A DNA stretch of 52,792 nucleotides from positions 1-52,792 of the forward strand of contig CAIOTT010000014.1 in the NCBI GenBank assembly GCA_903861305.1, given 5' to 3'. Origin of the DNA: Candidatus Omnitrophota bacterium (GTDB taxonomy: Bacteria > Omnitrophota > Gorgyraeia > Zapsychrales > Fredricksoniimonadaceae). How positions within the stretch are numbered: the stretch's first letter is position 1; each line of letters begins with the position of its first letter. The notes below the pieces were generated by a model. That model did not search any database. It saw only the letters and a program-made list of their open reading frames with translations, and was not told the DNA's origin. Below, one piece after another: positions 1 to 52,792 of this stretch. The translations under genes were made by a program, and so were the position numbers.

Positions 1-319
1 GGGGGACCTCGAATACAACAACCTCGTCCATGGCCTGAGATATCTCATCTTTGGAAGCGCCGAATTTAATAAGGCCTGCCTTGAAAAGGCGGGCAGAAAA
101 AGACGGGGATCTGTCGCACGCCGCCATCGCCCCCTTTATATTGTTATTCCGGATCTCGGCAAAAACATTCTCTTTCAATAAATGGGTGTCCTTTTCAAGT
201 GAAGAGAAAAGAACAGATTTCTCAATGACCACAGCCAGCACAAATACAGAAGAAAAGAAGATAGGCCACATCATGGGGCCTCCCAATAAAAACAGCTGCC
301 AGGCGGTTATCTCGGTCAC
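1..319 (-). CDS. MotA/TolQ/ExbB proton channel family protein, 5' part only
   Basis: Reading the minus strand from a GTG at 317-319 gives VTEITAWQLFLLGGPMMWPI followed by a hydrophobic stretch, then a charged cytoplasmic segment ending in a DEISQAMDEV-like helix. This is the N-terminal layout of ExbB/TolQ/MotA channel subunits, which use proton flow through a paired partner (ExbD/TolR) to energise outer-membrane processes. The gene runs off the left edge after about 106 residues, so the conserved second and third membrane helices are not visible. The GTG is chosen because an AGGAG lies 7 bases upstream; an internal ATG pair at codon 16 is the alternative. It starts 24 bases after the stop of the TPR gene, so the two are probably co-transcribed, as in Tol-Pal-like loci. 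ExbB and TolQ cannot be told apart from this fragment. Confidence 0.82.
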   Translation of the reverse strand, partial: MTEITAWQLFLLGGPMMWPIFFSSVFVLAVVIEKSVLFSSLEKDTHLLKENVFAEIRNNNIKGAMAACDRSPSFSARLFKAGLIKFGASKDEISQAMDEVVVFEVP

Positions 320-343
320 AATAGCACTCCTGAAATCCTTATC

Positions 344-2818
344 TTAACGCGTTCTTTTAAGACGCCGGCTCTCAACCCAGGCCATGCGTTCTACCGCGAA
401 CTTGGATTCAGCCACATTCATGTCGGCAACCTTCTTGTAGACCACAACGGCCTTGTCCCAATCTTCCCTGTTCTCATAGATCTTGCCGATACGTAAATAC
501 GCCTTGATCCCCCATGCCTGATCTTTTACATACAAATAAGGGATTTTAAAATACTCTTCGATAGCCCTGTCCATCTGGTTCATGATCTCAAGGGTGTCAC
601 CGATCGCGAACTGGATCTGGGCATTGGTCTGCTCACTCTGGCCTTTTTCCGTTCCCAGCGCCTCCTTGTAAATATCATATTCATCCTGATACTTACGGTC
701 CTTACGATATATCTCGGCGATCTTGATCAAAGCGTCGCGCTTAAAATCAGGGCTCGTCACTATAATGCTGCGGTAAGTGTCGACCGCTTTGGCCGGATCA
801 AGGTCTTTCGCAAAGATGGCGGCGATCGCGAGTTTGGCCTTTGGAAAAAGAACAGGATCCGCCTGCGCGCCGACCTTGCGCAGACACTCAAGAGCTTTAT
901 CGAACTGTTCAAGCTTTTGATAAGCCTGTCCAAGCTCAAAATAGATCAAACCTTTTTTATCCGTGCGCGGGATGTCTTTCAACGCCTGAACATACTCGTC
1001 GGCCGCGTGCTGGAATTCACCAATAGACATATTGTGCTGCCCCATCCACATCAGGGCTTCAAGCTCAGCCTCAGTGGCCGGATAACGGGAAACGATCTCT
1101 TTAAACCTTCCAACACCCTCTTTGACATCACCCATCTCGTAATACGTCTTTGCGAGCCCCACCTGCGCATTCTGGATGATCAACGGTTGATCCGGATAAA
1201 GCTTGGTCATCTCGTTAAAAACAGAGATCGCCATGTCAAACTGGCGCAGATTGAAATAAGCTAAAGCCAGAGTGTATCGTCCTTCCGCCGAGAATTCACT
1301 GGATTGCGCAGCCATCTTGACAAAACCCGAAAGGACATCAACACTGGCCGGCCAGTCCCGTTTCTTAAAATAGGCAATGCCGAGATAGTACTGCGATTCA
1401 GGCAAAAACTTGCTGTGGGGATAATTCGTTTTGAGGGCCTGAAAGGCGAACACAGCCGGATCCAGACGCCCCCCCTTGAGAAGAGCGACCCCAAGACGAT
1501 ATTGAACGTGATCTGCATACGGCGTGTCCGGCATATCTTTAAGGATCTGGTCATAGCCGTCCACCGCTTTATCCATCTGCCCGGCCTCCAAATACGCATC
1601 CGCGATCTGTGTCATGGCGCTTACCTTGACAGTCTTGTTATCCGACTTGTCGGCGACAGCATGAAAGCTGGCGATGGCCTGATCAAAATTCCCGTTCTTA
1701 AGATAAGCCCAGGCGAGACCGAACCTGGCCTTCTCGATCACCTTAGACTGTTGGGGCAACGCTTCATAAAGAGCTATGATCCGGGTGTAATCGTTGATCG
1801 ACGCTGGGAGATCATTGGCCAGATAATACGCATTAGCCCTTCCAAGATAACTTTCAGGTATCCTGGGACTCTGAGGATATTGATTGAGAAGCTCCGTATA
1901 ACTTGCTGCCGCGTCCTTGAACTTCTCCTGAGCCGTAAAAAGACTGGCTTTGCCAAGGATAATGTCATCGGCCGCCAGGCCCGCCGCCAGGGCCGCCGCC
2001 TGCGCTTCTTCAAAAGCCTTGAACGCATCATCGAATTTTTGAAGCTTGAGATCGCACCAACCGATCCCAATAAGAGCTGCGATCACGGATCGGGGCTCTT
2101 TTGTCAGCACCCTTGCCTTCTGATACCCTTCCACAGACTTCTGGTACTGCTCAAGATAATAATATGCTTCGGCAATATTGAACTGTGCCTCATAGGAACG
2201 CACCGACTGGGGATGATCCTGCAGATATTTATTGAATTGATATACAGCCCCTTCATACTGGCCAGCGTTATAGTCACATTCACCAAGTTTAAACGCCGCA
2301 TCCTCGGACAAATTATTGGAAGGGAATTTATCGATCAGCTGCTGGAACGTTTTCTTGGCCGTCTCATAGTCGCCTTTCTGAAAATAACTCCAGGCAAGGG
2401 AATAATATGCCTGTGACGTATAAAGTGATGCCGGGAACCCTTCGATCACCTGACGATACTGTTCCTGGGCCTTAGCAACATCGCCCCCCTTCAAATAGCT
2501 CTCGCCAAGCCAGAACAAAGAAGCATCCTTATATTCACCACGGGAGACAAGGTCCTTGAATACGGCAAAGGCCTTCACGTACTCCTTCTTGAAAAAATAA
2601 CTTTGTCCTTCAAGGAGCCGGGCTTCAACAAGTTTTGTCGTCGAAGGGAATTCAGTCAGAAGCTGCGTGACATACCGCAAGGACACATCATAAAACCCGT
2701 CCTCAAAGGCGCGTTGCGCCACTACGAAAAGTTCTTTTTCATTGGATGCTGAAAATGAAGTTACAGGCAGGAGAATCCCTGCAGCCAAAACAAAAAGGAA
2801 TAAAGATTTACTTTTCAT
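344..2818 (-). CDS. Secreted tetratricopeptide-repeat protein (Tol/CpoB-BamD-like)
   Basis: The 824-residue product begins with a signal peptide (about residues 1-23, hydrophobic LFLFVLAAGILLP, then SFSA). The rest is almost entirely consecutive TPR units with motifs such as YFKKRDWPASV, AYYLEQYQKSVEGYQ and YFELGQAYQKLEQFDKAL. It should therefore be a long periplasmic solenoid for protein-protein contacts. No catalytic domain is visible. It sits directly upstream of an ExbB/TolQ-type channel gene, the arrangement expected of a Tol-Pal or gliding/energised-envelope accessory protein. The ATG at 2818 has no Shine-Dalgarno; a TAAAAT at 2828-2833 would put the transcript start about 3 bases before the ATG. 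The TPR nature is clear; the partner and role are inferred from context. Confidence 0.85.
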   Translation of the reverse strand: MKSKSLFLFVLAAGILLPVTSFSASNEKELFVVAQRAFEDGFYDVSLRYVTQLLTEFPSTTKLVEARLLEGQSYFFKKEYVKAFAVFKDLVSRGEYKDASLFWLGESYLKGGDVAKAQEQYRQVIEGFPASLYTSQAYYSLAWSYFQKGDYETAKKTFQQLIDKFPSNNLSEDAAFKLGECDYNAGQYEGAVYQFNKYLQDHPQSVRSYEAQFNIAEAYYYLEQYQKSVEGYQKARVLTKEPRSVIAALIGIGWCDLKLQKFDDAFKAFEEAQAAALAAGLAADDIILGKASLFTAQEKFKDAAASYTELLNQYPQSPRIPESYLGRANAYYLANDLPASINDYTRIIALYEALPQQSKVIEKARFGLAWAYLKNGNFDQAIASFHAVADKSDNKTVKVSAMTQIADAYLEAGQMDKAVDGYDQILKDMPDTPYADHVQYRLGVALLKGGRLDPAVFAFQALKTNYPHSKFLPESQYYLGIAYFKKRDWPASVDVLSGFVKMAAQSSEFSAEGRYTLALAYFNLRQFDMAISVFNEMTKLYPDQPLIIQNAQVGLAKTYYEMGDVKEGVGRFKEIVSRYPATEAELEALMWMGQHNMSIGEFQHAADEYVQALKDIPRTDKKGLIYFELGQAYQKLEQFDKALECLRKVGAQADPVLFPKAKLAIAAIFAKDLDPAKAVDTYRSIIVTSPDFKRDALIKIAEIYRKDRKYQDEYDIYKEALGTEKGQSEQTNAQIQFAIGDTLEIMNQMDRAIEEYFKIPYLYVKDQAWGIKAYLRIGKIYENREDWDKAVVVYKKVADMNVAESKFAVERMAWVESRRLKRTR

Positions 2819-2869
2819 ATGCGTTACATTTTAACAAAAATAATTTGTAAATGAAAAAAGAAGCGGAAT

Positions 2870-5656
2870 TTATCGTTTGAGGAAATGGCTGAGGTATTGT
2901 CCCGTGTAAGAAGACGGTTGCAGGGAAAGCTGTTCGGGTGTTCCGGCAAAAATGAGCCGCCCGCCTGCACTGCCTCCATCAGGGCCAAGGTCAATGACAT
3001 GGTCCGCGGACTTAACGACCTCAAGATTATGTTCGATAACAAGGACCGTGTTCCCCTTGTCCACAAGCCGCTGAAGGACGGATAACAATTTCTCGACATC
3101 CGCGAAATGCAGCCCCGTCGTAGGCTCATCAAGGATATAAAAGGTGCGCCCCGTAGCCGGCTTGCACAGTTCCGCCGCCAGTTTGACCCGCTGGGCTTCT
3201 CCTCCCGAAAGGGTCGTCGCCGACTGGCCCAGCTTAATGTAACCAAGCCCGACATCGTTAAGCACCTCAAAAACACGCCGGGCACGGGGGATATTCCCAA
3301 AGAACTCCAGCGCGTCGACAATGGACAGGTCAAGCACATCGCTGATGTTGCGGCCTTTATACTCCACCTGGAGTGTCTGGTCATTGAAACGACGCCCATG
3401 GCAGATCTCGCACTCCACATGGACATCCGGCAGAAAGTGCATTTCGATCTCCTTGATCCCATCGCCCTCGCACGCTTCGCAACGCCCTCCCTTGACATTG
3501 AAGCTGAAGCGACCCGGCCCGTAACCGCGCAACTTGGCCTCGGGTAATCTGGCGAAAAGGGAGCGGATATCCGAAAAGACCCCCGTATATGTGACCGGAT
3601 TGGACCTGGGTGTCCTGCCAATAGGCGACTGATCGACAACAACCACCTTGTCGATATGTTCGACCCCCTCGATCTTTTTGAAGGTGCCGGGCTTCTCTCG
3701 GGTGCCATAAAGCTTTTGCGCCAATACTTTGTGAAGCACATCATTGACGAGCGTGGATTTGCCCGACCCCGAAACGCCTGTGACGCACGTGAATGTCCCG
3801 ATCGGGAAGTCAACGTCAATGGACTTCAAATTATGCTCACTCACACCTTTCAATCGTATAAATTTTCCTTTGAGAGCCTTGCGGCGCTCCGGCGGCAAGG
3901 GGATCTTCAAGTCGCCGCTCAAATACCTTCCTGTCAATGAATCCCTGGCCGACGTTATGCCTGCCACCGGCCCCGCGTACATCACCTCGCCGCCAAACTT
4001 GCCGGCGCCAGGACCAAGGTCGATCACCCAGTCAGCGTTGCGGATAGTATCCTCATCATGTTCAACAACGATCAGCGTGTTGCCAAGGTCCCTCAAGGCT
4101 TGCAGGCTCGCGAGCAATCGCTCGTTGTCTTTCTGGTGGAGGCCGATGGAAGGCTCATCAAGGACATACACAACACCCACGAGACCAGATCCCACCTGCG
4201 TTGCCAAATGAATGCGTTCCGCCTCACCACCCGAGAGCGTTGAGCTCCGGCGATCAAGGGTCAAATAGTCCAATCCGACGTTAACGCAAAAATCCAGACG
4301 GCGCGTGATCTCTTTAAAAACAGGTTCTGCGATGGCAACGGCATCTCCCTCCAGTTTTAGGGTAGAAAAGAATTCCTTCGCTTCTTTAATAGAGAATTTA
4401 ACAACATCGGCGATATTCTTCCCGCCTACAAGGACCATCAGCGAAGATTTCTTTAACCGGTCACCGCCACAAAAGAGGCAGGGCGCCTCAGACATGAACC
4501 TGGATATTTCCTCTTTCAACCAGTCGCTGTCCGTCTCGCGAAAAAGCCTTTCCAGATATCCGGTCACGCCCTCGAATTTCCTGCCCCAGATGACATCTTC
4601 CCCTCCGTACAACACACGTCGTTTAAAATCCTTGGGAAGTTTATTGTAGGGCAACGTCACATCAATATCATAAAGACGGGCCAGTTCACGCATGACCGCG
4701 CGATAATACATCATGTAACCGCGCTGCCCCTTGCGCCAGGGAACAATGGCAGCGACCCATGGTTTTTCAGGATCAGCAACAAGCACATCAATATCGATCT
4801 CCATCTTGGTCCCGATCCCGTTGCACTGCGGGCAGGCGCCATAGGGAGAATTGAATGAAAAAGTCCTGGGTTCTAATTCCGGAAGATCGATCCCCTCATC
4901 CGGGATCGAGAAACTCTCGCTGAGAACAAGATCAGGCGTCCCGTCAGAGAATCCGATCACTACAGAACCCTTGCCGACCTTGAGTGCTGTCTCCACGGAA
5001 TCCGTCAAACGAAGTTTGATCTCCGGCTTCACGCTCAACCGGTCAACCACGATCTCCACCGAATGGATCTTGTAGCGGTCGAGTTTGATCTTTTCATTGA
5101 CATCATATATCTCACCATCAACGCGCAGGCGGGCAAACCCGGCTTTGGCCACATCCTGGCCAATATGCGGGTAATTCCCTTTCTTCCCTTTGACAAAAGG
5201 CGCAAGGACAAGAACTTTGGTCCCTGCCGGCAAGCGCAGTATCCGCTCCACCATTTCCTGAGCGGACTGTTTTTCAAGCTTCTGACCTTTATAATACGGC
5301 ACCCCCACACGGGCGAACAAAAGGCGCAAATAATCGTAGATCTCCGTCTGTGTTGCAACGGTAGACCGAGGATTTCGGCTGATGGTCTTCTGTTCAATGG
5401 AAATAGTAGGGCTTAACCCGTCGATCGATTCAACATCAGGTTTCTGCACCTGTCCGAGGAACTGGCGGGCGTAGGCCGAAAGGCTTTCAACATAACGTCG
5501 CTGCCCTTCTGCGTAGATCGTATCGAACGCGAGCGATGACTTCCCTGAACCGCTCAAACCAGTAATGACGATGAAGGCGTCCCGCGGAAGATCAAGCGAG
5601 ATATTCTTGAGATTGTGCTCCCTGGCGTTCTTGATAACAATATGGTCCAGTGGCAT
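2870..5656 (-). CDS. uvrA: UvrABC excinuclease subunit A
   Basis: UvrA is the damage-sensing ATPase of nucleotide excision repair, working as a dimer with UvrB on DNA. The 928-residue product shows the expected double ABC layout: Walker [10 protein letters not shown] at residues 33-41, a first ABC signature LSGGEAERI near the middle, a second Walker [10 protein letters not shown] near residue 640, a C-terminal zinc finger with CEACEGDG and CEICHGRRF pairs, and a second signature [11 protein letters not shown] followed by [11 protein letters not shown] further Cys pair (CPQCNGIG) and CLFCGGDRL lie in the first half. The frame is open upstream, but the start [10 protein letters not shown] at 5656 matches the family N-terminus and lies 13 bases after the stop of the gene upstream, with AAGG before it. 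Length is normal for the family. Confidence 0.97.
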
Positions 5657-5669
5657 ACAGTTTACGACC

Positions 5670-6131
5670 TTATGACCTTTGTTTGAAATGCACGATAACG
5701 CCGGGACGCGTAAAGTAATAGATACCGCACGCAGCGAACGATCCGTCGACAGCCCAGCGGAAAAGAACATTGATCCAGGTGAACATCTCCAAAGAAACTA
5801 ACGACGTTACCGGTCCGTGAAAAAGAGGTTTCACGAAATAATAAAAAGAAGCGTATGTATGACGCAAAGGAAGTGTCGCGATGGAAAAAATAAGTATACC
5901 GATAAGGACCTTGCGATAAACGTTGAGATAAAAGATAACCCCGATCCCGCACGCAAGGCCTGTCATCCTCAACAGGTAGGAAACGACGTAGCGAAAGAGC
6001 ATCAAGGTATGGGGAACACCGGGATTGACCGCTTGGTATCTTGTAAAATGAGGTATGTAATAGATCTGCCAGACAGAAGTCAGGACAAGAATGACCCCAA
6101 AAAATATAACGCCATAAGGGACCTTTCTCAA
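5670..6131 (-). CDS. Hypothetical inner-membrane protein with about four membrane segments
   Basis: I do not recognise this 153-residue protein. It has hydrophobic stretches near residues 5-25 ([14 protein letters not shown]), 50-75 ([18 protein letters not shown]), 72-90 ([15 protein letters not shown]) and 115-145 ([24 protein letters not shown]), so it is probably polytopic in the inner membrane. The start is a TTG at 6131 preceded by a textbook AAGGAG six bases upstream; no ATG gives the first membrane segment. It ends 13 bases before uvrA and is likely in the same transcript. That seems accidental in function, since nothing in it suggests DNA repair. No catalytic motif is visible. Confidence 0.6.
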
Positions 6132-6185
6132 CGGAAACTCCTTAGTAATAAGACGTCCACGCTCATCTCAACCCTGCATAGACAG

Positions 6186-6219
6186 CAACCCCTGCCGTCC
6201 ATGATGACGGCAGGGGTTG
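6186..6219. repeat. Perfect 14-bp stem-loop between two genes
   Basis: Arms 6186-6199 and 6206-6219 are exact reverse complements (core AACCCCTGCCGTC / GACGGCAGGGGTT) around a 6-base loop. It lies between the 80-residue repeat protein (stop at 6243) and the membrane protein start at 6131. No run of T follows on either strand, so it is not a standard intrinsic terminator. A transcript 3'-end stabiliser, a processing site or a U-tract-free terminator are all possible. Confidence 0.6.
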
Positions 6220-6242
6220 TGTCTTGATGCAAAAAAGAGCGA

Positions 6243-6485
6243 TTACTTCTTCTTTTTCTTCTTACCGCCCTTCACCATCGCAGCGCTGGAAATATCACCC
6301 TGCTTATCAATGAAGTAAAGGAACCCCTTTTCCTTCTTGATACCGACCTTGGCAACCTTCTTGGGCTTGCCGCCCTTTTTGTCGCCGCGGGCCATTGCCG
6401 CGCTTGAAACGTCGCCCTGTTTGTCAATGAAGTACAGAAAACCCTTTTCCTTCTTGACGCCAACCTTAGCAACCTTCTTAGCCAT
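6243..6485 (-). CDS. Lysine-rich small protein built of two copies of one 30-residue motif
   Basis: I do not assign a family to this 80-residue protein. It consists of two near-identical units, residues 3-33 and 42-72, each reading KKVAKVGxKKEKGFLYFIDK followed by QGDxSSAAMxxG. They are joined by a GDKKGGKP linker, and the protein ends in a poly-lysine tail. About a third of residues are Lys, so a strongly basic, nucleic-acid- or polyanion-binding protein is plausible. The pattern of alternating Val/Gly and aromatic GFLYFID resembles a short beta-hairpin unit, but this is inference. The ATG at 6485 has one of the strongest ribosome sites in the window (AAGGGGGTGA, 6486-6500), implying high expression. 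The 117 bases before it hold a short GGCGG/CCGCC hairpin and no clear promoter. Confidence 0.75.
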   Translation of the reverse strand: MAKKVAKVGVKKEKGFLYFIDKQGDVSSAAMARGDKKGGKPKKVAKVGIKKEKGFLYFIDKQGDISSAAMVKGGKKKKKK

Positions 6486-6602
6486 TCTTATTCACCCCCT
6501 TTCGCGTGATAGCGAGTTTGATTTACACTTTCTTAATGATCGGCGGCATGCCCGCCATATCTCCGGTAAGATTCACCAGGTCACTACCCGGCGGAAAACG
6601 AC

Positions 6603-7430
6603 CTAGGTCCCTATTTTGATGTTTGTCGCCATGCCCTGAAGTGCACGGATACCAGACAGGACCGCAAGATAACTTGTCTTCGGATTGTCAGGACAAACTG
6701 TATTCTCGGTCTTGGTGGTAATGCGACCAAATTCCCCCTCGAGAACAACTTCATGGGTGTTGCGGATGACCTCAGGCGAAGCAATGATGCGCACGCGCAA
6801 TTTTACCCCGGGACCTGCCGCCAGCGCAACGGTCGCAGCAACATTAATATTCTGCGGAAAAAGACGGACGGCGTCCTTGACCTCACCATCGAAGAGAACC
6901 GCATCGCGCGCGATATCCTTCAAATGAATGCCTTTTTCTCTAATATAGGGGTTATCACTGAACCCGGCGGGAGGTTTGCGGGTCGTGAGGGTGATAGACG
7001 TGATCCCCAGGAGAGCCGCCGCCTTGATCGCGTCAAGCCCGGCAACGGCACCGGAAGGAAGGATCAACTGGCCTTTGGAACGGCGCGCCAGATCAAAAAG
7101 GCTGCTGTCGCTCAGCAGCCTTCCAATGCTCATGGCCATAACACTCTTGCCAGCCGTCAAGGCCGCACGGACGATATCCAGGGTTGCCTGGGTATTAACA
7201 GCCTCGATAACAATATCAGAACGGCGGATAAGGTCATCGACATCCCTGGCAGCACCGCCGCGCACATTAAGCCGCTTGGCGAGAGCCCCGACCTTGGCTT
7301 GGTCGATGTCGTATAGCGCAACGACCTCAAACGCACCTTTGAGCTCTTTCATCACGCTGCGCGCGATCCTTGAACCGATCGCTCCGCAACCGATGATACC
7401 CAGTTTTAATTTCGCATTTCTAGATGTCAT
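6603..7430 (-). CDS. nadX: L-aspartate dehydrogenase
   Basis: NadX oxidises L-aspartate to iminoaspartate with NAD(P), replacing the aspartate oxidase NadB as the first step of quinolinate and NAD synthesis. The 275-residue protein has an N-terminal Rossmann motif GIIGCGAIGSRIA (residues 11-23), the family's GAVAGLDAIKAA segment, a KPPAGFSDNP stretch and a C-terminal INVAATVALAAG region. Length matches the family. Its ATG overlaps the panC stop by one base (TAATG), so translation is probably coupled; it is the last gene of the arginine-lysine block. The partner quinolinate synthase NadA is encoded in this window at 42455-43513, which supports the role. Homoserine-dehydrogenase-like or other amino acid dehydrogenase activity is a less likely alternative. 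Confidence 0.9.
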   Translation of the reverse strand: MTSRNAKLKLGIIGCGAIGSRIARSVMKELKGAFEVVALYDIDQAKVGALAKRLNVRGGAARDVDDLIRRSDIVIEAVNTQATLDIVRAALTAGKSVMAMSIGRLLSDSSLFDLARRSKGQLILPSGAVAGLDAIKAAALLGITSITLTTRKPPAGFSDNPYIREKGIHLKDIARDAVLFDGEVKDAVRLFPQNINVAATVALAAGPGVKLRVRIIASPEVIRNTHEVVLEGEFGRITTKTENTVCPDNPKTSYLAVLSGIRALQGMATNIKIGT

Positions 7431-8275
7431 TACGTGGTAACAATAATGTTATCTATCAGCCTGGTAGTGCCGAACCTGGCCGCAACCGCTATCAGCACCC
7501 GCCCCTGTATCCGACGGGTAAAACGAAGATCGTGAAGCGTTACGCACGAAACATATTCAATGCTAGCACCTGCACCGTCGGAAATCAACTTTTTTATTAC
7601 AGAATTTATTCTTGCCGCCCGGCGTTCACCGGCGGCGATCATAGCGCGGGCATGGCAAAGGGCCCTGTAGATCGACGGAGCCGATGCCCTTTCAGACGGG
7701 GAAAGATACGCGTTGCGGGAGCTCATCGCGAGGCCGTCTTTTTCACGCACCGTCGGACACACCTTCAAGCAAGTCGAAAAATCGAGGTCCCTCATCATGC
7801 GGCTGATGATCTCGACCTGCTGGGCATCTTTCTGCCCGAGGTACATCGCGTCGGGCTGGACAATATTCAACAATTTTCCAACGACCGTGGCGACACCGCT
7901 GAAATGGCCGGGACGCGAGGCCCCGCAAAGGCTATCCCCCAAGCGGCTCACGCTGATATGTGTCAAGAATCCCGCGGGATACATTTCCGCCCCTGACGGC
8001 ACGAAGAAAAGCTCAACCCCGGCGGCCTGCGCCATCTTCCTGTCACGGACAAGATCACGCGGGTACCGCCCAAGATCTTCACCGGGACCGAACTGGATAG
8101 GGTTGACGAACAGACTGACCACGGTCGCGTGGTGATCTTTAACGCTGCGCTCCATCAACGACACATGGCCCGCGTGAAAATACCCCATGGTCGGAACAAA
8201 GCCGACGGTCCTGCCGCACGCACGTAACCGGATCAATTCTTTCCTGAGAGCTTTGATCGTTGTGACCAGCTTCAT
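7430..8275 (-). CDS. panC: Pantothenate synthetase (pantoate-beta-alanine ligase)
   Basis: PanC joins pantoate and beta-alanine with ATP to make pantothenate, the precursor of coenzyme A. The 281-residue product carries the nucleotidyl-transferase HxGH motif as HAGH (residues 34-37, in VPTMGYFHAGHVSL), NPIQFGPGEDLGRYPR, the pantoate-binding YLGQKDAQQ and the KMSKS-equivalent MSSRNAYLS. The frame is open further upstream, but the ATG at 8275 has AGGAGGG eight bases before it and gives the usual MKLVTTIKALR start. No panB or panD is in the window. Position between folK and nadX makes this part of a cofactor tail to the lysine operon, where aspartate-derived precursors (beta-alanine is made from aspartate) may link the genes. 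Confidence 0.96.
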   Translation of the reverse strand: MKLVTTIKALRKELIRLRACGRTVGFVPTMGYFHAGHVSLMERSVKDHHATVVSLFVNPIQFGPGEDLGRYPRDLVRDRKMAQAAGVELFFVPSGAEMYPAGFLTHISVSRLGDSLCGASRPGHFSGVATVVGKLLNIVQPDAMYLGQKDAQQVEIISRMMRDLDFSTCLKVCPTVREKDGLAMSSRNAYLSPSERASAPSIYRALCHARAMIAAGERRAARINSVIKKLISDGAGASIEYVSCVTLHDLRFTRRIQGRVLIAVAARFGTTRLIDNIIVTT

Positions 8276-8285
8276 GATCCCTCCT

Positions 8286-8687
8286 TTAACACCCTCCAAC
8301 CTCATGCAGCGGGCCCATCACAAATGCCCTCTCCTTCATCCTTGGATGCGGGATACACAGTTCCGGCGTTTCTAGCGCAACCCCTTCATACAAGAGGATG
8401 TCTATGTCAATGGTCCGCGGCCCATCCTTGACCGTGCGGACCCTCCCCAGGTCAAACTCGACCTGCCGGGCCGCTTTTAGAAGGTCTTCAGGCCCAAGGC
8501 GTGTATCAGCCTTGATCACGGCGTTAAGAAAAAGCCCCTGGGGAGGACCTCCGACAGGGGCAGTTTCAATGATCGTCGATAACTTTAATTCTTTTACGCC
8601 ATAAGCAGCAAGGAGGCGAACAGCATCACGAAGGTTTTTTTCTCGATCCCCGACATTCGATCCTAAACCAAGATAAATGACGGGCAC
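8286..8687 (-). CDS. folK: Hydroxymethyldihydropterin pyrophosphokinase
   Basis: FolK transfers pyrophosphate from ATP to 6-hydroxymethyl-7,8-dihydropterin in folate synthesis. The 133-residue product starts PVIYLGLGSNVGDREKNL and contains the diagnostic RTIDIDILLYEG motif and the C-terminal IPHPRMKERAFV. It is shorter than the E. coli enzyme, but all core motifs are present. I prefer the GTG at 8687, which has GGGGGT five bases upstream; an upstream TTG at 8699 has no ribosome site. It begins 16 bases after the dapL stop and ends 10 bases before panC, inside the same operon. The other folate genes folE and folB are at 28.3-29.2 kb. Confidence 0.93.
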   Translation of the reverse strand: MPVIYLGLGSNVGDREKNLRDAVRLLAAYGVKELKLSTIIETAPVGGPPQGLFLNAVIKADTRLGPEDLLKAARQVEFDLGRVRTVKDGPRTIDIDILLYEGVALETPELCIPHPRMKERAFVMGPLHEVGGC

Positions 8688-8703
8688 CAGTACCCCCAAA
8701 GCT

Positions 8704-9873
8704 TCAGGCCAACACCTTGCTCATGCGCTGGACTGCCTCATGAATGCGCTCTACAGGTACCGTGAGCGCCATGCGCACGTAGCCCTCGCCGCATTTGCCA
8801 AACCCGACTCCCGGCGTCACAACAATATCCGCCAGGTCCAGAAAAGCTTTCGCGCAGGTCATTGAATCCGGGAATTTCGACGGGATCTTAGCCCAGACGT
8901 AATAGGCCCCCTTCGGAGGGTCGATCTTCCAACCCAGTGAACGGCAGCCATTGATCAAAGCGTCCCTGCGCTCCTGATAACAGGCGCGCATGTCCTCGAT
9001 CTCGACGGGATCCATCTGCAGGGCGGCGATACCCGCGTGCTGGATGGCGTTGAAAACGCCTGAATCCGTATTGGATTTAACCTTGGCCAGCGCGGCAACG
9101 AGCTGCGCATTACCGCAAGCCCAACCCAACCGCCAACCGGTCATAAAATATGTTTTTGAAAAAGAATGGAACTCAATGGCAATGTCCTTGGCACCCGGGA
9201 TCTCAAGGATGCTCAAAGGTTTAGCCCCATCGTAATAAACCTCGGAATACGCAAGGTCTGAAACAATGATGATGTTCTTTTGCGTACAAACACGGACCAA
9301 TTCAGTATAAAATCCCTTAGTGGCCACCGCCGCTGTAGGGTTGTTCGGATAGCAAACAATAATGGCTTTAGGATCTTTAGAGGCCTCAATATCCGCGATC
9401 TTCGGCAGGAAATCATTCGACGCCTTGAGAGGTAAATATTGGATCTTACCTCCAGCAAACGCAACCGCCGCCTGATAAGCAGGATACGCAGGATCTGTCA
9501 GCAAAACCTTATCCCCGGGATTGATGACGGCCAGGGGAAAATGTGCCAGGCCTTCTTTGGAACCAATAAGCGGATAAACCTCGGTTGCAGGGTCAAGCTG
9601 GACGTTAAAACGCCTGGAGAACCACGCAGCGATCTCAACCCGCAATTGCGGCACGCCCGCATCGAACGGATAGTGATGATTGGCGCCGTCTTCTACAGCC
9701 TTCTTCATCGCCTCAACGATCGGCTTATGTGTCACCTGGTCCGGATCACCGATCCCCAGGCTGATAACATCACGGCCTTCAGCAATAGCGGCTCGCCTGG
9801 CCTTGTCGATCTCCACAAATAGATAAGGAGGCAACTGCTTGAGACGCTCGGAAATTTCAATATTAAAAGGCAT
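8704..9873 (-). CDS. dapL: LL-diaminopimelate aminotransferase
   Basis: This class I/II PLP aminotransferase of 389 residues has the family hallmarks ISLGIGDPDQVTHKPI near the N-terminus, YPLIGSKEGLAHF, the CYPNNPTA substrate loop and the PLP lysine in FHSFSKTYFMTGWRLGW (about residue 235). DapL converts tetrahydrodipicolinate directly to LL-diaminopimelate, bypassing the succinylase/acetylase steps. Being sandwiched between dapB and folK, in a cluster with dapA, dapF and lysA but no dapC/D/E, makes the DapL assignment strong even though the sequence alone also resembles other aspartate-type aminotransferases. The ATG at 9873 has AGGAG five bases upstream, and the gene starts 7 bases after the dapB stop. 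Confidence 0.9.
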   Translation of the reverse strand: MPFNIEISERLKQLPPYLFVEIDKARRAAIAEGRDVISLGIGDPDQVTHKPIVEAMKKAVEDGANHHYPFDAGVPQLRVEIAAWFSRRFNVQLDPATEVYPLIGSKEGLAHFPLAVINPGDKVLLTDPAYPAYQAAVAFAGGKIQYLPLKASNDFLPKIADIEASKDPKAIIVCYPNNPTAAVATKGFYTELVRVCTQKNIIIVSDLAYSEVYYDGAKPLSILEIPGAKDIAIEFHSFSKTYFMTGWRLGWACGNAQLVAALAKVKSNTDSGVFNAIQHAGIAALQMDPVEIEDMRACYQERRDALINGCRSLGWKIDPPKGAYYVWAKIPSKFPDSMTCAKAFLDLADIVVTPGVGFGKCGEGYVRMALTVPVERIHEAVQRMSKVLA

Positions 9874-9880
9874 AATACTC

Positions 9881-10597
9881 CTAAACCAGACCCAGTACTT
9901 GCTGCATGTTAAATAATCCCTTATCCTTTTTCAGCAAAAATTTTGCGGCGATCAAGGCACCTGCTGCGAACATGTCCCGGTCCTTGGCGTTATGCGAGAT
10001 CTCAATGGCATCGACTGTTCCATCAAAAACGACCTTGTGATAGCCAACGACCTCACCTTCCCGGTGGGAAACGATATCTGATATTTTCTTCCCGGTAACA
10101 CCCTCCACAACCTCCGCCATGGTCTTTGCCGTACCGGAAGGCGCGTCTTTTTTGTGAACGTGATGGGTCTCGGTAATAGCCACATCATACCCTTTGAGCA
10201 CAGCCGCCATTTGTTTCAGCAATCTGAAGACCAAGTTAACACCCACAGACATATTGGTCGACTGGACAAGCGCGATCTTTCTCGACGCCTTGCTGATCAG
10301 CAAACGCTGTTCTTGCGAAAACCCTGTTGTCCCTATTACCGCCCGCACATCATATTTCAAACATGCCTTCAGCGCCTCCATGGAAGGGCCGGGAAGGGAG
10401 AAATCGATCAGGACATCCGCGCCTTTGATGGCATTGATATCCCGCGATACCTTGACACCGAACATACTGGCCGGAACATCCGTGCGGTCAGGGCTTTCGA
10501 TCAACGCCGTAAGCTTGAACGCCTTATCTTTGGATGCAAGGTAAGCGATGCGCTGACCCATCCTCCCCTGGCAACCTGTGATCGCTAATTTCATCAT
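9881..10597 (-). CDS. dapB: 4-hydroxy-tetrahydrodipicolinate reductase
   Basis: DapB reduces the DapA product to tetrahydrodipicolinate with NAD(P)H. The 238-residue protein shows the N-terminal nucleotide-binding GCQGRMGQRIA (residues 9-19), the VLIDFSLPG segment, VIGTTGFS, and the catalytic and substrate motifs HHVHKKDAPSGTA. It is somewhat shorter than the E. coli enzyme, as in many bacteria. Two consecutive ATG codons begin the frame; the first (10597) overlaps the dapA stop by one base in a TAATG, indicating coupled translation. It stands between dapA and dapL in a lysine cluster, consistent with pathway order. Confidence 0.96.
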   Translation of the reverse strand: MMKLAITGCQGRMGQRIAYLASKDKAFKLTALIESPDRTDVPASMFGVKVSRDINAIKGADVLIDFSLPGPSMEALKACLKYDVRAVIGTTGFSQEQRLLISKASRKIALVQSTNMSVGVNLVFRLLKQMAAVLKGYDVAITETHHVHKKDAPSGTAKTMAEVVEGVTGKKISDIVSHREGEVVGYHKVVFDGTVDAIEISHNAKDRDMFAAGALIAAKFLLKKDKGLFNMQQVLGLV

Positions 10598-11481
10598 TAT
10601 GCCTTTGTAATAAGATCAAAACCAACCATGACTTTCTTCAATTTGGCAAGATTCTCCGGTTCAAGCTCACACAAAGGAAGCCTGACCTTCGGCGAACAAA
10701 GCCCCATCAATCCGCACGCGGTCTTGACCGGTGCCGGGTTGGTCTCCAGGAACATCGCCTTGATAATGGGCAAAAGCAGGGCCTGTTTTTCCTCGGCCTC
10801 CTTGACTTTTCCCTTGAGCATCAGGTTCACCACTTCGGCCACTTCTTTAGGCATGATGTTCGCCAGAACGGAAATAACGCCCGTCCCGCCGAGTTTCATG
10901 ATCGGGATGGTCATGGCATCATCGCCGGAAAGAACATCAAAATCCTTGCCGCAGGCATCTTTAACAGCCTTAGCCTGATCGATATTACCCGACGCTTCTT
11001 TCACACCGACAATGTTCTTGCAATCCTTGGCCAGCTTCTTTACCGTCTCCGTCTCGATATTGCGCGCGCATCGGCCTTCGATGTTGTAAAGGATGATAGG
11101 GATCTTCACACTGTCCGCGACAGCCTTAAAATGAAGATAGAGCCCCTTCTGGGTCGGCTTGTTGTAATACGGGGTCACGACAAGGGCCGCGTCAACTCCG
11201 GACTCCTCCGCGTGCCTGATAAGACGCACCGCTTCAGCCGTTGAATTAGAACCCGTCCCCGCGACGACCGGAACGCGGTGGCGCACGGCATCAACGGTGA
11301 TCTCAACGACCTTGTCATGCTCTTCATGGGAAAGGGTCGGCGACTCGCCCGTCGTGCCGCACGGGACAATGCCTTTGGTGCCGCTCTTGATCTGACGCTC
11401 GACAAGCTCGGCGAGCTTCCACTCGTCCACACCGTGTTCCGTAAAAGGCGTTACCAATGCGACAATAGATCCCTTGAACAT
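10597..11481 (-). CDS. dapA: 4-hydroxy-tetrahydrodipicolinate synthase
   Basis: DapA condenses pyruvate with aspartate semialdehyde, the committed step to lysine and diaminopimelate. The 294-residue protein has CGTTGESPTL at 41-50 (substrate threonines), the Schiff-base lysine Lys161 in GVKEASG, and GDDAMTIPIM. The usual YNVPGRT loop reads YNIEGRCARN (132-141): Tyr and Arg are kept, but Pro and Thr are replaced, a variation worth noting. I start at 11481 because AGGAG then sits six bases upstream; the ATG two codons earlier (11487) would directly abut the ribosome site. It lies 15 bases after dapF and overlaps dapB by one base. Confidence 0.96.
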   Translation of the reverse strand: MFKGSIVALVTPFTEHGVDEWKLAELVERQIKSGTKGIVPCGTTGESPTLSHEEHDKVVEITVDAVRHRVPVVAGTGSNSTAEAVRLIRHAEESGVDAALVVTPYYNKPTQKGLYLHFKAVADSVKIPIILYNIEGRCARNIETETVKKLAKDCKNIVGVKEASGNIDQAKAVKDACGKDFDVLSGDDAMTIPIMKLGGTGVISVLANIMPKEVAEVVNLMLKGKVKEAEEKQALLLPIIKAMFLETNPAPVKTACGLMGLCSPKVRLPLCELEPENLAKLKKVMVGFDLITKA

Positions 11482-11496
11482 TTTCATCTCCTGTTG

Positions 11497-12333
11497 CTAA
11501 AGATAATACTCACCTTTGCAAATGAGCTTCCCGCTCCCTTTTAACCAGACATTCGTTATCACCGGACGATCCTTGTCAAGCACATCAAGGTCGAAGGTCA
11601 CATCCAGGACTTCACCGCTTTTGGTAGCGACCCGGATCACCGCACCCTGTTGGGGCGCCAGCTTTCCCGATGAATGCAAATACCCTACAAGCGCCGCCGC
11701 AACGCTGCCCGTACCGCAGGCCAGTGTCTCAGCCTCGACACCGCGTTCATACGTGCGGACCGCGACAACCCCATCCCGGACCTTTTCCACAAAATTGACA
11801 TTCGTCCCCTTGGGAGCGAAAAGGGAATGCTGGCGGATCAGGCGACCTAACCCGTCCACATCCATTTCCTGAAGACCCTGGACAAAAACAACCACATGCG
11901 GAACCCCAGTATTTATAAAATGCCCGGTAAGCTTCTGCCCGGCAACCTTGATCTCGATGTTGGGACGATAATTTTGAGGGTCGCTCAACTGGACCGACGC
12001 AATATCTCCGTTAACACTGGCATGAAGGATCCCTGCCTTTGTCTCAACTGTAAAGACCTCAGGGACGAGCGCAAACTTGTTCACGACGTAAACAGCCAGA
12101 CAACGGGCACCGTTACCGCACATTTCCGCCTCAGACCCGTCCGCGTTGAATATCCGCATGCGTTGATCGCAGGTGGACGACCTGTCGAGGATGATCAAGC
12201 CATCCGCCCCGATGCCCATATGCCGGTCGCAAACTTTCCGCGCGAGCGCGGCGTAATCAAGCTGAGGATCATGATCGATGACCACGAAATCATTCCCCGC
12301 ACCCTGCATCTTATGGAACAAGATTTTCTTCAT
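11497..12333 (-). CDS. dapF: Diaminopimelate epimerase
   Basis: DapF interconverts LL- and meso-diaminopimelate by a two-cysteine, cofactor-free mechanism. The 278-residue product shows both catalytic cysteines in their conserved settings, Cys72 (MCGNGARCLA) and Cys206 (LACGTGSVAAAL), plus the N-terminal KMQGAGNDFVVID. The ATG at 12333 has no Shine-Dalgarno sequence, unlike dapA and dapL. Instead a TATAAT lies at 12342-12347, placing the expected transcript start two bases before the ATG, so it may be translated from a leaderless message. The gene is separated from lysA upstream by 82 bases, the largest gap within the amino acid block. Confidence 0.96.
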   Translation of the reverse strand: MKKILFHKMQGAGNDFVVIDHDPQLDYAALARKVCDRHMGIGADGLIILDRSSTCDQRMRIFNADGSEAEMCGNGARCLAVYVVNKFALVPEVFTVETKAGILHASVNGDIASVQLSDPQNYRPNIEIKVAGQKLTGHFINTGVPHVVVFVQGLQEMDVDGLGRLIRQHSLFAPKGTNVNFVEKVRDGVVAVRTYERGVEAETLACGTGSVAAALVGYLHSSGKLAPQQGAVIRVATKSGEVLDVTFDLDVLDKDRPVITNVWLKGSGKLICKGEYYL

Positions 12334-12341
12334 AAGAATGA

Positions 12342-12370
12342 ATTATACACGAGTCCGACGAAAAGACCAA
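12342..12370 (-). promoter_or_regulatory. Internal sigma70-type promoter for dapF (near-leaderless)
   Basis: On the minus strand TTGGTC (12365-12370) and TATAAT (12342-12347) are separated by exactly 17 bases. The predicted start at about 12335 leaves a two-base leader before the dapF ATG (12333). This would let dapF-dapA-dapB-dapL-folK-panC-nadX be transcribed independently of the arginine genes. Confidence 0.6.
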
Positions 12371-12415
12371 CATCCAGGCAAATAAAATGCGCCGGGCAAG
12401 AATACGCCGTGCGCA

Positions 12416-13693
12416 TCATTTAAGAAAAGCCGGGATACTGGCACCTTGGACAAGGTCCTTGAATGTCTCGCGGGCCTGCACCACAGCCCACGACCCACCC
12501 TTGACCATAACTTCCGCCGCGCGGGGACGCACATTGTAATTGCTGGACATCGAAAAACCATAAGCGCCGGCCGAAAGGAGCGCCAGGCATTTTCCATCGG
12601 CTACATCCGGCAGCTTGCGGTCATGCGCAAAAACATCAGCACTCTCGCAGATGGGCCCCACCACATCGCAAACGATCTTGCGGGCCTCGGAACGCTCAAG
12701 AGGGATGATCTCATGGTGCGCCCCGTACATGGACGGGCGCACGAGATCGTTCATCCCCCCGTCAACGATCATGAATTTCTTGACCCCGTTATCTTTCGTA
12801 TAAAGCTTGCGCGTGACAAATATCCCGGCATTGCCGACAATAAAGCGCCCCGGCTCCATGATAAGGCGCAACGCGCGCCCCTTGAGCAGCGGCAGCACCT
12901 TGTTGGAGAATTCGAGGGCGGTCTGGGGCTTTTCGTCGCTGTAAATGATACCCAAACCCCCGCCGATATCAAAATACGTGATCTGCACGCCGTCACGCAA
13001 AAGATCATCAATAAAAGCCAGCGCCGTCCGTATGGCCTTCATAAAAGGCGCGCCTTCGGTGATCTGTGACCCGATATGGACATGAACCCCGTTGATGGAA
13101 ATGTTTTTGAACCTTTTATGGTCCAGGAATATGCCCCGCGCGGTCGAAAGGTCAATGCCGAATTTCTTCTTGAGGCTTCCGGTATTGATCTTATCGTGCG
13201 TAGGTGCCTCCACATCAGGATTGATCCGCAACGCCACCTGGACCGTCTTTTTCATCCGGCCCGCAATGCGCTCAATGTTCATCAATTCCGGCTTGGATTC
13301 GACATTGAACAACAGTATCCCGGCCCTGATGGCATCAGCGATCTCGGCTTCAGTCTTGCCGACCGAAGCATACACGATCTTCTTTGCCTCAGCACCGACA
13401 AGCAGGGCCTTGCGCAATTCACCGCCGGAAACAATATCAAAACCAGCCCCCTCACGGACCAAAGCCTTGAGGACCGCCAGATTGCTGTTCGCCTTCATGG
13501 CAAAACATATGACAGGATCGACCTCATCAAAAGCGGCCTTGATCTTCCGAAAATGCTCTACCAGTGTGTTATGGCTGTAAATATAAACAGGGGTCCCTGT
13601 CTTCTTCACGATAGAAGACACCTTGACGCCCTCGCAGTACAATTCACCTGACTTGTAATGAAAATCATGGATCGGATGGATCGATCGTGTCAT
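12416..13693 (-). CDS. lysA: Diaminopimelate decarboxylase
   Basis: LysA is the PLP enzyme that decarboxylates meso-diaminopimelate to lysine. The 425-residue protein has the PLP lysine in CFAMKANSN (Lys67), the VHVHIGSQI motif, the GGGLGI phosphate-binding loop, EPGRFIVGNAG, and the active-site CESADVF segment. The ATG at 13693 overlaps the argH stop in an ATGA, so lysA is translationally coupled to argH rather than grouped with the downstream dap genes; a GGAAG lies about 10 bases before it. This is an arginine-lysine junction at the level of single nucleotides. The internal promoter after it (12342-12370) separates it transcriptionally from dapF onward. Confidence 0.96.
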   Translation of the reverse strand: MTRSIHPIHDFHYKSGELYCEGVKVSSIVKKTGTPVYIYSHNTLVEHFRKIKAAFDEVDPVICFAMKANSNLAVLKALVREGAGFDIVSGGELRKALLVGAEAKKIVYASVGKTEAEIADAIRAGILLFNVESKPELMNIERIAGRMKKTVQVALRINPDVEAPTHDKINTGSLKKKFGIDLSTARGIFLDHKRFKNISINGVHVHIGSQITEGAPFMKAIRTALAFIDDLLRDGVQITYFDIGGGLGIIYSDEKPQTALEFSNKVLPLLKGRALRLIMEPGRFIVGNAGIFVTRKLYTKDNGVKKFMIVDGGMNDLVRPSMYGAHHEIIPLERSEARKIVCDVVGPICESADVFAHDRKLPDVADGKCLALLSAGAYGFSMSSNYNVRPRAAEVMVKGGSWAVVQARETFKDLVQGASIPAFLK

Positions 13694-15066
13694 TTCAAAC
13701 GCTTCTTCCACTTGTTGATCTGGGCCTTCACCATATCCGGATTCGTGGAACCGATGGATCGCTTGATCCTGACAGACATCTCGGGGGTCAAAAGATTTTT
13801 CACGTCTTCTTCAAAATGCATGGAGTAACGTTTCAACTGGGCCACATTCATATCGGATATCTTCCGCCCATGGTCCAGGCACTCCCTGACCATGGCCCCG
13901 ATAGTATCATGCGCGTCGCGGTAAGAAACACCCTTCTTGACAAGGTAGTCCAGGATGTCGACAGAAAAGAAATATTCACTGGTGATCCGCCCTTTGATGA
14001 CATCCTTCTTGACCTTAATCCCGTCGAAGACCTGGGCCATGATCTCCAGCATATCTTCCATCGTTTCCAACGCGTCAAAAAGAGCAGGCTTGTCCATCTG
14101 CATATCCCTGTTGTAACTGAGCGGCAAACCTTTCATGAGCACCAAAAGCTCCATAAGGCGACCCGGAAATTTGGACGCGGTACCGCGCACAAGTTCCAGC
14201 ACGTCAGGGTTCTTCTTGTGGGGCATGATGGAAGAGCCCGTGCACACCGTATCCGCAAGGGAGATAAAATCGAACTCACTGGTGACCCACAGGATAAGGT
14301 CTTCACAGACCCGTGTCAGGTGCATCCCCGTGATCGCGATGGCCGCCATGATCTCGATGATAAAATCCCGGTCCGCGACCGCGTCGATGCTGTTCGCTGC
14401 CGTTGCTGAAAACCCGAGTTTTTTGGTAACGTAATCACGATCCGTAGGTAATGAAGTGCCGGAAAAGGCGCAGGCGCCAAGGGTGTTGATGTTCGTACGT
14501 CCACGGGCATCCTCAAAACGCCCCTTGTCGCGCTCAAGCATCTCGACATAAGCGAGCATCTGATGGGACATGAGGACTACCTGGGCCGACTGCAGGTGCG
14601 TATACCCCGGGATGATCACATCCTGATTCTTATCAGCGAATGTTATCAGCGCGATCTGCAACCCCTCGACCAATGCCAGGATATTTTCCAGATGATCCAG
14701 GCTATAAAGCCGGACATCCGTCACCACCTGGTCATTGCGCGAACGCGCCGTATGCAGTTTGTCTGCGGGCTGGCCGATCAATTTCTTCAACTTGATCTGA
14801 ATGTCGGTATGGACGTCCTCTGAAGCCGGGTCAAATACATACGTCCCGCCTTCAATACTCTTGATCAGAGCCTTAAGGCCTGACACAAGCGCACTCGCGT
14901 CTTTCTTGGGAATGATCCCCTGCTCACCCAGCATCTGGGCATGGGCTATCCCGGCAACACAATCGTACAGAGCGAGTTTGTGATCATACGAAATACTATA
15001 AGTAAATCTCTGCGAAGATTTGCTCAAGCTTCCTGCAAAGCGTGAACCCCATAACCTTGTCGCCAT
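13690..15066 (-). CDS. argH: Argininosuccinate lyase
   Basis: ArgH splits argininosuccinate into arginine and fumarate, the last step of arginine synthesis. The 458-residue product begins MATRLWGSRFAG, includes DKLHTARSRNDQVVTD, GYTHLQSAQ and the fumarase-superfamily signature GSSIMPHKKNPD with its catalytic serine. The frame stays open far upstream into argG, but the ATG at 15066 matches the family start, has GGGGGCGG before it and gives a length equal to the E. coli enzyme. It starts 52 bases after the argG stop and overlaps lysA by four bases. Confidence 0.97.
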   Translation of the reverse strand: MATRLWGSRFAGSLSKSSQRFTYSISYDHKLALYDCVAGIAHAQMLGEQGIIPKKDASALVSGLKALIKSIEGGTYVFDPASEDVHTDIQIKLKKLIGQPADKLHTARSRNDQVVTDVRLYSLDHLENILALVEGLQIALITFADKNQDVIIPGYTHLQSAQVVLMSHQMLAYVEMLERDKGRFEDARGRTNINTLGACAFSGTSLPTDRDYVTKKLGFSATAANSIDAVADRDFIIEIMAAIAITGMHLTRVCEDLILWVTSEFDFISLADTVCTGSSIMPHKKNPDVLELVRGTASKFPGRLMELLVLMKGLPLSYNRDMQMDKPALFDALETMEDMLEIMAQVFDGIKVKKDVIKGRITSEYFFSVDILDYLVKKGVSYRDAHDTIGAMVRECLDHGRKISDMNVAQLKRYSMHFEEDVKNLLTPEMSVRIKRSIGSTNPDMVKAQINKWKKRLK

Positions 15067-15118
15067 ATCCGCCCCCTTCGCACCGATTGAACAATCACAA
15101 ATATAAGGCCGTGGCGCT

Positions 15119-16294
15119 TCATGAAAAACGCTGGAATGGAACAGTCCACAGCTTGATGAATCCTTCAGCCTGTGACTGGTCGAACTTGTCTCCCTTGCCA
15201 TAGGTCGCCATTTTCTCGCTATAACGGGAATACGGTGATTTACGCCCCACCACCATGGCATGACCTTTGAAAAGTTTAATGCGCACTGTCCCTGTGGTAT
15301 TCTTGTGATACTCGTTGAAGAACGCATCCATCTGAGCCTTAAGAGGCGTCCACCACAAACCATTATACGTCAATTCGGCGTATTTCTGGGACAATAACTC
15401 CTTGAAACGAAGACTGTCACGGTCCAGGACCAGGCTCTCGATCTCGCGGATGGCAAGGTGCAGCGCCGCGCCCGCCGGATTCTCATAAAGTTCCCGTGAC
15501 TTGATGCCCACCAACCGGTTCTCGATCATGTCCACACGCCCGATACCATGCTTTCCGACGATCTCGTTCAATTTCAACACCAGCGGCAAAGGTTTCAACT
15601 TGACGCCATTAACGGCGACCGGGACCCCTTTCAAAAATTCGATCTCGACATATCCAGGTTTATTAGGCGCCTTGCGCGGATCGACAGTCATGGAGAACAC
15701 GTCATCCGGAGGCTCGACCATCGGGTCTTCGAGAAGACCGCTTTCTATGGCCTTGCCATAAACATTGGTGTCGATGCTGTAGGGGCTCTTTTTCGTAGCC
15801 GCGACGGGAACACCCTTGGATTTCGCGTAATCTATTTCCTCGTTGCGCGACTTGAATTCCCAAATGCGGACCGGAGCAATGATCTCCATGTGCGGCTCCA
15901 TCAACCGGTACGTCACTTCAAAACGGACCTGGTCGTTGCCCTTGCCCGTGCAGCCATGGACAAGCCCGTCCGCCTTTTCCTTGCGGGCGACCAGGACCTG
16001 GTGATACGCGATGAGAGGACGTGACAACGCGCAGGCAAGGTTATACTTGCCCTCATATAGAGCGCCGGCCTTCAACGCCGGGATGGCATAATCCTCGATC
16101 AATTCCTGTTTGACATCAAGGCAATAGACCTTCGCGGCGCCTGAAGCGACCGCCTTGGCCTTGACCTTGTCAAAGTCATCCCCTTGGCCAACATCCGCGA
16201 TGACCGCGATGATCTCGTAACCGCGATCCTTGAGCCACGGAATAATGCACGATGTATCAAGCCCGCCCGAATAAGCCAAAACAACTTTTTTCAT
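15119..16294 (-). CDS. argG: Argininosuccinate synthase
   Basis: ArgG uses ATP to condense citrulline and aspartate. The 391-residue protein opens with the PP-loop AYSGGLDTSC (residues 7-16), then AVIADVGQGDDF, GCTGKGNDQVRFE, PYSIDTNVYG and GRKSPYSRYSE. Length and start (MKKVVLAYSGG, with GGAG seven bases upstream) are normal. It lies 15 bases after argF and before argH in a pathway-ordered arginine operon. Confidence 0.97.
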   Translation of the reverse strand: MKKVVLAYSGGLDTSCIIPWLKDRGYEIIAVIADVGQGDDFDKVKAKAVASGAAKVYCLDVKQELIEDYAIPALKAGALYEGKYNLACALSRPLIAYHQVLVARKEKADGLVHGCTGKGNDQVRFEVTYRLMEPHMEIIAPVRIWEFKSRNEEIDYAKSKGVPVAATKKSPYSIDTNVYGKAIESGLLEDPMVEPPDDVFSMTVDPRKAPNKPGYVEIEFLKGVPVAVNGVKLKPLPLVLKLNEIVGKHGIGRVDMIENRLVGIKSRELYENPAGAALHLAIREIESLVLDRDSLRFKELLSQKYAELTYNGLWWTPLKAQMDAFFNEYHKNTTGTVRIKLFKGHAMVVGRKSPYSRYSEKMATYGKGDKFDQSQAEGFIKLWTVPFQRFS

Positions 16295-16309
16295 TTCCGT
16301 TCTCCCTTT

Positions 16310-17230
16310 TTATTCTGAATATAGAAAAACCATGATCGCCTTCTGGACATGAAGACGATTTTCGGCTTCATCAAAGACCACCGAACGCGGCCCGTCGATC
16401 ACGTCAGCCGCAACCTCCTGCCCCCGGTGCGCGGGAAGACAGTGCATAAAGATGCGGTCCTTGCCCGCCCGGGCAAAAAGCTTCGCGTCGATCTGATAAC
16501 CTTTAAAATCCTTCAAGCGACGGGCCGTCTCTTTTTCCTGTCCCATACTGACCCACGTATCCGTATAAACAACATCCGCCCCATCGACCGCCTTAACAGG
16601 GTCGCGCATCAATGAGATAGTGGCCCCTGTCGCCTGGGCACAGTCGGCCGCCTGCCTCACACAACCGGCATCGGGCTCATACCCTTTGGGTGTCGCCACC
16701 GTCATATGCATGCCCATCTTGGCCGCCGCCAGCATCAAGGAATTGGTCATATTGTTCCCGTCACCGATATAAGCCAGCTTGATGCCTTTCAACGTCCCGA
16801 ATTTTTCATGGACCGTCATCACATCCGCGAGAGCCTGGCACGGGTGAGAGTGGTCGGAAAGGGCGTTCACAACGGGAATGGTCGCATATTTGGCCAGGTC
16901 CAGAAGGTCCTGGTGCGCAAAAACTCGGGCAACGATCCCTTTAACATAACGTGAAAGGGTCTGCGCAATATCGGCGGTGGGTTCTCTCTTGCCAAGGCTG
17001 ATATCATCTGGCGCAAGATAGATAGATTTCCCGCCCAACTGGAATATCCCGGCTTCAAACGACACACGCGTGCGGTTCGACGGCTTCTGAAAGATCAGCG
17101 CCACTGATTCGCCTTTTAAAAGTGTCGCGTACGACGCCGGCTTCTTCTTCAGTTTACCTGCCAGATCAAGTATCCGGGCTATGTCTGCGGAGGAATGATC
17201 TGCGATCGAAATAAAATCACGTTTCTTCAT
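16310..17230 (-). CDS. argF: Ornithine carbamoyltransferase
   Basis: This enzyme makes citrulline from ornithine and carbamoyl phosphate. The 306-residue sequence has the carbamoyl phosphate motif as SNRTRVSFE (51-59; Ser-x-Arg-Thr-Arg retained), HPCQALADVMT, and the ornithine-side HCLPAHRGQEV near the C-terminus, which distinguishes it from aspartate carbamoyltransferase. The ATG at 17230 has AAGGA five bases upstream, 8 bases after the argD stop. I use argF rather than argI on the basis of the operon. Confidence 0.96.
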   Translation of the reverse strand: MKKRDFISIADHSSADIARILDLAGKLKKKPASYATLLKGESVALIFQKPSNRTRVSFEAGIFQLGGKSIYLAPDDISLGKREPTADIAQTLSRYVKGIVARVFAHQDLLDLAKYATIPVVNALSDHSHPCQALADVMTVHEKFGTLKGIKLAYIGDGNNMTNSLMLAAAKMGMHMTVATPKGYEPDAGCVRQAADCAQATGATISLMRDPVKAVDGADVVYTDTWVSMGQEKETARRLKDFKGYQIDAKLFARAGKDRIFMHCLPAHRGQEVAADVIDGPRSVVFDEAENRLHVQKAIMVFLYSE

Positions 17231-17238
17231 AAATATCC

Positions 17239-18444
17239 TTACGCTTTAACGGCATGGGTGAACGCCGCCTCCAATATGCCCATTGCCTTGTCGATCTCCT
17301 TGCGCTTCACGTTCAGCGCAGGCATGATCCTCAGGACATTGCCCTGAGTGCAATTGATGATCAGGCCGTTCGCGAAACATTCGTCAAAAATACCTTTCCC
17401 CTCGATCGAAAGCTCAACCCCGATCATAAGGCCAAGCCCGCGAACTTCCCTGATAAAGTCAAAGCGCTGCTGCATCTGCCTGAACCTTTCAAGCATGTAA
17501 GCCCCCATCAGGCGGCAGTTCTTCAACATTTTATCTTTATGGATCGCCTCGAAGGTCCCCAACGCCGCCTTGGCGACCAGAGGATTCCCGCCAAACGTCG
17601 TTCCATGCATCCCGGGCTGCAGCAAATGCGACACCTTCCGGCATGCGAGCATGGCGCCAATAGGAAGCCCTCCGCCCAGCGCCTTAGCCAGCGTCATGAC
17701 ATCCGGTTGGATGCCATAATGCTTGTACGCAAACATTTCACCGGTACGCCCCATGCCTGTCTGTACTTCATCAAGAATGAGAAGAAGCTTGCGTTCATCG
17801 CACAGCTTCCTGGCGGCCTGCATAAACTCCTGCGATGCCACATTGACCCCGCCTTCACCCTGCACAGGTTCGAACATGATCGCGACAGTCCTGGGAGTTA
17901 TCGCCGCGCGTAAAGCCTCGATATCATTAAAAGGAACATGGACGAAACCTGGCACCAACGGGGAAAAGCCTTTTTGATGTTTGGTCTGTCCCGTCGCGGA
18001 TATAGCCCCCATGGTGCGTCCATGGAACGAATTCAGGGTCGTAATGATCTCAAACCTTGCTCCTTCCGGTGCGGGGAAAGCCGCGCCAAAGAGCCTTGAA
18101 AATTTGATCGCCGCTTCATTAGCCTCGGCACCGCTGTTACAAAAAAAGACCTTTCCATCGAATGATTGCCGGACGATCTCTTTAGCGAGCCTGGCCTGGT
18201 TGGCGCCGAAAAAATTGTTGGGGATATGGATCAACTTCCCTACCTGGTCGCGCACCGCCGCCATCACCTTGGGATGGCAGTGGCCGACATTGGAAATGCC
18301 CCAGCCGGGAAAAAAGTCAAGGTACTTCTTCCCGTCGACATCCGTCAGGATACTGCCCTTGCCTTTTACAAAAATAACCGGCAAACGCGTATACGTCGGG
18401 AACACGAACTGGTCATAATTGTCGAAGATCTCTTTTTTTGTCAT
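17239..18444 (-). CDS. argD: Acetylornithine aminotransferase
   Basis: ArgD is a class III PLP aminotransferase forming N-acetylornithine from the ArgC product. The 401-residue protein has the FPGWGISNVGHCHP N-terminal region, FFCNSGAEANEAAIK, the SFHGRTMGA motif, LILDEVQTGMGRTG and the PLP lysine in TLAKALGGGLPIGA (about residue 250). It lies between argB and argF, with 9 and 8 bases of spacing. No separate dapC is present, which is expected if DapL is used for lysine. Confidence 0.96.
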   Translation of the reverse strand: MTKKEIFDNYDQFVFPTYTRLPVIFVKGKGSILTDVDGKKYLDFFPGWGISNVGHCHPKVMAAVRDQVGKLIHIPNNFFGANQARLAKEIVRQSFDGKVFFCNSGAEANEAAIKFSRLFGAAFPAPEGARFEIITTLNSFHGRTMGAISATGQTKHQKGFSPLVPGFVHVPFNDIEALRAAITPRTVAIMFEPVQGEGGVNVASQEFMQAARKLCDERKLLLILDEVQTGMGRTGEMFAYKHYGIQPDVMTLAKALGGGLPIGAMLACRKVSHLLQPGMHGTTFGGNPLVAKAALGTFEAIHKDKMLKNCRLMGAYMLERFRQMQQRFDFIREVRGLGLMIGVELSIEGKGIFDECFANGLIINCTQGNVLRIMPALNVKRKEIDKAMGILEAAFTHAVKA

Positions 18445-18453
18445 AGGAGCAGG

Positions 18454-19308
18454 CTATTTTTGGATGATCTGGGTGCCAACACCCGTATCCGTGAAGATCT
18501 CAAGAAGGAGCGCGTGATCCATGCGCGCGTCGATAATATGGGCCTTGGGGATCCCTCCCAGGACCGCTTCGATGCAGGAATCAACTTTCGGGATCATGCC
18601 ACCGGCAATAATACCTTCGTCTTTAAGCCGCTTCACTTCCTCAAGGGTCAATGTTGAATACAGCGTTGAGGGATCCTTCGGGTCGCGCATCACACCAGGA
18701 ACATTCGTCAAAAGGACAAACTTCTCGGCACACATGGATGCCGCGATCGCGCTCGCTACTTCATCGGCATTAACGTTATGCGTCTGCTTATCAAGGGACA
18801 TCCCCAATGGGGCAACGACAGTGATATGCCCCTGGCGCAGGTGCTTCTCGATAATGCGCCGTTCGATGTTCGTGATAGTACCGACGAAACCGAGGTCCCG
18901 TTCCGCCTGCTTTTTTTCAACACAAACAATGTTCTCGTCACCCTTGAGACCGGTCACATCGCCTTTAAGGACGCGCAATTCGGTCACGATCTGCTCATTG
19001 ATCTCGTCGAGTTCTTCGATGACGATCTTGAGTGTCTTTTCATCGGTCACACGGATGCCGTTATGGAATTCTGGCTCCACGCCGATCGCTTTAAGACGGT
19101 TAGAAATATGCGGCCCGCCGCCATGAATCAGGATAATACGGATACCGACAAAACTTAAAAAAACAATATCCTCGAGAACGCTGCGCCGGATTGCATCATC
19201 ATGCAGGACACTGCCGCCATACTTGATGACGAACACTTTTTTACGGAATTGATGGATGTAAGGAACGGCCTCGACGAGAACGCCGGCTTTTTTAATTATA
19301 TTTTCCAT
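18454..19308 (-). CDS. argB: Acetylglutamate kinase
   Basis: ArgB phosphorylates N-acetylglutamate. The 284-residue product contains FVIKYGGSVLHDD, the substrate loop IHGGGPHISNRL and the C-terminal GGMIPKVDSCIEA. The ATG at 19308 (MENIIKKAGVLVEAVPYI) fits the family; it lies inside the 3' end of argJ, overlapping by 17 bases, and has only a weak ribosome site. Expression therefore probably depends on termination-reinitiation from argJ. Kinases of this type with an N-terminal helix are often arginine-feedback-inhibited; I cannot judge that from sequence alone. Confidence 0.96.
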   Translation of the reverse strand: MENIIKKAGVLVEAVPYIHQFRKKVFVIKYGGSVLHDDAIRRSVLEDIVFLSFVGIRIILIHGGGPHISNRLKAIGVEPEFHNGIRVTDEKTLKIVIEELDEINEQIVTELRVLKGDVTGLKGDENIVCVEKKQAERDLGFVGTITNIERRIIEKHLRQGHITVVAPLGMSLDKQTHNVNADEVASAIAASMCAEKFVLLTNVPGVMRDPKDPSTLYSTLTLEEVKRLKDEGIIAGGMIPKVDSCIEAVLGGIPKAHIIDARMDHALLLEIFTDTGVGTQIIQK

Positions 19309-20431
19309 TGATGTCAATGTATTTATGTGTGAGATCGCATGTATAAACGACCGCCTGGGCATCGCCCAACCCCAGGTCAGCATTGATATAGATCGTGTTG
19401 CGTTTAACGGAGAAATCGATCTTCAGGGAGGTTTCCGTAACAGCCTTAAAGCCGCACGCCCCGATGGCCGCCGCGACCCGGCCCCAATTGGGGTTGTCCG
19501 TATAGTCCGCGGTCTTCACGAGATTGGAATTAGCCACTTTCATGGCAGCATCCCTCGCCTGTTTGAAATCCTTGGCACCTGTAACTTTTATCTCAAAGAA
19601 TTTTGATGCACCTTCACCGTCAACGACAATATCCCGCGCAAGCTTGACGCACGCTGCTTTCAAAGCCTCCGCAAAAAGTTCGTACTCACGGCCCTTGGTG
19701 CTGATCGTCCTGTTCCCGGCCAGACCGCTGGCCATGAGGGAAACCATGTCATTCGTGCTCATGCACCCATCGACCGTAATGGCATTAAAGGACACGTCAA
19801 CTGCCTCCTTGAGAGCGCTCTGGAGCATCGGCGTCGTGATCGCGCAATCCGTGGTAACGCAGGCCAGCATTGTGGCCATGTTCGGCTCGATCATTCCCGA
19901 ACCCTTGGCACAAGCGCCCACCGTTACCGATTTTCCACCGATCTCAGTTGTCACCGCGACCTGTTTATCGATCGTGTCCGTGGTCATTATAGCCTTGGCA
20001 AAACTCACACCCCTTTTAGCGCTCAACCCCTTGAACAAGGACGGGATCGCTTCGCGGATCTTTTCATAGGGGAACGGGCGTCCGATGATCCCTGTTGACA
20101 TGACAAAAATATGCGACGGGTCCACGCCGATCCTTTCGGCTACAAGTTCCGTCATCTTCCGGGCATACATCAATCCATACTCGCCAGTAAAACAATTGGC
20201 ATTACCGCTGTTGGCAAGAAGGGCCTGGATCTTGCCGGTCTTAAGGTTCTTCTGGCAAACGACAACAGGGGCCGCTTTTACGGAATTAATGGTGAACACT
20301 GCTGCGGCATTACACATCACATCCGCACAAATAAGGCCGAGGTCTGGTTTCCCTGACTTCTTGATACCGGCCCAGAAACCATTCGCCTTGAATCCCTTGG
20401 GAGATGTGATCCCGCCCTTGATAAGTTTCAT
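19292..20431 (-). CDS. argJ: Glutamate N-acetyltransferase / ornithine acetyltransferase
   Basis: ArgJ recycles the acetyl group from N-acetylornithine to glutamate and can also use acetyl-CoA when bifunctional, so no argA is needed. The 379-residue proenzyme has the self-cleavage site in GSGMIEPNMATMLA; cleavage would precede Thr187, giving alpha and beta chains. TVDGCMSTNDM and the C-terminal NPNWGRVAAAIG are also present. The ATG at 20431 overlaps the argC stop in an ATGA, and argB begins inside the 3' end. Presence of argJ next to argC/B/D shows the acetyl-cycle version of the arginine pathway. Confidence 0.97.
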   Translation of the reverse strand: MKLIKGGITSPKGFKANGFWAGIKKSGKPDLGLICADVMCNAAAVFTINSVKAAPVVVCQKNLKTGKIQALLANSGNANCFTGEYGLMYARKMTELVAERIGVDPSHIFVMSTGIIGRPFPYEKIREAIPSLFKGLSAKRGVSFAKAIMTTDTIDKQVAVTTEIGGKSVTVGACAKGSGMIEPNMATMLACVTTDCAITTPMLQSALKEAVDVSFNAITVDGCMSTNDMVSLMASGLAGNRTISTKGREYELFAEALKAACVKLARDIVVDGEGASKFFEIKVTGAKDFKQARDAAMKVANSNLVKTADYTDNPNWGRVAAAIGACGFKAVTETSLKIDFSVKRNTIYINADLGLGDAQAVVYTCDLTHKYIDINGKYN

Positions 20432-21447
20432 AAAAGCCCTTCCGACTCGTTAAACCCGCTCATGATGTTCATATTCTGGACCGCCTGCCCGCTGGCACCC
20501 TTGACAAGATTATCAATGGCGGAGGTTATGACAAGCGTCTTCCTGTTCTCATTGACCGCGAGGCCGATGTCGCAAAAATTCGTCCGTACCACATGTGCCA
20601 GCTCCGGCTGCCGCCCAAGGTCCAGGACCCGAACAAAAGCTTCTGCCTTATAGAACTTCTTGTAAAGCATGTGCAGTTGATCCGCAGAAACCTTCGCATC
20701 AAGATGAACGTAAATGGTCTCCAGTATGCCTGAATCTACCGGCAAAAGATGCGGGACAAAGGTAATGTCGAGTGCTCTACCCGCCACCTTCGATACATAG
20801 TAAGAGATCTCAGGTGTGTGCTGATGATCAAGGACCCTGTACGCTTTGAAATTCTCATTCACAAAGCAAAACATGAACCCTTCCGCCACTTTGCGGCCGG
20901 CGCCAGAAACCCCGGACTTGGCATCAATGGAAATGGAGAGAATCTTGCCGGCATGGACCGTAACAAGAGGCGCGAGCGCCAAAATAGCTGCCGTCGGATA
21001 ACACCCGGGATTGGCGATAAGACTGGCTTTCTTGATAGCCGCCCGGTACAGTTCCGGACTGCCATAGACAGCTTTAAGAAGATTCTTAGGGTCCTTATGC
21101 GCCGCATGATACCATTTCTTGAAAACTGAAATATTCTTCAAGCGGTAATCCGCACTGAGGTCAATGACCTTTTTTCCCGCCTTCAGCAACTTCCCCGCTA
21201 TAGCCATCGATTCCGTATGCGGCATGGCCAGAAAAACAAGGTCGCACTGCGCGATCGCGGCTTGAGGGTCATACACCTCGCAAACAAGGTCGGTCCGCCC
21301 CCTGAATTGAGGCCATATCGTATCCACCCTGCCAGTGGTCGAACGGGCGGCGACATACGTGACGCGGACTGCCCCGTGCTTCAAAAGAATATCCAGGAGC
21401 ACCTTGCCTGAAAAACCGCTGATCCCGACGATGCCAACCCGTATCAT
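20428..21447 (-). CDS. argC: N-acetyl-gamma-glutamyl-phosphate reductase
   Basis: ArgC reduces acetylglutamyl phosphate to the semialdehyde. The 339-residue protein has the N-terminal GISGFSGKVLLDIL nucleotide-binding loop, the catalytic Cys149 in IANPGCYPTAA, SGVSGAGRKVAEG, and HTPEISYY. It is the first gene of the arginine-lysine block: a strong promoter lies about 45 bases upstream (21491-21519). Its stop overlaps the argJ start by four bases. Confidence 0.97.
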   Translation of the reverse strand: MIRVGIVGISGFSGKVLLDILLKHGAVRVTYVAARSTTGRVDTIWPQFRGRTDLVCEVYDPQAAIAQCDLVFLAMPHTESMAIAGKLLKAGKKVIDLSADYRLKNISVFKKWYHAAHKDPKNLLKAVYGSPELYRAAIKKASLIANPGCYPTAAILALAPLVTVHAGKILSISIDAKSGVSGAGRKVAEGFMFCFVNENFKAYRVLDHQHTPEISYYVSKVAGRALDITFVPHLLPVDSGILETIYVHLDAKVSADQLHMLYKKFYKAEAFVRVLDLGRQPELAHVVRTNFCDIGLAVNENRKTLVITSAIDNLVKGASGQAVQNMNIMSGFNESEGLL

Positions 21448-21490
21448 AGATGAATTATTCCCGATTTTTCCGTCAAAGAAACAGATTCAA

Positions 21491-21519
21491 ATAATAAAGG
21501 AAAAAGCCTGCGCCGTCAA
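21491..21519 (-). promoter_or_regulatory. Sigma70-type promoter of the arg-lys operon
   Basis: On the minus strand TTGACG (21514-21519) and TATTAT (21491-21496) are 17 bases apart, close to consensus. The predicted start near 21484 gives a leader of about 37 bases before argC. The -35 and spacer overlap the 3' arm of the terminator hairpin at 21503-21545, so rpsI termination and argC initiation share the same bases. Confidence 0.7.
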
Positions 21520-21545
21520 TAAAACTTTTTGAAGACGCAGGCTTT
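21503..21545 (-). terminator. Intrinsic-type terminator after rpsI
   Basis: Arms 21536-21545 (AAAGCCTGCG on the minus strand) and 21503-21512 (CGCAGGCTTT) form a 10-bp stem around a 23-base loop; the 3' arm runs into five T residues. It lies 44 bases after the rplM-rpsI operon and just before the argC promoter. The large loop is unusual and the U-tract short, so efficiency is uncertain. Confidence 0.55.
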
Positions 21546-21588
21546 GTAAGTTCTTGAAAAATAAAAATTTATACTAAAAAAACAACCT

Positions 21589-21984
21589 TTAACGCTTGAC
21601 CCACTGGAACTTCCTGCGAGCGCCCTTCTGCCCAGGCTTCTTACGTTCCTTCATGCGCGAGTCACGCCTTAAACAAAGATTCTTTTTAAGGACAGTGCGC
21701 GTGCTCTGGTCGAATAATGTCAACGCCCTGGAAACAGCCATCCTGAGCGCACCGGCCTGTCCGGTAAGCCCGCCGCCTACGGTGTTAACGTCCATATCAA
21801 ACTTGTTAAGAAAATTTGTCAGTTTGAAGGGCGAGAGGATGATGATGCGGTCAGTCTCTCTGGGAAAATAATTCTCGAACGCACGACCATTGACAGTTAT
21901 CCTGCCAGCGCCCGGCGTGATAATAACACGCGCCACGGATGTTTTACGGCGACCTGTAGCTGCATATTTGACGACTTCGACCAT
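21589..21984 (-). CDS. rpsI: 30S ribosomal protein S9 (uS9)
   Basis: The 131-residue protein starts ATGRRKTSVARVIITPGAG and has the internal GGGLTGQAGALRMAVSRAL region. It ends in the S9 tail KKPGQKGARRKFQWVKR, whose last basic residues reach the ribosomal P site; the normal terminal SKR is VKR here. It follows rplM by 20 bases with GAGGAG as ribosome site, in the usual L13-S9 order. Confidence 0.98.
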   Translation of the reverse strand: MVEVVKYAATGRRKTSVARVIITPGAGRITVNGRAFENYFPRETDRIIILSPFKLTNFLNKFDMDVNTVGGGLTGQAGALRMAVSRALTLFDQSTRTVLKKNLCLRRDSRMKERKKPGQKGARRKFQWVKR

Positions 21985-22004
21985 TGTTCGTACTCCTCTG
22001 GAAA

Positions 22005-22442
22005 TTAAATGTCTAACGGAACAGGTTTCTGTGCTTTATGCGGATGATCCGGGCCCGCATAAACATAAAGATGCGTTTTAACGCGCTCGCCTAGCTTCCC
22101 CTTGGGGATCATGCGCCCAATAGCAAGTTCAAGGACCTTGTGCGGATATTTAATGATCATATCCGAGAACCTGACACTTTTTAGCCCGGAATGGAACCCC
22201 GAGTAACGGTCATAAAACTTATCATTGGCCTTCTTGCCGGTAACACGGATCTTCTCCGCATTGATGATGATGACGCAATCACCCGTATCCATAAAGGGTG
22301 TGAACGTCGGCTTGTTCTTGCCGCGGAGGATGGTCGCAACCTTAGCGGCCAAACGCCCGAGAACTTTCCCGTCGGCATTGACAAGGTAATACTTCTTTTC
22401 GATCTGATCTACTTTGGGTAATGTGGTTTTCTGTACGGCCAT
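22005..22442 (-). CDS. rplM: 50S ribosomal protein L13 (uL13)
   Basis: The 145-residue product contains YYLVNADGKVLGRLAAKVATIL, the FTPFMDTGDCVIIINAEKI stretch, KFYDRYSGFHSG and the C-terminal HLYVYAGPDHPHKAQKP, all characteristic of uL13. I start at the ATG at 22442; a TTG two codons upstream is in frame but has no advantage. A strong promoter lies 46-73 bases upstream, and rpsI follows. Confidence 0.98.
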   Translation of the reverse strand: MAVQKTTLPKVDQIEKKYYLVNADGKVLGRLAAKVATILRGKNKPTFTPFMDTGDCVIIINAEKIRVTGKKANDKFYDRYSGFHSGLKSVRFSDMIIKYPHKVLELAIGRMIPKGKLGERVKTHLYVYAGPDHPHKAQKPVPLDI

Positions 22443-22487
22443 GTTCAACTCTCTTGATATTTAGCTAGTTCCAAATAATGAGCCAAA

Positions 22488-22515
22488 AGTATAGCACTGA
22501 ATCCAGACAAGTCAA
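22488..22515 (-). promoter_or_regulatory. Promoter of rplM-rpsI
   Basis: TTGACT (22510-22515) and TATACT (22488-22493) on the minus strand are 16 bases apart. A TG one base upstream of the -10 makes it an extended -10 promoter. The expected start near 22481 leaves a leader of about 39 bases. This is one of the best sigma70 matches in the window, as expected for ribosomal protein genes. Confidence 0.7.
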
Positions 22516-22545
22516 TAGAAAATATCGTCGGATGTGATACTATGG

Positions 22546-23289
22546 CTAATACTTAACCTGTTCCAGGCAAAGCCCCTGCGCCACCGCCGCCAGACCGGCA
22601 GCCCTGCGGTCACGGTCCTTGAGCATCTTTTTGACGCTGCCCGGAGGAAACCTGCCTGAAGCCACATCCAGGAGGGTCCCCACCATATTGCGCACCATTT
22701 TATATAGAAATCCGTCGGCTTCCACGACGATACGGATCATGTCGCCGGACCTCACGACCTGGAAGCGCTTGATCGTTCTCACGGTGCCGCAGGTCCGTGA
22801 ACGGTCAACATTCGCGAAAGAAGAAAAGTCTTTCTTGCCGACAAAAGCCCGGGCCTCCGCCCGCATCAGGCGGATATCGAGCTTGCGCGGAAAATAACAG
22901 CAGCGGTGTCGCTCAAGCGCCGAAGCATATGGACGATTAAGGATGGCATAGGAATAAATTTTAGACCTGGCGCTGAGCTGGGCATGGAACTTATCCGGGA
23001 CCAGCCTGGCATCAACCACAACCACATCGCGGGGAATGTTGTGATTGAGCGCACGCATGAGCTCATCCGGCGGCATATCCGTAGCAACGCGAAAATGAGC
23101 CACCTGCCCCCTGGCGTGGACACCGCTGTCCGTGCGCCCTGACCCGATGCAGGGGATCCTGTCTTTCTTGAATATCTTTGAAAGAGCTTTTTCAAGCTCA
23201 CCCTGGACCGTACGCCGGGCATTGGCCTGCATCTGCCAGCCGTTAAAGTCAGTCCCGTCGTACTCAAGGGTCAGCTTGAAAGTCTTCAG
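22546..23289 (-). CDS. truA: tRNA pseudouridine synthase A with a non-canonical start codon
   Basis: TruA isomerises uridines 38-40 in tRNA anticodon stems. The catalytic aspartate is in GSGRTDSGVHARGQ (Asp54 with the start used here), followed by ARSKIYSYAI, FSSFANVD and the C-terminal FLYKMVRNMVGTLLDVASG. The first ATG in frame (23232) would remove the conserved TLEYDGTDFNGWQ motif, which is clearly encoded upstream. Between that motif and an in-frame TGA at 23308-23310 there is no ATG, GTG or TTG. A CTG at 23287-23289 has GAGGA seven bases upstream and gives a normal 247-residue protein; ATT at 23290-23292 is the alternative. A single-base sequencing error restoring an upstream ATG cannot be excluded. 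Confidence 0.9.
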   Translation of the reverse strand: MKTFKLTLEYDGTDFNGWQMQANARRTVQGELEKALSKIFKKDRIPCIGSGRTDSGVHARGQVAHFRVATDMPPDELMRALNHNIPRDVVVVDARLVPDKFHAQLSARSKIYSYAILNRPYASALERHRCCYFPRKLDIRLMRAEARAFVGKKDFSSFANVDRSRTCGTVRTIKRFQVVRSGDMIRIVVEADGFLYKMVRNMVGTLLDVASGRFPPGSVKKMLKDRDRRAAGLAAVAQGLCLEQVKY

Positions 23290-23327
23290 AATAATTTCCT
23301 CATCAACTCAAACAGCACGGCAAATCC

Positions 23328-24311
23328 CTAGAGAAGCTTGTACTTGATCAGCGTCTCCGCGATCTGGACGGCATTGAGGGCGGCGCCCTTGCGGAGATTG
23401 TCGGAAACAACCCACATATTGATGCCGTTGGGAACGGACTCATCTTCGCGGATACGGCCAACAAAGGTCTCGTCCTTGCCATCCGCGTCAATGGGCATGG
23501 GATACTTCTTGCGCGCCGGATCGTCAACCACCTTCACGCCCGGAGCCTTGGACAAAAGCCTGATGACATCGGCGCGGGTCAGCTTCGTTCTGGTCTCAAC
23601 GTTGACAGACTCGGAATGGGCATTGAAAACAGGGACACGCACGCAAGTAGCCGTGACCTGGATCCTGGCATCATGAAGGATCTTGCGCGTTTCGTTGACC
23701 ATTTTCATTTCTTCCTTCGTGTAATGGTTCTCAACGAAAACGTCGATCTGCGGGATCAGGCTGTGAAGTATCTGGTATGCCAGCTTTTTGGGTGCCATAT
23801 CCCCTTTCAACTGGTTCTTCATTTCCTCGATAGCCTCGGAACCGGCTCCCGAGATAGCCTGATAGGTCGACACCACAATACGCTTGATCTTCGCGCGGTC
23901 ATGCAAAGGTTTCAGGGCGACCACCATCTGTATCGTCGAACAGTTGGGGTTAGCGATAATGCCCTTGTGCCATTTCACATCTTCGGGATTCACCTCGGGA
24001 ACAACGAGCGGGACATCCTTGTCCATGCGGAACTGGCTCGTGTTATCGATGACAACAGCACCGGCCCTTGCCGCCACCGGCGACCAGACCTTGCTGATCT
24101 CAGCACCCGGGGAACTGAGGACAACATCCACGCCCTTGAAAACATTTTCATCGAGCGGCAACAGCGGCAAGCCATGCATCTTTCCCTTGGCGCCGCTGGG
24201 TGAAATCAGCCTGAGCTCCTTGACGGGAAATTTGCGTTCCTTGACAATATCATACATGCACTGGCCGACCGCAGAACGGGCGCCCAGGATAGCAACAACA
24301 TACTTTTTCAT
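23328..24311 (-). CDS. asd: Aspartate-semialdehyde dehydrogenase
   Basis: Asd makes aspartate semialdehyde, the branch point to lysine, diaminopimelate, threonine and methionine. The 327-residue protein has the ILGARSAVGQ nucleotide loop at the N-terminus (usual form GATGAVG), the catalytic cysteine in NPNCSTIQMV, and QAISGAGSEAIEEMKNQ. The ATG at 24311 is preferred over an in-frame GTG at 24320 because AAGGAG then has proper spacing. It sits 12 bases after leuB, away from the dap cluster it feeds. Confidence 0.96.
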   Translation of the reverse strand: MKKYVVAILGARSAVGQCMYDIVKERKFPVKELRLISPSGAKGKMHGLPLLPLDENVFKGVDVVLSSPGAEISKVWSPVAARAGAVVIDNTSQFRMDKDVPLVVPEVNPEDVKWHKGIIANPNCSTIQMVVALKPLHDRAKIKRIVVSTYQAISGAGSEAIEEMKNQLKGDMAPKKLAYQILHSLIPQIDVFVENHYTKEEMKMVNETRKILHDARIQVTATCVRVPVFNAHSESVNVETRTKLTRADVIRLLSKAPGVKVVDDPARKKYPMPIDADGKDETFVGRIREDESVPNGINMWVVSDNLRKGAALNAVQIAETLIKYKLL

Positions 24312-24323
24312 AATAACCACTCC

Positions 24324-25379
24324 TTACAAATGCTTGACAACAAGATCGCCCACTTCTGTCGTGGAATAACCCATCTTCCCGGCGGCAAGATCCTTGATCT
24401 TCGTGGTAACGACCAGGCGGATGGACGCTTCAATGGCATCTGCAGCCTTGGCTTCACCCAGCTGACGCAACAAAAGAGCTCCGGCGCCGATGGCTGCCAA
24501 AGGATTGATGATGTTCATGCCGGTATACTTGGGTGCCGAACCACCGATCGGTTCAAACATCGAAACCCCCTGGGGATTGATATTGCCGCCCGCCGCGATA
24601 CCCATCCCGCCCTGGATCATGGCCGCAAGATCGGTGATAATATCACCGAACATGTTATCGGTAACGATAACATCAAACCATTCAGGATTCTTGACGAACC
24701 ACATCGTGATCGCGTCGACATGCGCGTAATCGGTCTTGATATCGGGATACTCTTTGCCGACCTCCTGAAAGGTACGCAGCCACAGATCAAAGGCAAAGGT
24801 CAGCACATTTGTCTTACCGCACAATGTCAATTGTTTCTTCTTGCCGTATTTACGGGTATATTCAAATGCGTAACGCACGCAACGCTCGATACCAAAACGG
24901 GTGTTGATACTTTCCTGGATGGCGACTTCCTGGGGTGTCCCTTTATAAAGATTCCCGCCAGCCCCCGCGTAGAGACCTTCGGAATTCTCGCGCACGACCG
25001 TAAAATCAATGTCCTTGGGCGTCTTCCCTTTTAAGGGGCAAAAACGCTCGTCGAACAACTGCACCGGCCTCAGGTTGATATACTGGTTAAGGTCAAAGCG
25101 CAGCTTCAACAATATCCCCTTCTCAAGGATACCCGGCTTCACGTCGGGATGGCCAATGGCCCCCAGGAACATGGCATCAAACTTCTTGAAATCAGCGACA
25201 GCTGATTCCGGAAGGACCTCTCCCGTACGCAAGTAGCGCGCTCCGCCGAAATCAAAATTAACAGCCTCATACTTGAAAGAAAATTTTGATCCGGCAGCTT
25301 CAAGGACTTTCATCCCTTCACGGACAACTTCAGGCCCAGTGCCGTCTCCCGGAATGACCGCGATCTTATAATTCTTCAT
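24324..25379 (-). CDS. leuB: 3-isopropylmalate dehydrogenase-type decarboxylating dehydrogenase
   Basis: The 351-residue protein belongs to the isocitrate/isopropylmalate dehydrogenase family. It has IPGDGTGPEV at the N-terminus, LRFDLNQYINLRPV (substrate-binding arginines), VVRENSEGLYAG, CGKTNVL, the metal-binding TDNMFGDIITDLAAM and EPIGGSAPKYTG. LeuB, which oxidatively decarboxylates 3-isopropylmalate for leucine, is the most likely function. The GGMGIAAGGNINP segment is also compatible with related enzymes acting on malate, tartrate or homoisocitrate. No leuA, leuC or leuD is in the window to settle the substrate. It is co-directional with fabF upstream (19 bases) and asd downstream. Confidence 0.82.
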   Translation of the reverse strand: MKNYKIAVIPGDGTGPEVVREGMKVLEAAGSKFSFKYEAVNFDFGGARYLRTGEVLPESAVADFKKFDAMFLGAIGHPDVKPGILEKGILLKLRFDLNQYINLRPVQLFDERFCPLKGKTPKDIDFTVVRENSEGLYAGAGGNLYKGTPQEVAIQESINTRFGIERCVRYAFEYTRKYGKKKQLTLCGKTNVLTFAFDLWLRTFQEVGKEYPDIKTDYAHVDAITMWFVKNPEWFDVIVTDNMFGDIITDLAAMIQGGMGIAAGGNINPQGVSMFEPIGGSAPKYTGMNIINPLAAIGAGALLLRQLGEAKAADAIEASIRLVVTTKIKDLAAGKMGYSTTEVGDLVVKHL

Positions 25380-25398
25380 TGTCTGTCGCTTTCTTTAA

Positions 25399-26643
25399 TT
25401 AATCCTGGAACCGTTTCACGAGAATAGTGGCGTTATGCCCGCCAAAACCTAGAGAATTAGAAATAGCCACATCCACCTTGACGCGGCGCGCCTCGTTGGG
25501 AACATAATCAAGCGTGCAATCAGGGTCAGGTGTTGTGTAATTGATGGTCGGTGGGATAACCCCGTCACGGATGGCCAAAGCGCACGCCGCGAATTCAACA
25601 GCGCCTGCCGCCCCCAGCAAATGACCTGTCATGGATTTGGTGGAACTGACCGCGATCTTTTTGGCATGCGCCCCAAAAGCCTTGTTGATCGCCAGAGACT
25701 CGATCTTGTCGTTCAGATAGGTCGACGTGCCGTGCGCATTGATATAATCAACATCCTCAAGCTTGAGGCCGGCGTATTTAACAGCATCGGTCATGGCACG
25801 GGCTGCGCCATCGCCGGAATCTTCAGGTGCCGTTGAGTGGAACGCATCAGACGTCTGTCCGAACCCTGCCACTTCAGCGATGATCGTAGCCCCTCGCTTT
25901 CTGGCATACCCCAATTCTTCGAGCACCACCACGCACGCGCCTTCACCCATGATAAAGCCGTCCCGGTCCTTGTCGAACGGACGGCTGGCTTTTTCAGGCG
26001 CATCATTACGGGTCGACAATGCCTTTAAAGCGCAAAACCCGCCAACACCAAGGATCGAAATAGCCGCTTCTGTGCCGCCGGCAAATGCAGCGTCGATCTC
26101 GCCATACTGGATCATCCGGAAAGCGTCCCCGATACAGGTCGTTCCCGTCGCGCAAGCCGTGACCGAGCATGTGGCCGGGCCCTTGGCCCCGGTTTCAATG
26201 GACACCTGCCCCGCGGCTTCATTGATGATCATTTTCGGGATAAAGAACGGCGATATGCGGCCCGGCCCCTTATCGAGGAACTTCTGATACTCTTCCTCGG
26301 CAGATCTGATGCAACCGATGCCGGAGCCGACCACAACGCCCACACGATGAGGATCAACCTCCGCCATCTTGAAACGGGCATTGATAACAGCCTCGCGCGC
26401 GGCCACAACGGCATATTGGATGAAAGGCGATATCTTGCGGGCATCCTTGGAATTAAAATGCTTGTCCGCCTCATACCCTTTCAGCTCAGCCGCGATCTTT
26501 GTGTCAAACGTGGACGCATCGAACTTTGTGATGGGGGCAACGCCGCTTTTTCCCGCGACAAGGGCCTTCCAGAAATCATCAAGCCCGTTCCCGACAGGTG
26601 AAAGGACGCCTATCCCTGTAACAACGACTCGCCGTTTTTCCAT
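25399..26643 (-). CDS. fabF: Beta-ketoacyl-ACP synthase II
   Basis: FabF elongates acyl chains by condensing malonyl-ACP with acyl-ACP. The 414-residue thiolase-fold protein has the catalytic cysteine in TACATGTTC (Cys164) and the two catalytic histidines in [11 protein letters not shown] and [13 protein letters not shown], plus FGGHNATI near the C-terminus. Length is as in E. coli. It follows acpP after a hairpin-containing gap of 85 bases and precedes leuB in the same direction. Confidence 0.97.
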
Positions 26644-26665
26644 AGCACTTATCCCTTAAAAATTT

Positions 26666-26692
26666 TTGCCCCGACAGATGATGTCGGGGCAA
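26666..26692 (-). other. Intercistronic stem-loop between acpP and fabF
   Basis: Arms 26666-26676 and 26682-26692 form a perfect 11-bp stem (TTGCCCCGACA / TGTCGGGGCAA) with a 5-base loop. On the coding strand it is followed by AAATTTTT rather than an immediate T-run. It may be a partial terminator or a 3'-end stabiliser that lets acpP be expressed at a higher level than fabF. Confidence 0.55.
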
Positions 26693-26728
26693 TTATTCAA
26701 CTCAAACGCTCAAGAAGAACTGCTCCCG

Positions 26729-26968
26729 TTATGCCTTGGCAGCTTTTTCCTCAATATACTTGATCGCATCGCCGACCTTTGTCATCTTTTCAGCATCCTC
26801 ATCGGGAATCTCAACGCTGAATTCCTCTTCAAGGGCCATGATGAGCTCGACAGTATCAAGAGAATCAGCTCCCAGGTCATCAATGAATGACGCCTCAGGC
26901 TTGACTTCCTCGATCTTGACGCCCAACTGCTCTGCGATGATGGATTTTACTTTTTCTGCAACAGCCAT
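26729..26968 (-). CDS. acpP: Acyl carrier protein
   Basis: The 79-residue acidic protein has the phosphopantetheine serine in [12 protein letters not shown] (Ser36) and the flanking [16 protein letters not shown] helix, so it carries acyl chains for fatty acid synthesis. The frame is open 16 codons further upstream, but the ATG at 26968 has AAGGAGG upstream and gives the canonical length. It lies between fabG and fabF, the classical order. Confidence 0.97.
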
Positions 26969-27012
26969 GCAAGCCTCCTTTTTACCTTCTTTACTTTTTC
27001 TTAAAATCCGGG

Positions 27013-27762
27013 TCAATACATGACCATGCCGCCGTCGACGAGGATCGTCTGGCCGGTGACATAATCAGCTTCTTTTGACGCCAGGAACAAACACACATTC
27101 GCCACATCCGAGGGAAGCCCCATGCGGCCCAACGGAACATTCTCAAGTATCTTGTTCTTGACCTCATCGGTCAGTTTATCGGTCATGGCAGTTTTGATAT
27201 ATCCCGGCGCCACGGCATTGACCGTGATATTGCGCGAAGCGAATTCACGCGCCAAAGACTTGGCCAGCGCGATAACACCGGCCTTGCTCGCGGCGTAATT
27301 CGCCTGTCCCGCGTTGCCCATCACGCCGATCACGGAACCGATATTAATGATCTTACCTTTATGAGCCTTCAACATGGGCCTGGAAACCGCCTTACAGGCG
27401 TTGAACGTTCCTTTTAGGTTAACACTGATGACCGCATCCCACTCCTCTTCCTTCATACGCAGGAAAAGGCCGTCACGGGTAATGCCGGCATTGTTCACTA
27501 ATATATCGATACGGCCGTACTTTTCAATGATCTTGGCCACACACTGGTCCACATCGGCAGAATTCGTCACGTTACAGGCAAACGCGTCGGCTTTATAGCC
27601 TTTGGCCACAAGTTCGGCTACCGTAGCCTGGCAATCCTCGATCTTGATATCGGAAATGATGACCAATGCCCCTTCACGGGCGTAAGTTTCAGCGATCTCA
27701 CGGCCAATGCCGCGTGCGGAACCTGTGATCAAGGCGATCTCGTTGGTCAATCTCATGGTCAT
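27013..27762 (-). CDS. fabG: 3-oxoacyl-ACP reductase
   Basis: FabG is the NADPH-dependent short-chain reductase of fatty acid elongation. The 249-residue protein has the [12 protein letters not shown] cofactor loop near residue 15, [10 protein letters not shown], the catalytic Ser in NIGSVIG, the YAASKAG Tyr-Lys pair, and the C-terminal [12 protein letters not shown]. The first ATG at 27762 is used (AGGAAGG upstream); a second ATG two codons on is equally possible. It opens the fabG-acpP-fabF group under its own promoter. Confidence 0.96.
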
Positions 27763-27790
27763 AAACCTTCCTTTTGGAAAATCGAGGTAT

Positions 27791-27818
27791 ATAGTAACAA
27801 CAAAACGCCTGTTGGCAA
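27791..27818 (-). promoter_or_regulatory. Promoter upstream of fabG
   Basis: TTGCCA (27813-27818) and TACTAT (27791-27796) on the minus strand, spaced 16 bases, precede fabG by about 29 bases. The expected start near 27784 gives a 22-base leader. It separates the fab group from the folE-folB-fxsA group. Confidence 0.5.
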
Positions 27819-27833
27819 GAGAAATCTATATCT

Positions 27834-28298
27834 TTATTCAATCACTTCTGCGTCCACAGCCCCGCCTTTATTAATAGAAGGCCCTCGCTGCGGGACAGCA
27901 GGAACCGGGCCTGCGGCCTGGCTCCTGGAAGAAAGGATATGCGCCTGAAAACCCCTGAGAACGAACCATCTCACACCAAATCGCGTCAAAGGGAAAACCA
28001 GGATCAGGCCCAGGATATCACTGATAAAACCGGGAAGGACAAAAAGAACTCCCCCCAGGAAAACCAGCAGACCGTCCACCATTTCAATGGTAGGAGGCCG
28101 ACCTTCCGTTAAAGATACCTGTATCCGCTGCAGGATCTTCACACCCTGATGCCTGGCAAGAGAAGTTCCAAGGATCGCGGACGTGAACAATAAAAGGATG
28201 GTCTCAAAGACCCCTATCCTGGCGGCAACCTTGCCCATTACCACAAACTCAGCGTAAGGAAAGAACACCAGAAAGAACAAGAGGACCAGGCATCCCAT
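27834..28298 (-). CDS. fxsA: FxsA family inner-membrane protein
   Basis: The 154-residue product matches FxsA, a small cytoplasmic membrane protein whose overexpression in E. coli relieves F-plasmid exclusion of phage T7. It has hydrophobic N-terminal [38 protein letters not shown], the FxsA-type GRPPTIEMVDGLLVFLGG and VLPGFISDILGLILVFP, then a polar Ala/Pro-rich tail. The ATG at 28298 overlaps the folB stop by one base (TGATG) and is preferred to a GTG nine bases upstream. Its cellular role is not established, and its coupling to folB has no obvious reason. Confidence 0.88.
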   Translation of the reverse strand: MGCLVLLFFLVFFPYAEFVVMGKVAARIGVFETILLLFTSAILGTSLARHQGVKILQRIQVSLTEGRPPTIEMVDGLLVFLGGVLFVLPGFISDILGLILVFPLTRFGVRWFVLRGFQAHILSSRSQAAGPVPAVPQRGPSINKGGAVDAEVIE

Positions 28299-28699
28299 CA
28301 GCAACACCTTGTCGTGGTCATCACCCTGTCCCCGGCCCTGTGGGCCGTCATCATGACGCTAACGGCACCCGCATCAGCCAAAACACCGGCCTTCGCGATC
28401 GAAACGGTGGCCGTAAGGATCCGGGGCTCTTCCATAATAGCATCAAGGACAAAGGCGGCCAGTCGCTCCAGCAGAAAGAACCTTGTTCCCGCGACCTTTT
28501 TCACAACAGCGGCATGCACGGCCGCATAATCGACCGCGTGCCCGATGGCATCGGTAGTTGCGGCCAGGGACGCGTCATAATCAAAGGAAATATTGAACAC
28601 AAGCTCCTGCGGAGCCTCCCTTTCATGGGGCAGCGTGCCTATAATGGCCTTGATCCTGGCATCCCTGATCTGAACCGTTGTGTTGGAAAAATGGCTCAT
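28298..28699 (-). CDS. folB: Dihydroneopterin aldolase
   Basis: FolB cleaves dihydroneopterin to hydroxymethyldihydropterin, the FolK substrate. The 133-residue protein contains [20 protein letters not shown] near the N-terminus, [12 protein letters not shown] and the [11 protein letters not shown] helix with its conserved Glu, followed by [10 protein letters not shown]. It overlaps folE by four bases (ATGA) and fxsA by one base, so the three genes are probably coupled. Confidence 0.92.
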
Positions 28700-29235
28700 C
28701 GAATAAGGCTGAGGAATTCACTGCGGGTGGAACTGTTGGAACGGAACGTCCCCAGCATGCAGGAGGTCTTCATCACGGAGTTCTGTTTCTCGACACCCCT
28801 CATCATCATGCACAGATGCTGGGCGTCAATGACAACGCCGACACCGCGCGCGTCCGTGTGCTCCATGATCGTGTCCGCCACCTGTTTGGTGAGGTTTTCC
28901 TGGATCTGGAAGCGGCGCGCATAAACATCCACGATCCGCGCGATCTTGGAAAGACCCAGGACCTTGCCGCGCGGGATATACCCGACATGGCACTTGCCGA
29001 AAAATGGAAGAAGATGATGTTCGCACATCGAGTACATCTCGATGTCCTTGACGATGATCATCTCGTCGTTGTCAGACTCAAAGATGGCCCCGTTGATGAC
29101 CTTCTTGATATCCTGGGTATAGCCCGTGGTCAGGAATTCATACGCCCGGGCCGCACGCCGCGGCGTACCCTTGAGGCCGCCGCGATTGAGGTCTTCACCG
29201 ACCGTCTTTAAGAGTTTTCGAAAAACATCTTCCAT
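28696..29235 (-). CDS. folE: GTP cyclohydrolase I
   Basis: FolE converts GTP to dihydroneopterin triphosphate, the entry to folate. The 179-residue product has the zinc ligands in [15 protein letters not shown] (Cys71 and a following His) and in [10 protein letters not shown], plus [19 protein letters not shown]. It is shorter than the E. coli enzyme at the N-terminus but complete in the catalytic domain. I use the ATG at 29235, with AAGGA five bases upstream; another ATG is two codons earlier. It is first in folE-folB-fxsA and divergent from the plus-strand hisK. Confidence 0.96.
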
Positions 29236-29314
29236 ACACATCCTTTATAAATAAATTTTATAGATATTAACACATGCAACAAATTTGCAATAGAAAAATC
29301 CGTTCCTCCTTGTT

Positions 29315-29337
29315 CACGGGAAATCCCGTGTTATAAT
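29315..29337 (+). promoter_or_regulatory. Leaderless promoter of hisK with a palindrome next to the -10
   Basis: TATAAT at 29332-29337 places the transcript start at about 29344, the A of the hisK ATG, and no ribosome site precedes that ATG. Immediately upstream is the palindrome CACGGGAAATCCCGTG (29315-29330, 7-bp arms). It fills the spacer where a repressor would block polymerase. The -35 is poor (TTGTTC at 29310-29315), consistent with regulation. Confidence 0.5.
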
Positions 29338-29343
29338 CCCAGC

Positions 29344-30150
29344 ATGTTACCGATATCAGATTACCACATGCACACCCCTTTGTGCGGGCACGCAACGGGT
29401 GAACCCCAGCAATACGCCAGGCGCGCGATCGAGGTTGGCCTCAAGATGATCGGCTTCTCCGACCATGCGCCTCTTGTATCGCATAAAGACCCCTCGATCA
29501 CAATGGACCGCTCGCAGCTGCCGGTCTACCACCACATGATCGAAAGCGTGCGCGCGGAGTTTGATGAGGAACTGGAAGTCCTTGTCGGGCTCGAGGCAGA
29601 TTTCATCCCCGGCTATGAAGACCTCACACGGGCCATCATTAACGCCTATCCTTACGACTATGTGATCGGCTCGGTCCATTTCATTGAGAAATGGGGTTTT
29701 GACGACCCTATCCAGATGAAGGAATGGAACGCCCGCGACGTGAACGACGTCTACCGTGAGTACCACCGCCTCCTGCGCAAGAGCGCTCTGTCACGCCTGT
29801 TCGACGTGCTCGGGCACGTGGACCTTGTGAAAAAATTCGATTTCCACCCCACGGTGGACATCACGGCGGAGATCGAGGAGAACGCCCGTGTGTTCAAGAA
29901 GACAGGTGTTATCGTTGAGGTGAATAGCTCAGGCCTGCGCAAACCCGCGAAAGAAATTTACCCTTCCCTGCACGATCTGAAGATCTACTGCGCCAAAGGG
30001 GTCCCCATCACGTTCGGTTCCGACGCCCATGACCCGCATGACGTCGGGCGCGATTTCGACAAGGCGCGCGACCTGGCCCTGGCTGCAGGCTACAAGGAAT
30101 ATGTCCTGCTCAAGAACCGCAAGGTTACGCATAACGTTTTACTGTCCTGA
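29344..30150 (+). CDS. hisK: Histidinol-phosphatase, PHP family
   Basis: The 268-residue protein is a PHP-fold metal-dependent phosphatase of the HisK/HisJ type that dephosphorylates histidinol phosphate. The metal ligands are visible as DYHMHTPLCGH at the N-terminus, FSDHAPL, the glutamate in GLEADFIPGYE, IGSVHFIEKWGFDD, LGHVDLVKKF and the C-terminal GSDAHDPHDVGRD. No other his genes are in the window, so the histidine role rests on family similarity; PHP phosphoesterases of other specificity are possible. It overlaps the 3' end of convergent ispG by 12 bases. Confidence 0.85.
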   Translation: MLPISDYHMHTPLCGHATGEPQQYARRAIEVGLKMIGFSDHAPLVSHKDPSITMDRSQLPVYHHMIESVRAEFDEELEVLVGLEADFIPGYEDLTRAIINAYPYDYVIGSVHFIEKWGFDDPIQMKEWNARDVNDVYREYHRLLRKSALSRLFDVLGHVDLVKKFDFHPTVDITAEIEENARVFKKTGVIVEVNSSGLRKPAKEIYPSLHDLKIYCAKGVPITFGSDAHDPHDVGRDFDKARDLALAAGYKEYVLLKNRKVTHNVLLS

Positions 30151-31365
30151 CCCAGAAAATCTTCTGGCAATATAACCGTCAAGAATATCTATAAATTCTT
30201 CCCGTATGCGTATCCCCTTAAGAAGAATTGTCTTCTTCCCATCCATGTAAACTGGAGCCGCAGGGTCTTCCATGGATCCGGGCAGGCTGATGCCGATATC
30301 CGCGTGGGCGCTTTCACCGGGGCCGTTGACGACACAGCCCATGACCGCGATCTTCAAGGTCTCAACGCCAGGGTATTGCTTTTTCCATTCCGTCATTTTA
30401 GCAGCGACATGCTCACGCACATCCCTGGCGAGTTCCTGAAAATATACACTCCTGGTGCGGCCGCATCCCGGGCAACTGGTGATCCCGGGATAGAAATACC
30501 GGAAGCCCATGGACTGCAGGATATCCTGGCAAACCTCGACTTCGCGCGTGCGCGGGATCCCCGGTTCCGGTGTCAACGACACCCGGATCGTATCCCCGAT
30601 GCCCTGCTGGAGCAAAACCGCCAGGGCCGCGGCACTGGCCGAAATGCCCTTGACCCCGCCTCCAGCCTCTGTCAGGCCAAGGTGCATGACATGATCACAC
30701 GCCGACGCAATACGTTCATTCACATCGATCGTATCCTGCAGGACGGACAATTTAGCGCTCACCACCAGCTTTTCCCTGGGCAGCCCCAAGGCAAGGGCCG
30801 TCTGACAATTGACCAGTGCGCTCTCGACCATGGCATCGGCCATGATCTGCTTGACCGTGCGCGGCGTGGCGCTGCGGGCATTCTGATCCATGAGTGACGC
30901 CAAAAGATCCTTGTCGAGAGATCCCCAGTTGACGCCGATCCGCACAGCCTTGTCATACCTGACCGCGAGGCCGATGATGGACGAGAAATTGCTGTCTTTC
31001 CGGCTGCCCTGGCCGACATTGCCGGGGTTGATACGGTACTTGTCCAGCGCCTTGGCCAATGCTTCATGCCGGCCCAGGATCTCATGCCCATTGAAATGAA
31101 AATCCCCGACGATCGGCGTGCTCACTCCCGAAGCACGCAGGGACTTTAAAGCCTCAAGGGCGCCGACTGCGGCAACATCGTCATTGATGGTCCAGCGGAC
31201 AAGCTCGGAACCAGCCTCGATCAGGTCAATGGTCTGGCGCAGGGTTGCCGCGACATCGGCGGTGGGCGTGTCGGTCATGGACTGGACCACAATGGGATTG
31301 TCTGACCCCATGCGCACATTCCCGACTGAAACTACCGGCGTTCGGCGACGGACTAATTTGGACAT
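30139..31365 (-). CDS. ispG: 4-hydroxy-3-methylbut-2-enyl diphosphate synthase (flavodoxin/ferredoxin)
   Basis: IspG makes HMBPP, the penultimate step of the MEP isoprenoid pathway, using a [4Fe-4S] cluster. The 408-residue protein has VQSMTDTPTADVAATLRQT and RWTINDD in the TIM-barrel half, INPGNVGQGSRKD, and the cluster cysteines in TSCPGCGRTRSVY and MGCVVNGPGESAHADIG. It is the bacterial two-domain form without the plant-type insert. The ATG at 31365 lacks an obvious ribosome site. It is divergent from ispH, the next enzyme of the pathway. Confidence 0.96.
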   Translation of the reverse strand: MSKLVRRRTPVVSVGNVRMGSDNPIVVQSMTDTPTADVAATLRQTIDLIEAGSELVRWTINDDVAAVGALEALKSLRASGVSTPIVGDFHFNGHEILGRHEALAKALDKYRINPGNVGQGSRKDSNFSSIIGLAVRYDKAVRIGVNWGSLDKDLLASLMDQNARSATPRTVKQIMADAMVESALVNCQTALALGLPREKLVVSAKLSVLQDTIDVNERIASACDHVMHLGLTEAGGGVKGISASAAALAVLLQQGIGDTIRVSLTPEPGIPRTREVEVCQDILQSMGFRYFYPGITSCPGCGRTRSVYFQELARDVREHVAAKMTEWKKQYPGVETLKIAVMGCVVNGPGESAHADIGISLPGSMEDPAAPVYMDGKKTILLKGIRIREEFIDILDGYIARRFSGSGQ

Positions 31366-31371
31366 TATGAA

Positions 31372-31399
31372 TTTACTCGGTTTAAGGTAATGTTATAAT
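31372..31399 (+). promoter_or_regulatory. Promoter of ispH-murB
   Basis: TTTACT (31372-31377) and TATAAT (31394-31399) are 16 bases apart. The expected start near 31406 gives a 27-base leader that contains GGAAGGG nine bases before the ispH ATG. Confidence 0.5.
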
Positions 31400-31432
31400 G
31401 ACCAATTGTAATCAAAGGAAGGGACATCAGCA

Positions 31433-32362
31433 ATGCAAATTTTCCTCGCGCGCACCCAGGGTTTTTGCGCGGGTGTCGCCCGCGCCATTGAGGTCGTTGA
31501 ACAGACCCTGGCCGCCTACGGGACACCGCTTTACATATTTCATGAGATCGTGCACAACACCTCGGTCGTCAACGGTTTCAAGGCCAGGGGTGTCGTGTTC
31601 GTGGATGACATCGCCGCGATCCCTGAGGGCCAGCGCGTTATCTTCAGCGCTCACGGCATCTCTCCCGCAGTCCTTGAGGAAGCCAAAAAAAAGAACCTCA
31701 TCACCATCAACGCCACCTGCCCTCTGGTCACCAAGATACACAGGGAATCCGAAGGTTTTTCGCGCCAGAACATACCGGTCGTTTTGATCGGGCACAAAGG
31801 CCATGAAGAAGTCGTGGGCACATCAGGCCACGTCCGCCCCGACCTGCTTCACATCATCTCCACGCGTGCGGATATTGAGAAACTGGATATTGATCCCCGC
31901 CTGAAAGTCGCCTACGTCACCCAGACAACCCTCTCGGTCGACGACACCAGGGAGCTTGTCAGGCTGCTGCGGGAAAAATTCTCTTTGCTGACAGGGCCTT
32001 TGCACGAGGACATCTGCTACGCGACCCAGAGCCGCCAGGATGCCATCAAGGAACTTGCCAGCCTTTGCGGCCCGAAGGGGCTTATCATTATCTGCGGATC
32101 GTCCAACAGCTCGAATTCAAACCGCCTGATGGAAAAAGGCCAGCAACTCGGGGTCACAAGCATCATTGTGGACAATGCCGGGGATCTCGACCTTACGGTC
32201 ATTGATGGAAAAGAAAATATCGGGATAAGTTCGGGTGCTTCCGTGCCCCGCTACCTCGTGGACGAGATCGTCCTGAAGATCAGGGCCGTATGCCCCCGCG
32301 CCGAACTGATCAATTTCGACAACCCGGAAAAGCATGTTGTTTTCCCATTGCCCAGGATCTGA
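31433..32362 (+). CDS. ispH: 4-hydroxy-3-methylbut-2-enyl diphosphate reductase
   Basis: IspH (LytB) reduces HMBPP to IPP and DMAPP with a [4Fe-4S] cluster. The 309-residue protein has the three cluster cysteines at Cys12 (GFCAGVAR), Cys96 (NATCPLVTKIH) and in DICYATQSRQDA, with substrate histidines in HEIVHN (His41), SAHG (His74) and GHKGHEE. It shares the intergenic region with ispG. murB begins 1 base after its stop. Confidence 0.97.
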   Translation: MQIFLARTQGFCAGVARAIEVVEQTLAAYGTPLYIFHEIVHNTSVVNGFKARGVVFVDDIAAIPEGQRVIFSAHGISPAVLEEAKKKNLITINATCPLVTKIHRESEGFSRQNIPVVLIGHKGHEEVVGTSGHVRPDLLHIISTRADIEKLDIDPRLKVAYVTQTTLSVDDTRELVRLLREKFSLLTGPLHEDICYATQSRQDAIKELASLCGPKGLIIICGSSNSSNSNRLMEKGQQLGVTSIIVDNAGDLDLTVIDGKENIGISSGASVPRYLVDEIVLKIRAVCPRAELINFDNPEKHVVFPLPRI

Positions 32363-32363
32363 C

Positions 32364-33323
32364 ATGGACTTGTCTTGCCTCCACGACCTTAAAGTGACGA
32401 TAGACGTGAACACGCCGCTCAGCCGTCACACAACGTTCAAGCTTGGCGGGAACTGCCCCGCGATCATTGCATGCCGTGACGCTAAAACCCTTCAGGAAAC
32501 CGTCCTGCGCCTGAAGGAACACAGTATCCCCTTTTTGCTGATGGGCTTTGGCTCCAACATCCTCGCTTCGGATAAAGGCTGCAGCCGTGTCATTATCCGT
32601 TACACATCCCCTGCGCCGCTCATCCACCGGGAAGGGAACATCATCACCACCGACGCGGCCACCCCGCTCGACAGCCTCGCGGCTTACGCCACGGATGAAG
32701 GATTGGACGGCCTTACCGCCATGTTCGGCATCCCCGGCACGGTAGGAGGCGCGATCGCGGGGAACGCGGGCGCTTACGGTGAGCAGATCGCAGACCACCT
32801 TCAGAGCGTCACCGTACTCCGGAAGGATTCATCCACCGCGACCCTGGATGCAGGGTCGATCCCTTTTTCTTACCGCGACTCCCCTTTAAAGCATAACGGA
32901 GAGATCATCCTGAGAGCCTCATTCGCCTTGACACCCCTGGCGAGAAATGTTCTTCACGCCAAACGGGACAAGGTGCTTCAGGAGCGGAAATTCAAACTTG
33001 ACTTCTGGCAGCATTATCCTTGCGCCGGATCTTTCTTCCGTAACGTAAGCCCGTCATCAAATGCCGGACAACGCCGGGCCGCGGGATGGTTTCTGGAACA
33101 GGCTGGTGCCAAGGGCCTCTGCCTGAATGGCGCCCGGACCTATGAAGCGCACGCCAATATCATCACCCACACGGATGACGCGACGGCCCAGGATGTTTAC
33201 GAACTTTCCCTGAAAATGGCCGAACTTGTCAAAGCTAAATTCGATATTGATCTGGTGCGAGAGGTCAGACTTCTGGGGGAATTTAAAAATGCGCCGAACA
33301 GTGATCCTGCGGGCTACTGGTAG
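32364..33323 (+). CDS. murB: UDP-N-acetylenolpyruvoylglucosamine reductase
   Basis: MurB is the FAD enzyme producing UDP-MurNAc for peptidoglycan. The 319-residue protein has HTTFKLGGNCPAI, FLLMGFGSNILASD, GIPGTVGGAIAGNAGAYG (FAD site), PFSYRDSPL, the proton-donor serine in PCAGSFFRNVSP and the C-terminal catalytic Glu in VREVRLLGEF. The ATG at 32364 follows the ispH stop after one base, so translation is coupled. It is isolated from other mur genes here; undecaprenyl and isoprenoid supply by ispH is a possible reason for the pairing. Confidence 0.93.
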   Translation: MDLSCLHDLKVTIDVNTPLSRHTTFKLGGNCPAIIACRDAKTLQETVLRLKEHSIPFLLMGFGSNILASDKGCSRVIIRYTSPAPLIHREGNIITTDAATPLDSLAAYATDEGLDGLTAMFGIPGTVGGAIAGNAGAYGEQIADHLQSVTVLRKDSSTATLDAGSIPFSYRDSPLKHNGEIILRASFALTPLARNVLHAKRDKVLQERKFKLDFWQHYPCAGSFFRNVSPSSNAGQRRAAGWFLEQAGAKGLCLNGARTYEAHANIITHTDDATAQDVYELSLKMAELVKAKFDIDLVREVRLLGEFKNAPNSDPAGYW

Positions 33324-33333
33324 GTAACCCTAT

Positions 33334-33792
33334 CTACTCTGTGGAAACGGTCTTTTTCTGGTCCAAAGCACCGTTCATGGTATGCCAGGCAAGGATCGCG
33401 CATTTCACACGACTGGGATACTTCCATATCCCGGAAAAAACATTAAGCTTCCCAAGATGCTGCTCTGGTGACGCCGGATCAAGTTCCTTGGTCACCAGCT
33501 TCCTGAATTCCTCAAAAAGAGCCTTGGCTTCAGCCACAGTTTTACCTTTCAACGCGACTGTCATCATCGACCCGGATGCTTTTGAAATAGCGCACCCGTC
33601 GCCGTGAAAAGCCGCCTCTTCGATAACACCGCTATCGCTGACCCTCAAATACACATGCAGATGATCGCCGCACAAGGGATTGTAGCCTTCCGCTTCATGC
33701 GAACAGGGGGAAAGTTCGACAAAATTGCGCGGGCGCTTGTTGTGTTCCAAGATTACCTGCTGATACAGATCTTCATTATGTGGTGTCGTCAT
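33334..33792 (-). CDS. sufU: SufU-type iron-sulfur scaffold / sulfur-relay protein
   Basis: The 152-residue protein has the SufU/IscU metal-binding residues Cys41 and Asp43 (NPLCGDHLH), Cys67 (HGDGCAISKASGSMM) and Cys131 (RVKCAILAWHTM), and the region between positions 70 and 125 is of the longer SufU kind. In Bacillus-type SUF systems SufU is a zinc-dependent sulfur acceptor for SufS. It is the last gene of the suf operon, 9 bases after sufS, the expected neighbour. It converges on murB with a 10-base gap. Confidence 0.93.
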   Translation of the reverse strand: MTTPHNEDLYQQVILEHNKRPRNFVELSPCSHEAEGYNPLCGDHLHVYLRVSDSGVIEEAAFHGDGCAISKASGSMMTVALKGKTVAEAKALFEEFRKLVTKELDPASPEQHLGKLNVFSGIWKYPSRVKCAILAWHTMNGALDQKKTVSTE

Positions 33793-33801
33793 ATAGCCCT
33801 A

Positions 33802-35031
33802 TTAATCGTGAAAAACTTTAATGCTCTTGTTGAGGGCCGCCGCAAAGATATCCAGCTCCTCTTTCGTGTTATAAAAAGCAAGCGAAGCGCGCGCCGTACC
33901 CGGGATACCAAAATGTTTCATCACCGGCTGGGTGCAATGATGGCCTGTGCGGATGGCGACCCCCTCCCTGTCGACCAGGGTCCCGATATCATGGGCATGT
34001 ATACCTTCGATAACAAAAGAAAATATGGGTGCCTTTTCTTTCGCCGTACCGATCATCCTGAGCCCGGGGACCTGGGACAAAACTTTATGGCCGTGCGCCA
34101 GCAATTCCTTCTTATAGGCGATCAACTGCCCTGCGTCCAGATTGTTCACGTACGAGATCGCCTCACCCAGGGAGATAACACCGGCAATATTCGGCGTGCC
34201 TGCCTCGAACTTGTAGGGCAAACGGTTAAAAATGGTCTTTTCAAATGTTACGCTGAGGATCATATCGCCGCCGCCCTGGTACGGCGGCATGCTTTCAAGC
34301 AATTTCTCCTTGCCGTAAAGGACCCCAACGCCCGTCGGACCGTAAAGCTTATGCCCGGAAAACACCAAAAAATCACAGTCCAGGTCCTTGACATCAATGG
34401 GCGCGTGGGAAACACTCTGCGCCGCATCGACCAGCGCCAGTGCCCCGGCAGCGTGGGCCAGACGGATGATATCCTTCACAGGATTGACCGTCCCGAGTGA
34501 ATTCGACACATGCACGATCGACACCAGTTTTGTCCGCGGTGACAGGAGCTTTCGATATTCCTCCAGGATCAACTCGCCTTCATCATTGAATGGAATGACC
34601 TTGAGCACACAGCCGGTCTCTTCCCGTAAAAGCTGCCACGGCACGATATTCGAATGGTGCTCCATCTCGGAAATAATGACTTCATCGCCCTGTTTGATGA
34701 ACCTGCGGCCGTAACTTGCCGCCACAAGATTGATGGATTCCGTTGAGCCCTTCGTGAAAATGATCTCGAAGGTATTGCGTGTGCCAAGAAAATCCCTGAC
34801 CTTCTCCCGGGATGATTCGTACTCAGCCGTGGCTTCCTCACTGAGATAGTGCACCCCGCGATGAATGTTGGCAGTACGATGACAATAGTGGGAGTGCGTC
34901 GATGCAATGACCTGGCACGGCTTGAAGGTCGTGGCAGCATTATCAAAATAAATGATCGGCTTATCGTCCCGGCCGCGCGTGGCCAGGTTCGGAAAATCCC
35001 TGCGTATCTTGTCGATATCAAGAACTGGCAT
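33802..35031 (-). CDS. sufS: Cysteine desulfurase SufS
   Basis: This 409-residue class V PLP enzyme takes sulfur from cysteine for Fe-S assembly. Visible are IYFDNAATTFKP, ITKGSTESINLVA-like FTKGSTESINLV, the PLP lysine in VFSGHKLYGPTGVG (about residue 226) and the persulfide cysteine in IRTGHHCTQPVM (about residue 364), whose short loop marks the group II SufS type. It lies between sufD and sufU with spacings of 3 and 9 bases. Confidence 0.96.
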   Translation of the reverse strand: MPVLDIDKIRRDFPNLATRGRDDKPIIYFDNAATTFKPCQVIASTHSHYCHRTANIHRGVHYLSEEATAEYESSREKVRDFLGTRNTFEIIFTKGSTESINLVAASYGRRFIKQGDEVIISEMEHHSNIVPWQLLREETGCVLKVIPFNDEGELILEEYRKLLSPRTKLVSIVHVSNSLGTVNPVKDIIRLAHAAGALALVDAAQSVSHAPIDVKDLDCDFLVFSGHKLYGPTGVGVLYGKEKLLESMPPYQGGGDMILSVTFEKTIFNRLPYKFEAGTPNIAGVISLGEAISYVNNLDAGQLIAYKKELLAHGHKVLSQVPGLRMIGTAKEKAPIFSFVIEGIHAHDIGTLVDREGVAIRTGHHCTQPVMKHFGIPGTARASLAFYNTKEELDIFAAALNKSIKVFHD

Positions 35032-35034
35032 GTT

Positions 35035-35853
35035 TTACCTCAGGCTCCTTTGAACTTCATCTTTTAACCGGGGATCACTGATCCGGCCGACCACATCCTC
35101 CACGAACCCTTCCATGAGCATCTCACCGGCCGAGGCCTTGTCGATGCCGCGCGTCTGAAGATAGAACAGCTGGTCGCGGTCAAGATGGCCGATCGTGGCC
35201 CCGTGGGAACATTTGACATCATCCGCGAATATTTCAAGCACCGGCCTGGTGTCCGCGCGGGCTTCAGTGCTTAACAGCATGTTCTTGTTCAACTGGTAGG
35301 CGTTGGTCAACTGTGCTTCCCGACGGACCATGATCCTGCCATTGAACAATGAATATGCCGTGTCGCGCAACAGGCATTTATAAAGCTGATTGCTGGTTGT
35401 CGCAGGTGCAACGTGATCGATGTACGTATTGCTCTCGGCCCGGGCATCGCCGGACAAGACGTGCAGCCCGTTCAAAAAGATCTCCGCCCCTTCCCCCTCG
35501 AGGGCAACCTTGATATCATCGCTGACCCCGTGTTCACCCCTGGTAAAAAAGAACGCCCTCAGGCAACTGGCCTTGGCCAGGCGCGCCAGGCACTGTGCCG
35601 CGCACGGACCGGTACCATCAGCCTGCACCATGCGCAGGATCTCAAGATGGGCGCCTTCTTCCAGGACCACTTCGACCATAGAAGTACCGAAATTGCCAGT
35701 AACGACCGCCCGCGCGCCCTCCTCAAGATGCAGGCGAACATGCTGACAACCCGCCGGAACGCGCACGAGATCATCAGCCACGGTATGGCGCAAGAAACGG
35801 ATGATATGCGGGGCTGCCGAGAGTTGTCCCATATCAGGCAATGAGCCAGTCAT
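35035..35853 (-). CDS. sufD: Short SufD-type FeS assembly protein
   Basis: The 272-residue protein is a SufB/SufD-family beta-helix protein, with ADDVKCSHGATIGHLDRDQL, FYLQTRGIDKASAGEML and a C-terminal helical RLKDEVQRSL. SufD normally exceeds 400 residues; here the N-terminal helical domain is nearly absent, leaving mainly the beta-helix core. The conserved His in CSHGAT is present. The start at 35853 has GAGG nine bases upstream and overlaps sufC by 20 bases; an alternative ATG at 35832 just after the sufC stop would be even shorter. It partners SufB and SufC as the scaffold complex. Confidence 0.88.
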   Translation of the reverse strand: MTGSLPDMGQLSAAPHIIRFLRHTVADDLVRVPAGCQHVRLHLEEGARAVVTGNFGTSMVEVVLEEGAHLEILRMVQADGTGPCAAQCLARLAKASCLRAFFFTRGEHGVSDDIKVALEGEGAEIFLNGLHVLSGDARAESNTYIDHVAPATTSNQLYKCLLRDTAYSLFNGRIMVRREAQLTNAYQLNKNMLLSTEARADTRPVLEIFADDVKCSHGATIGHLDRDQLFYLQTRGIDKASAGEMLMEGFVEDVVGRISDPRLKDEVQRSLR

Positions 35854-36586
35854 ATCCTTTTTCCTCGATCTCAAGGGCAAGCTCAGGGCCCGCTGTCTTG
35901 ATGATCCGCCCTTGATAAAGGACATGAACGATATCGGGCTTGATATAGTTCAGCAAACGCTGGTAATGCGTGATGACCACCATCGCATTGCGCTTTGTCC
36001 GCAGGACATTGACCCCGTGGGCCACGATCTTCATCGAATCCACGTCAAGGCCTGAATCGGTCTCATCCAGGACAGCGAGCCTGGGATTAAGGACCGCCAT
36101 TTGAAGGATCTCGTTGCGCTTCTTCTCACCGCCGGAAAAATCGACGTTAACGGCTCGGTCGATATATTTCTCGTCCATTTCCAGCACTTTCATTTTTTCA
36201 CGGATAAAGGGGTCGAAATCAAGTGGATCCATTTCCGCCAACCCGTGATGGCGGGCCAGCGCGTTATAGGAAGAACGCAAGAATTCAGATGTCGGGACAC
36301 CGGGGATCTCCACAGGATACTGGAACGCCAGAAAGATACCTTCGCGGGCGCGCAGGTCAGGCTCCATGGCCGCAATATCCGTCATCGCGCCGTTGATCTC
36401 AAATTCAATAGCCCCCCGGTCAACCGTGTATTGGGGATGCCCGGCCACGATCTTGGAAAGGGTGCTTTTGCCGGAACCATTGGGGCCCATGATAGCATGG
36501 ACCTCCCCGGCTTTAACAGAAAGGTCAAGCCCTTTCAATATCTGATGCCCGTCGACGCTAGCATAAAGGTCCCTGATATTCAGCAT
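35834..36586 (-). CDS. sufC: SufC FeS assembly ATPase
   Basis: SufC is the ABC-type ATPase of the SufBCD scaffold. The 250-residue protein has Walker A GPNGSGKST (34-42), the SufC-specific EIPGVPTSEFLRS stretch, the signature NVDFSGGEKKRNEI and Walker B LAVLDETDSGLDVDS. It is soluble and has no transport domain. It starts 8 bases after sufB and overlaps sufD. Confidence 0.97.
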   Translation of the reverse strand: MLNIRDLYASVDGHQILKGLDLSVKAGEVHAIMGPNGSGKSTLSKIVAGHPQYTVDRGAIEFEINGAMTDIAAMEPDLRAREGIFLAFQYPVEIPGVPTSEFLRSSYNALARHHGLAEMDPLDFDPFIREKMKVLEMDEKYIDRAVNVDFSGGEKKRNEILQMAVLNPRLAVLDETDSGLDVDSMKIVAHGVNVLRTKRNAMVVITHYQRLLNYIKPDIVHVLYQGRIIKTAGPELALEIEEKGYDWLIA

Positions 36587-36594
36587 GATATCTC

Positions 36595-38052
36595 CTAACC
36601 GACACTATTCTCCAGTTTCATCTCAAGCAACCTCACCGCCTCAACAGCAAACTCAAGGGGAAGGGTCTTGAATACGTCCTTGCAAAAACCATTGATGACC
36701 AGTGCTATGGCTTCTTCCTTGTTAAGGCCGCGCGACTGCAAATAAAAAACCTGCTCAGCACTGATCTTCGAGGTGGTCGCTTCATGCTCCAAGGTTGCCG
36801 AACTGTTCTTGACCTCGATACGGGGAAAAGTATTCGCGCTGCAATTGTTGCCCACAAGCATGGAATCGCACTGAGAAAAGTTACGGGCATTCTCCGCCGA
36901 CGGCATGATCTTGACGAGCCCCCGGTAGCTGTTATGCGAAAAATCAGAGGATATCCCCTTGGAAATGATCGTGCTGCGCGTATTGCGGCCCATATGGATC
37001 ATTTTTGTTCCCGTATCGGCGTTCATGCGGTTATTGGTCAGTGCCACCGAATAGAATTCACCCACCGAATTATCGCCTTTAAGGATCACGCTGGGATATT
37101 TCCAGGTAATGGCGCTGCCTGCCTCGACCTGGGTCCACGATATCTTTGAATTCACGCCGGCGCACCTACCGCGCTTGGTCACAAAATTATAGATCCCGCC
37201 GCGGCCATCCCTGTCGCCGGCGTACCAGTTCTGTACCGTTGAATATTTGATCTGCGCCTCATCAAGCGCAATGAGTTCGACCACGGCGGCGTGCAACTGG
37301 TTCTCATCGCGCACCGGTGCGGTGCATCCCTCGAGATAGCTCACATACGCGCCCTTTTCGGCGATGATCAGCGTGCGCTCGAACTGCCCCGTCTCCTTGG
37401 CATTGATGCGGAAATACGTGGAAAGATCGACAGGACAACGGACACCCTCAGGGATATAACAGAAAGACCCGTCTGTAAAGACCGCGGAATTGAGAGCCGC
37501 AAAAAAATTATCATTATAAGGCACAACACTGCCCATGTATTTTTGGACAAGTTCGGGGCATTTACGCAAGGCCTCGGAAATAGGGCAAAAAATGATCCCC
37601 AGCTTTTCAAGGTCCTTCTGATGTGTAGTACCGACGGAAACGCTGTCAAAGACAGCATCCACCGCCACTCCGGCCAGACGTTTTTGCTCGGTAAGGGGGA
37701 TCCCCAGTTTTTCAAACGCCTTGACGACCTCCTCGTCCACATCATCCAGGCTTTGAGGCCCCGTTCCCTTCTTCTTGGGCGCGGAATAATATCGAATATC
37801 CTGGTAATCGATGGGAGCGTACTGAAAGTTCGCCCAATGTGGCTCTTTCATCCCCTGCCAGTGGCGGTAGGCTTTCAAGCGCCATTCAAGCATGAAAGCA
37901 GGCTCGTTCTTCTTGTGCGAAATGAAGGCGATGATCTCCTCATTCAACCCCTTGGGCGCGGTATCTGCTTCAACATCCGTAATGAAGCCGTACTTGTATC
38001 CGTCAGGTTCGAGGGGATCTATATTCTGAGGTGCATCACTCTTGTCTGGCAT
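36595..38052 (-). CDS. sufB: SufB FeS scaffold subunit
   Basis: The 485-residue protein shows the SufB signatures [40 protein letters not shown], the TVQNWYAGD segment, [11 protein letters not shown] (conserved cysteine implicated in cluster assembly) and C-terminal [17 protein letters not shown] plus [13 protein letters not shown]. Full length for the family. It is the first structural gene after the Rrf2 regulator, 6 bases downstream. Confidence 0.97.
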
Positions 38053-38058
38053 AATTCC

Positions 38059-38457
38059 CTAGATCATTTCCGTCACAACAACATCCTTGAACGTTTTGAC
38101 CACCTTCGCGTTCAGTTTGACCATAGCTTCTTTAAGGACACAATATGCGAGACGATCGCATGAAGCTTTCGCCGCGGCGCAATCGGTCACGGAAAATTCT
38201 CCAACTACGGTGCGGCTCAATTCATACACCGTTAATTTTCCGAGATCCCCTGCCAGCCTGTAACCGCCATAAGCGCCCTGCTCGGCCTTCAATATCCCTT
38301 GCTGGGCCATCAGCTGAAGCACCCGCGATGTGGGATCGAAAGGAATATCGTATTTAGAACAGATCTCCTTGGCCGTGACCAGGCCGTTCTCGCTGGAATG
38401 GGCCATGTGCTTTAACGCAATGAGCGCGTATTTGAGCTTTTTATGGATCTTGAACAT
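38059..38457 (-). CDS. Rrf2-family transcriptional regulator of the suf operon
   Basis: The 132-residue protein has the Rrf2 winged-helix layout: KLKYALIALKHMA at residues 8-20, an HTH with AKEICSKYDIPFDPTSRVLQ, the wing AEQGAYGGYRLAG, then three cysteines at 93, 100 and 106 (C-x6-C-x5-C), close to the [2Fe-2S] spacing of IscR. It probably senses Fe-S status and represses its own operon. It lies between nfu and sufB, 4 and 6 bases from its neighbours, an arrangement typical of SUF loci. Whether it binds the suf promoter at 39037-39065 is inferred. Confidence 0.88.
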   Translation of the reverse strand: MFKIHKKLKYALIALKHMAHSSENGLVTAKEICSKYDIPFDPTSRVLQLMAQQGILKAEQGAYGGYRLAGDLGKLTVYELSRTVVGEFSVTDCAAAKASCDRLAYCVLKEAMVKLNAKVVKTFKDVVVTEMI

Positions 38458-38461
38458 CCAC

Positions 38462-39013
38462 CTATCCTAACTGGACCACAATGTCAGGCCTGTACTGGTC
38501 CTGAAGGATATTCTGGATCGCGAACAGCGTGCCCATGCCACCATGCGGACAGCAGCCGCAAGCACCCTGATAGCTGATCGTCAGGACATTGCCTTCCAGA
38601 GATACCACCTGCAGGTCCCCGCCGTCGCGCTGCAACGCCGGGCGTATGGTCGAATCAAGGATGGCGCTGATCCTGGCGAGTTCGCCGGAAAGGGCTTCAC
38701 CGCCCCCTGCCTTCTGCGCAACAATATCGAACGCCGGGTTATGACCCGCGATATTCTGTAAAATGGCATCCTTGATGGATCTTTCCATGGCATCCCAGTC
38801 ACCTTCGCCGTTCTGGGTGACCGTAATGAACTTGCCGGAGAAATAAACCTCGGTGACATGATCAAGCTTGATCAAGGCCGCAGCCAGCGGGACCGTCAAC
38901 GCGTCCGCTGATGTGCGAAAAATGGCGCTATCCGTGGTCTTAACCGGGACATTAAGGACAAACTTCAACGCATTGGGATTCGGTGTCGGCTGTGTCGTTA
39001 CTGTATATTCCAT
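38462..39013 (-). CDS. nfu: Nfu-type iron-sulfur carrier protein
   Basis: The 183-residue protein has an N-terminal Nfu domain (QPTPNPNALKFVLN at 8-21, then VYFSGKFITVTQ) and a C-terminal NifU-like domain with RPALQRDGGDLQVV and the cluster motif ACGCCPHG (Cys152 and Cys155 form CxxC; an extra Cys154 lies between). Nfu proteins carry [4Fe-4S] clusters from the scaffold to target enzymes; NadA, IspG, IspH and MiaB in this window would be natural clients. It opens the suf operon, 17 bases after the predicted transcript start, with AAGGAG upstream. Confidence 0.93.
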   Translation of the reverse strand: MEYTVTTQPTPNPNALKFVLNVPVKTTDSAIFRTSADALTVPLAAALIKLDHVTEVYFSGKFITVTQNGEGDWDAMERSIKDAILQNIAGHNPAFDIVAQKAGGGEALSGELARISAILDSTIRPALQRDGGDLQVVSLEGNVLTISYQGACGCCPHGGMGTLFAIQNILQDQYRPDIVVQLG

Positions 39014-39036
39014 TTTTTTCTCCTTATTATACCTTT

Positions 39037-39065
39037 ATCTTATAGCCAGGGCTTAAATCCGTCAA
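39037..39065 (-). promoter_or_regulatory. Promoter of the suf operon
   Basis: On the minus strand TTGACG (39060-39065) and TAAGAT (39037-39042) are 17 bases apart, giving a start near 39030. A second TATAAT at 39026-39031 lies in the leader but has no matching -35. AT-rich repeats such as ATTTAA around the -35 could be regulator sites, but no clear Rrf2 palindrome is seen. Confidence 0.5.
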
Positions 39066-39126
39066 ATAATAACTTATTTAAATCGTCCCTCCAACAGCCA
39101 ATGCAGAGAAGTTGCGGTCGCGGCGT

Positions 39127-40332
39127 TCAATCGTGGTCGAGAATAAATTCCTGGCAGACAAAGTCGGCGAAGGGAAAAGCACATGTGAACGCGGGTGAAA
39201 TGGCATTCAGGACATGGACTGAAGCGCGGTCCGCTTCGACCACAAAATCCTGGACCAGCGCAGACCTGGACTTGTCAAGGAGTTGGGCGCGAATGCCGGG
39301 GCGCGTGAAATCTCCAAAGCCGCGGGGGTCTATGCCGGGGATCATTTTGACGGCTAGGCCGATAAAATGATCCCTGTCATATTTCCGCATTTCCTCAAAA
39401 GCCAGGTCACGGAAACCAAAAGCATTTGTGATAAAAAGCCGCGCTTCCTCACAGGCGATATGACACAGCTCTCCCGGATGGAAACGGTGGCTCCCGGCAT
39501 AATTCTCACGCCAGAAAGCCGGGATCGCTGTCGGACCGATCTTGATGGTCCCGTCAACCGTCTTGGTAAAATGCACCCCCAGGAACGGATTCTTCAAGTT
39601 CGGGACCGGATATATGTTCATCCGCACATCGGTCTTGTTCTTGGCGTATTTGAGATATATCCCTTTGAAAGGGATCATGGTGTACTTTTTTCCGAACCCG
39701 TAATCATGCGCCACCTGGTCAGCATAAAGCCCGGCGCAGTTAATGACCTTCTTGCCTTCGAACGTTCCGGCGGTCGTCTTCACAACACGCCCCTGATGTC
39801 CGATGAACTTCGCCGAAAAGATGAACGCCACACCTGATGCCGCAAGGTCGCTCTTGAGCGCGGCAAGGACGGTCTGAGGGTCAAGGCTCGCGGTATCCGG
39901 TGAAAAAAGAGCTTTCTTGTACGTAAAGACCCCAGGTTCATACTGCCGAGCCTCGACGGCATCGATCAGCCTCACATTAGAGCCATTGCGTTGCCCCCTG
40001 CGCTCAAGCTCGTAAAGCAACTCGAGCTCTTTCTCATCCATGGCCACGACAAGCTTGCCACAGGAATTGAACCGGATGCCTTTTTCTGTGCAATAAGCCT
40101 TCATGGCCTTTGCCCCATGGACCGTGAACCGGGCCTTGAGGGTATCTGCGGTATAATAAAAACCCGAATGCAGGACCCCGCTGTTGCGTCCGGAGGAATG
40201 GCCGCCAACATCAACCTCCTTGTCAAGGATAAGGATCGTTGTCCCCGGCCTCACTTTGAGCAAACTGCGCGCAATGGCCATGCCAATGATGCCGGCGCCT
40301 ATAATGATATGGTCATAAACTTTTGATGGCAT
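39127..40332 (-). CDS. lhgO: FAD-dependent L-2-hydroxyglutarate dehydrogenase-like oxidoreductase
   Basis: The 401-residue protein has an N-terminal FAD motif IIIGAGIIGMAIA (9-21), HSSGRNSGVLHSGFYY, INCAGLYAD, PFKGIYLKYA and GPTAIPAFWRENY, matching the LhgO/L2HGDH family of DAO-fold oxidoreductases. These oxidise L-2-hydroxyglutarate to 2-oxoglutarate, a metabolite-repair reaction. The start at 40332 lacks a good ribosome site. It is upstream of the suf operon in the same direction but separated by the suf promoter. Confidence 0.85.
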   Translation of the reverse strand: MPSKVYDHIIIGAGIIGMAIARSLLKVRPGTTILILDKEVDVGGHSSGRNSGVLHSGFYYTADTLKARFTVHGAKAMKAYCTEKGIRFNSCGKLVVAMDEKELELLYELERRGQRNGSNVRLIDAVEARQYEPGVFTYKKALFSPDTASLDPQTVLAALKSDLAASGVAFIFSAKFIGHQGRVVKTTAGTFEGKKVINCAGLYADQVAHDYGFGKKYTMIPFKGIYLKYAKNKTDVRMNIYPVPNLKNPFLGVHFTKTVDGTIKIGPTAIPAFWRENYAGSHRFHPGELCHIACEEARLFITNAFGFRDLAFEEMRKYDRDHFIGLAVKMIPGIDPRGFGDFTRPGIRAQLLDKSRSALVQDFVVEADRASVHVLNAISPAFTCAFPFADFVCQEFILDHD

Positions 40333-40335
40333 GTA

Positions 40336-40363
40336 TTGCTTTCGATGAATGACGATCTATAAT
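40336..40363 (+). promoter_or_regulatory. Promoter of the small secreted protein gene
   Basis: TTGCTT (40336-40341) and TATAAT (40358-40363), spaced 16 bases, predict a start near 40370 and a 22-base leader with AGGAG. The -35 begins 4 bases from the lhgO start codon on the other strand. Confidence 0.55.
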
Positions 40364-40391
40364 AAGAAAACGGCCAAAAGGAGTCGCCCCC

Positions 40392-40751
40392 ATGACAAGA
40401 AAAACTTTCCCCGGTCTCACCATAACCCTGTTGACCTTGATATCATTCCCCATCTTGCCACAGCCTTTATGGGCTGAGGGAACATCCTCTTTCGAAAAAG
40501 TCATCCCCTTCACGACCGCCACCGGACGGCTTGGTTTCTTTGACCAAAGCAACGGCAATGTTTTTGTTTACGACGAGAACTGGAAAAACTGCGTGTTCAA
40601 AGGACAGCTCAAAAGCCTGGGATCCCCGATGGAGAACCTCGCCGGGAATTCATCACTGCCTCTACCCGAAGAAAAACCGATGCCCGGCAAGAATATCTCG
40701 ATCGATGAAAAAGGAAGCAAAACGATCACACTTTCCGGCGACGGGAATTAA
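40392..40751 (+). CDS. Small secreted protein of unknown function
   Basis: I do not recognise this 119-residue protein. It has a clear signal peptide (residues 1-28; hydrophobic LTITLLTLISFPILP, cleavage after WA), then a region with ATGRLGFFDQSNGNVFVYDE and VFKGQLKSLG. The latter resembles the short beta-strand units seen in proteins that display a value or hold a repeated strand pattern. It has its own promoter, AGGAG nine bases before the ATG, and ends 4 bases into the 3' end of convergent metW. Its predicted location is periplasm or outside the cell. Confidence 0.7.
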   Translation: MTRKTFPGLTITLLTLISFPILPQPLWAEGTSSFEKVIPFTTATGRLGFFDQSNGNVFVYDENWKNCVFKGQLKSLGSPMENLAGNSSLPLPEEKPMPGKNISIDEKGSKTITLSGDGN

Positions 40752-41332
40752 TCCCGCCTCAGGACAAAGATCCCGGAATCAGCGAACAAATTAGTAAAGA
40801 ACCGGACCTGCTTGCCCTCACAAAGGCATGGGTTCTTTTCTATCACGATATTTTTTGCGACGCAGAAATCACGAAAATCCCTCAGACTTAAAAACCTCAA
40901 ATTCGGCGTATTGTACCACTTGTAAGGAAGGCTTTCCGTCACAGGGACCTGGCCCCTGAAGAAGATCTGCGCCCGGGCCCTTATGTTGCAAAAGTTCGGA
41001 ATACCGACAATGACCTTCTTGCCCACGCGTAAAGCATCCGTCAGGACCTTCTCGATATTCATGATCTGCTGCAAGCTTTCGTTAAGGATCACATAATCAA
41101 AGCGCTTGTCTTCATAAACATCCATGTCAGAATCGATATTCCCCTGCGCCACCGAAACCCCCCGCTCCATGCACTTGAGTATCTGCTGAGGCAATATCTC
41201 GATGCCCGTGCCATGGCAATGCCTTTTCTCTTTTAAAAGAGAAAGCAGTTCACCATCGCCGCACCCCAGGTCAAGGACCCTGGCGCCGGGTTCAACGATG
41301 CCCGCGATGATCTCATAGTCCAGCCTTATCAT
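40748..41332 (-). CDS. metW: Methionine biosynthesis protein MetW
   Basis: MetW is a class I methyltransferase-fold protein that partners MetX in homoserine acetylation in many bacteria. The 194-residue product has the SAM-type motif [15 protein letters not shown] (19-33), then [13 protein letters not shown] and the MetW-specific [20 protein letters not shown] and [15 protein letters not shown]. The ATG overlaps the metX stop by four bases (ATGA), confirming the metX-metW pair. Confidence 0.94.
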
Positions 41333-42462
41333 GGCAGCGACCTTTCCCGCTGAACTTTCGCCAGGTAACTTGAAATTGCCCGCGTCTGATCGTCAAATTC
41401 AACAAGGAACGCATCGTGGCCGTAGTCAGACTGCATCTCGACATACGTGACATCCACGTCATCCGCCTTCAGCGCCCGGACCATTTCCTGCGACTGCGAC
41501 GAAGGATAAAGCCAGTCTGATGTAAAACTGATGACCAGAAGATCAGCTGCGATGTTCTTAAAAGCCTCGCTGAGCTTCCGGCCCCCGGCAAGATCGAAAT
41601 AATCCATGGCCTTGGTCAGATAAAGATAGCTGTTCGCGTCAAAACGTTCAACAAAGCTCTTCCCCCGGTACTCGAGATAATTCTGGACCTCAAAGTCCTT
41701 GGAAAAATCATACCCCAGCTTTTCCTTGTCCAGGAGCTTTCGCCCGAATTTCTGCTCCATGGAAACCCAGCTCATGTAGGTAATATGGCCCACCATACGG
41801 GCAACAGCCAAGCCGCGCGCCGGCATGGATCGTCCATAATAATCGCCGTCCTTCCATTCCGGGTCAGCGACGACCGCCTGCCGGCCGACCTCGTGGAACG
41901 CGATCTGCTGCGCCGTATGGCGATGACAGGCCGCGATGACGATCGCGGAATGAACGCTTTCAGGGTACCTCACCGCCCACGTCATGGCCTGCATGCCGCC
42001 CATGGACCCGCCGGCGCAGCTTAATAATTTTTTGATGCCCAGATGGTCTAAAAGCGCCTTCTGGACATCGACCATGTCTTCAATGGTAATGACGGGGAAC
42101 GTCAACCCATACGGCTTCCCGGTAGCGGGGTTGACGGATCCGGGACCCGTGGTCCCCTTGCAGCTTCCCAGGACATTGGAACAGATCACGCAATATTTAT
42201 CCGTGTCAAACGCCTTGCCGGGACCGATCATGTCGGCCCACCAGCCGGGTTTTTGGTCGCCTTCATGATAGAACGCAGCATGGGCGTCGCCGGTGAACGC
42301 GTGAAAGATAAGGATGGCGTTAGACCTTGCCGCGTTAAGCTCGCCATAAAGCTCATAAGCGACCGTCACCGGCCCCAGCGTTACACCGCTCTTGAGGACC
42401 AGCGGATGCGGCGGTTCAGCGAAGGTAAAAAACCGGGTCTTAACAATGAGCGGTTCACTCAC
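41329..42462 (-). CDS. metX: Homoserine O-acetyltransferase
   Basis: MetX transfers an acyl group from acyl-CoA to homoserine for methionine synthesis; acetyl versus succinyl use cannot be read with certainty. The 377-residue alpha/beta hydrolase shows the catalytic Ser in [15 protein letters not shown], Asp in FTSDWLYPS and His in [10 protein letters not shown], plus [15 protein letters not shown] choose the GTG at 42462, which overlaps the nadA stop by eight bases and gives the usual start; the frame is open 17 codons further upstream. metW follows immediately. Confidence 0.95.
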
Positions 42463-43513
42463 AGGCAGCTTTCCGGGAAGGTGATGGTTCAGCGTATTTG
42501 AACATCTCCTCAAGGCATTTCAGGGCACGGACGCGGACCTTCTCATCGATCCGGACACGTTCGCGTTCCTGCGGAGCTTTCAGGACCCTGAGGATACTTT
42601 CCAGGGTATTGGACTTCATATATTTGCACATCGTGCAGCTGCCGACAAGCTCCTTGTCCGGGAATTCCGACTGCAACCGCGCCGATAGCCCGCACTCGGT
42701 CAGCATCAGAAAACGCTTCGCTGTGGCCTTGCGCATATACTCAAGCATTTGTTCTGTCCCGCCGACAAAATCAGCGTTCGCCACCACTTCAGCATTGCAT
42801 TCCGGATGACAAACGATCTTCACGTCAGGATATTCGCTGCGCACCTTGAATATCTGCTCTCCTGTGTATTCCTCATGGACATAGCATGTTCCCGAGAAAT
42901 AACGGATGTCCTTGTTGACATGCCGCCGCTGCATTTCATTCTTGAGGTTCATGCCCATGAACTTGTCCGGCAGAAAATAGATCTTGTCGGAAGGGTACTT
43001 CTCTACGATCTGGTAGACATTGGCCGATGTGACACAGACATCACACTCCGCCTTCACCTCTGCCGTCGTGTTGACATAGCAGACAAACGCATAACCGGGG
43101 AACTCTTTCCTGAGCCGGCGCACATCCTGCGCCGTAATGGCATCGGCCAGCGTGCACCCCGGGTCATCCGCGGTCACGAGGACCTCCTTGCCGGGATTCA
43201 ATATCTTGGCCGTCTCACCCATGAAACGCACCGCCACAAAAACAATGGTCCCCGCCGAAGTCTTGATCGCGTCACGGCTCAGTTTGTAGGAGTCGCCCAC
43301 AAAATCCGCCACCCCGTATACCATCTCGGGGCTGACATAGGAATGAACAAGGATAACAGCCCCTTTTTCCTTCTTGAGGGCATTGATCTCGTTGATCAGA
43401 GGGACCAGTTCTTCGCACTTTTTCAGGGAATACTGGCAAACAAGACTTCCGGCACGGACATTCTTCAATCTTTCATAAAGCTGCCGGGGCGTCATAACAG
43501 CTGCAGTGGGCAT
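42455..43513 (-). CDS. nadA: Quinolinate synthase
   Basis: NadA condenses iminoaspartate with dihydroxyacetone phosphate to quinolinate using a [4Fe-4S] cluster. The 352-residue protein has [19 protein letters not shown], the cysteine-containing [31 protein letters not shown] and [16 protein letters not shown] regions with the three cluster cysteines. Its substrate comes from aspartate via NadX at 6603-7430. It starts 40 bases after miaB, with AAGGA upstream, and overlaps metX. No nadC or nadB is in the window. Confidence 0.97.
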
Positions 43514-43553
43514 AGCATCCTTCTTTCTAGCGTGAATTCATTGATGCTATATA

Positions 43554-44921
43554 TTATCCGAGCGGGGCAAGGACTTCAATAAAATTAAGGAATTCCCCTT
43601 TTAACTGATGCGGCGTGGCACGGGTGATCCGGACATTCACCATATCCCCGGCCTTGAGCGCAGCGTGAGCAAAATTCACGATCTTGTTCGCATCATTTCG
43701 CCCATAAGCTGCTCCGCCTTTGGTCTTACCGGATGATTCGACAAGAACAGGATGGACCAGTCCCACGAGCTCTTTGTTCTTTTCAAGTGAAATGTCCGCC
43801 TGAAGCTTATTCAACCGGACGATCCTTTCGGTCTTTTTAGCTTCCGGCACATCATCTTTCAACTTGAGCGCGGCTTCCGTGCGAGGCCGGGGTGAATATT
43901 TGAATATGAACGCGGAATCGAAACGGGCCGTTTTCACAAGCTCGAACGTATCCTCAAATTCTACATCTGTCTCCGTAGGAAACCCGACAATAATATCTGT
44001 CGACAAAGCCAGCGTTGGGCATGCCTTGCGCAGTTTACAGACAAGGTCCAGGAATTCACGGCCCGAATAATGCCGCCGCATCAGTTCAAGGACACGGTCA
44101 TTGCCGGCCTGCAGCGGCAAATGGACCTGCTTGCAAACTTTAGGATTGGTCGCCAGGACATGAATAAGATCTTGCGGAAAGTCCTTGGGATGAGGCGAAG
44201 TGAACCGGATACGTTCTATGCCTTTTACCGTTGAGACCTGTTCCAGCAGACGGGCAAAGTCAACGCCCTCATGCCGGTATGAATTGACGTTCTGGCCCAG
44301 GAGTGTCACCTGCTTAAAGCCCTCATCCGCCAGGCGCCTGACCTCGTCGATGATGTTCCCCGCAGGCCTGCTGCGTTCCCGGCCCCGCGCGTGAGGGACA
44401 ATGCAGAACGAGCAGAAATTGTTGCACCCGCGCATGACAGCCACCCAGGCGTTAACACCTTCAGCGCGCGCCGGATAGACATCCGCGTACGTCTCGAATT
44501 CAGAAAGGGTCACATCATAGCCGGGGTGTTTACCTTCCTCCGAAGCCGCACCCGCGGGAGACCCGATCTGGGCCAATATCGCCGGCAGCCGCTTATAACT
44601 GTCGGGGCCGACCACAAAATCCAGTGCCAGATGCTTGTTCTCAATTAATTCCTGGCGCAACCCCGTGGCCATGCACCCCAGGATACCGATCAAGACCGGT
44701 TTGCCCTGACGACGGTGACGAAAATCATGGATATGCCCGTAAACCTTACGATGGGCATTCTCGCGGACGGAACATGTGTTGAGCATGATGATATCCGCCT
44801 CAAGATCATCCTGGGTGAACACATATCCCGCCGCGGAAAGGATGGAACGGACGATCTCGGTGTCGTATTCGTTCATCTGGCAGCCGTATGTAATTAGACA
44901 AATTCTCTTGTCTTGTTTCAT
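43554..44921 (-). CDS. miaB: tRNA-2-methylthio-N6-dimethylallyladenosine synthase
   Basis: MiaB is a radical-SAM methylthiotransferase acting on i6A37 of tRNA. The 455-residue protein has the N-terminal UPF0004 domain with cluster cysteines in TYGCQMNEYDTE, NTCSVRENA and ILGCMA. It also has the radical-SAM CNNFCSFCIVPHARG, and a C-terminal TRAM domain (residues about 390-455, GKTKGGAAYGRN). The alternative MtaB/RimO assignments are less likely given the NTCSVRENA motif and MiaB-type spacing. It probably heads the miaB-nadA-metX-metW transcript. Confidence 0.95.
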   Translation of the reverse strand: MKQDKRICLITYGCQMNEYDTEIVRSILSAAGYVFTQDDLEADIIMLNTCSVRENAHRKVYGHIHDFRHRRQGKPVLIGILGCMATGLRQELIENKHLALDFVVGPDSYKRLPAILAQIGSPAGAASEEGKHPGYDVTLSEFETYADVYPARAEGVNAWVAVMRGCNNFCSFCIVPHARGRERSRPAGNIIDEVRRLADEGFKQVTLLGQNVNSYRHEGVDFARLLEQVSTVKGIERIRFTSPHPKDFPQDLIHVLATNPKVCKQVHLPLQAGNDRVLELMRRHYSGREFLDLVCKLRKACPTLALSTDIIVGFPTETDVEFEDTFELVKTARFDSAFIFKYSPRPRTEAALKLKDDVPEAKKTERIVRLNKLQADISLEKNKELVGLVHPVLVESSGKTKGGAAYGRNDANKIVNFAHAALKAGDMVNVRITRATPHQLKGEFLNFIEVLAPLG

Positions 44922-44936
44922 ATCATCGTCTTACAA

Positions 44937-44965
44937 TATATATCTTAAACTTTAAAATTTTTCAA
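44937..44965 (-). promoter_or_regulatory. Promoter of miaB with a very short leader
   Basis: TTGAAA (44960-44965) and TATATA (44937-44942) on the minus strand are 17 bases apart. The start near 44930 leaves only about 9 bases before the miaB ATG, which has no Shine-Dalgarno sequence. Confidence 0.5.
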
Positions 44966-45092
44966 CCGATGAACGAATACGACACTGCCTCTAACTAGCA
45001 CTCAATTGTTGATTCCAATATACATGCGTCTTCTTTAGTTTCTATGATCACGATTGTATTATCGCTCGCAGATAATCCGCGCTTCAATATTT

Positions 45093-46229
45093 CTAACGGC
45101 TAATTGAGCTTTTTTTGATTGCATTGACAACCTGATCACCAATGATTTTATGCGCTTTCTCATTTGGATGACCATCTACCATCCTCGGTGGAGAGCCACG
45201 CCAAATAGCGTATTCCCTTTCGTAATGCTCGCTATCAACAACTGCTAGATTCCCTAATAAAGCTTTGTCAGCATCCACCACCATCGCCTCAGGAGGGAAC
45301 TCTTCGAAGACCTGATTGTCATCTTGCTTCCGATTTATAATTACAATAATCAGCTTTGATCCGTTTTCTACAGCTACTTTAGCCATCTGCTCATATACAT
45401 ACCTTGTTAATTTCTTGCGGTCTTTTATCGGCCTCGGGAAGAAAAAAATATTTTTAAAATTATACATAGACATATTAACGTCATCATGAAAGTACATAGG
45501 AAGCGCAAAATTCATTACAAATGATAGAAAATCAGAAAATGCGTGTGAAGAATTCCTATACCTTTCAATTGCTTCTGTTTTTAAATATGCCCTAAAAACT
45601 GGCGGATGGATCTTAATGTCATTCGCAATTTCATAAAAATATGGTGTCGGGAGCTTGCCAAAGTACGTTGGAGCAAAACGATTAATGCCGCGGTCAACCA
45701 ACCAAGTCGAATACTGTACTATTAAGAAATCAGGTTTATTGACTGGAACTAATCTTTTCGCAAGGATTAACATCTGAGCTAAACCGTAACTGCATACACC
45801 CGCATTTTCAATCTTTCCATTAAAATACCTGCCGACTATGTATGGCCAAGTATCTTCTGCATAAACACCATCTCCATAAGTATAAGAGCAACCTAAGAAT
45901 AGCATGACTGGATGAATGTCTAATTTTGATTCTCTTTCATTGACCGGTATTCTAAAACCATTTTTATCATATCGCATAGGAATATTCTTACCTATCGGGA
46001 ATGTATGCTCCCCTGTTGAGTTTGGTATCGGAGAGAACCCGAGTTCAGTGTCAGATTTATGAACAACACCTTTCCATCCCCTCTGATTAGACTTTATCAT
46101 CAAAGATATAGGAATTGCACGATAGATCACGGATATGAAATAAATAAGGCCAAAAAAGATGACGGGTAGGCAAACCAAAATGACATAAAATAAAAACTGC
46201 TTACCTCTATGCAAATGGTCTTTCATCAT
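45093..46229 (-). CDS. Membrane-anchored SGNH-fold hydrolase/esterase
   Basis: The 378-residue protein has one N-terminal membrane helix (about residues 11-38) and an extracytoplasmic SGNH domain. Block I reads LFLGCSYTYGDGV, with Ser after Cys instead of the usual GDS, and block V reads DGHPNEKAH with the catalytic Asp and His. Such proteins often add or remove acetyl groups on cell-surface polysaccharides, which I infer only from fold. An AGAGGG precedes two adjacent ATGs (46229 and 46226). The start overlaps the end of an upstream open frame (46207-46416). The gene lies in the AT-rich island, and its base composition is visibly unlike miaB next door, suggesting transfer. Confidence 0.78.
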   Translation of the reverse strand: MMKDHLHRGKQFLFYVILVCLPVIFFGLIYFISVIYRAIPISLMIKSNQRGWKGVVHKSDTELGFSPIPNSTGEHTFPIGKNIPMRYDKNGFRIPVNERESKLDIHPVMLFLGCSYTYGDGVYAEDTWPYIVGRYFNGKIENAGVCSYGLAQMLILAKRLVPVNKPDFLIVQYSTWLVDRGINRFAPTYFGKLPTPYFYEIANDIKIHPPVFRAYLKTEAIERYRNSSHAFSDFLSFVMNFALPMYFHDDVNMSMYNFKNIFFFPRPIKDRKKLTRYVYEQMAKVAVENGSKLIIVIINRKQDDNQVFEEFPPEAMVVDADKALLGNLAVVDSEHYEREYAIWRGSPPRMVDGHPNEKAHKIIGDQVVNAIKKSSISR

Positions 46230-46416
46230 CCCTCTTAGTCATTAAAAATTCATATTCAATAGTAAACATTTCTAAAAAACCCGACAATAGCCATAAGCCA
46301 GCGGCCCCATCGGCCAACCGAAACTTAACAGGTAGATTTTCTTTTGCACTCTTTATCCTTATAAAATCTGTAAATCTTTCAAGATAGATTGAGTAATCTC
46401 TTTTGCTTTCTAACCT
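46207..46416 (-). pseudogene. Orphan open frame, probable gene fragment
   Basis: After the TAA of the beta-lactamase remnant the same frame stays open for 69 codons, with protein-like sequence (SIYLERFTDFIRIKS, then LADGAAGLWLLSGFLEM) up to a TAG at 46207. That stop lies inside the start of the SGNH gene downstream, an overlap of 23 bases. No credible start codon with a ribosome site is present, so I read it as the C-terminal remnant of a gene cut off at its 5' side, or chance. I do not recognise the family. Confidence 0.35.
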
Positions 46417-46956
46417 TTAGCCACATCCGGCGCTTGAATATTTGTTGCAAAGAAAAAATTCTGCCCCTCGCTTCTCCACACACCCCACGAACCATCCTAG
46501 AATCCATTTCCCATCCTGAGGCCCTGAACCAGTCTTACCCATGAAGCGCACCCCCTGCTCATCGGAAAGGGTAATATCCTTAAACACCACACGGACATTC
46601 TCCGGTTGAAGAGGCAGTTTACCTGAATAAAGTTGATATAAGAGATCAACCTGTTCCCGGCCGAAATCTTGATCGAAGAGCGCAGCCAAAACTTGGTCAA
46701 CCCACCTGATATATCCCAATTGCCATAATTTATCTTATCCAAAAATGCCTGCATCCTCTCAGCGCCAATGCGAGACGCCAGATCCTGAAAATACCAAACA
46801 ACTGAACTCTTGACACTTTCCGAGATCCTTCATTTCAATAGCAGATCCAGCAAACGCACTGCAGGCCCAACAAAGAACGGCAAAGAACATAACCACCAAT
46901 GCACAAAAATACCCTATCATCGTGCGCATCTTGCACATATGGCCAAAACGAAACAT
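46417..46956 (-). pseudogene. Class D (OXA-type) beta-lactamase pseudogene
   Basis: Three pieces in different frames together read as a serine beta-lactamase of class D. An N-terminal signal-peptide region (CALVVMFFAVLCWACSAFAG, then SAIEMKDLGK) is followed, after a junction near 46810, by ESVKSSVVWYFQDLASRIG with the SxV motif and INYGNWDISGGLTKFWL with the YGN motif. After a one-base frame loss near 46655-46662, VDLLYQLYSGKLPL, the KTG motif in FMGKTGSG and ILGWFVGCVEK follow. The whole segment with the catalytic STFK serine-lysine is absent, about 75 residues by family comparison. The gene is therefore dead as a beta-lactamase by two independent lesions. Confidence 0.85.
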
Positions 46957-47025
46957 AGGAACCCATCCACGCGTCTAAAGCGATGAATGAGCGAGATGAT
47001 GATCCGTAATCTTAGAAGACACGCG

Positions 47026-48144
47026 CTATGGTTTCCCTTTAACAGAGGATTCTTTCAGGGCTAATAATAACTTTAACTGGTCAAAGAATTCATATAACTT
47101 TTCTGCGATAAATATATGGCCCTCCCGATTATAATGATACTCATCAGCAATAAATACCTTTAATGGATCGGCTTCTGTATTTAAAAGTGAAAATAAATCT
47201 AAGAAAATAATTCCATGCTCAAGAGAAATACGTCGTACGAAATGTGCAATATTACCAGGCTGATACGAATCTCCGTTGAGTGACCCGTCAAATTCCATCT
47301 TTGTAGGAAGAACAACCAAAATTAATTTACAGTTATTTTTCAGGCACGCTTTATTTATTTCTAACACGATCGTTTTAAACAAATCGCGTGCTGCTTTTAT
47401 CTGAGCGGGCATTTCCATCAAAAATAAAGGATGATCTACTGTAGGACAATTCGTTACATGTAAATCTACAGGAAAATAACTAAAAATTGTACTAAAACCT
47501 CCATGACTAGTTTTGAATACTTTCATTTGGAGAAACTGGTAAAAACAAGAATTATTCGAAAGAAACCAGCAAAAACGTGCTTTCAATGAAATAGAAGTTG
47601 TTCTGCCCTTCTCTAAGTAATTATTGTTATCAAGACGGAAAAATGATTTGGCGTAAGTTTCTCTGATATCATTTGGAGCTATCATTAAAAATAAATAATC
47701 AGGCTTATACTTCATTCCCTCGTGCACCAAATAGAGAAATTCCTGATCAGTCGCCCACGCAGGAACCGAAACATTCATTACATCGTATTTATTGCTGTCG
47801 GTTTTATTCGCTGCAATCTTTTTTCTAAAAAGACTACTAAATGTTTCATGGTCAGAAACCCTACTACCAGCAGTATACGAATCCCCTAAAAAGATAATTC
47901 TCTTGATACCTTTATCCTTCACAAAAGGATGCTCGTTGTCTCTAAAACCTTCATTATTGGTCGTAAATCCATCTTTTTTTCTAAAGAACCCATTGTTCAT
48001 ATTTCTTTTAAATCGCCATCCCAATATTTCATCATACGCGATTCCAGACACTTGATATTCCGAATTAATCTTAAACGTTAGTTCAATGGCCAGGATAACC
48101 ACAACTGCCCATAATATAATAGCGACCAATATGGGCTTTTTCAT
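47026..48144 (-). CDS. Membrane-anchored SGNH/GDSL hydrolase
   Basis: The 372-residue protein has one N-terminal helix (about residues 5-24, VAIILWAVVVILAIELTF) and an SGNH domain: block I IIFLGDSYTAGS (near residue 90), block III MIAPNDIRE and block V DEYHYNREGH near the C-terminus, giving Ser, Asn, Asp/His. It is likely an extracytoplasmic esterase or acetyltransferase partner for surface polysaccharides. It shares only the fold with the SGNH protein at 45093-46229. An AGAGG lies five bases before the ATG at 48144. It is in the AT-rich island between the beta-lactamase remnant and the ISL3 remnant. Confidence 0.8.
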   Translation of the reverse strand: MKKPILVAIILWAVVVILAIELTFKINSEYQVSGIAYDEILGWRFKRNMNNGFFRKKDGFTTNNEGFRDNEHPFVKDKGIKRIIFLGDSYTAGSRVSDHETFSSLFRKKIAANKTDSNKYDVMNVSVPAWATDQEFLYLVHEGMKYKPDYLFLMIAPNDIRETYAKSFFRLDNNNYLEKGRTTSISLKARFCWFLSNNSCFYQFLQMKVFKTSHGGFSTIFSYFPVDLHVTNCPTVDHPLFLMEMPAQIKAARDLFKTIVLEINKACLKNNCKLILVVLPTKMEFDGSLNGDSYQPGNIAHFVRRISLEHGIIFLDLFSLLNTEADPLKVFIADEYHYNREGHIFIAEKLYEFFDQLKLLLALKESSVKGKP

Positions 48145-48182
48145 TTCATCCTCTTTATAAGAAATTATGGTCCCTGTAAGTC

Positions 48183-48716
48183 CTACATGGGTAAGTAGTG
48201 TTTATTGAGCCCGGCAAAGTCCAGACGTCCAGTGATCAGGAACGCAACGATTCTGAAGTACCGGAATGTGCTAAAGCTTCTGGCTTTTGCCTTGGCCGCC
48301 TGGATCAACGAATTCAGTCCTTCGAGAAGGCCGTTGTCAATGTGTGACTTTTTCCATTGCACGACGCCTTCCCAGTGAGCCTTGATTGTGCGGGCAGGCC
48401 TCTTGTTTACGAACTGTGTCCACGGCGGATTAACTTGACGCTTTATCGTGTCAGCAATATCAAGACGTGGCCCCCGCGCATGAAGATAGCATTCATGCTC
48501 GAAGAAGTTCAGGTGCCGCCATTGCTTATCCACCGTATCGTAAACTTTGTAGTCGCCCTTGATGTTTTCATCAATTGACTCGTAATGAAAGACAGATCCT
48601 TTTCGAAAGTCGATGTGAATATCAAGACGTTTGTTCTCAGCACTGAATTGAATGTCTTTGATAAACCAAGGATCTTGAATATTAAGAGCAAGTTCAAATA
48701 ATTGCTGGGTAAACAT
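48183..48716 (-). pseudogene. Internally deleted ISL3-family transposase
   Basis: The 177-residue frame joins an ISL3-type N-terminus (MFTQQLFELALNIQDPWFI, RLDIHIDFRKG, KQWRHLNFFEHECYLHARGP) to the family's C-terminal segment (QWKKSHIDNGLLEGLNSLIQ, FSTFRYFRIVAFLITGRLDF). Complete ISL3 transposases are around 400 residues and carry the DDE catalytic core between these parts, which is missing here. The frame itself is intact across the junction (near residue 107). AGGAGG precedes the ATG. The product should bind ends at most; it cannot transpose. Confidence 0.85.
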
Positions 48717-48775
48717 CGGCTTCCTCCTGGTTGAAAGCCTCCCAGGATTATAACCGACAAAAACTGACTACCCAT
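48187..48775 (-). mobile_element. ISL3-like element remnant with imperfect terminal repeats
   Basis: Upstream of the transposase the minus strand reads ATGGGTAGTCAGTTTTTG starting at 48775, and at the other end the plus strand reads ATGGGTAAGTAG starting at 48187. The first seven bases match and the next five partly match, as expected for worn terminal inverted repeats. No flanking 8-base duplication is visible. A TATAAT lies just inside the upstream end. Confidence 0.5.
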
Positions 48776-48904
48776 TCAAAACTTCAAAGAGGCAAAATTG
48801 TTTGATATCTCAATTTTTGCCTCCCTGGCAGCATTTTTTAAACGTTCATCGTCTTCGTAGAATTGTTTTAGTAAATGAGATTTTGTTTTGATTAAGCGGC
48901 GCAT
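48776..48904 (-). CDS. Possible 42-residue basic peptide, ending at the IS border
   Basis: An ATG at 48904 opens a 42-codon frame (MRRLIKTKSHLLKQFYEDDE, then NAAREAKIEISNNFASLKF) that stops at 48776, exactly where the ISL3-like end begins. No ribosome site is visible. The charged helical pattern looks protein-like. It could be a gene truncated by the insertion, a real small gene, or chance. I do not recognise it. Confidence 0.3.
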   Translation of the reverse strand: MRRLIKTKSHLLKQFYEDDERLKNAAREAKIEISNNFASLKF

Positions 48905-48943
48905 TTACAACACATCGATCAGATCAAAAACATCACCCTGGCG

Positions 48944-49528
48944 CTATTGACCGAGACGATACCGCCAGCAGGTGGTCAGATGATCGTTGACCAGGCCGGT
49001 CGCCTGCATGTGGGCATAGATGATCGTAGAGCCTACGAATGACATGCCACGTTCCTTCAAGTCCTTTGACAGCGCATCGCTTTGGGGGCTGGTTACGGGA
49101 ATGTCTTTCATCGTCCGACAACGGTTCACGATCGGCTTGCCCCCGACAAAAGACCAAATATATGCGTCAAAACTCCCGAACTCCTTTTGTATCGCCAGGA
49201 ACACGCAGGCATTCCTGCGCGCAGCAAAGATCTTAAGCCGGTTGCGGATGATCCCAGTATCCTGCATCAACGTTTCTAACTCCCCGTCCGTCATGCGCGC
49301 AACCTTCCGGGGATCAAAATTCTTGAACACCTTCCGGTAACCCTCCCTCCGGCATAAGATCGTGTACCAGCTCAAGCCAGCCTGCGCGCCTTCCAGGATA
49401 AGGAACTCAAAGTGGGTACGGTCATCGCGAACAGGTACACCCCATTCCGTATCGTGATAATGGACATAAAGAGGTTTATCCAACCCTGCCCAGGGGCAAC
49501 GGATCTTGTCTTTTGGTTCCTTAAGCAT
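48944..49528 (-). CDS. tag: DNA-3-methyladenine glycosylase I
   Basis: Tag excises 3-methyladenine from alkylated DNA. The 194-residue protein has RCPWAGLDKPLYVHYHDTEWG at the N-terminus with zinc-ligand Cys and His, FLILEGAQAGLSWYTIL, the helix-hairpin-helix region around TGIIRNRLKI, and the C-terminal zinc ligands in IYAHMQATGLVNDHLTTC. Length is normal. It starts 9 bases after the glycoside hydrolase gene, so it is the last gene of a three-gene transcript with no functional link visible. Confidence 0.95.
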   Translation of the reverse strand: MLKEPKDKIRCPWAGLDKPLYVHYHDTEWGVPVRDDRTHFEFLILEGAQAGLSWYTILCRREGYRKVFKNFDPRKVARMTDGELETLMQDTGIIRNRLKIFAARRNACVFLAIQKEFGSFDAYIWSFVGGKPIVNRCRTMKDIPVTSPQSDALSKDLKERGMSFVGSTIIYAHMQATGLVNDHLTTCWRYRLGQ

Positions 49529-49537
49529 ACGAGATGA

Positions 49538-50500
49538 CTATTCCAGCAGTTTATACAAGCCTGAAGAGGCCTGAAGATACTTATCCCGAAGGACCTCATC
49601 CATCCAGTGTTTCTTCACGATCTCATTGGCCTGTACCCGCGAATCACCCCAGCCCCATCCTTTGGACCAGGGGATCACGTCCCAATGAAGGTCAATATAA
49701 CTGACAACCTGCACCTTCTCGTTGGCAATAAACTGGAAGAATGGATCGAACCATAATTTCCATGATCCCTCCCCGTACACCGTACCCGACCCGGACGGGG
49801 CCGCCTCCGCGATCATAAAACCCTTATGATGCTGACGGGCCATCTCGGCAAACTTCTTCATATAAATGTTGGGCTTTCCAAAGACAGAGACAGCGAACCA
49901 ATCAACGTAATCGTCACCCGGGTACCAGTCTGCCCAGGGATGTTGCGGTAAATTCGAAAAAGAGTGCCATACATACGCCACATTCCTTACCTGCGCCGCC
50001 CTCAATCTGTCGACGATATGGCGGTACGCCTGACGATAGACCTCGGGTTCATACTTGTTCAAAGGAAGATCGAACTCATAGCCGATACGCAGGAACACAG
50101 GCCGCTGTGCTTTTTTGATCCAAACGCCTATCTTGTCGATATTGCGGTCATAGTCCCCCCTAACAACACCATCGAGCGCTCCGACCATCCAAAGCCCCAT
50201 TTGCATCACGCTCTGCGGGTATTGATCGAGCAAATACTGGCCATCCTGAAGCCCGGCGCCATGATCGGCAACGGATCCCAGGCCATCGGCAAGCTGTATC
50301 GAGGTATAAAACATCGTGCCCCCGGGGACTACTCCTACAGCATGCACATAATCGTCGATCGAGGTCTTGTCTTCTCCGACAATAAGGAGGACCTTGCCCT
50401 CGGGCGGCGTGAACGGCACATGCCGCTCTCCCGCTTCAGAACGGCCAGCCCCCGACACCATTAACGCTCCCGCAAATAAAAATATAATAAATGGTCTCAT
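49538..50500 (-). CDS. Secreted glycoside hydrolase, GH26/cellulase-like
   Basis: The 320-residue protein has a signal peptide (about residues 1-23) and a TIM-barrel sequence. A probable acid/base glutamate lies in RPVFLRIGYEFD (near residue 142), and a probable nucleophile glutamate in KGFMIAEAAPSG (near 232), the arrangement of clan GH-A families such as GH26 (beta-mannanase type). VAYVWHSF and DWFAVSVFGKPN are further barrel strands. Substrate cannot be named. It lies between an alpha/beta hydrolase upstream (12-base gap) and tag downstream. Confidence 0.78.
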   Translation of the reverse strand: MRPFIIFLFAGALMVSGAGRSEAGERHVPFTPPEGKVLLIVGEDKTSIDDYVHAVGVVPGGTMFYTSIQLADGLGSVADHGAGLQDGQYLLDQYPQSVMQMGLWMVGALDGVVRGDYDRNIDKIGVWIKKAQRPVFLRIGYEFDLPLNKYEPEVYRQAYRHIVDRLRAAQVRNVAYVWHSFSNLPQHPWADWYPGDDYVDWFAVSVFGKPNIYMKKFAEMARQHHKGFMIAEAAPSGSGTVYGEGSWKLWFDPFFQFIANEKVQVVSYIDLHWDVIPWSKGWGWGDSRVQANEIVKKHWMDEVLRDKYLQASSGLYKLLE

Positions 50501-50512
50501 ATCCCCTTCTAT

Positions 50513-51334
50513 TTATAGATTCTTAATGAACCCGCTTATTCCCGCCAGCCAGACATCCTGCGATTCATAGAAATTACTATTATGACCGCCATGGACCTGT
50601 AAAAAAACTTTCGATCCTCCGGCTGCGGCATAAAGCTTCTGCCCAAGACGGAAAGGGACGATCTCATCGTTCACACTATGGATCATGAGCTTGGGGCAGC
50701 CGATCGACCTTACCTTTGCTTCGGAATCAAAGCGACTGGCCAGCATCCACGATGGGAGCCATGGCATGATCTCCCGGGCCATATCTTTAATGCTCGAAAA
50801 CGTACTATCAAGGATCAGTGCCCTTACGGGCTTCGTGAAAGCCAGCTCCGTGATCACAGCACCGCCAAGAGACTCACCATACCCGATGATCCGGTCCGGC
50901 CCGATGCCTTGCGAGAGCAAATAGGCATAGGCCGCCTCAACATCCCTGTAAAAGCCCGGCTCTGAAGGTTTTCCCTGGCTCTCGCCATAGCCCCGATAAT
51001 CAAAAATAAGGACGTTATACCCCAGCTGATCAAAGAACCGTAGCTTATCAAGGCGATGGCTGATATTCCCCGCATTCCCGTGACAAAAAAGGATCGTGTA
51101 TTTCGCTCCGCTGGAGGCAGTGAACCACCCCTGGATCGCCAACTTGTCAACGGTCGTGATAGTGACTTTCTGGAACTTTAGCCCGACCTTGTCAGGGAAA
51201 ACATCCACTGACGCGACCGGATAAAACAGCATCCTTGACTCCATATATCTCAGGAAACAAAAAACAATGAAACCACTGATGAGCAGCACCTTCACAAACA
51301 CCATAAGAACAGAGCTCGCTTCCTTTGCATTCAT
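50513..51334 (-). CDS. Membrane-anchored alpha/beta hydrolase (Bem46-like)
   Basis: The 273-residue protein has an N-terminal membrane helix (about residues 8-28) and an alpha/beta hydrolase domain. It shows the oxyanion region FCHGNAGN, the nucleophile in GYGESLGGAV, a DxxVP aspartate in HSVNDEIVPF and the catalytic His in HGGHNSNFYE. This is the Bem46/DUF1749-like peptidase or esterase pattern; substrate unknown. The ATG at 51334 has AAGG six bases upstream; a TTG one codon earlier is less likely. It leads the hydrolase-GH26-tag group; the 151 bases upstream contain no clear promoter. Confidence 0.85.
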   Translation of the reverse strand: MNAKEASSVLMVFVKVLLISGFIVFCFLRYMESRMLFYPVASVDVFPDKVGLKFQKVTITTVDKLAIQGWFTASSGAKYTILFCHGNAGNISHRLDKLRFFDQLGYNVLIFDYRGYGESQGKPSEPGFYRDVEAAYAYLLSQGIGPDRIIGYGESLGGAVITELAFTKPVRALILDSTFSSIKDMAREIMPWLPSWMLASRFDSEAKVRSIGCPKLMIHSVNDEIVPFRLGQKLYAAAGGSKVFLQVHGGHNSNFYESQDVWLAGISGFIKNL

Positions 51335-51485
51335 CAATGACCTTCTTCCTTACTGAAGACGTCAAATCCAAGCTTTCCTTTGGTCTCAGCAGTCTTACAG
51401 TTACTATCGCGGGATTGGCTTTCATGCTAAAACAAACGCTTCATTGTGTCTACTGTTTCAGCAGAAGATAGTGAAGGCAAACTTA

Positions 51486-52541
51486 TTAAAAAGACCACAG
51501 CCAGGACACCGCCACTTCACGCGGCTTGCCGTTAGGGACAACAAGATTTAATTCTTCCGGCGCATACCCATCGTCGTACCTTGCAACAGAAATATCCACG
51601 GGATATTGATCCTCAATAACGTGCTGTTGCGGGAACACCCTTTTAGGCCCTAATACATGCATGCGCCCGCGGCGGTCATCCTGCGTGACAGCAGCCCGAG
51701 CAGTATCAGCTTTGGCCTTATCCATGAAAAAAACAAACATGAATGCCTGCCGACGCCGGTGATTGGAAATTTTAGTAAGCTGAAGCACCCTCTTTTTCAC
51801 CGCATCACCCGACGATATCACGGACAATCCACCCTTCCTGTCGGGATAAATATACTGCTGCGGGTCAGATAAACCATTGAAAACCGAGACCATAAGATTA
51901 TCTCGGCGATCAGGGTGCTTGCTCGCATACCAGGCCTCTTCATCGATCTTCCAGGTCCCTTCGGCCTTGAGCATATGGACCTTGCCCTGCATGCGGCCCA
52001 GCGTGGAATCCCCGGTTACCGAGAATTCAGCCCACCCGGCTTCAACACGGGAATCGATGATATGGATCTTTTGCGGGCGCATGACCTGGAACATGGCAAG
52101 AACAACATGCTCGGAAACCCCGGCCTTGACCTTTGCTTTCAGCAGTTCAATGTTCTTATCGACAATGAATGGTTTAAGGTCATCAAGCCGCGCGGCATCG
52201 GAAACAGCGTTGCATAGCCTCTCGAAGCCCCTGATATCAGACGGGTCAGGCACAACGGCAGCTTCAGCCGTATTGACCACGGATAACGAGATGTCTGGAT
52301 TTTCCCTGGATAAACGCTCGATCTTGACGTCTGGAACCGGACCGGAATAGAGTTTTACACTGACAAACCCGTAAGATATATTGGCAAGATCTCGCCCGAT
52401 CGTGGTTTGCGGATTTGGATCATTAAAAATACCTGTATGGGAATGTGGATTTATGACAACAGAAAGCGGCGTCAAATCGGCTTTGCAGGTCGAATGAAAA
52501 GGGAATAAACAAATAATAAGGACCCCGATCAACATATTCAT
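51486..52541 (-). CDS. Secreted protein of unknown function
   Basis: I do not recognise this 351-residue protein. It has an N-terminal signal sequence (MLIGVLIICLFPF, possibly ending in a STCKA lipobox-like segment with Cys19). Then comes a mixed region including SFLVEVV-free hydrophilic stretches, a lipocalin- or DUF4878-like module near residues 150-215 (GWAEFSVTGDST, GKVHMLKAEGTWKIDEEAWY) and a C-terminal part ending VAVSWLWSF. The TWKIDEEAWY unit is common in bacterial proteins with SnoaL/NTF2-like folds, which I infer only weakly. It ends 148 bases before the hydrolase gene. Confidence 0.7.
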   Translation of the reverse strand: MNMLIGVLIICLFPFHSTCKADLTPLSVVINPHSHTGIFNDPNPQTTIGRDLANISYGFVSVKLYSGPVPDVKIERLSRENPDISLSVVNTAEAAVVPDPSDIRGFERLCNAVSDAARLDDLKPFIVDKNIELLKAKVKAGVSEHVVLAMFQVMRPQKIHIIDSRVEAGWAEFSVTGDSTLGRMQGKVHMLKAEGTWKIDEEAWYASKHPDRRDNLMVSVFNGLSDPQQYIYPDRKGGLSVISSGDAVKKRVLQLTKISNHRRRQAFMFVFFMDKAKADTARAAVTQDDRRGRMHVLGPKRVFPQQHVIEDQYPVDISVARYDDGYAPEELNLVVPNGKPREVAVSWLWSF

Positions 52542-52555
52542 CCCGGATCACCACC

Positions 52556-52597
52556 TTTCAAAAAACATATCGCAACGGCATGCGATCTTTTTTGAAA
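52556..52597. terminator. Bidirectional terminator-like hairpin in the 5' leader of the secreted protein gene
   Basis: Outer arms 52556-52565 and 52588-52597 (TTTCAAAAAA / TTTTTTGAAA) and inner arms 52569-52574 and 52581-52586 (ATCGCA / TGCGAT) are perfect complements around a 6-base loop. The A6 and T6 tracts would give a U-tract on either strand. It lies just upstream of the ribosome site of the 51486-52541 gene, so it may end a transcript from beyond the window or attenuate this gene. Confidence 0.45.
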
Positions 52598-52694
52598 ACT
52601 GTGCGCGATGAAATCCGACTTTCCAAAGATCTCGATGAACCGCTTACCCTTCCATCGGTCTTCCTGATTAAAGTATATCACACAATCATAAACC

Positions 52695-52759
52695 CGGATT
52701 TTTCATTAGAAAAATCCGCCCCGCAGGGGTCGCGTGGCAAATCCGTCGAGGATTTGCCA
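52695..52759. repeat. Three consecutive perfect hairpins near the right edge
   Basis: Hairpin 1: arms 52695-52703 and 52710-52718 (CGGATTTTT / AAAAATCCG). Hairpin 2: CCCC 52719-52722 and GGGG 52726-52729. Hairpin 3: arms 52735-52744 and 52750-52759 (TGGCAAATCC / GGATTTGCCA), loop GTCGA. Beyond them no gene is visible to the end of the window. They could be a terminator cluster or a dispersed repeat; only one copy is visible here. Confidence 0.5.
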
Positions 52760-52792
52760 GCTTTGCGAGGTAATCCTGGACTTTTGCACGCA

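Follow-up and report, generated by a model that had tools for sequence, protein, structure and literature searches.

A CTG codon at the homologous start position of truA in a Candidatus Omnitrophota genome: apparently a rare one-off of a known kind

Introduction

Among the bacterial genes described to start outside ATG, GTG and TTG, infC, which encodes IF3, begins with AUU or AUC and is autoregulated by IF3, and sigR of Streptomyces begins with GTC, with repression by IF3 shown and regulatory elements highly conserved across Streptomyces (both as presented in PMC5472188). Starts at CUG are rare; the reconstruction of Belinky et al. 2017 (PMC5622118) lists a single UUG-to-CUG switch among 2,468 ancestral UUG starts and, as cited in PMC11497404, CUG makes up 0.024% of bacterial start codons and yields 0.86% of AUG-level expression, E. 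coli CUG starts being placed below 1% of AUG by the same source. The initiation machinery itself may also depart from the norm: Mycoplasma pneumoniae has an initiator tRNA with an AU/GC/GU anticodon stem, accompanied by compensating changes in rRNA, uS9, uS13 and IF3 (Ayyub et al. 2018, per PMC10568206), and both pair 29-41 and the uS9 tail are located at the P-site contact (PMC7005279).

Here, we followed up an original prediction, made by a model from the letters of the DNA alone, that truA (tRNA pseudouridine(38-40) synthase) of a Candidatus Omnitrophota bacterium starts at a CTG or ATT codon, possibly as a regulatory device of the infC kind. The gene lies in a 52,792-nt stretch of contig CAIOTT010000014.1 (hereafter, the window), part of a metagenome-assembled genome (MAG) of 74 contigs.

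Results

The truA frame and its start codon candidates

The identity of the gene as TruA is solid as judged from profile and structure alignments: the protein read from CTG matches the TIGR00071 profile with 199.5 bits (cut-off, 142.85) over residues 3-242, i.e., as a full-length TruA, and solved TruA structures, which we take from their entry codes to be those of E. coli and Thermus, align with it from residue 5 on. Upstream lies the gene for aspartate-semialdehyde dehydrogenase, presumably asd, with 38 nt between its TAG and the CTG (11 nt in the nearest relative, G004), and ribosomal protein genes follow downstream, of which rpsI was confirmed (Table 1). The gene is the sole truA match within this genome and hence probably needed, although the assembly is 68% complete.

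After the TGA at 23310-23308 (minus strand) the frame opens with GTT GAT GAG GAA ATT ATT CTG AAG ACT TTC AAG and, as predicted, holds no ATG, GTG or TTG before the conserved TruA motif, the first canonical codon being the ATG at 23232. Gene callers restricted to ATG, GTG and TTG would thus pick 23232 and lose the motif, again as foreseen, and with it 14 residues (among the first 19) that are invariant across 8 aligned sequences. The predicted GAGGA is likewise in place (23301-23297), seven bases before the CTG at 23289-23287. Its duplex energy is ordinary for the window (-6.3 versus a median of -5.5 over 29 window genes), and shuffled upstream sequences often match this pairing (5th percentile of the shuffled set, -8.6), i.e., it is no better than chance.

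Table 1. Coordinates of the features discussed (plain ranges are window positions; G, C and L are our handles for genomes, contigs and loci)
Feature	Position	Strand	Remark
truA, tRNA pseudouridine(38-40) synthase	22546..23289	-	247 codons + stop, read from CTG
truA stop-to-stop frame	23307..22546	-	reads VDEEIILKTFKLTLEYDGTDFNGWQM...
CTG, proposed truA start codon	23287..23289	-	TTG in G004, ATG in G001, GTG in G002/G022/G028
ATT, alternative non-canonical start	23290..23292	-	one codon 5' of CTG; 4 nt from GAGGA
ATG, first canonical in-frame codon of truA	23230..23232	-	use would remove 19 residues
GAGGA, Shine-Dalgarno-like	23297..23301	-	7 nt before CTG
Possible leader mini-ORF, GTG...TGA (VLFELMRKLF)	23286..23318	-	TGA 23288-23286 overlaps CTG as CTGA; speculative
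asd, aspartate-semialdehyde dehydrogenase, upstream of truA	23328..24323	-	stop TAG 23330-23328
rpsI (uS9), two genes downstream of truA	21589..22035	-	C-terminal tail QWVKR instead of SKR
Initiator tRNA gene, this genome	L218:1501-1577 (G000:C9:12609-12685)		anticodon stem AU/GC/GC instead of GC/GC/GC
infC start region, this genome	L132:1480-1512 (G000:C37)		ATT behind GAGGAG, no canonical start

The CTG occupies the start position of related truA genes

A truA search of 92 genomes (this one and its relatives) gave matches in 78, none of them a second genome of this species, and the start region was read at 76 loci in 75 of these genomes, with G041, G056 and G084 (partial or odd matches) and second fragments in G012 and G032 left out. 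The match in G084 (G084:C4:63692-64003) is a partial, TruA-like one within a frame open over 24,177 codons, which may be one giant ORF or masked sequence. In G030, two contigs (loci L084 and L095) each hold a full-length truA-like gene, reflecting duplication or contamination.

The CTG aligns without gaps with the start codons of G004 (the nearest relative; TruA identity of 89%, TTG at this position), G001, G002, G028 and G022 (Table 1). That is, it sits at the homologous start-codon position, with no canonical codon between the upstream stop and the conserved N-terminus. A canonical codon within -6 to +3 codons of the aligned start is present at 72 of the 76 loci, the nearest one being ATG in 57, GTG in 11 and TTG in 4; of the other four loci, three have an ATG in frame further 5', at a distance of 12-13 codons. 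A canonical option is therefore available at 75 of the 76 loci, and the truA of the window is alone in having none 5' of the motif. Recurrent non-canonical truA starts were considered for L002, L069, L085 and L092, in which the codon at the aligned start, or one beside it, is near-cognate, and rejected; three of them have an in-frame upstream ATG. When 384 genomes from the phylum were scanned with a sequence pattern (the number scanned rather than of truA carriers; the pattern recovers 59 of the 76 known loci), no second TruA with CTG or ATH lacking a canonical alternative emerged: the CTG pattern occurred in three genomes, namely this one, G188 (with an ATG two codons upstream) and G326 (not TruA), and the ATH pattern in six, each of which has a canonical codon further 5' in the same frame.

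Ordinary starts in relatives had been named in advance as evidence against the CTG. Such starts do exist, but at the same position, which confirms the start site while removing the CTG as a conserved feature; hence, the CTG represents either a change in one lineage or a base error. The alignments, in our view, establish both the truA frame and its homologous start position, and the start site of the gene is very probably at the CTG codon.

The N-terminal segment is under purifying selection

Compared with G004, truA of this genome has 11 identical, 7 synonymous and 0 non-synonymous codons over codons 2-19. At codons 9 (GAG/GAA) and 14 (GAC/GAT), the five other relatives compared agree with G004, and these synonymous changes thus occurred on the branch of this genome. 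Although the numbers are small, the pattern indicates that this lineage does translate the N-terminus and, on this codon comparison, demonstrates purifying selection on it between this species and that of G004. It is therefore hardly credible that the protein has lost its N-terminus, whether by starting at the ATG at 23232, as callers restricted to ATG, GTG and TTG would have it, or because the gene is decaying: the loss would remove the 14 invariant residues, including the first stretch that aligns to solved TruA, none of the seven codon changes in the segment is non-synonymous, and the remaining frame is intact. The true N-terminus is at 23289 regardless of whether the codon there is CTG or a misread TTG, and the ATG at 23232 would be a wrong annotation.

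Is the C real?

The alignment with G004 is compatible with the CTG having arisen by a T-to-C change, an inserted C, or insertion of a segment as a whole. A consensus error has to be weighed, with a T at 23289 misread as C or a surplus C introduced; both cases lead back to the TTG of G004. For this, a single substitution (CTG/TTG) or loss of the C (ATTATT-TGAAG versus ATTGTT-TGAAG in G004) suffices, the other 75 truA loci all have a canonical option, and a single base of one MAG (74 contigs, 68% complete) is at stake. On the other hand, genuine CUG starts are documented, though rare (PMC5622118 and PMC11497404), and frame-splitting was absent from the window: when ORFs of at least 150 codons from the relative were compared to it, 70 could be aligned in a single frame for 85% or more of their length, one was partial without a second piece and none was split (a count that includes overlapping spurious frames among the ORFs of the relative), indicating that indel errors are rare. 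We consider such an error unlikely and a genuine C, with ribosomes initiating at the CTG, probable.

A related route is that one additional base brings an upstream ATG into frame. This out-of-frame ATG is located at 23303-23301 (not 23300-23302, as originally given), 14 nt 5' of the CTG, and one added base would indeed place it in frame. However, this route also appears unlikely because G004 starts at the CTG position without an extension and the window genes show no frame-splitting.

Other initiation sites and a possible leader

The prediction had left the choice between CTG and ATT undecided; a non-canonical start stands as the best reading, and ATT is the less likely of the two codons. In favor of ATT, truA of some relatives begins at the preceding codon (in L005, an ATG at -1), and the infC found in this genome offers an ATT behind GAGGAG but no canonical codon, so ATT initiation probably exists in the lineage. 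(This infC is likely to be overlooked or shortened by gene callers.) Against this, the ATT of truA is 4 nt from GAGGA versus 7 for the CTG, and in G004, which begins at the CTG position, the codon at -1 is TGT, which makes a start at 23292-23290 quite improbable.

Dependence of truA expression on a ten-codon leader seems more improbable still. Translation would begin at the GTG at 23318, which is preceded by an SD-like AGGGA (-5.5), and stop at the TGA (23288-23286) overlapping the CTG, followed by reinitiation at the CTG or a -1 frameshift. Nevertheless, the leader is not present in G004, is short enough to be due to chance, and lacks an obvious slippery heptamer on inspection of the sequence.

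An isolated case within the genome

To compare start codons more broadly, 278,885 bases of this genome (the window, further stretches and the infC locus) were matched against 484,893 bases of G004. The approach, which is blind to genes non-canonical in both genomes (e.g., infC), retained 82 gene pairs, passed over 4 that lie at edges and flagged 6 of the 78 tested. Only truA, among the flagged pairs, is conserved over a long block (18 codons, with 7 synonymous and 0 non-synonymous changes); L132:3021, L157:304, window 2872 and window 29250 have no synonymous-dominated block and were rejected, as they look like overlap, antisense or UTR. With one clear case in 78 gene pairs, truA is isolated in these alignments and does not reflect a genome-wide CTG habit. 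The sixth flagged case, a small ORF (L166:625-852, G000:C19; flagged at L166:624), has CTG versus TTG in G004, with 5 synonymous and 1 non-synonymous changes in the 11 codons before its first ATG; it overlaps an opposite-strand ORF and is possibly spurious.

Initiator tRNA, uS9 and IF3 in the lineage

Initiator tRNA genes were matched in 83 of the 92 genomes and stretches from 70 were read, 10 of which were not readable, five of them because of introns. Group I introns are known from initiator tRNA genes of cyanobacteria. All five interrupted genes examined here (L282-L286, from G008, G009, G035, G042 and G027) carry group I introns (Rfam RF00028) near the anticodon, and split matches suggest further introns in G019, G023 and G052.

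Pair 29-41 is A-U (AU/GC/GC) in 57 of the 60 readable genes of the order and class (L217-L286), a share biased towards AU by the first 30 loci being those most similar to the gene of this genome, and the stem is GC/GC/GC in the other three (G083, G084 and G089). That is, the departure from GC/GC/GC by which unconventional initiator tRNAs of the Mycoplasma type are recognized is present here, this genome included. For uS9, 28 of the 111 loci given had a match, in one case incomplete. All 17 complete tails belonging to this genome or to relatives in its order read WVKR (18 rows, as L003 and L032 are duplicates); a further Omnitrophota record (L064) has TKR, and each of the 8 records from other groups has SKR. 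In the FxGRE motif of IF3, the x position is occupied by Q, S, H, K or R.

It is conceivable that a remodelled P site (A29-U41 tRNA, WVKR uS9, altered IF3 FxGRE, and infC without a canonical start) relaxes or rewires start choice, making CUG usable and placing truA under IF3 control, but we regard this as highly doubtful. The initiator tRNA is 100% identical in G001, G004, G006 and G018; the truA search found none in G006, and the other three start truA with ATG, TTG and ATG, respectively. We therefore rejected the changed initiator tRNA as a sufficient cause of the CTG and view it as background.

Discussion

We favor, with a probability of roughly 0.6 for the reading as a whole, that translation of truA starts at the CTG at 23289-23287 and that this base is real in the organism. 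Under this hypothesis, the start site would be ancestral and the codon alone would have been altered, from a canonical one (TTG in G004); the fMet-tRNA would read CUG by a first-position mismatch, aided by the GAGGA seven bases upstream, and initiation would be weak, yet enough for a tRNA-modifying enzyme required in small amounts. Ribosome initiation at the CTG, its low yield and the sufficiency of that yield are what we infer here, and it should be noted that a CUG yield below 1% of AUG may be too little for TruA. In practical terms, the locus represents an annotation trap, as a caller limited to ATG, GTG and TTG would shorten a conserved enzyme by 19 residues, an invariant motif among them.

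How does truA compare with the described systems? Its likeness to mycoplasmas concerns the lineage rather than the gene: pair 29-41 of the initiator tRNA is A-U and the tail of uS9 is changed, although pair 31-39 stays G-C here versus the AU/GC/GU stem reported for M. pneumoniae (PMC10568206). Based on these alignments, the lineage is a plausible second natural case beside mycoplasmas, and its departure in both initiator tRNA and uS9 could be tested as such.

With infC, truA shares a start outside ATG, GTG and TTG behind an SD-like sequence, as does the infC of this genome. The difference is that the non-canonical starts of infC recur across relatives (12 of 21 loci, this genome's included, have no canonical option), whereas the CTG of truA is unique and TruA is no initiation factor. 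Similarly, sigR of Streptomyces, as described in PMC5472188, is an otherwise ordinary gene with a non-canonical start overlooked by gene callers, but its elements are conserved, whereas the non-canonical codon of truA is found at 1 of 76 loci. The suggestion of an infC-like regulatory device was accordingly not borne out: no examined relative shares the CTG start, with TTG, ATG or GTG there elsewhere, and a conserved regulatory switch is not supported by these comparisons.

The closest match is to the rare bacterial CUG starts of PMC5622118, in which a canonical codon likewise gave way to CUG at a homologous position in one lineage, UUG-to-CUG being among the switches recorded there. Compared to that set, truA represents one gene of a single uncultured genome, with no replicate. 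Collectively, the CTG start of truA appears, from the comparisons performed here, to be a rare one-off of a known kind rather than a new genetic device.
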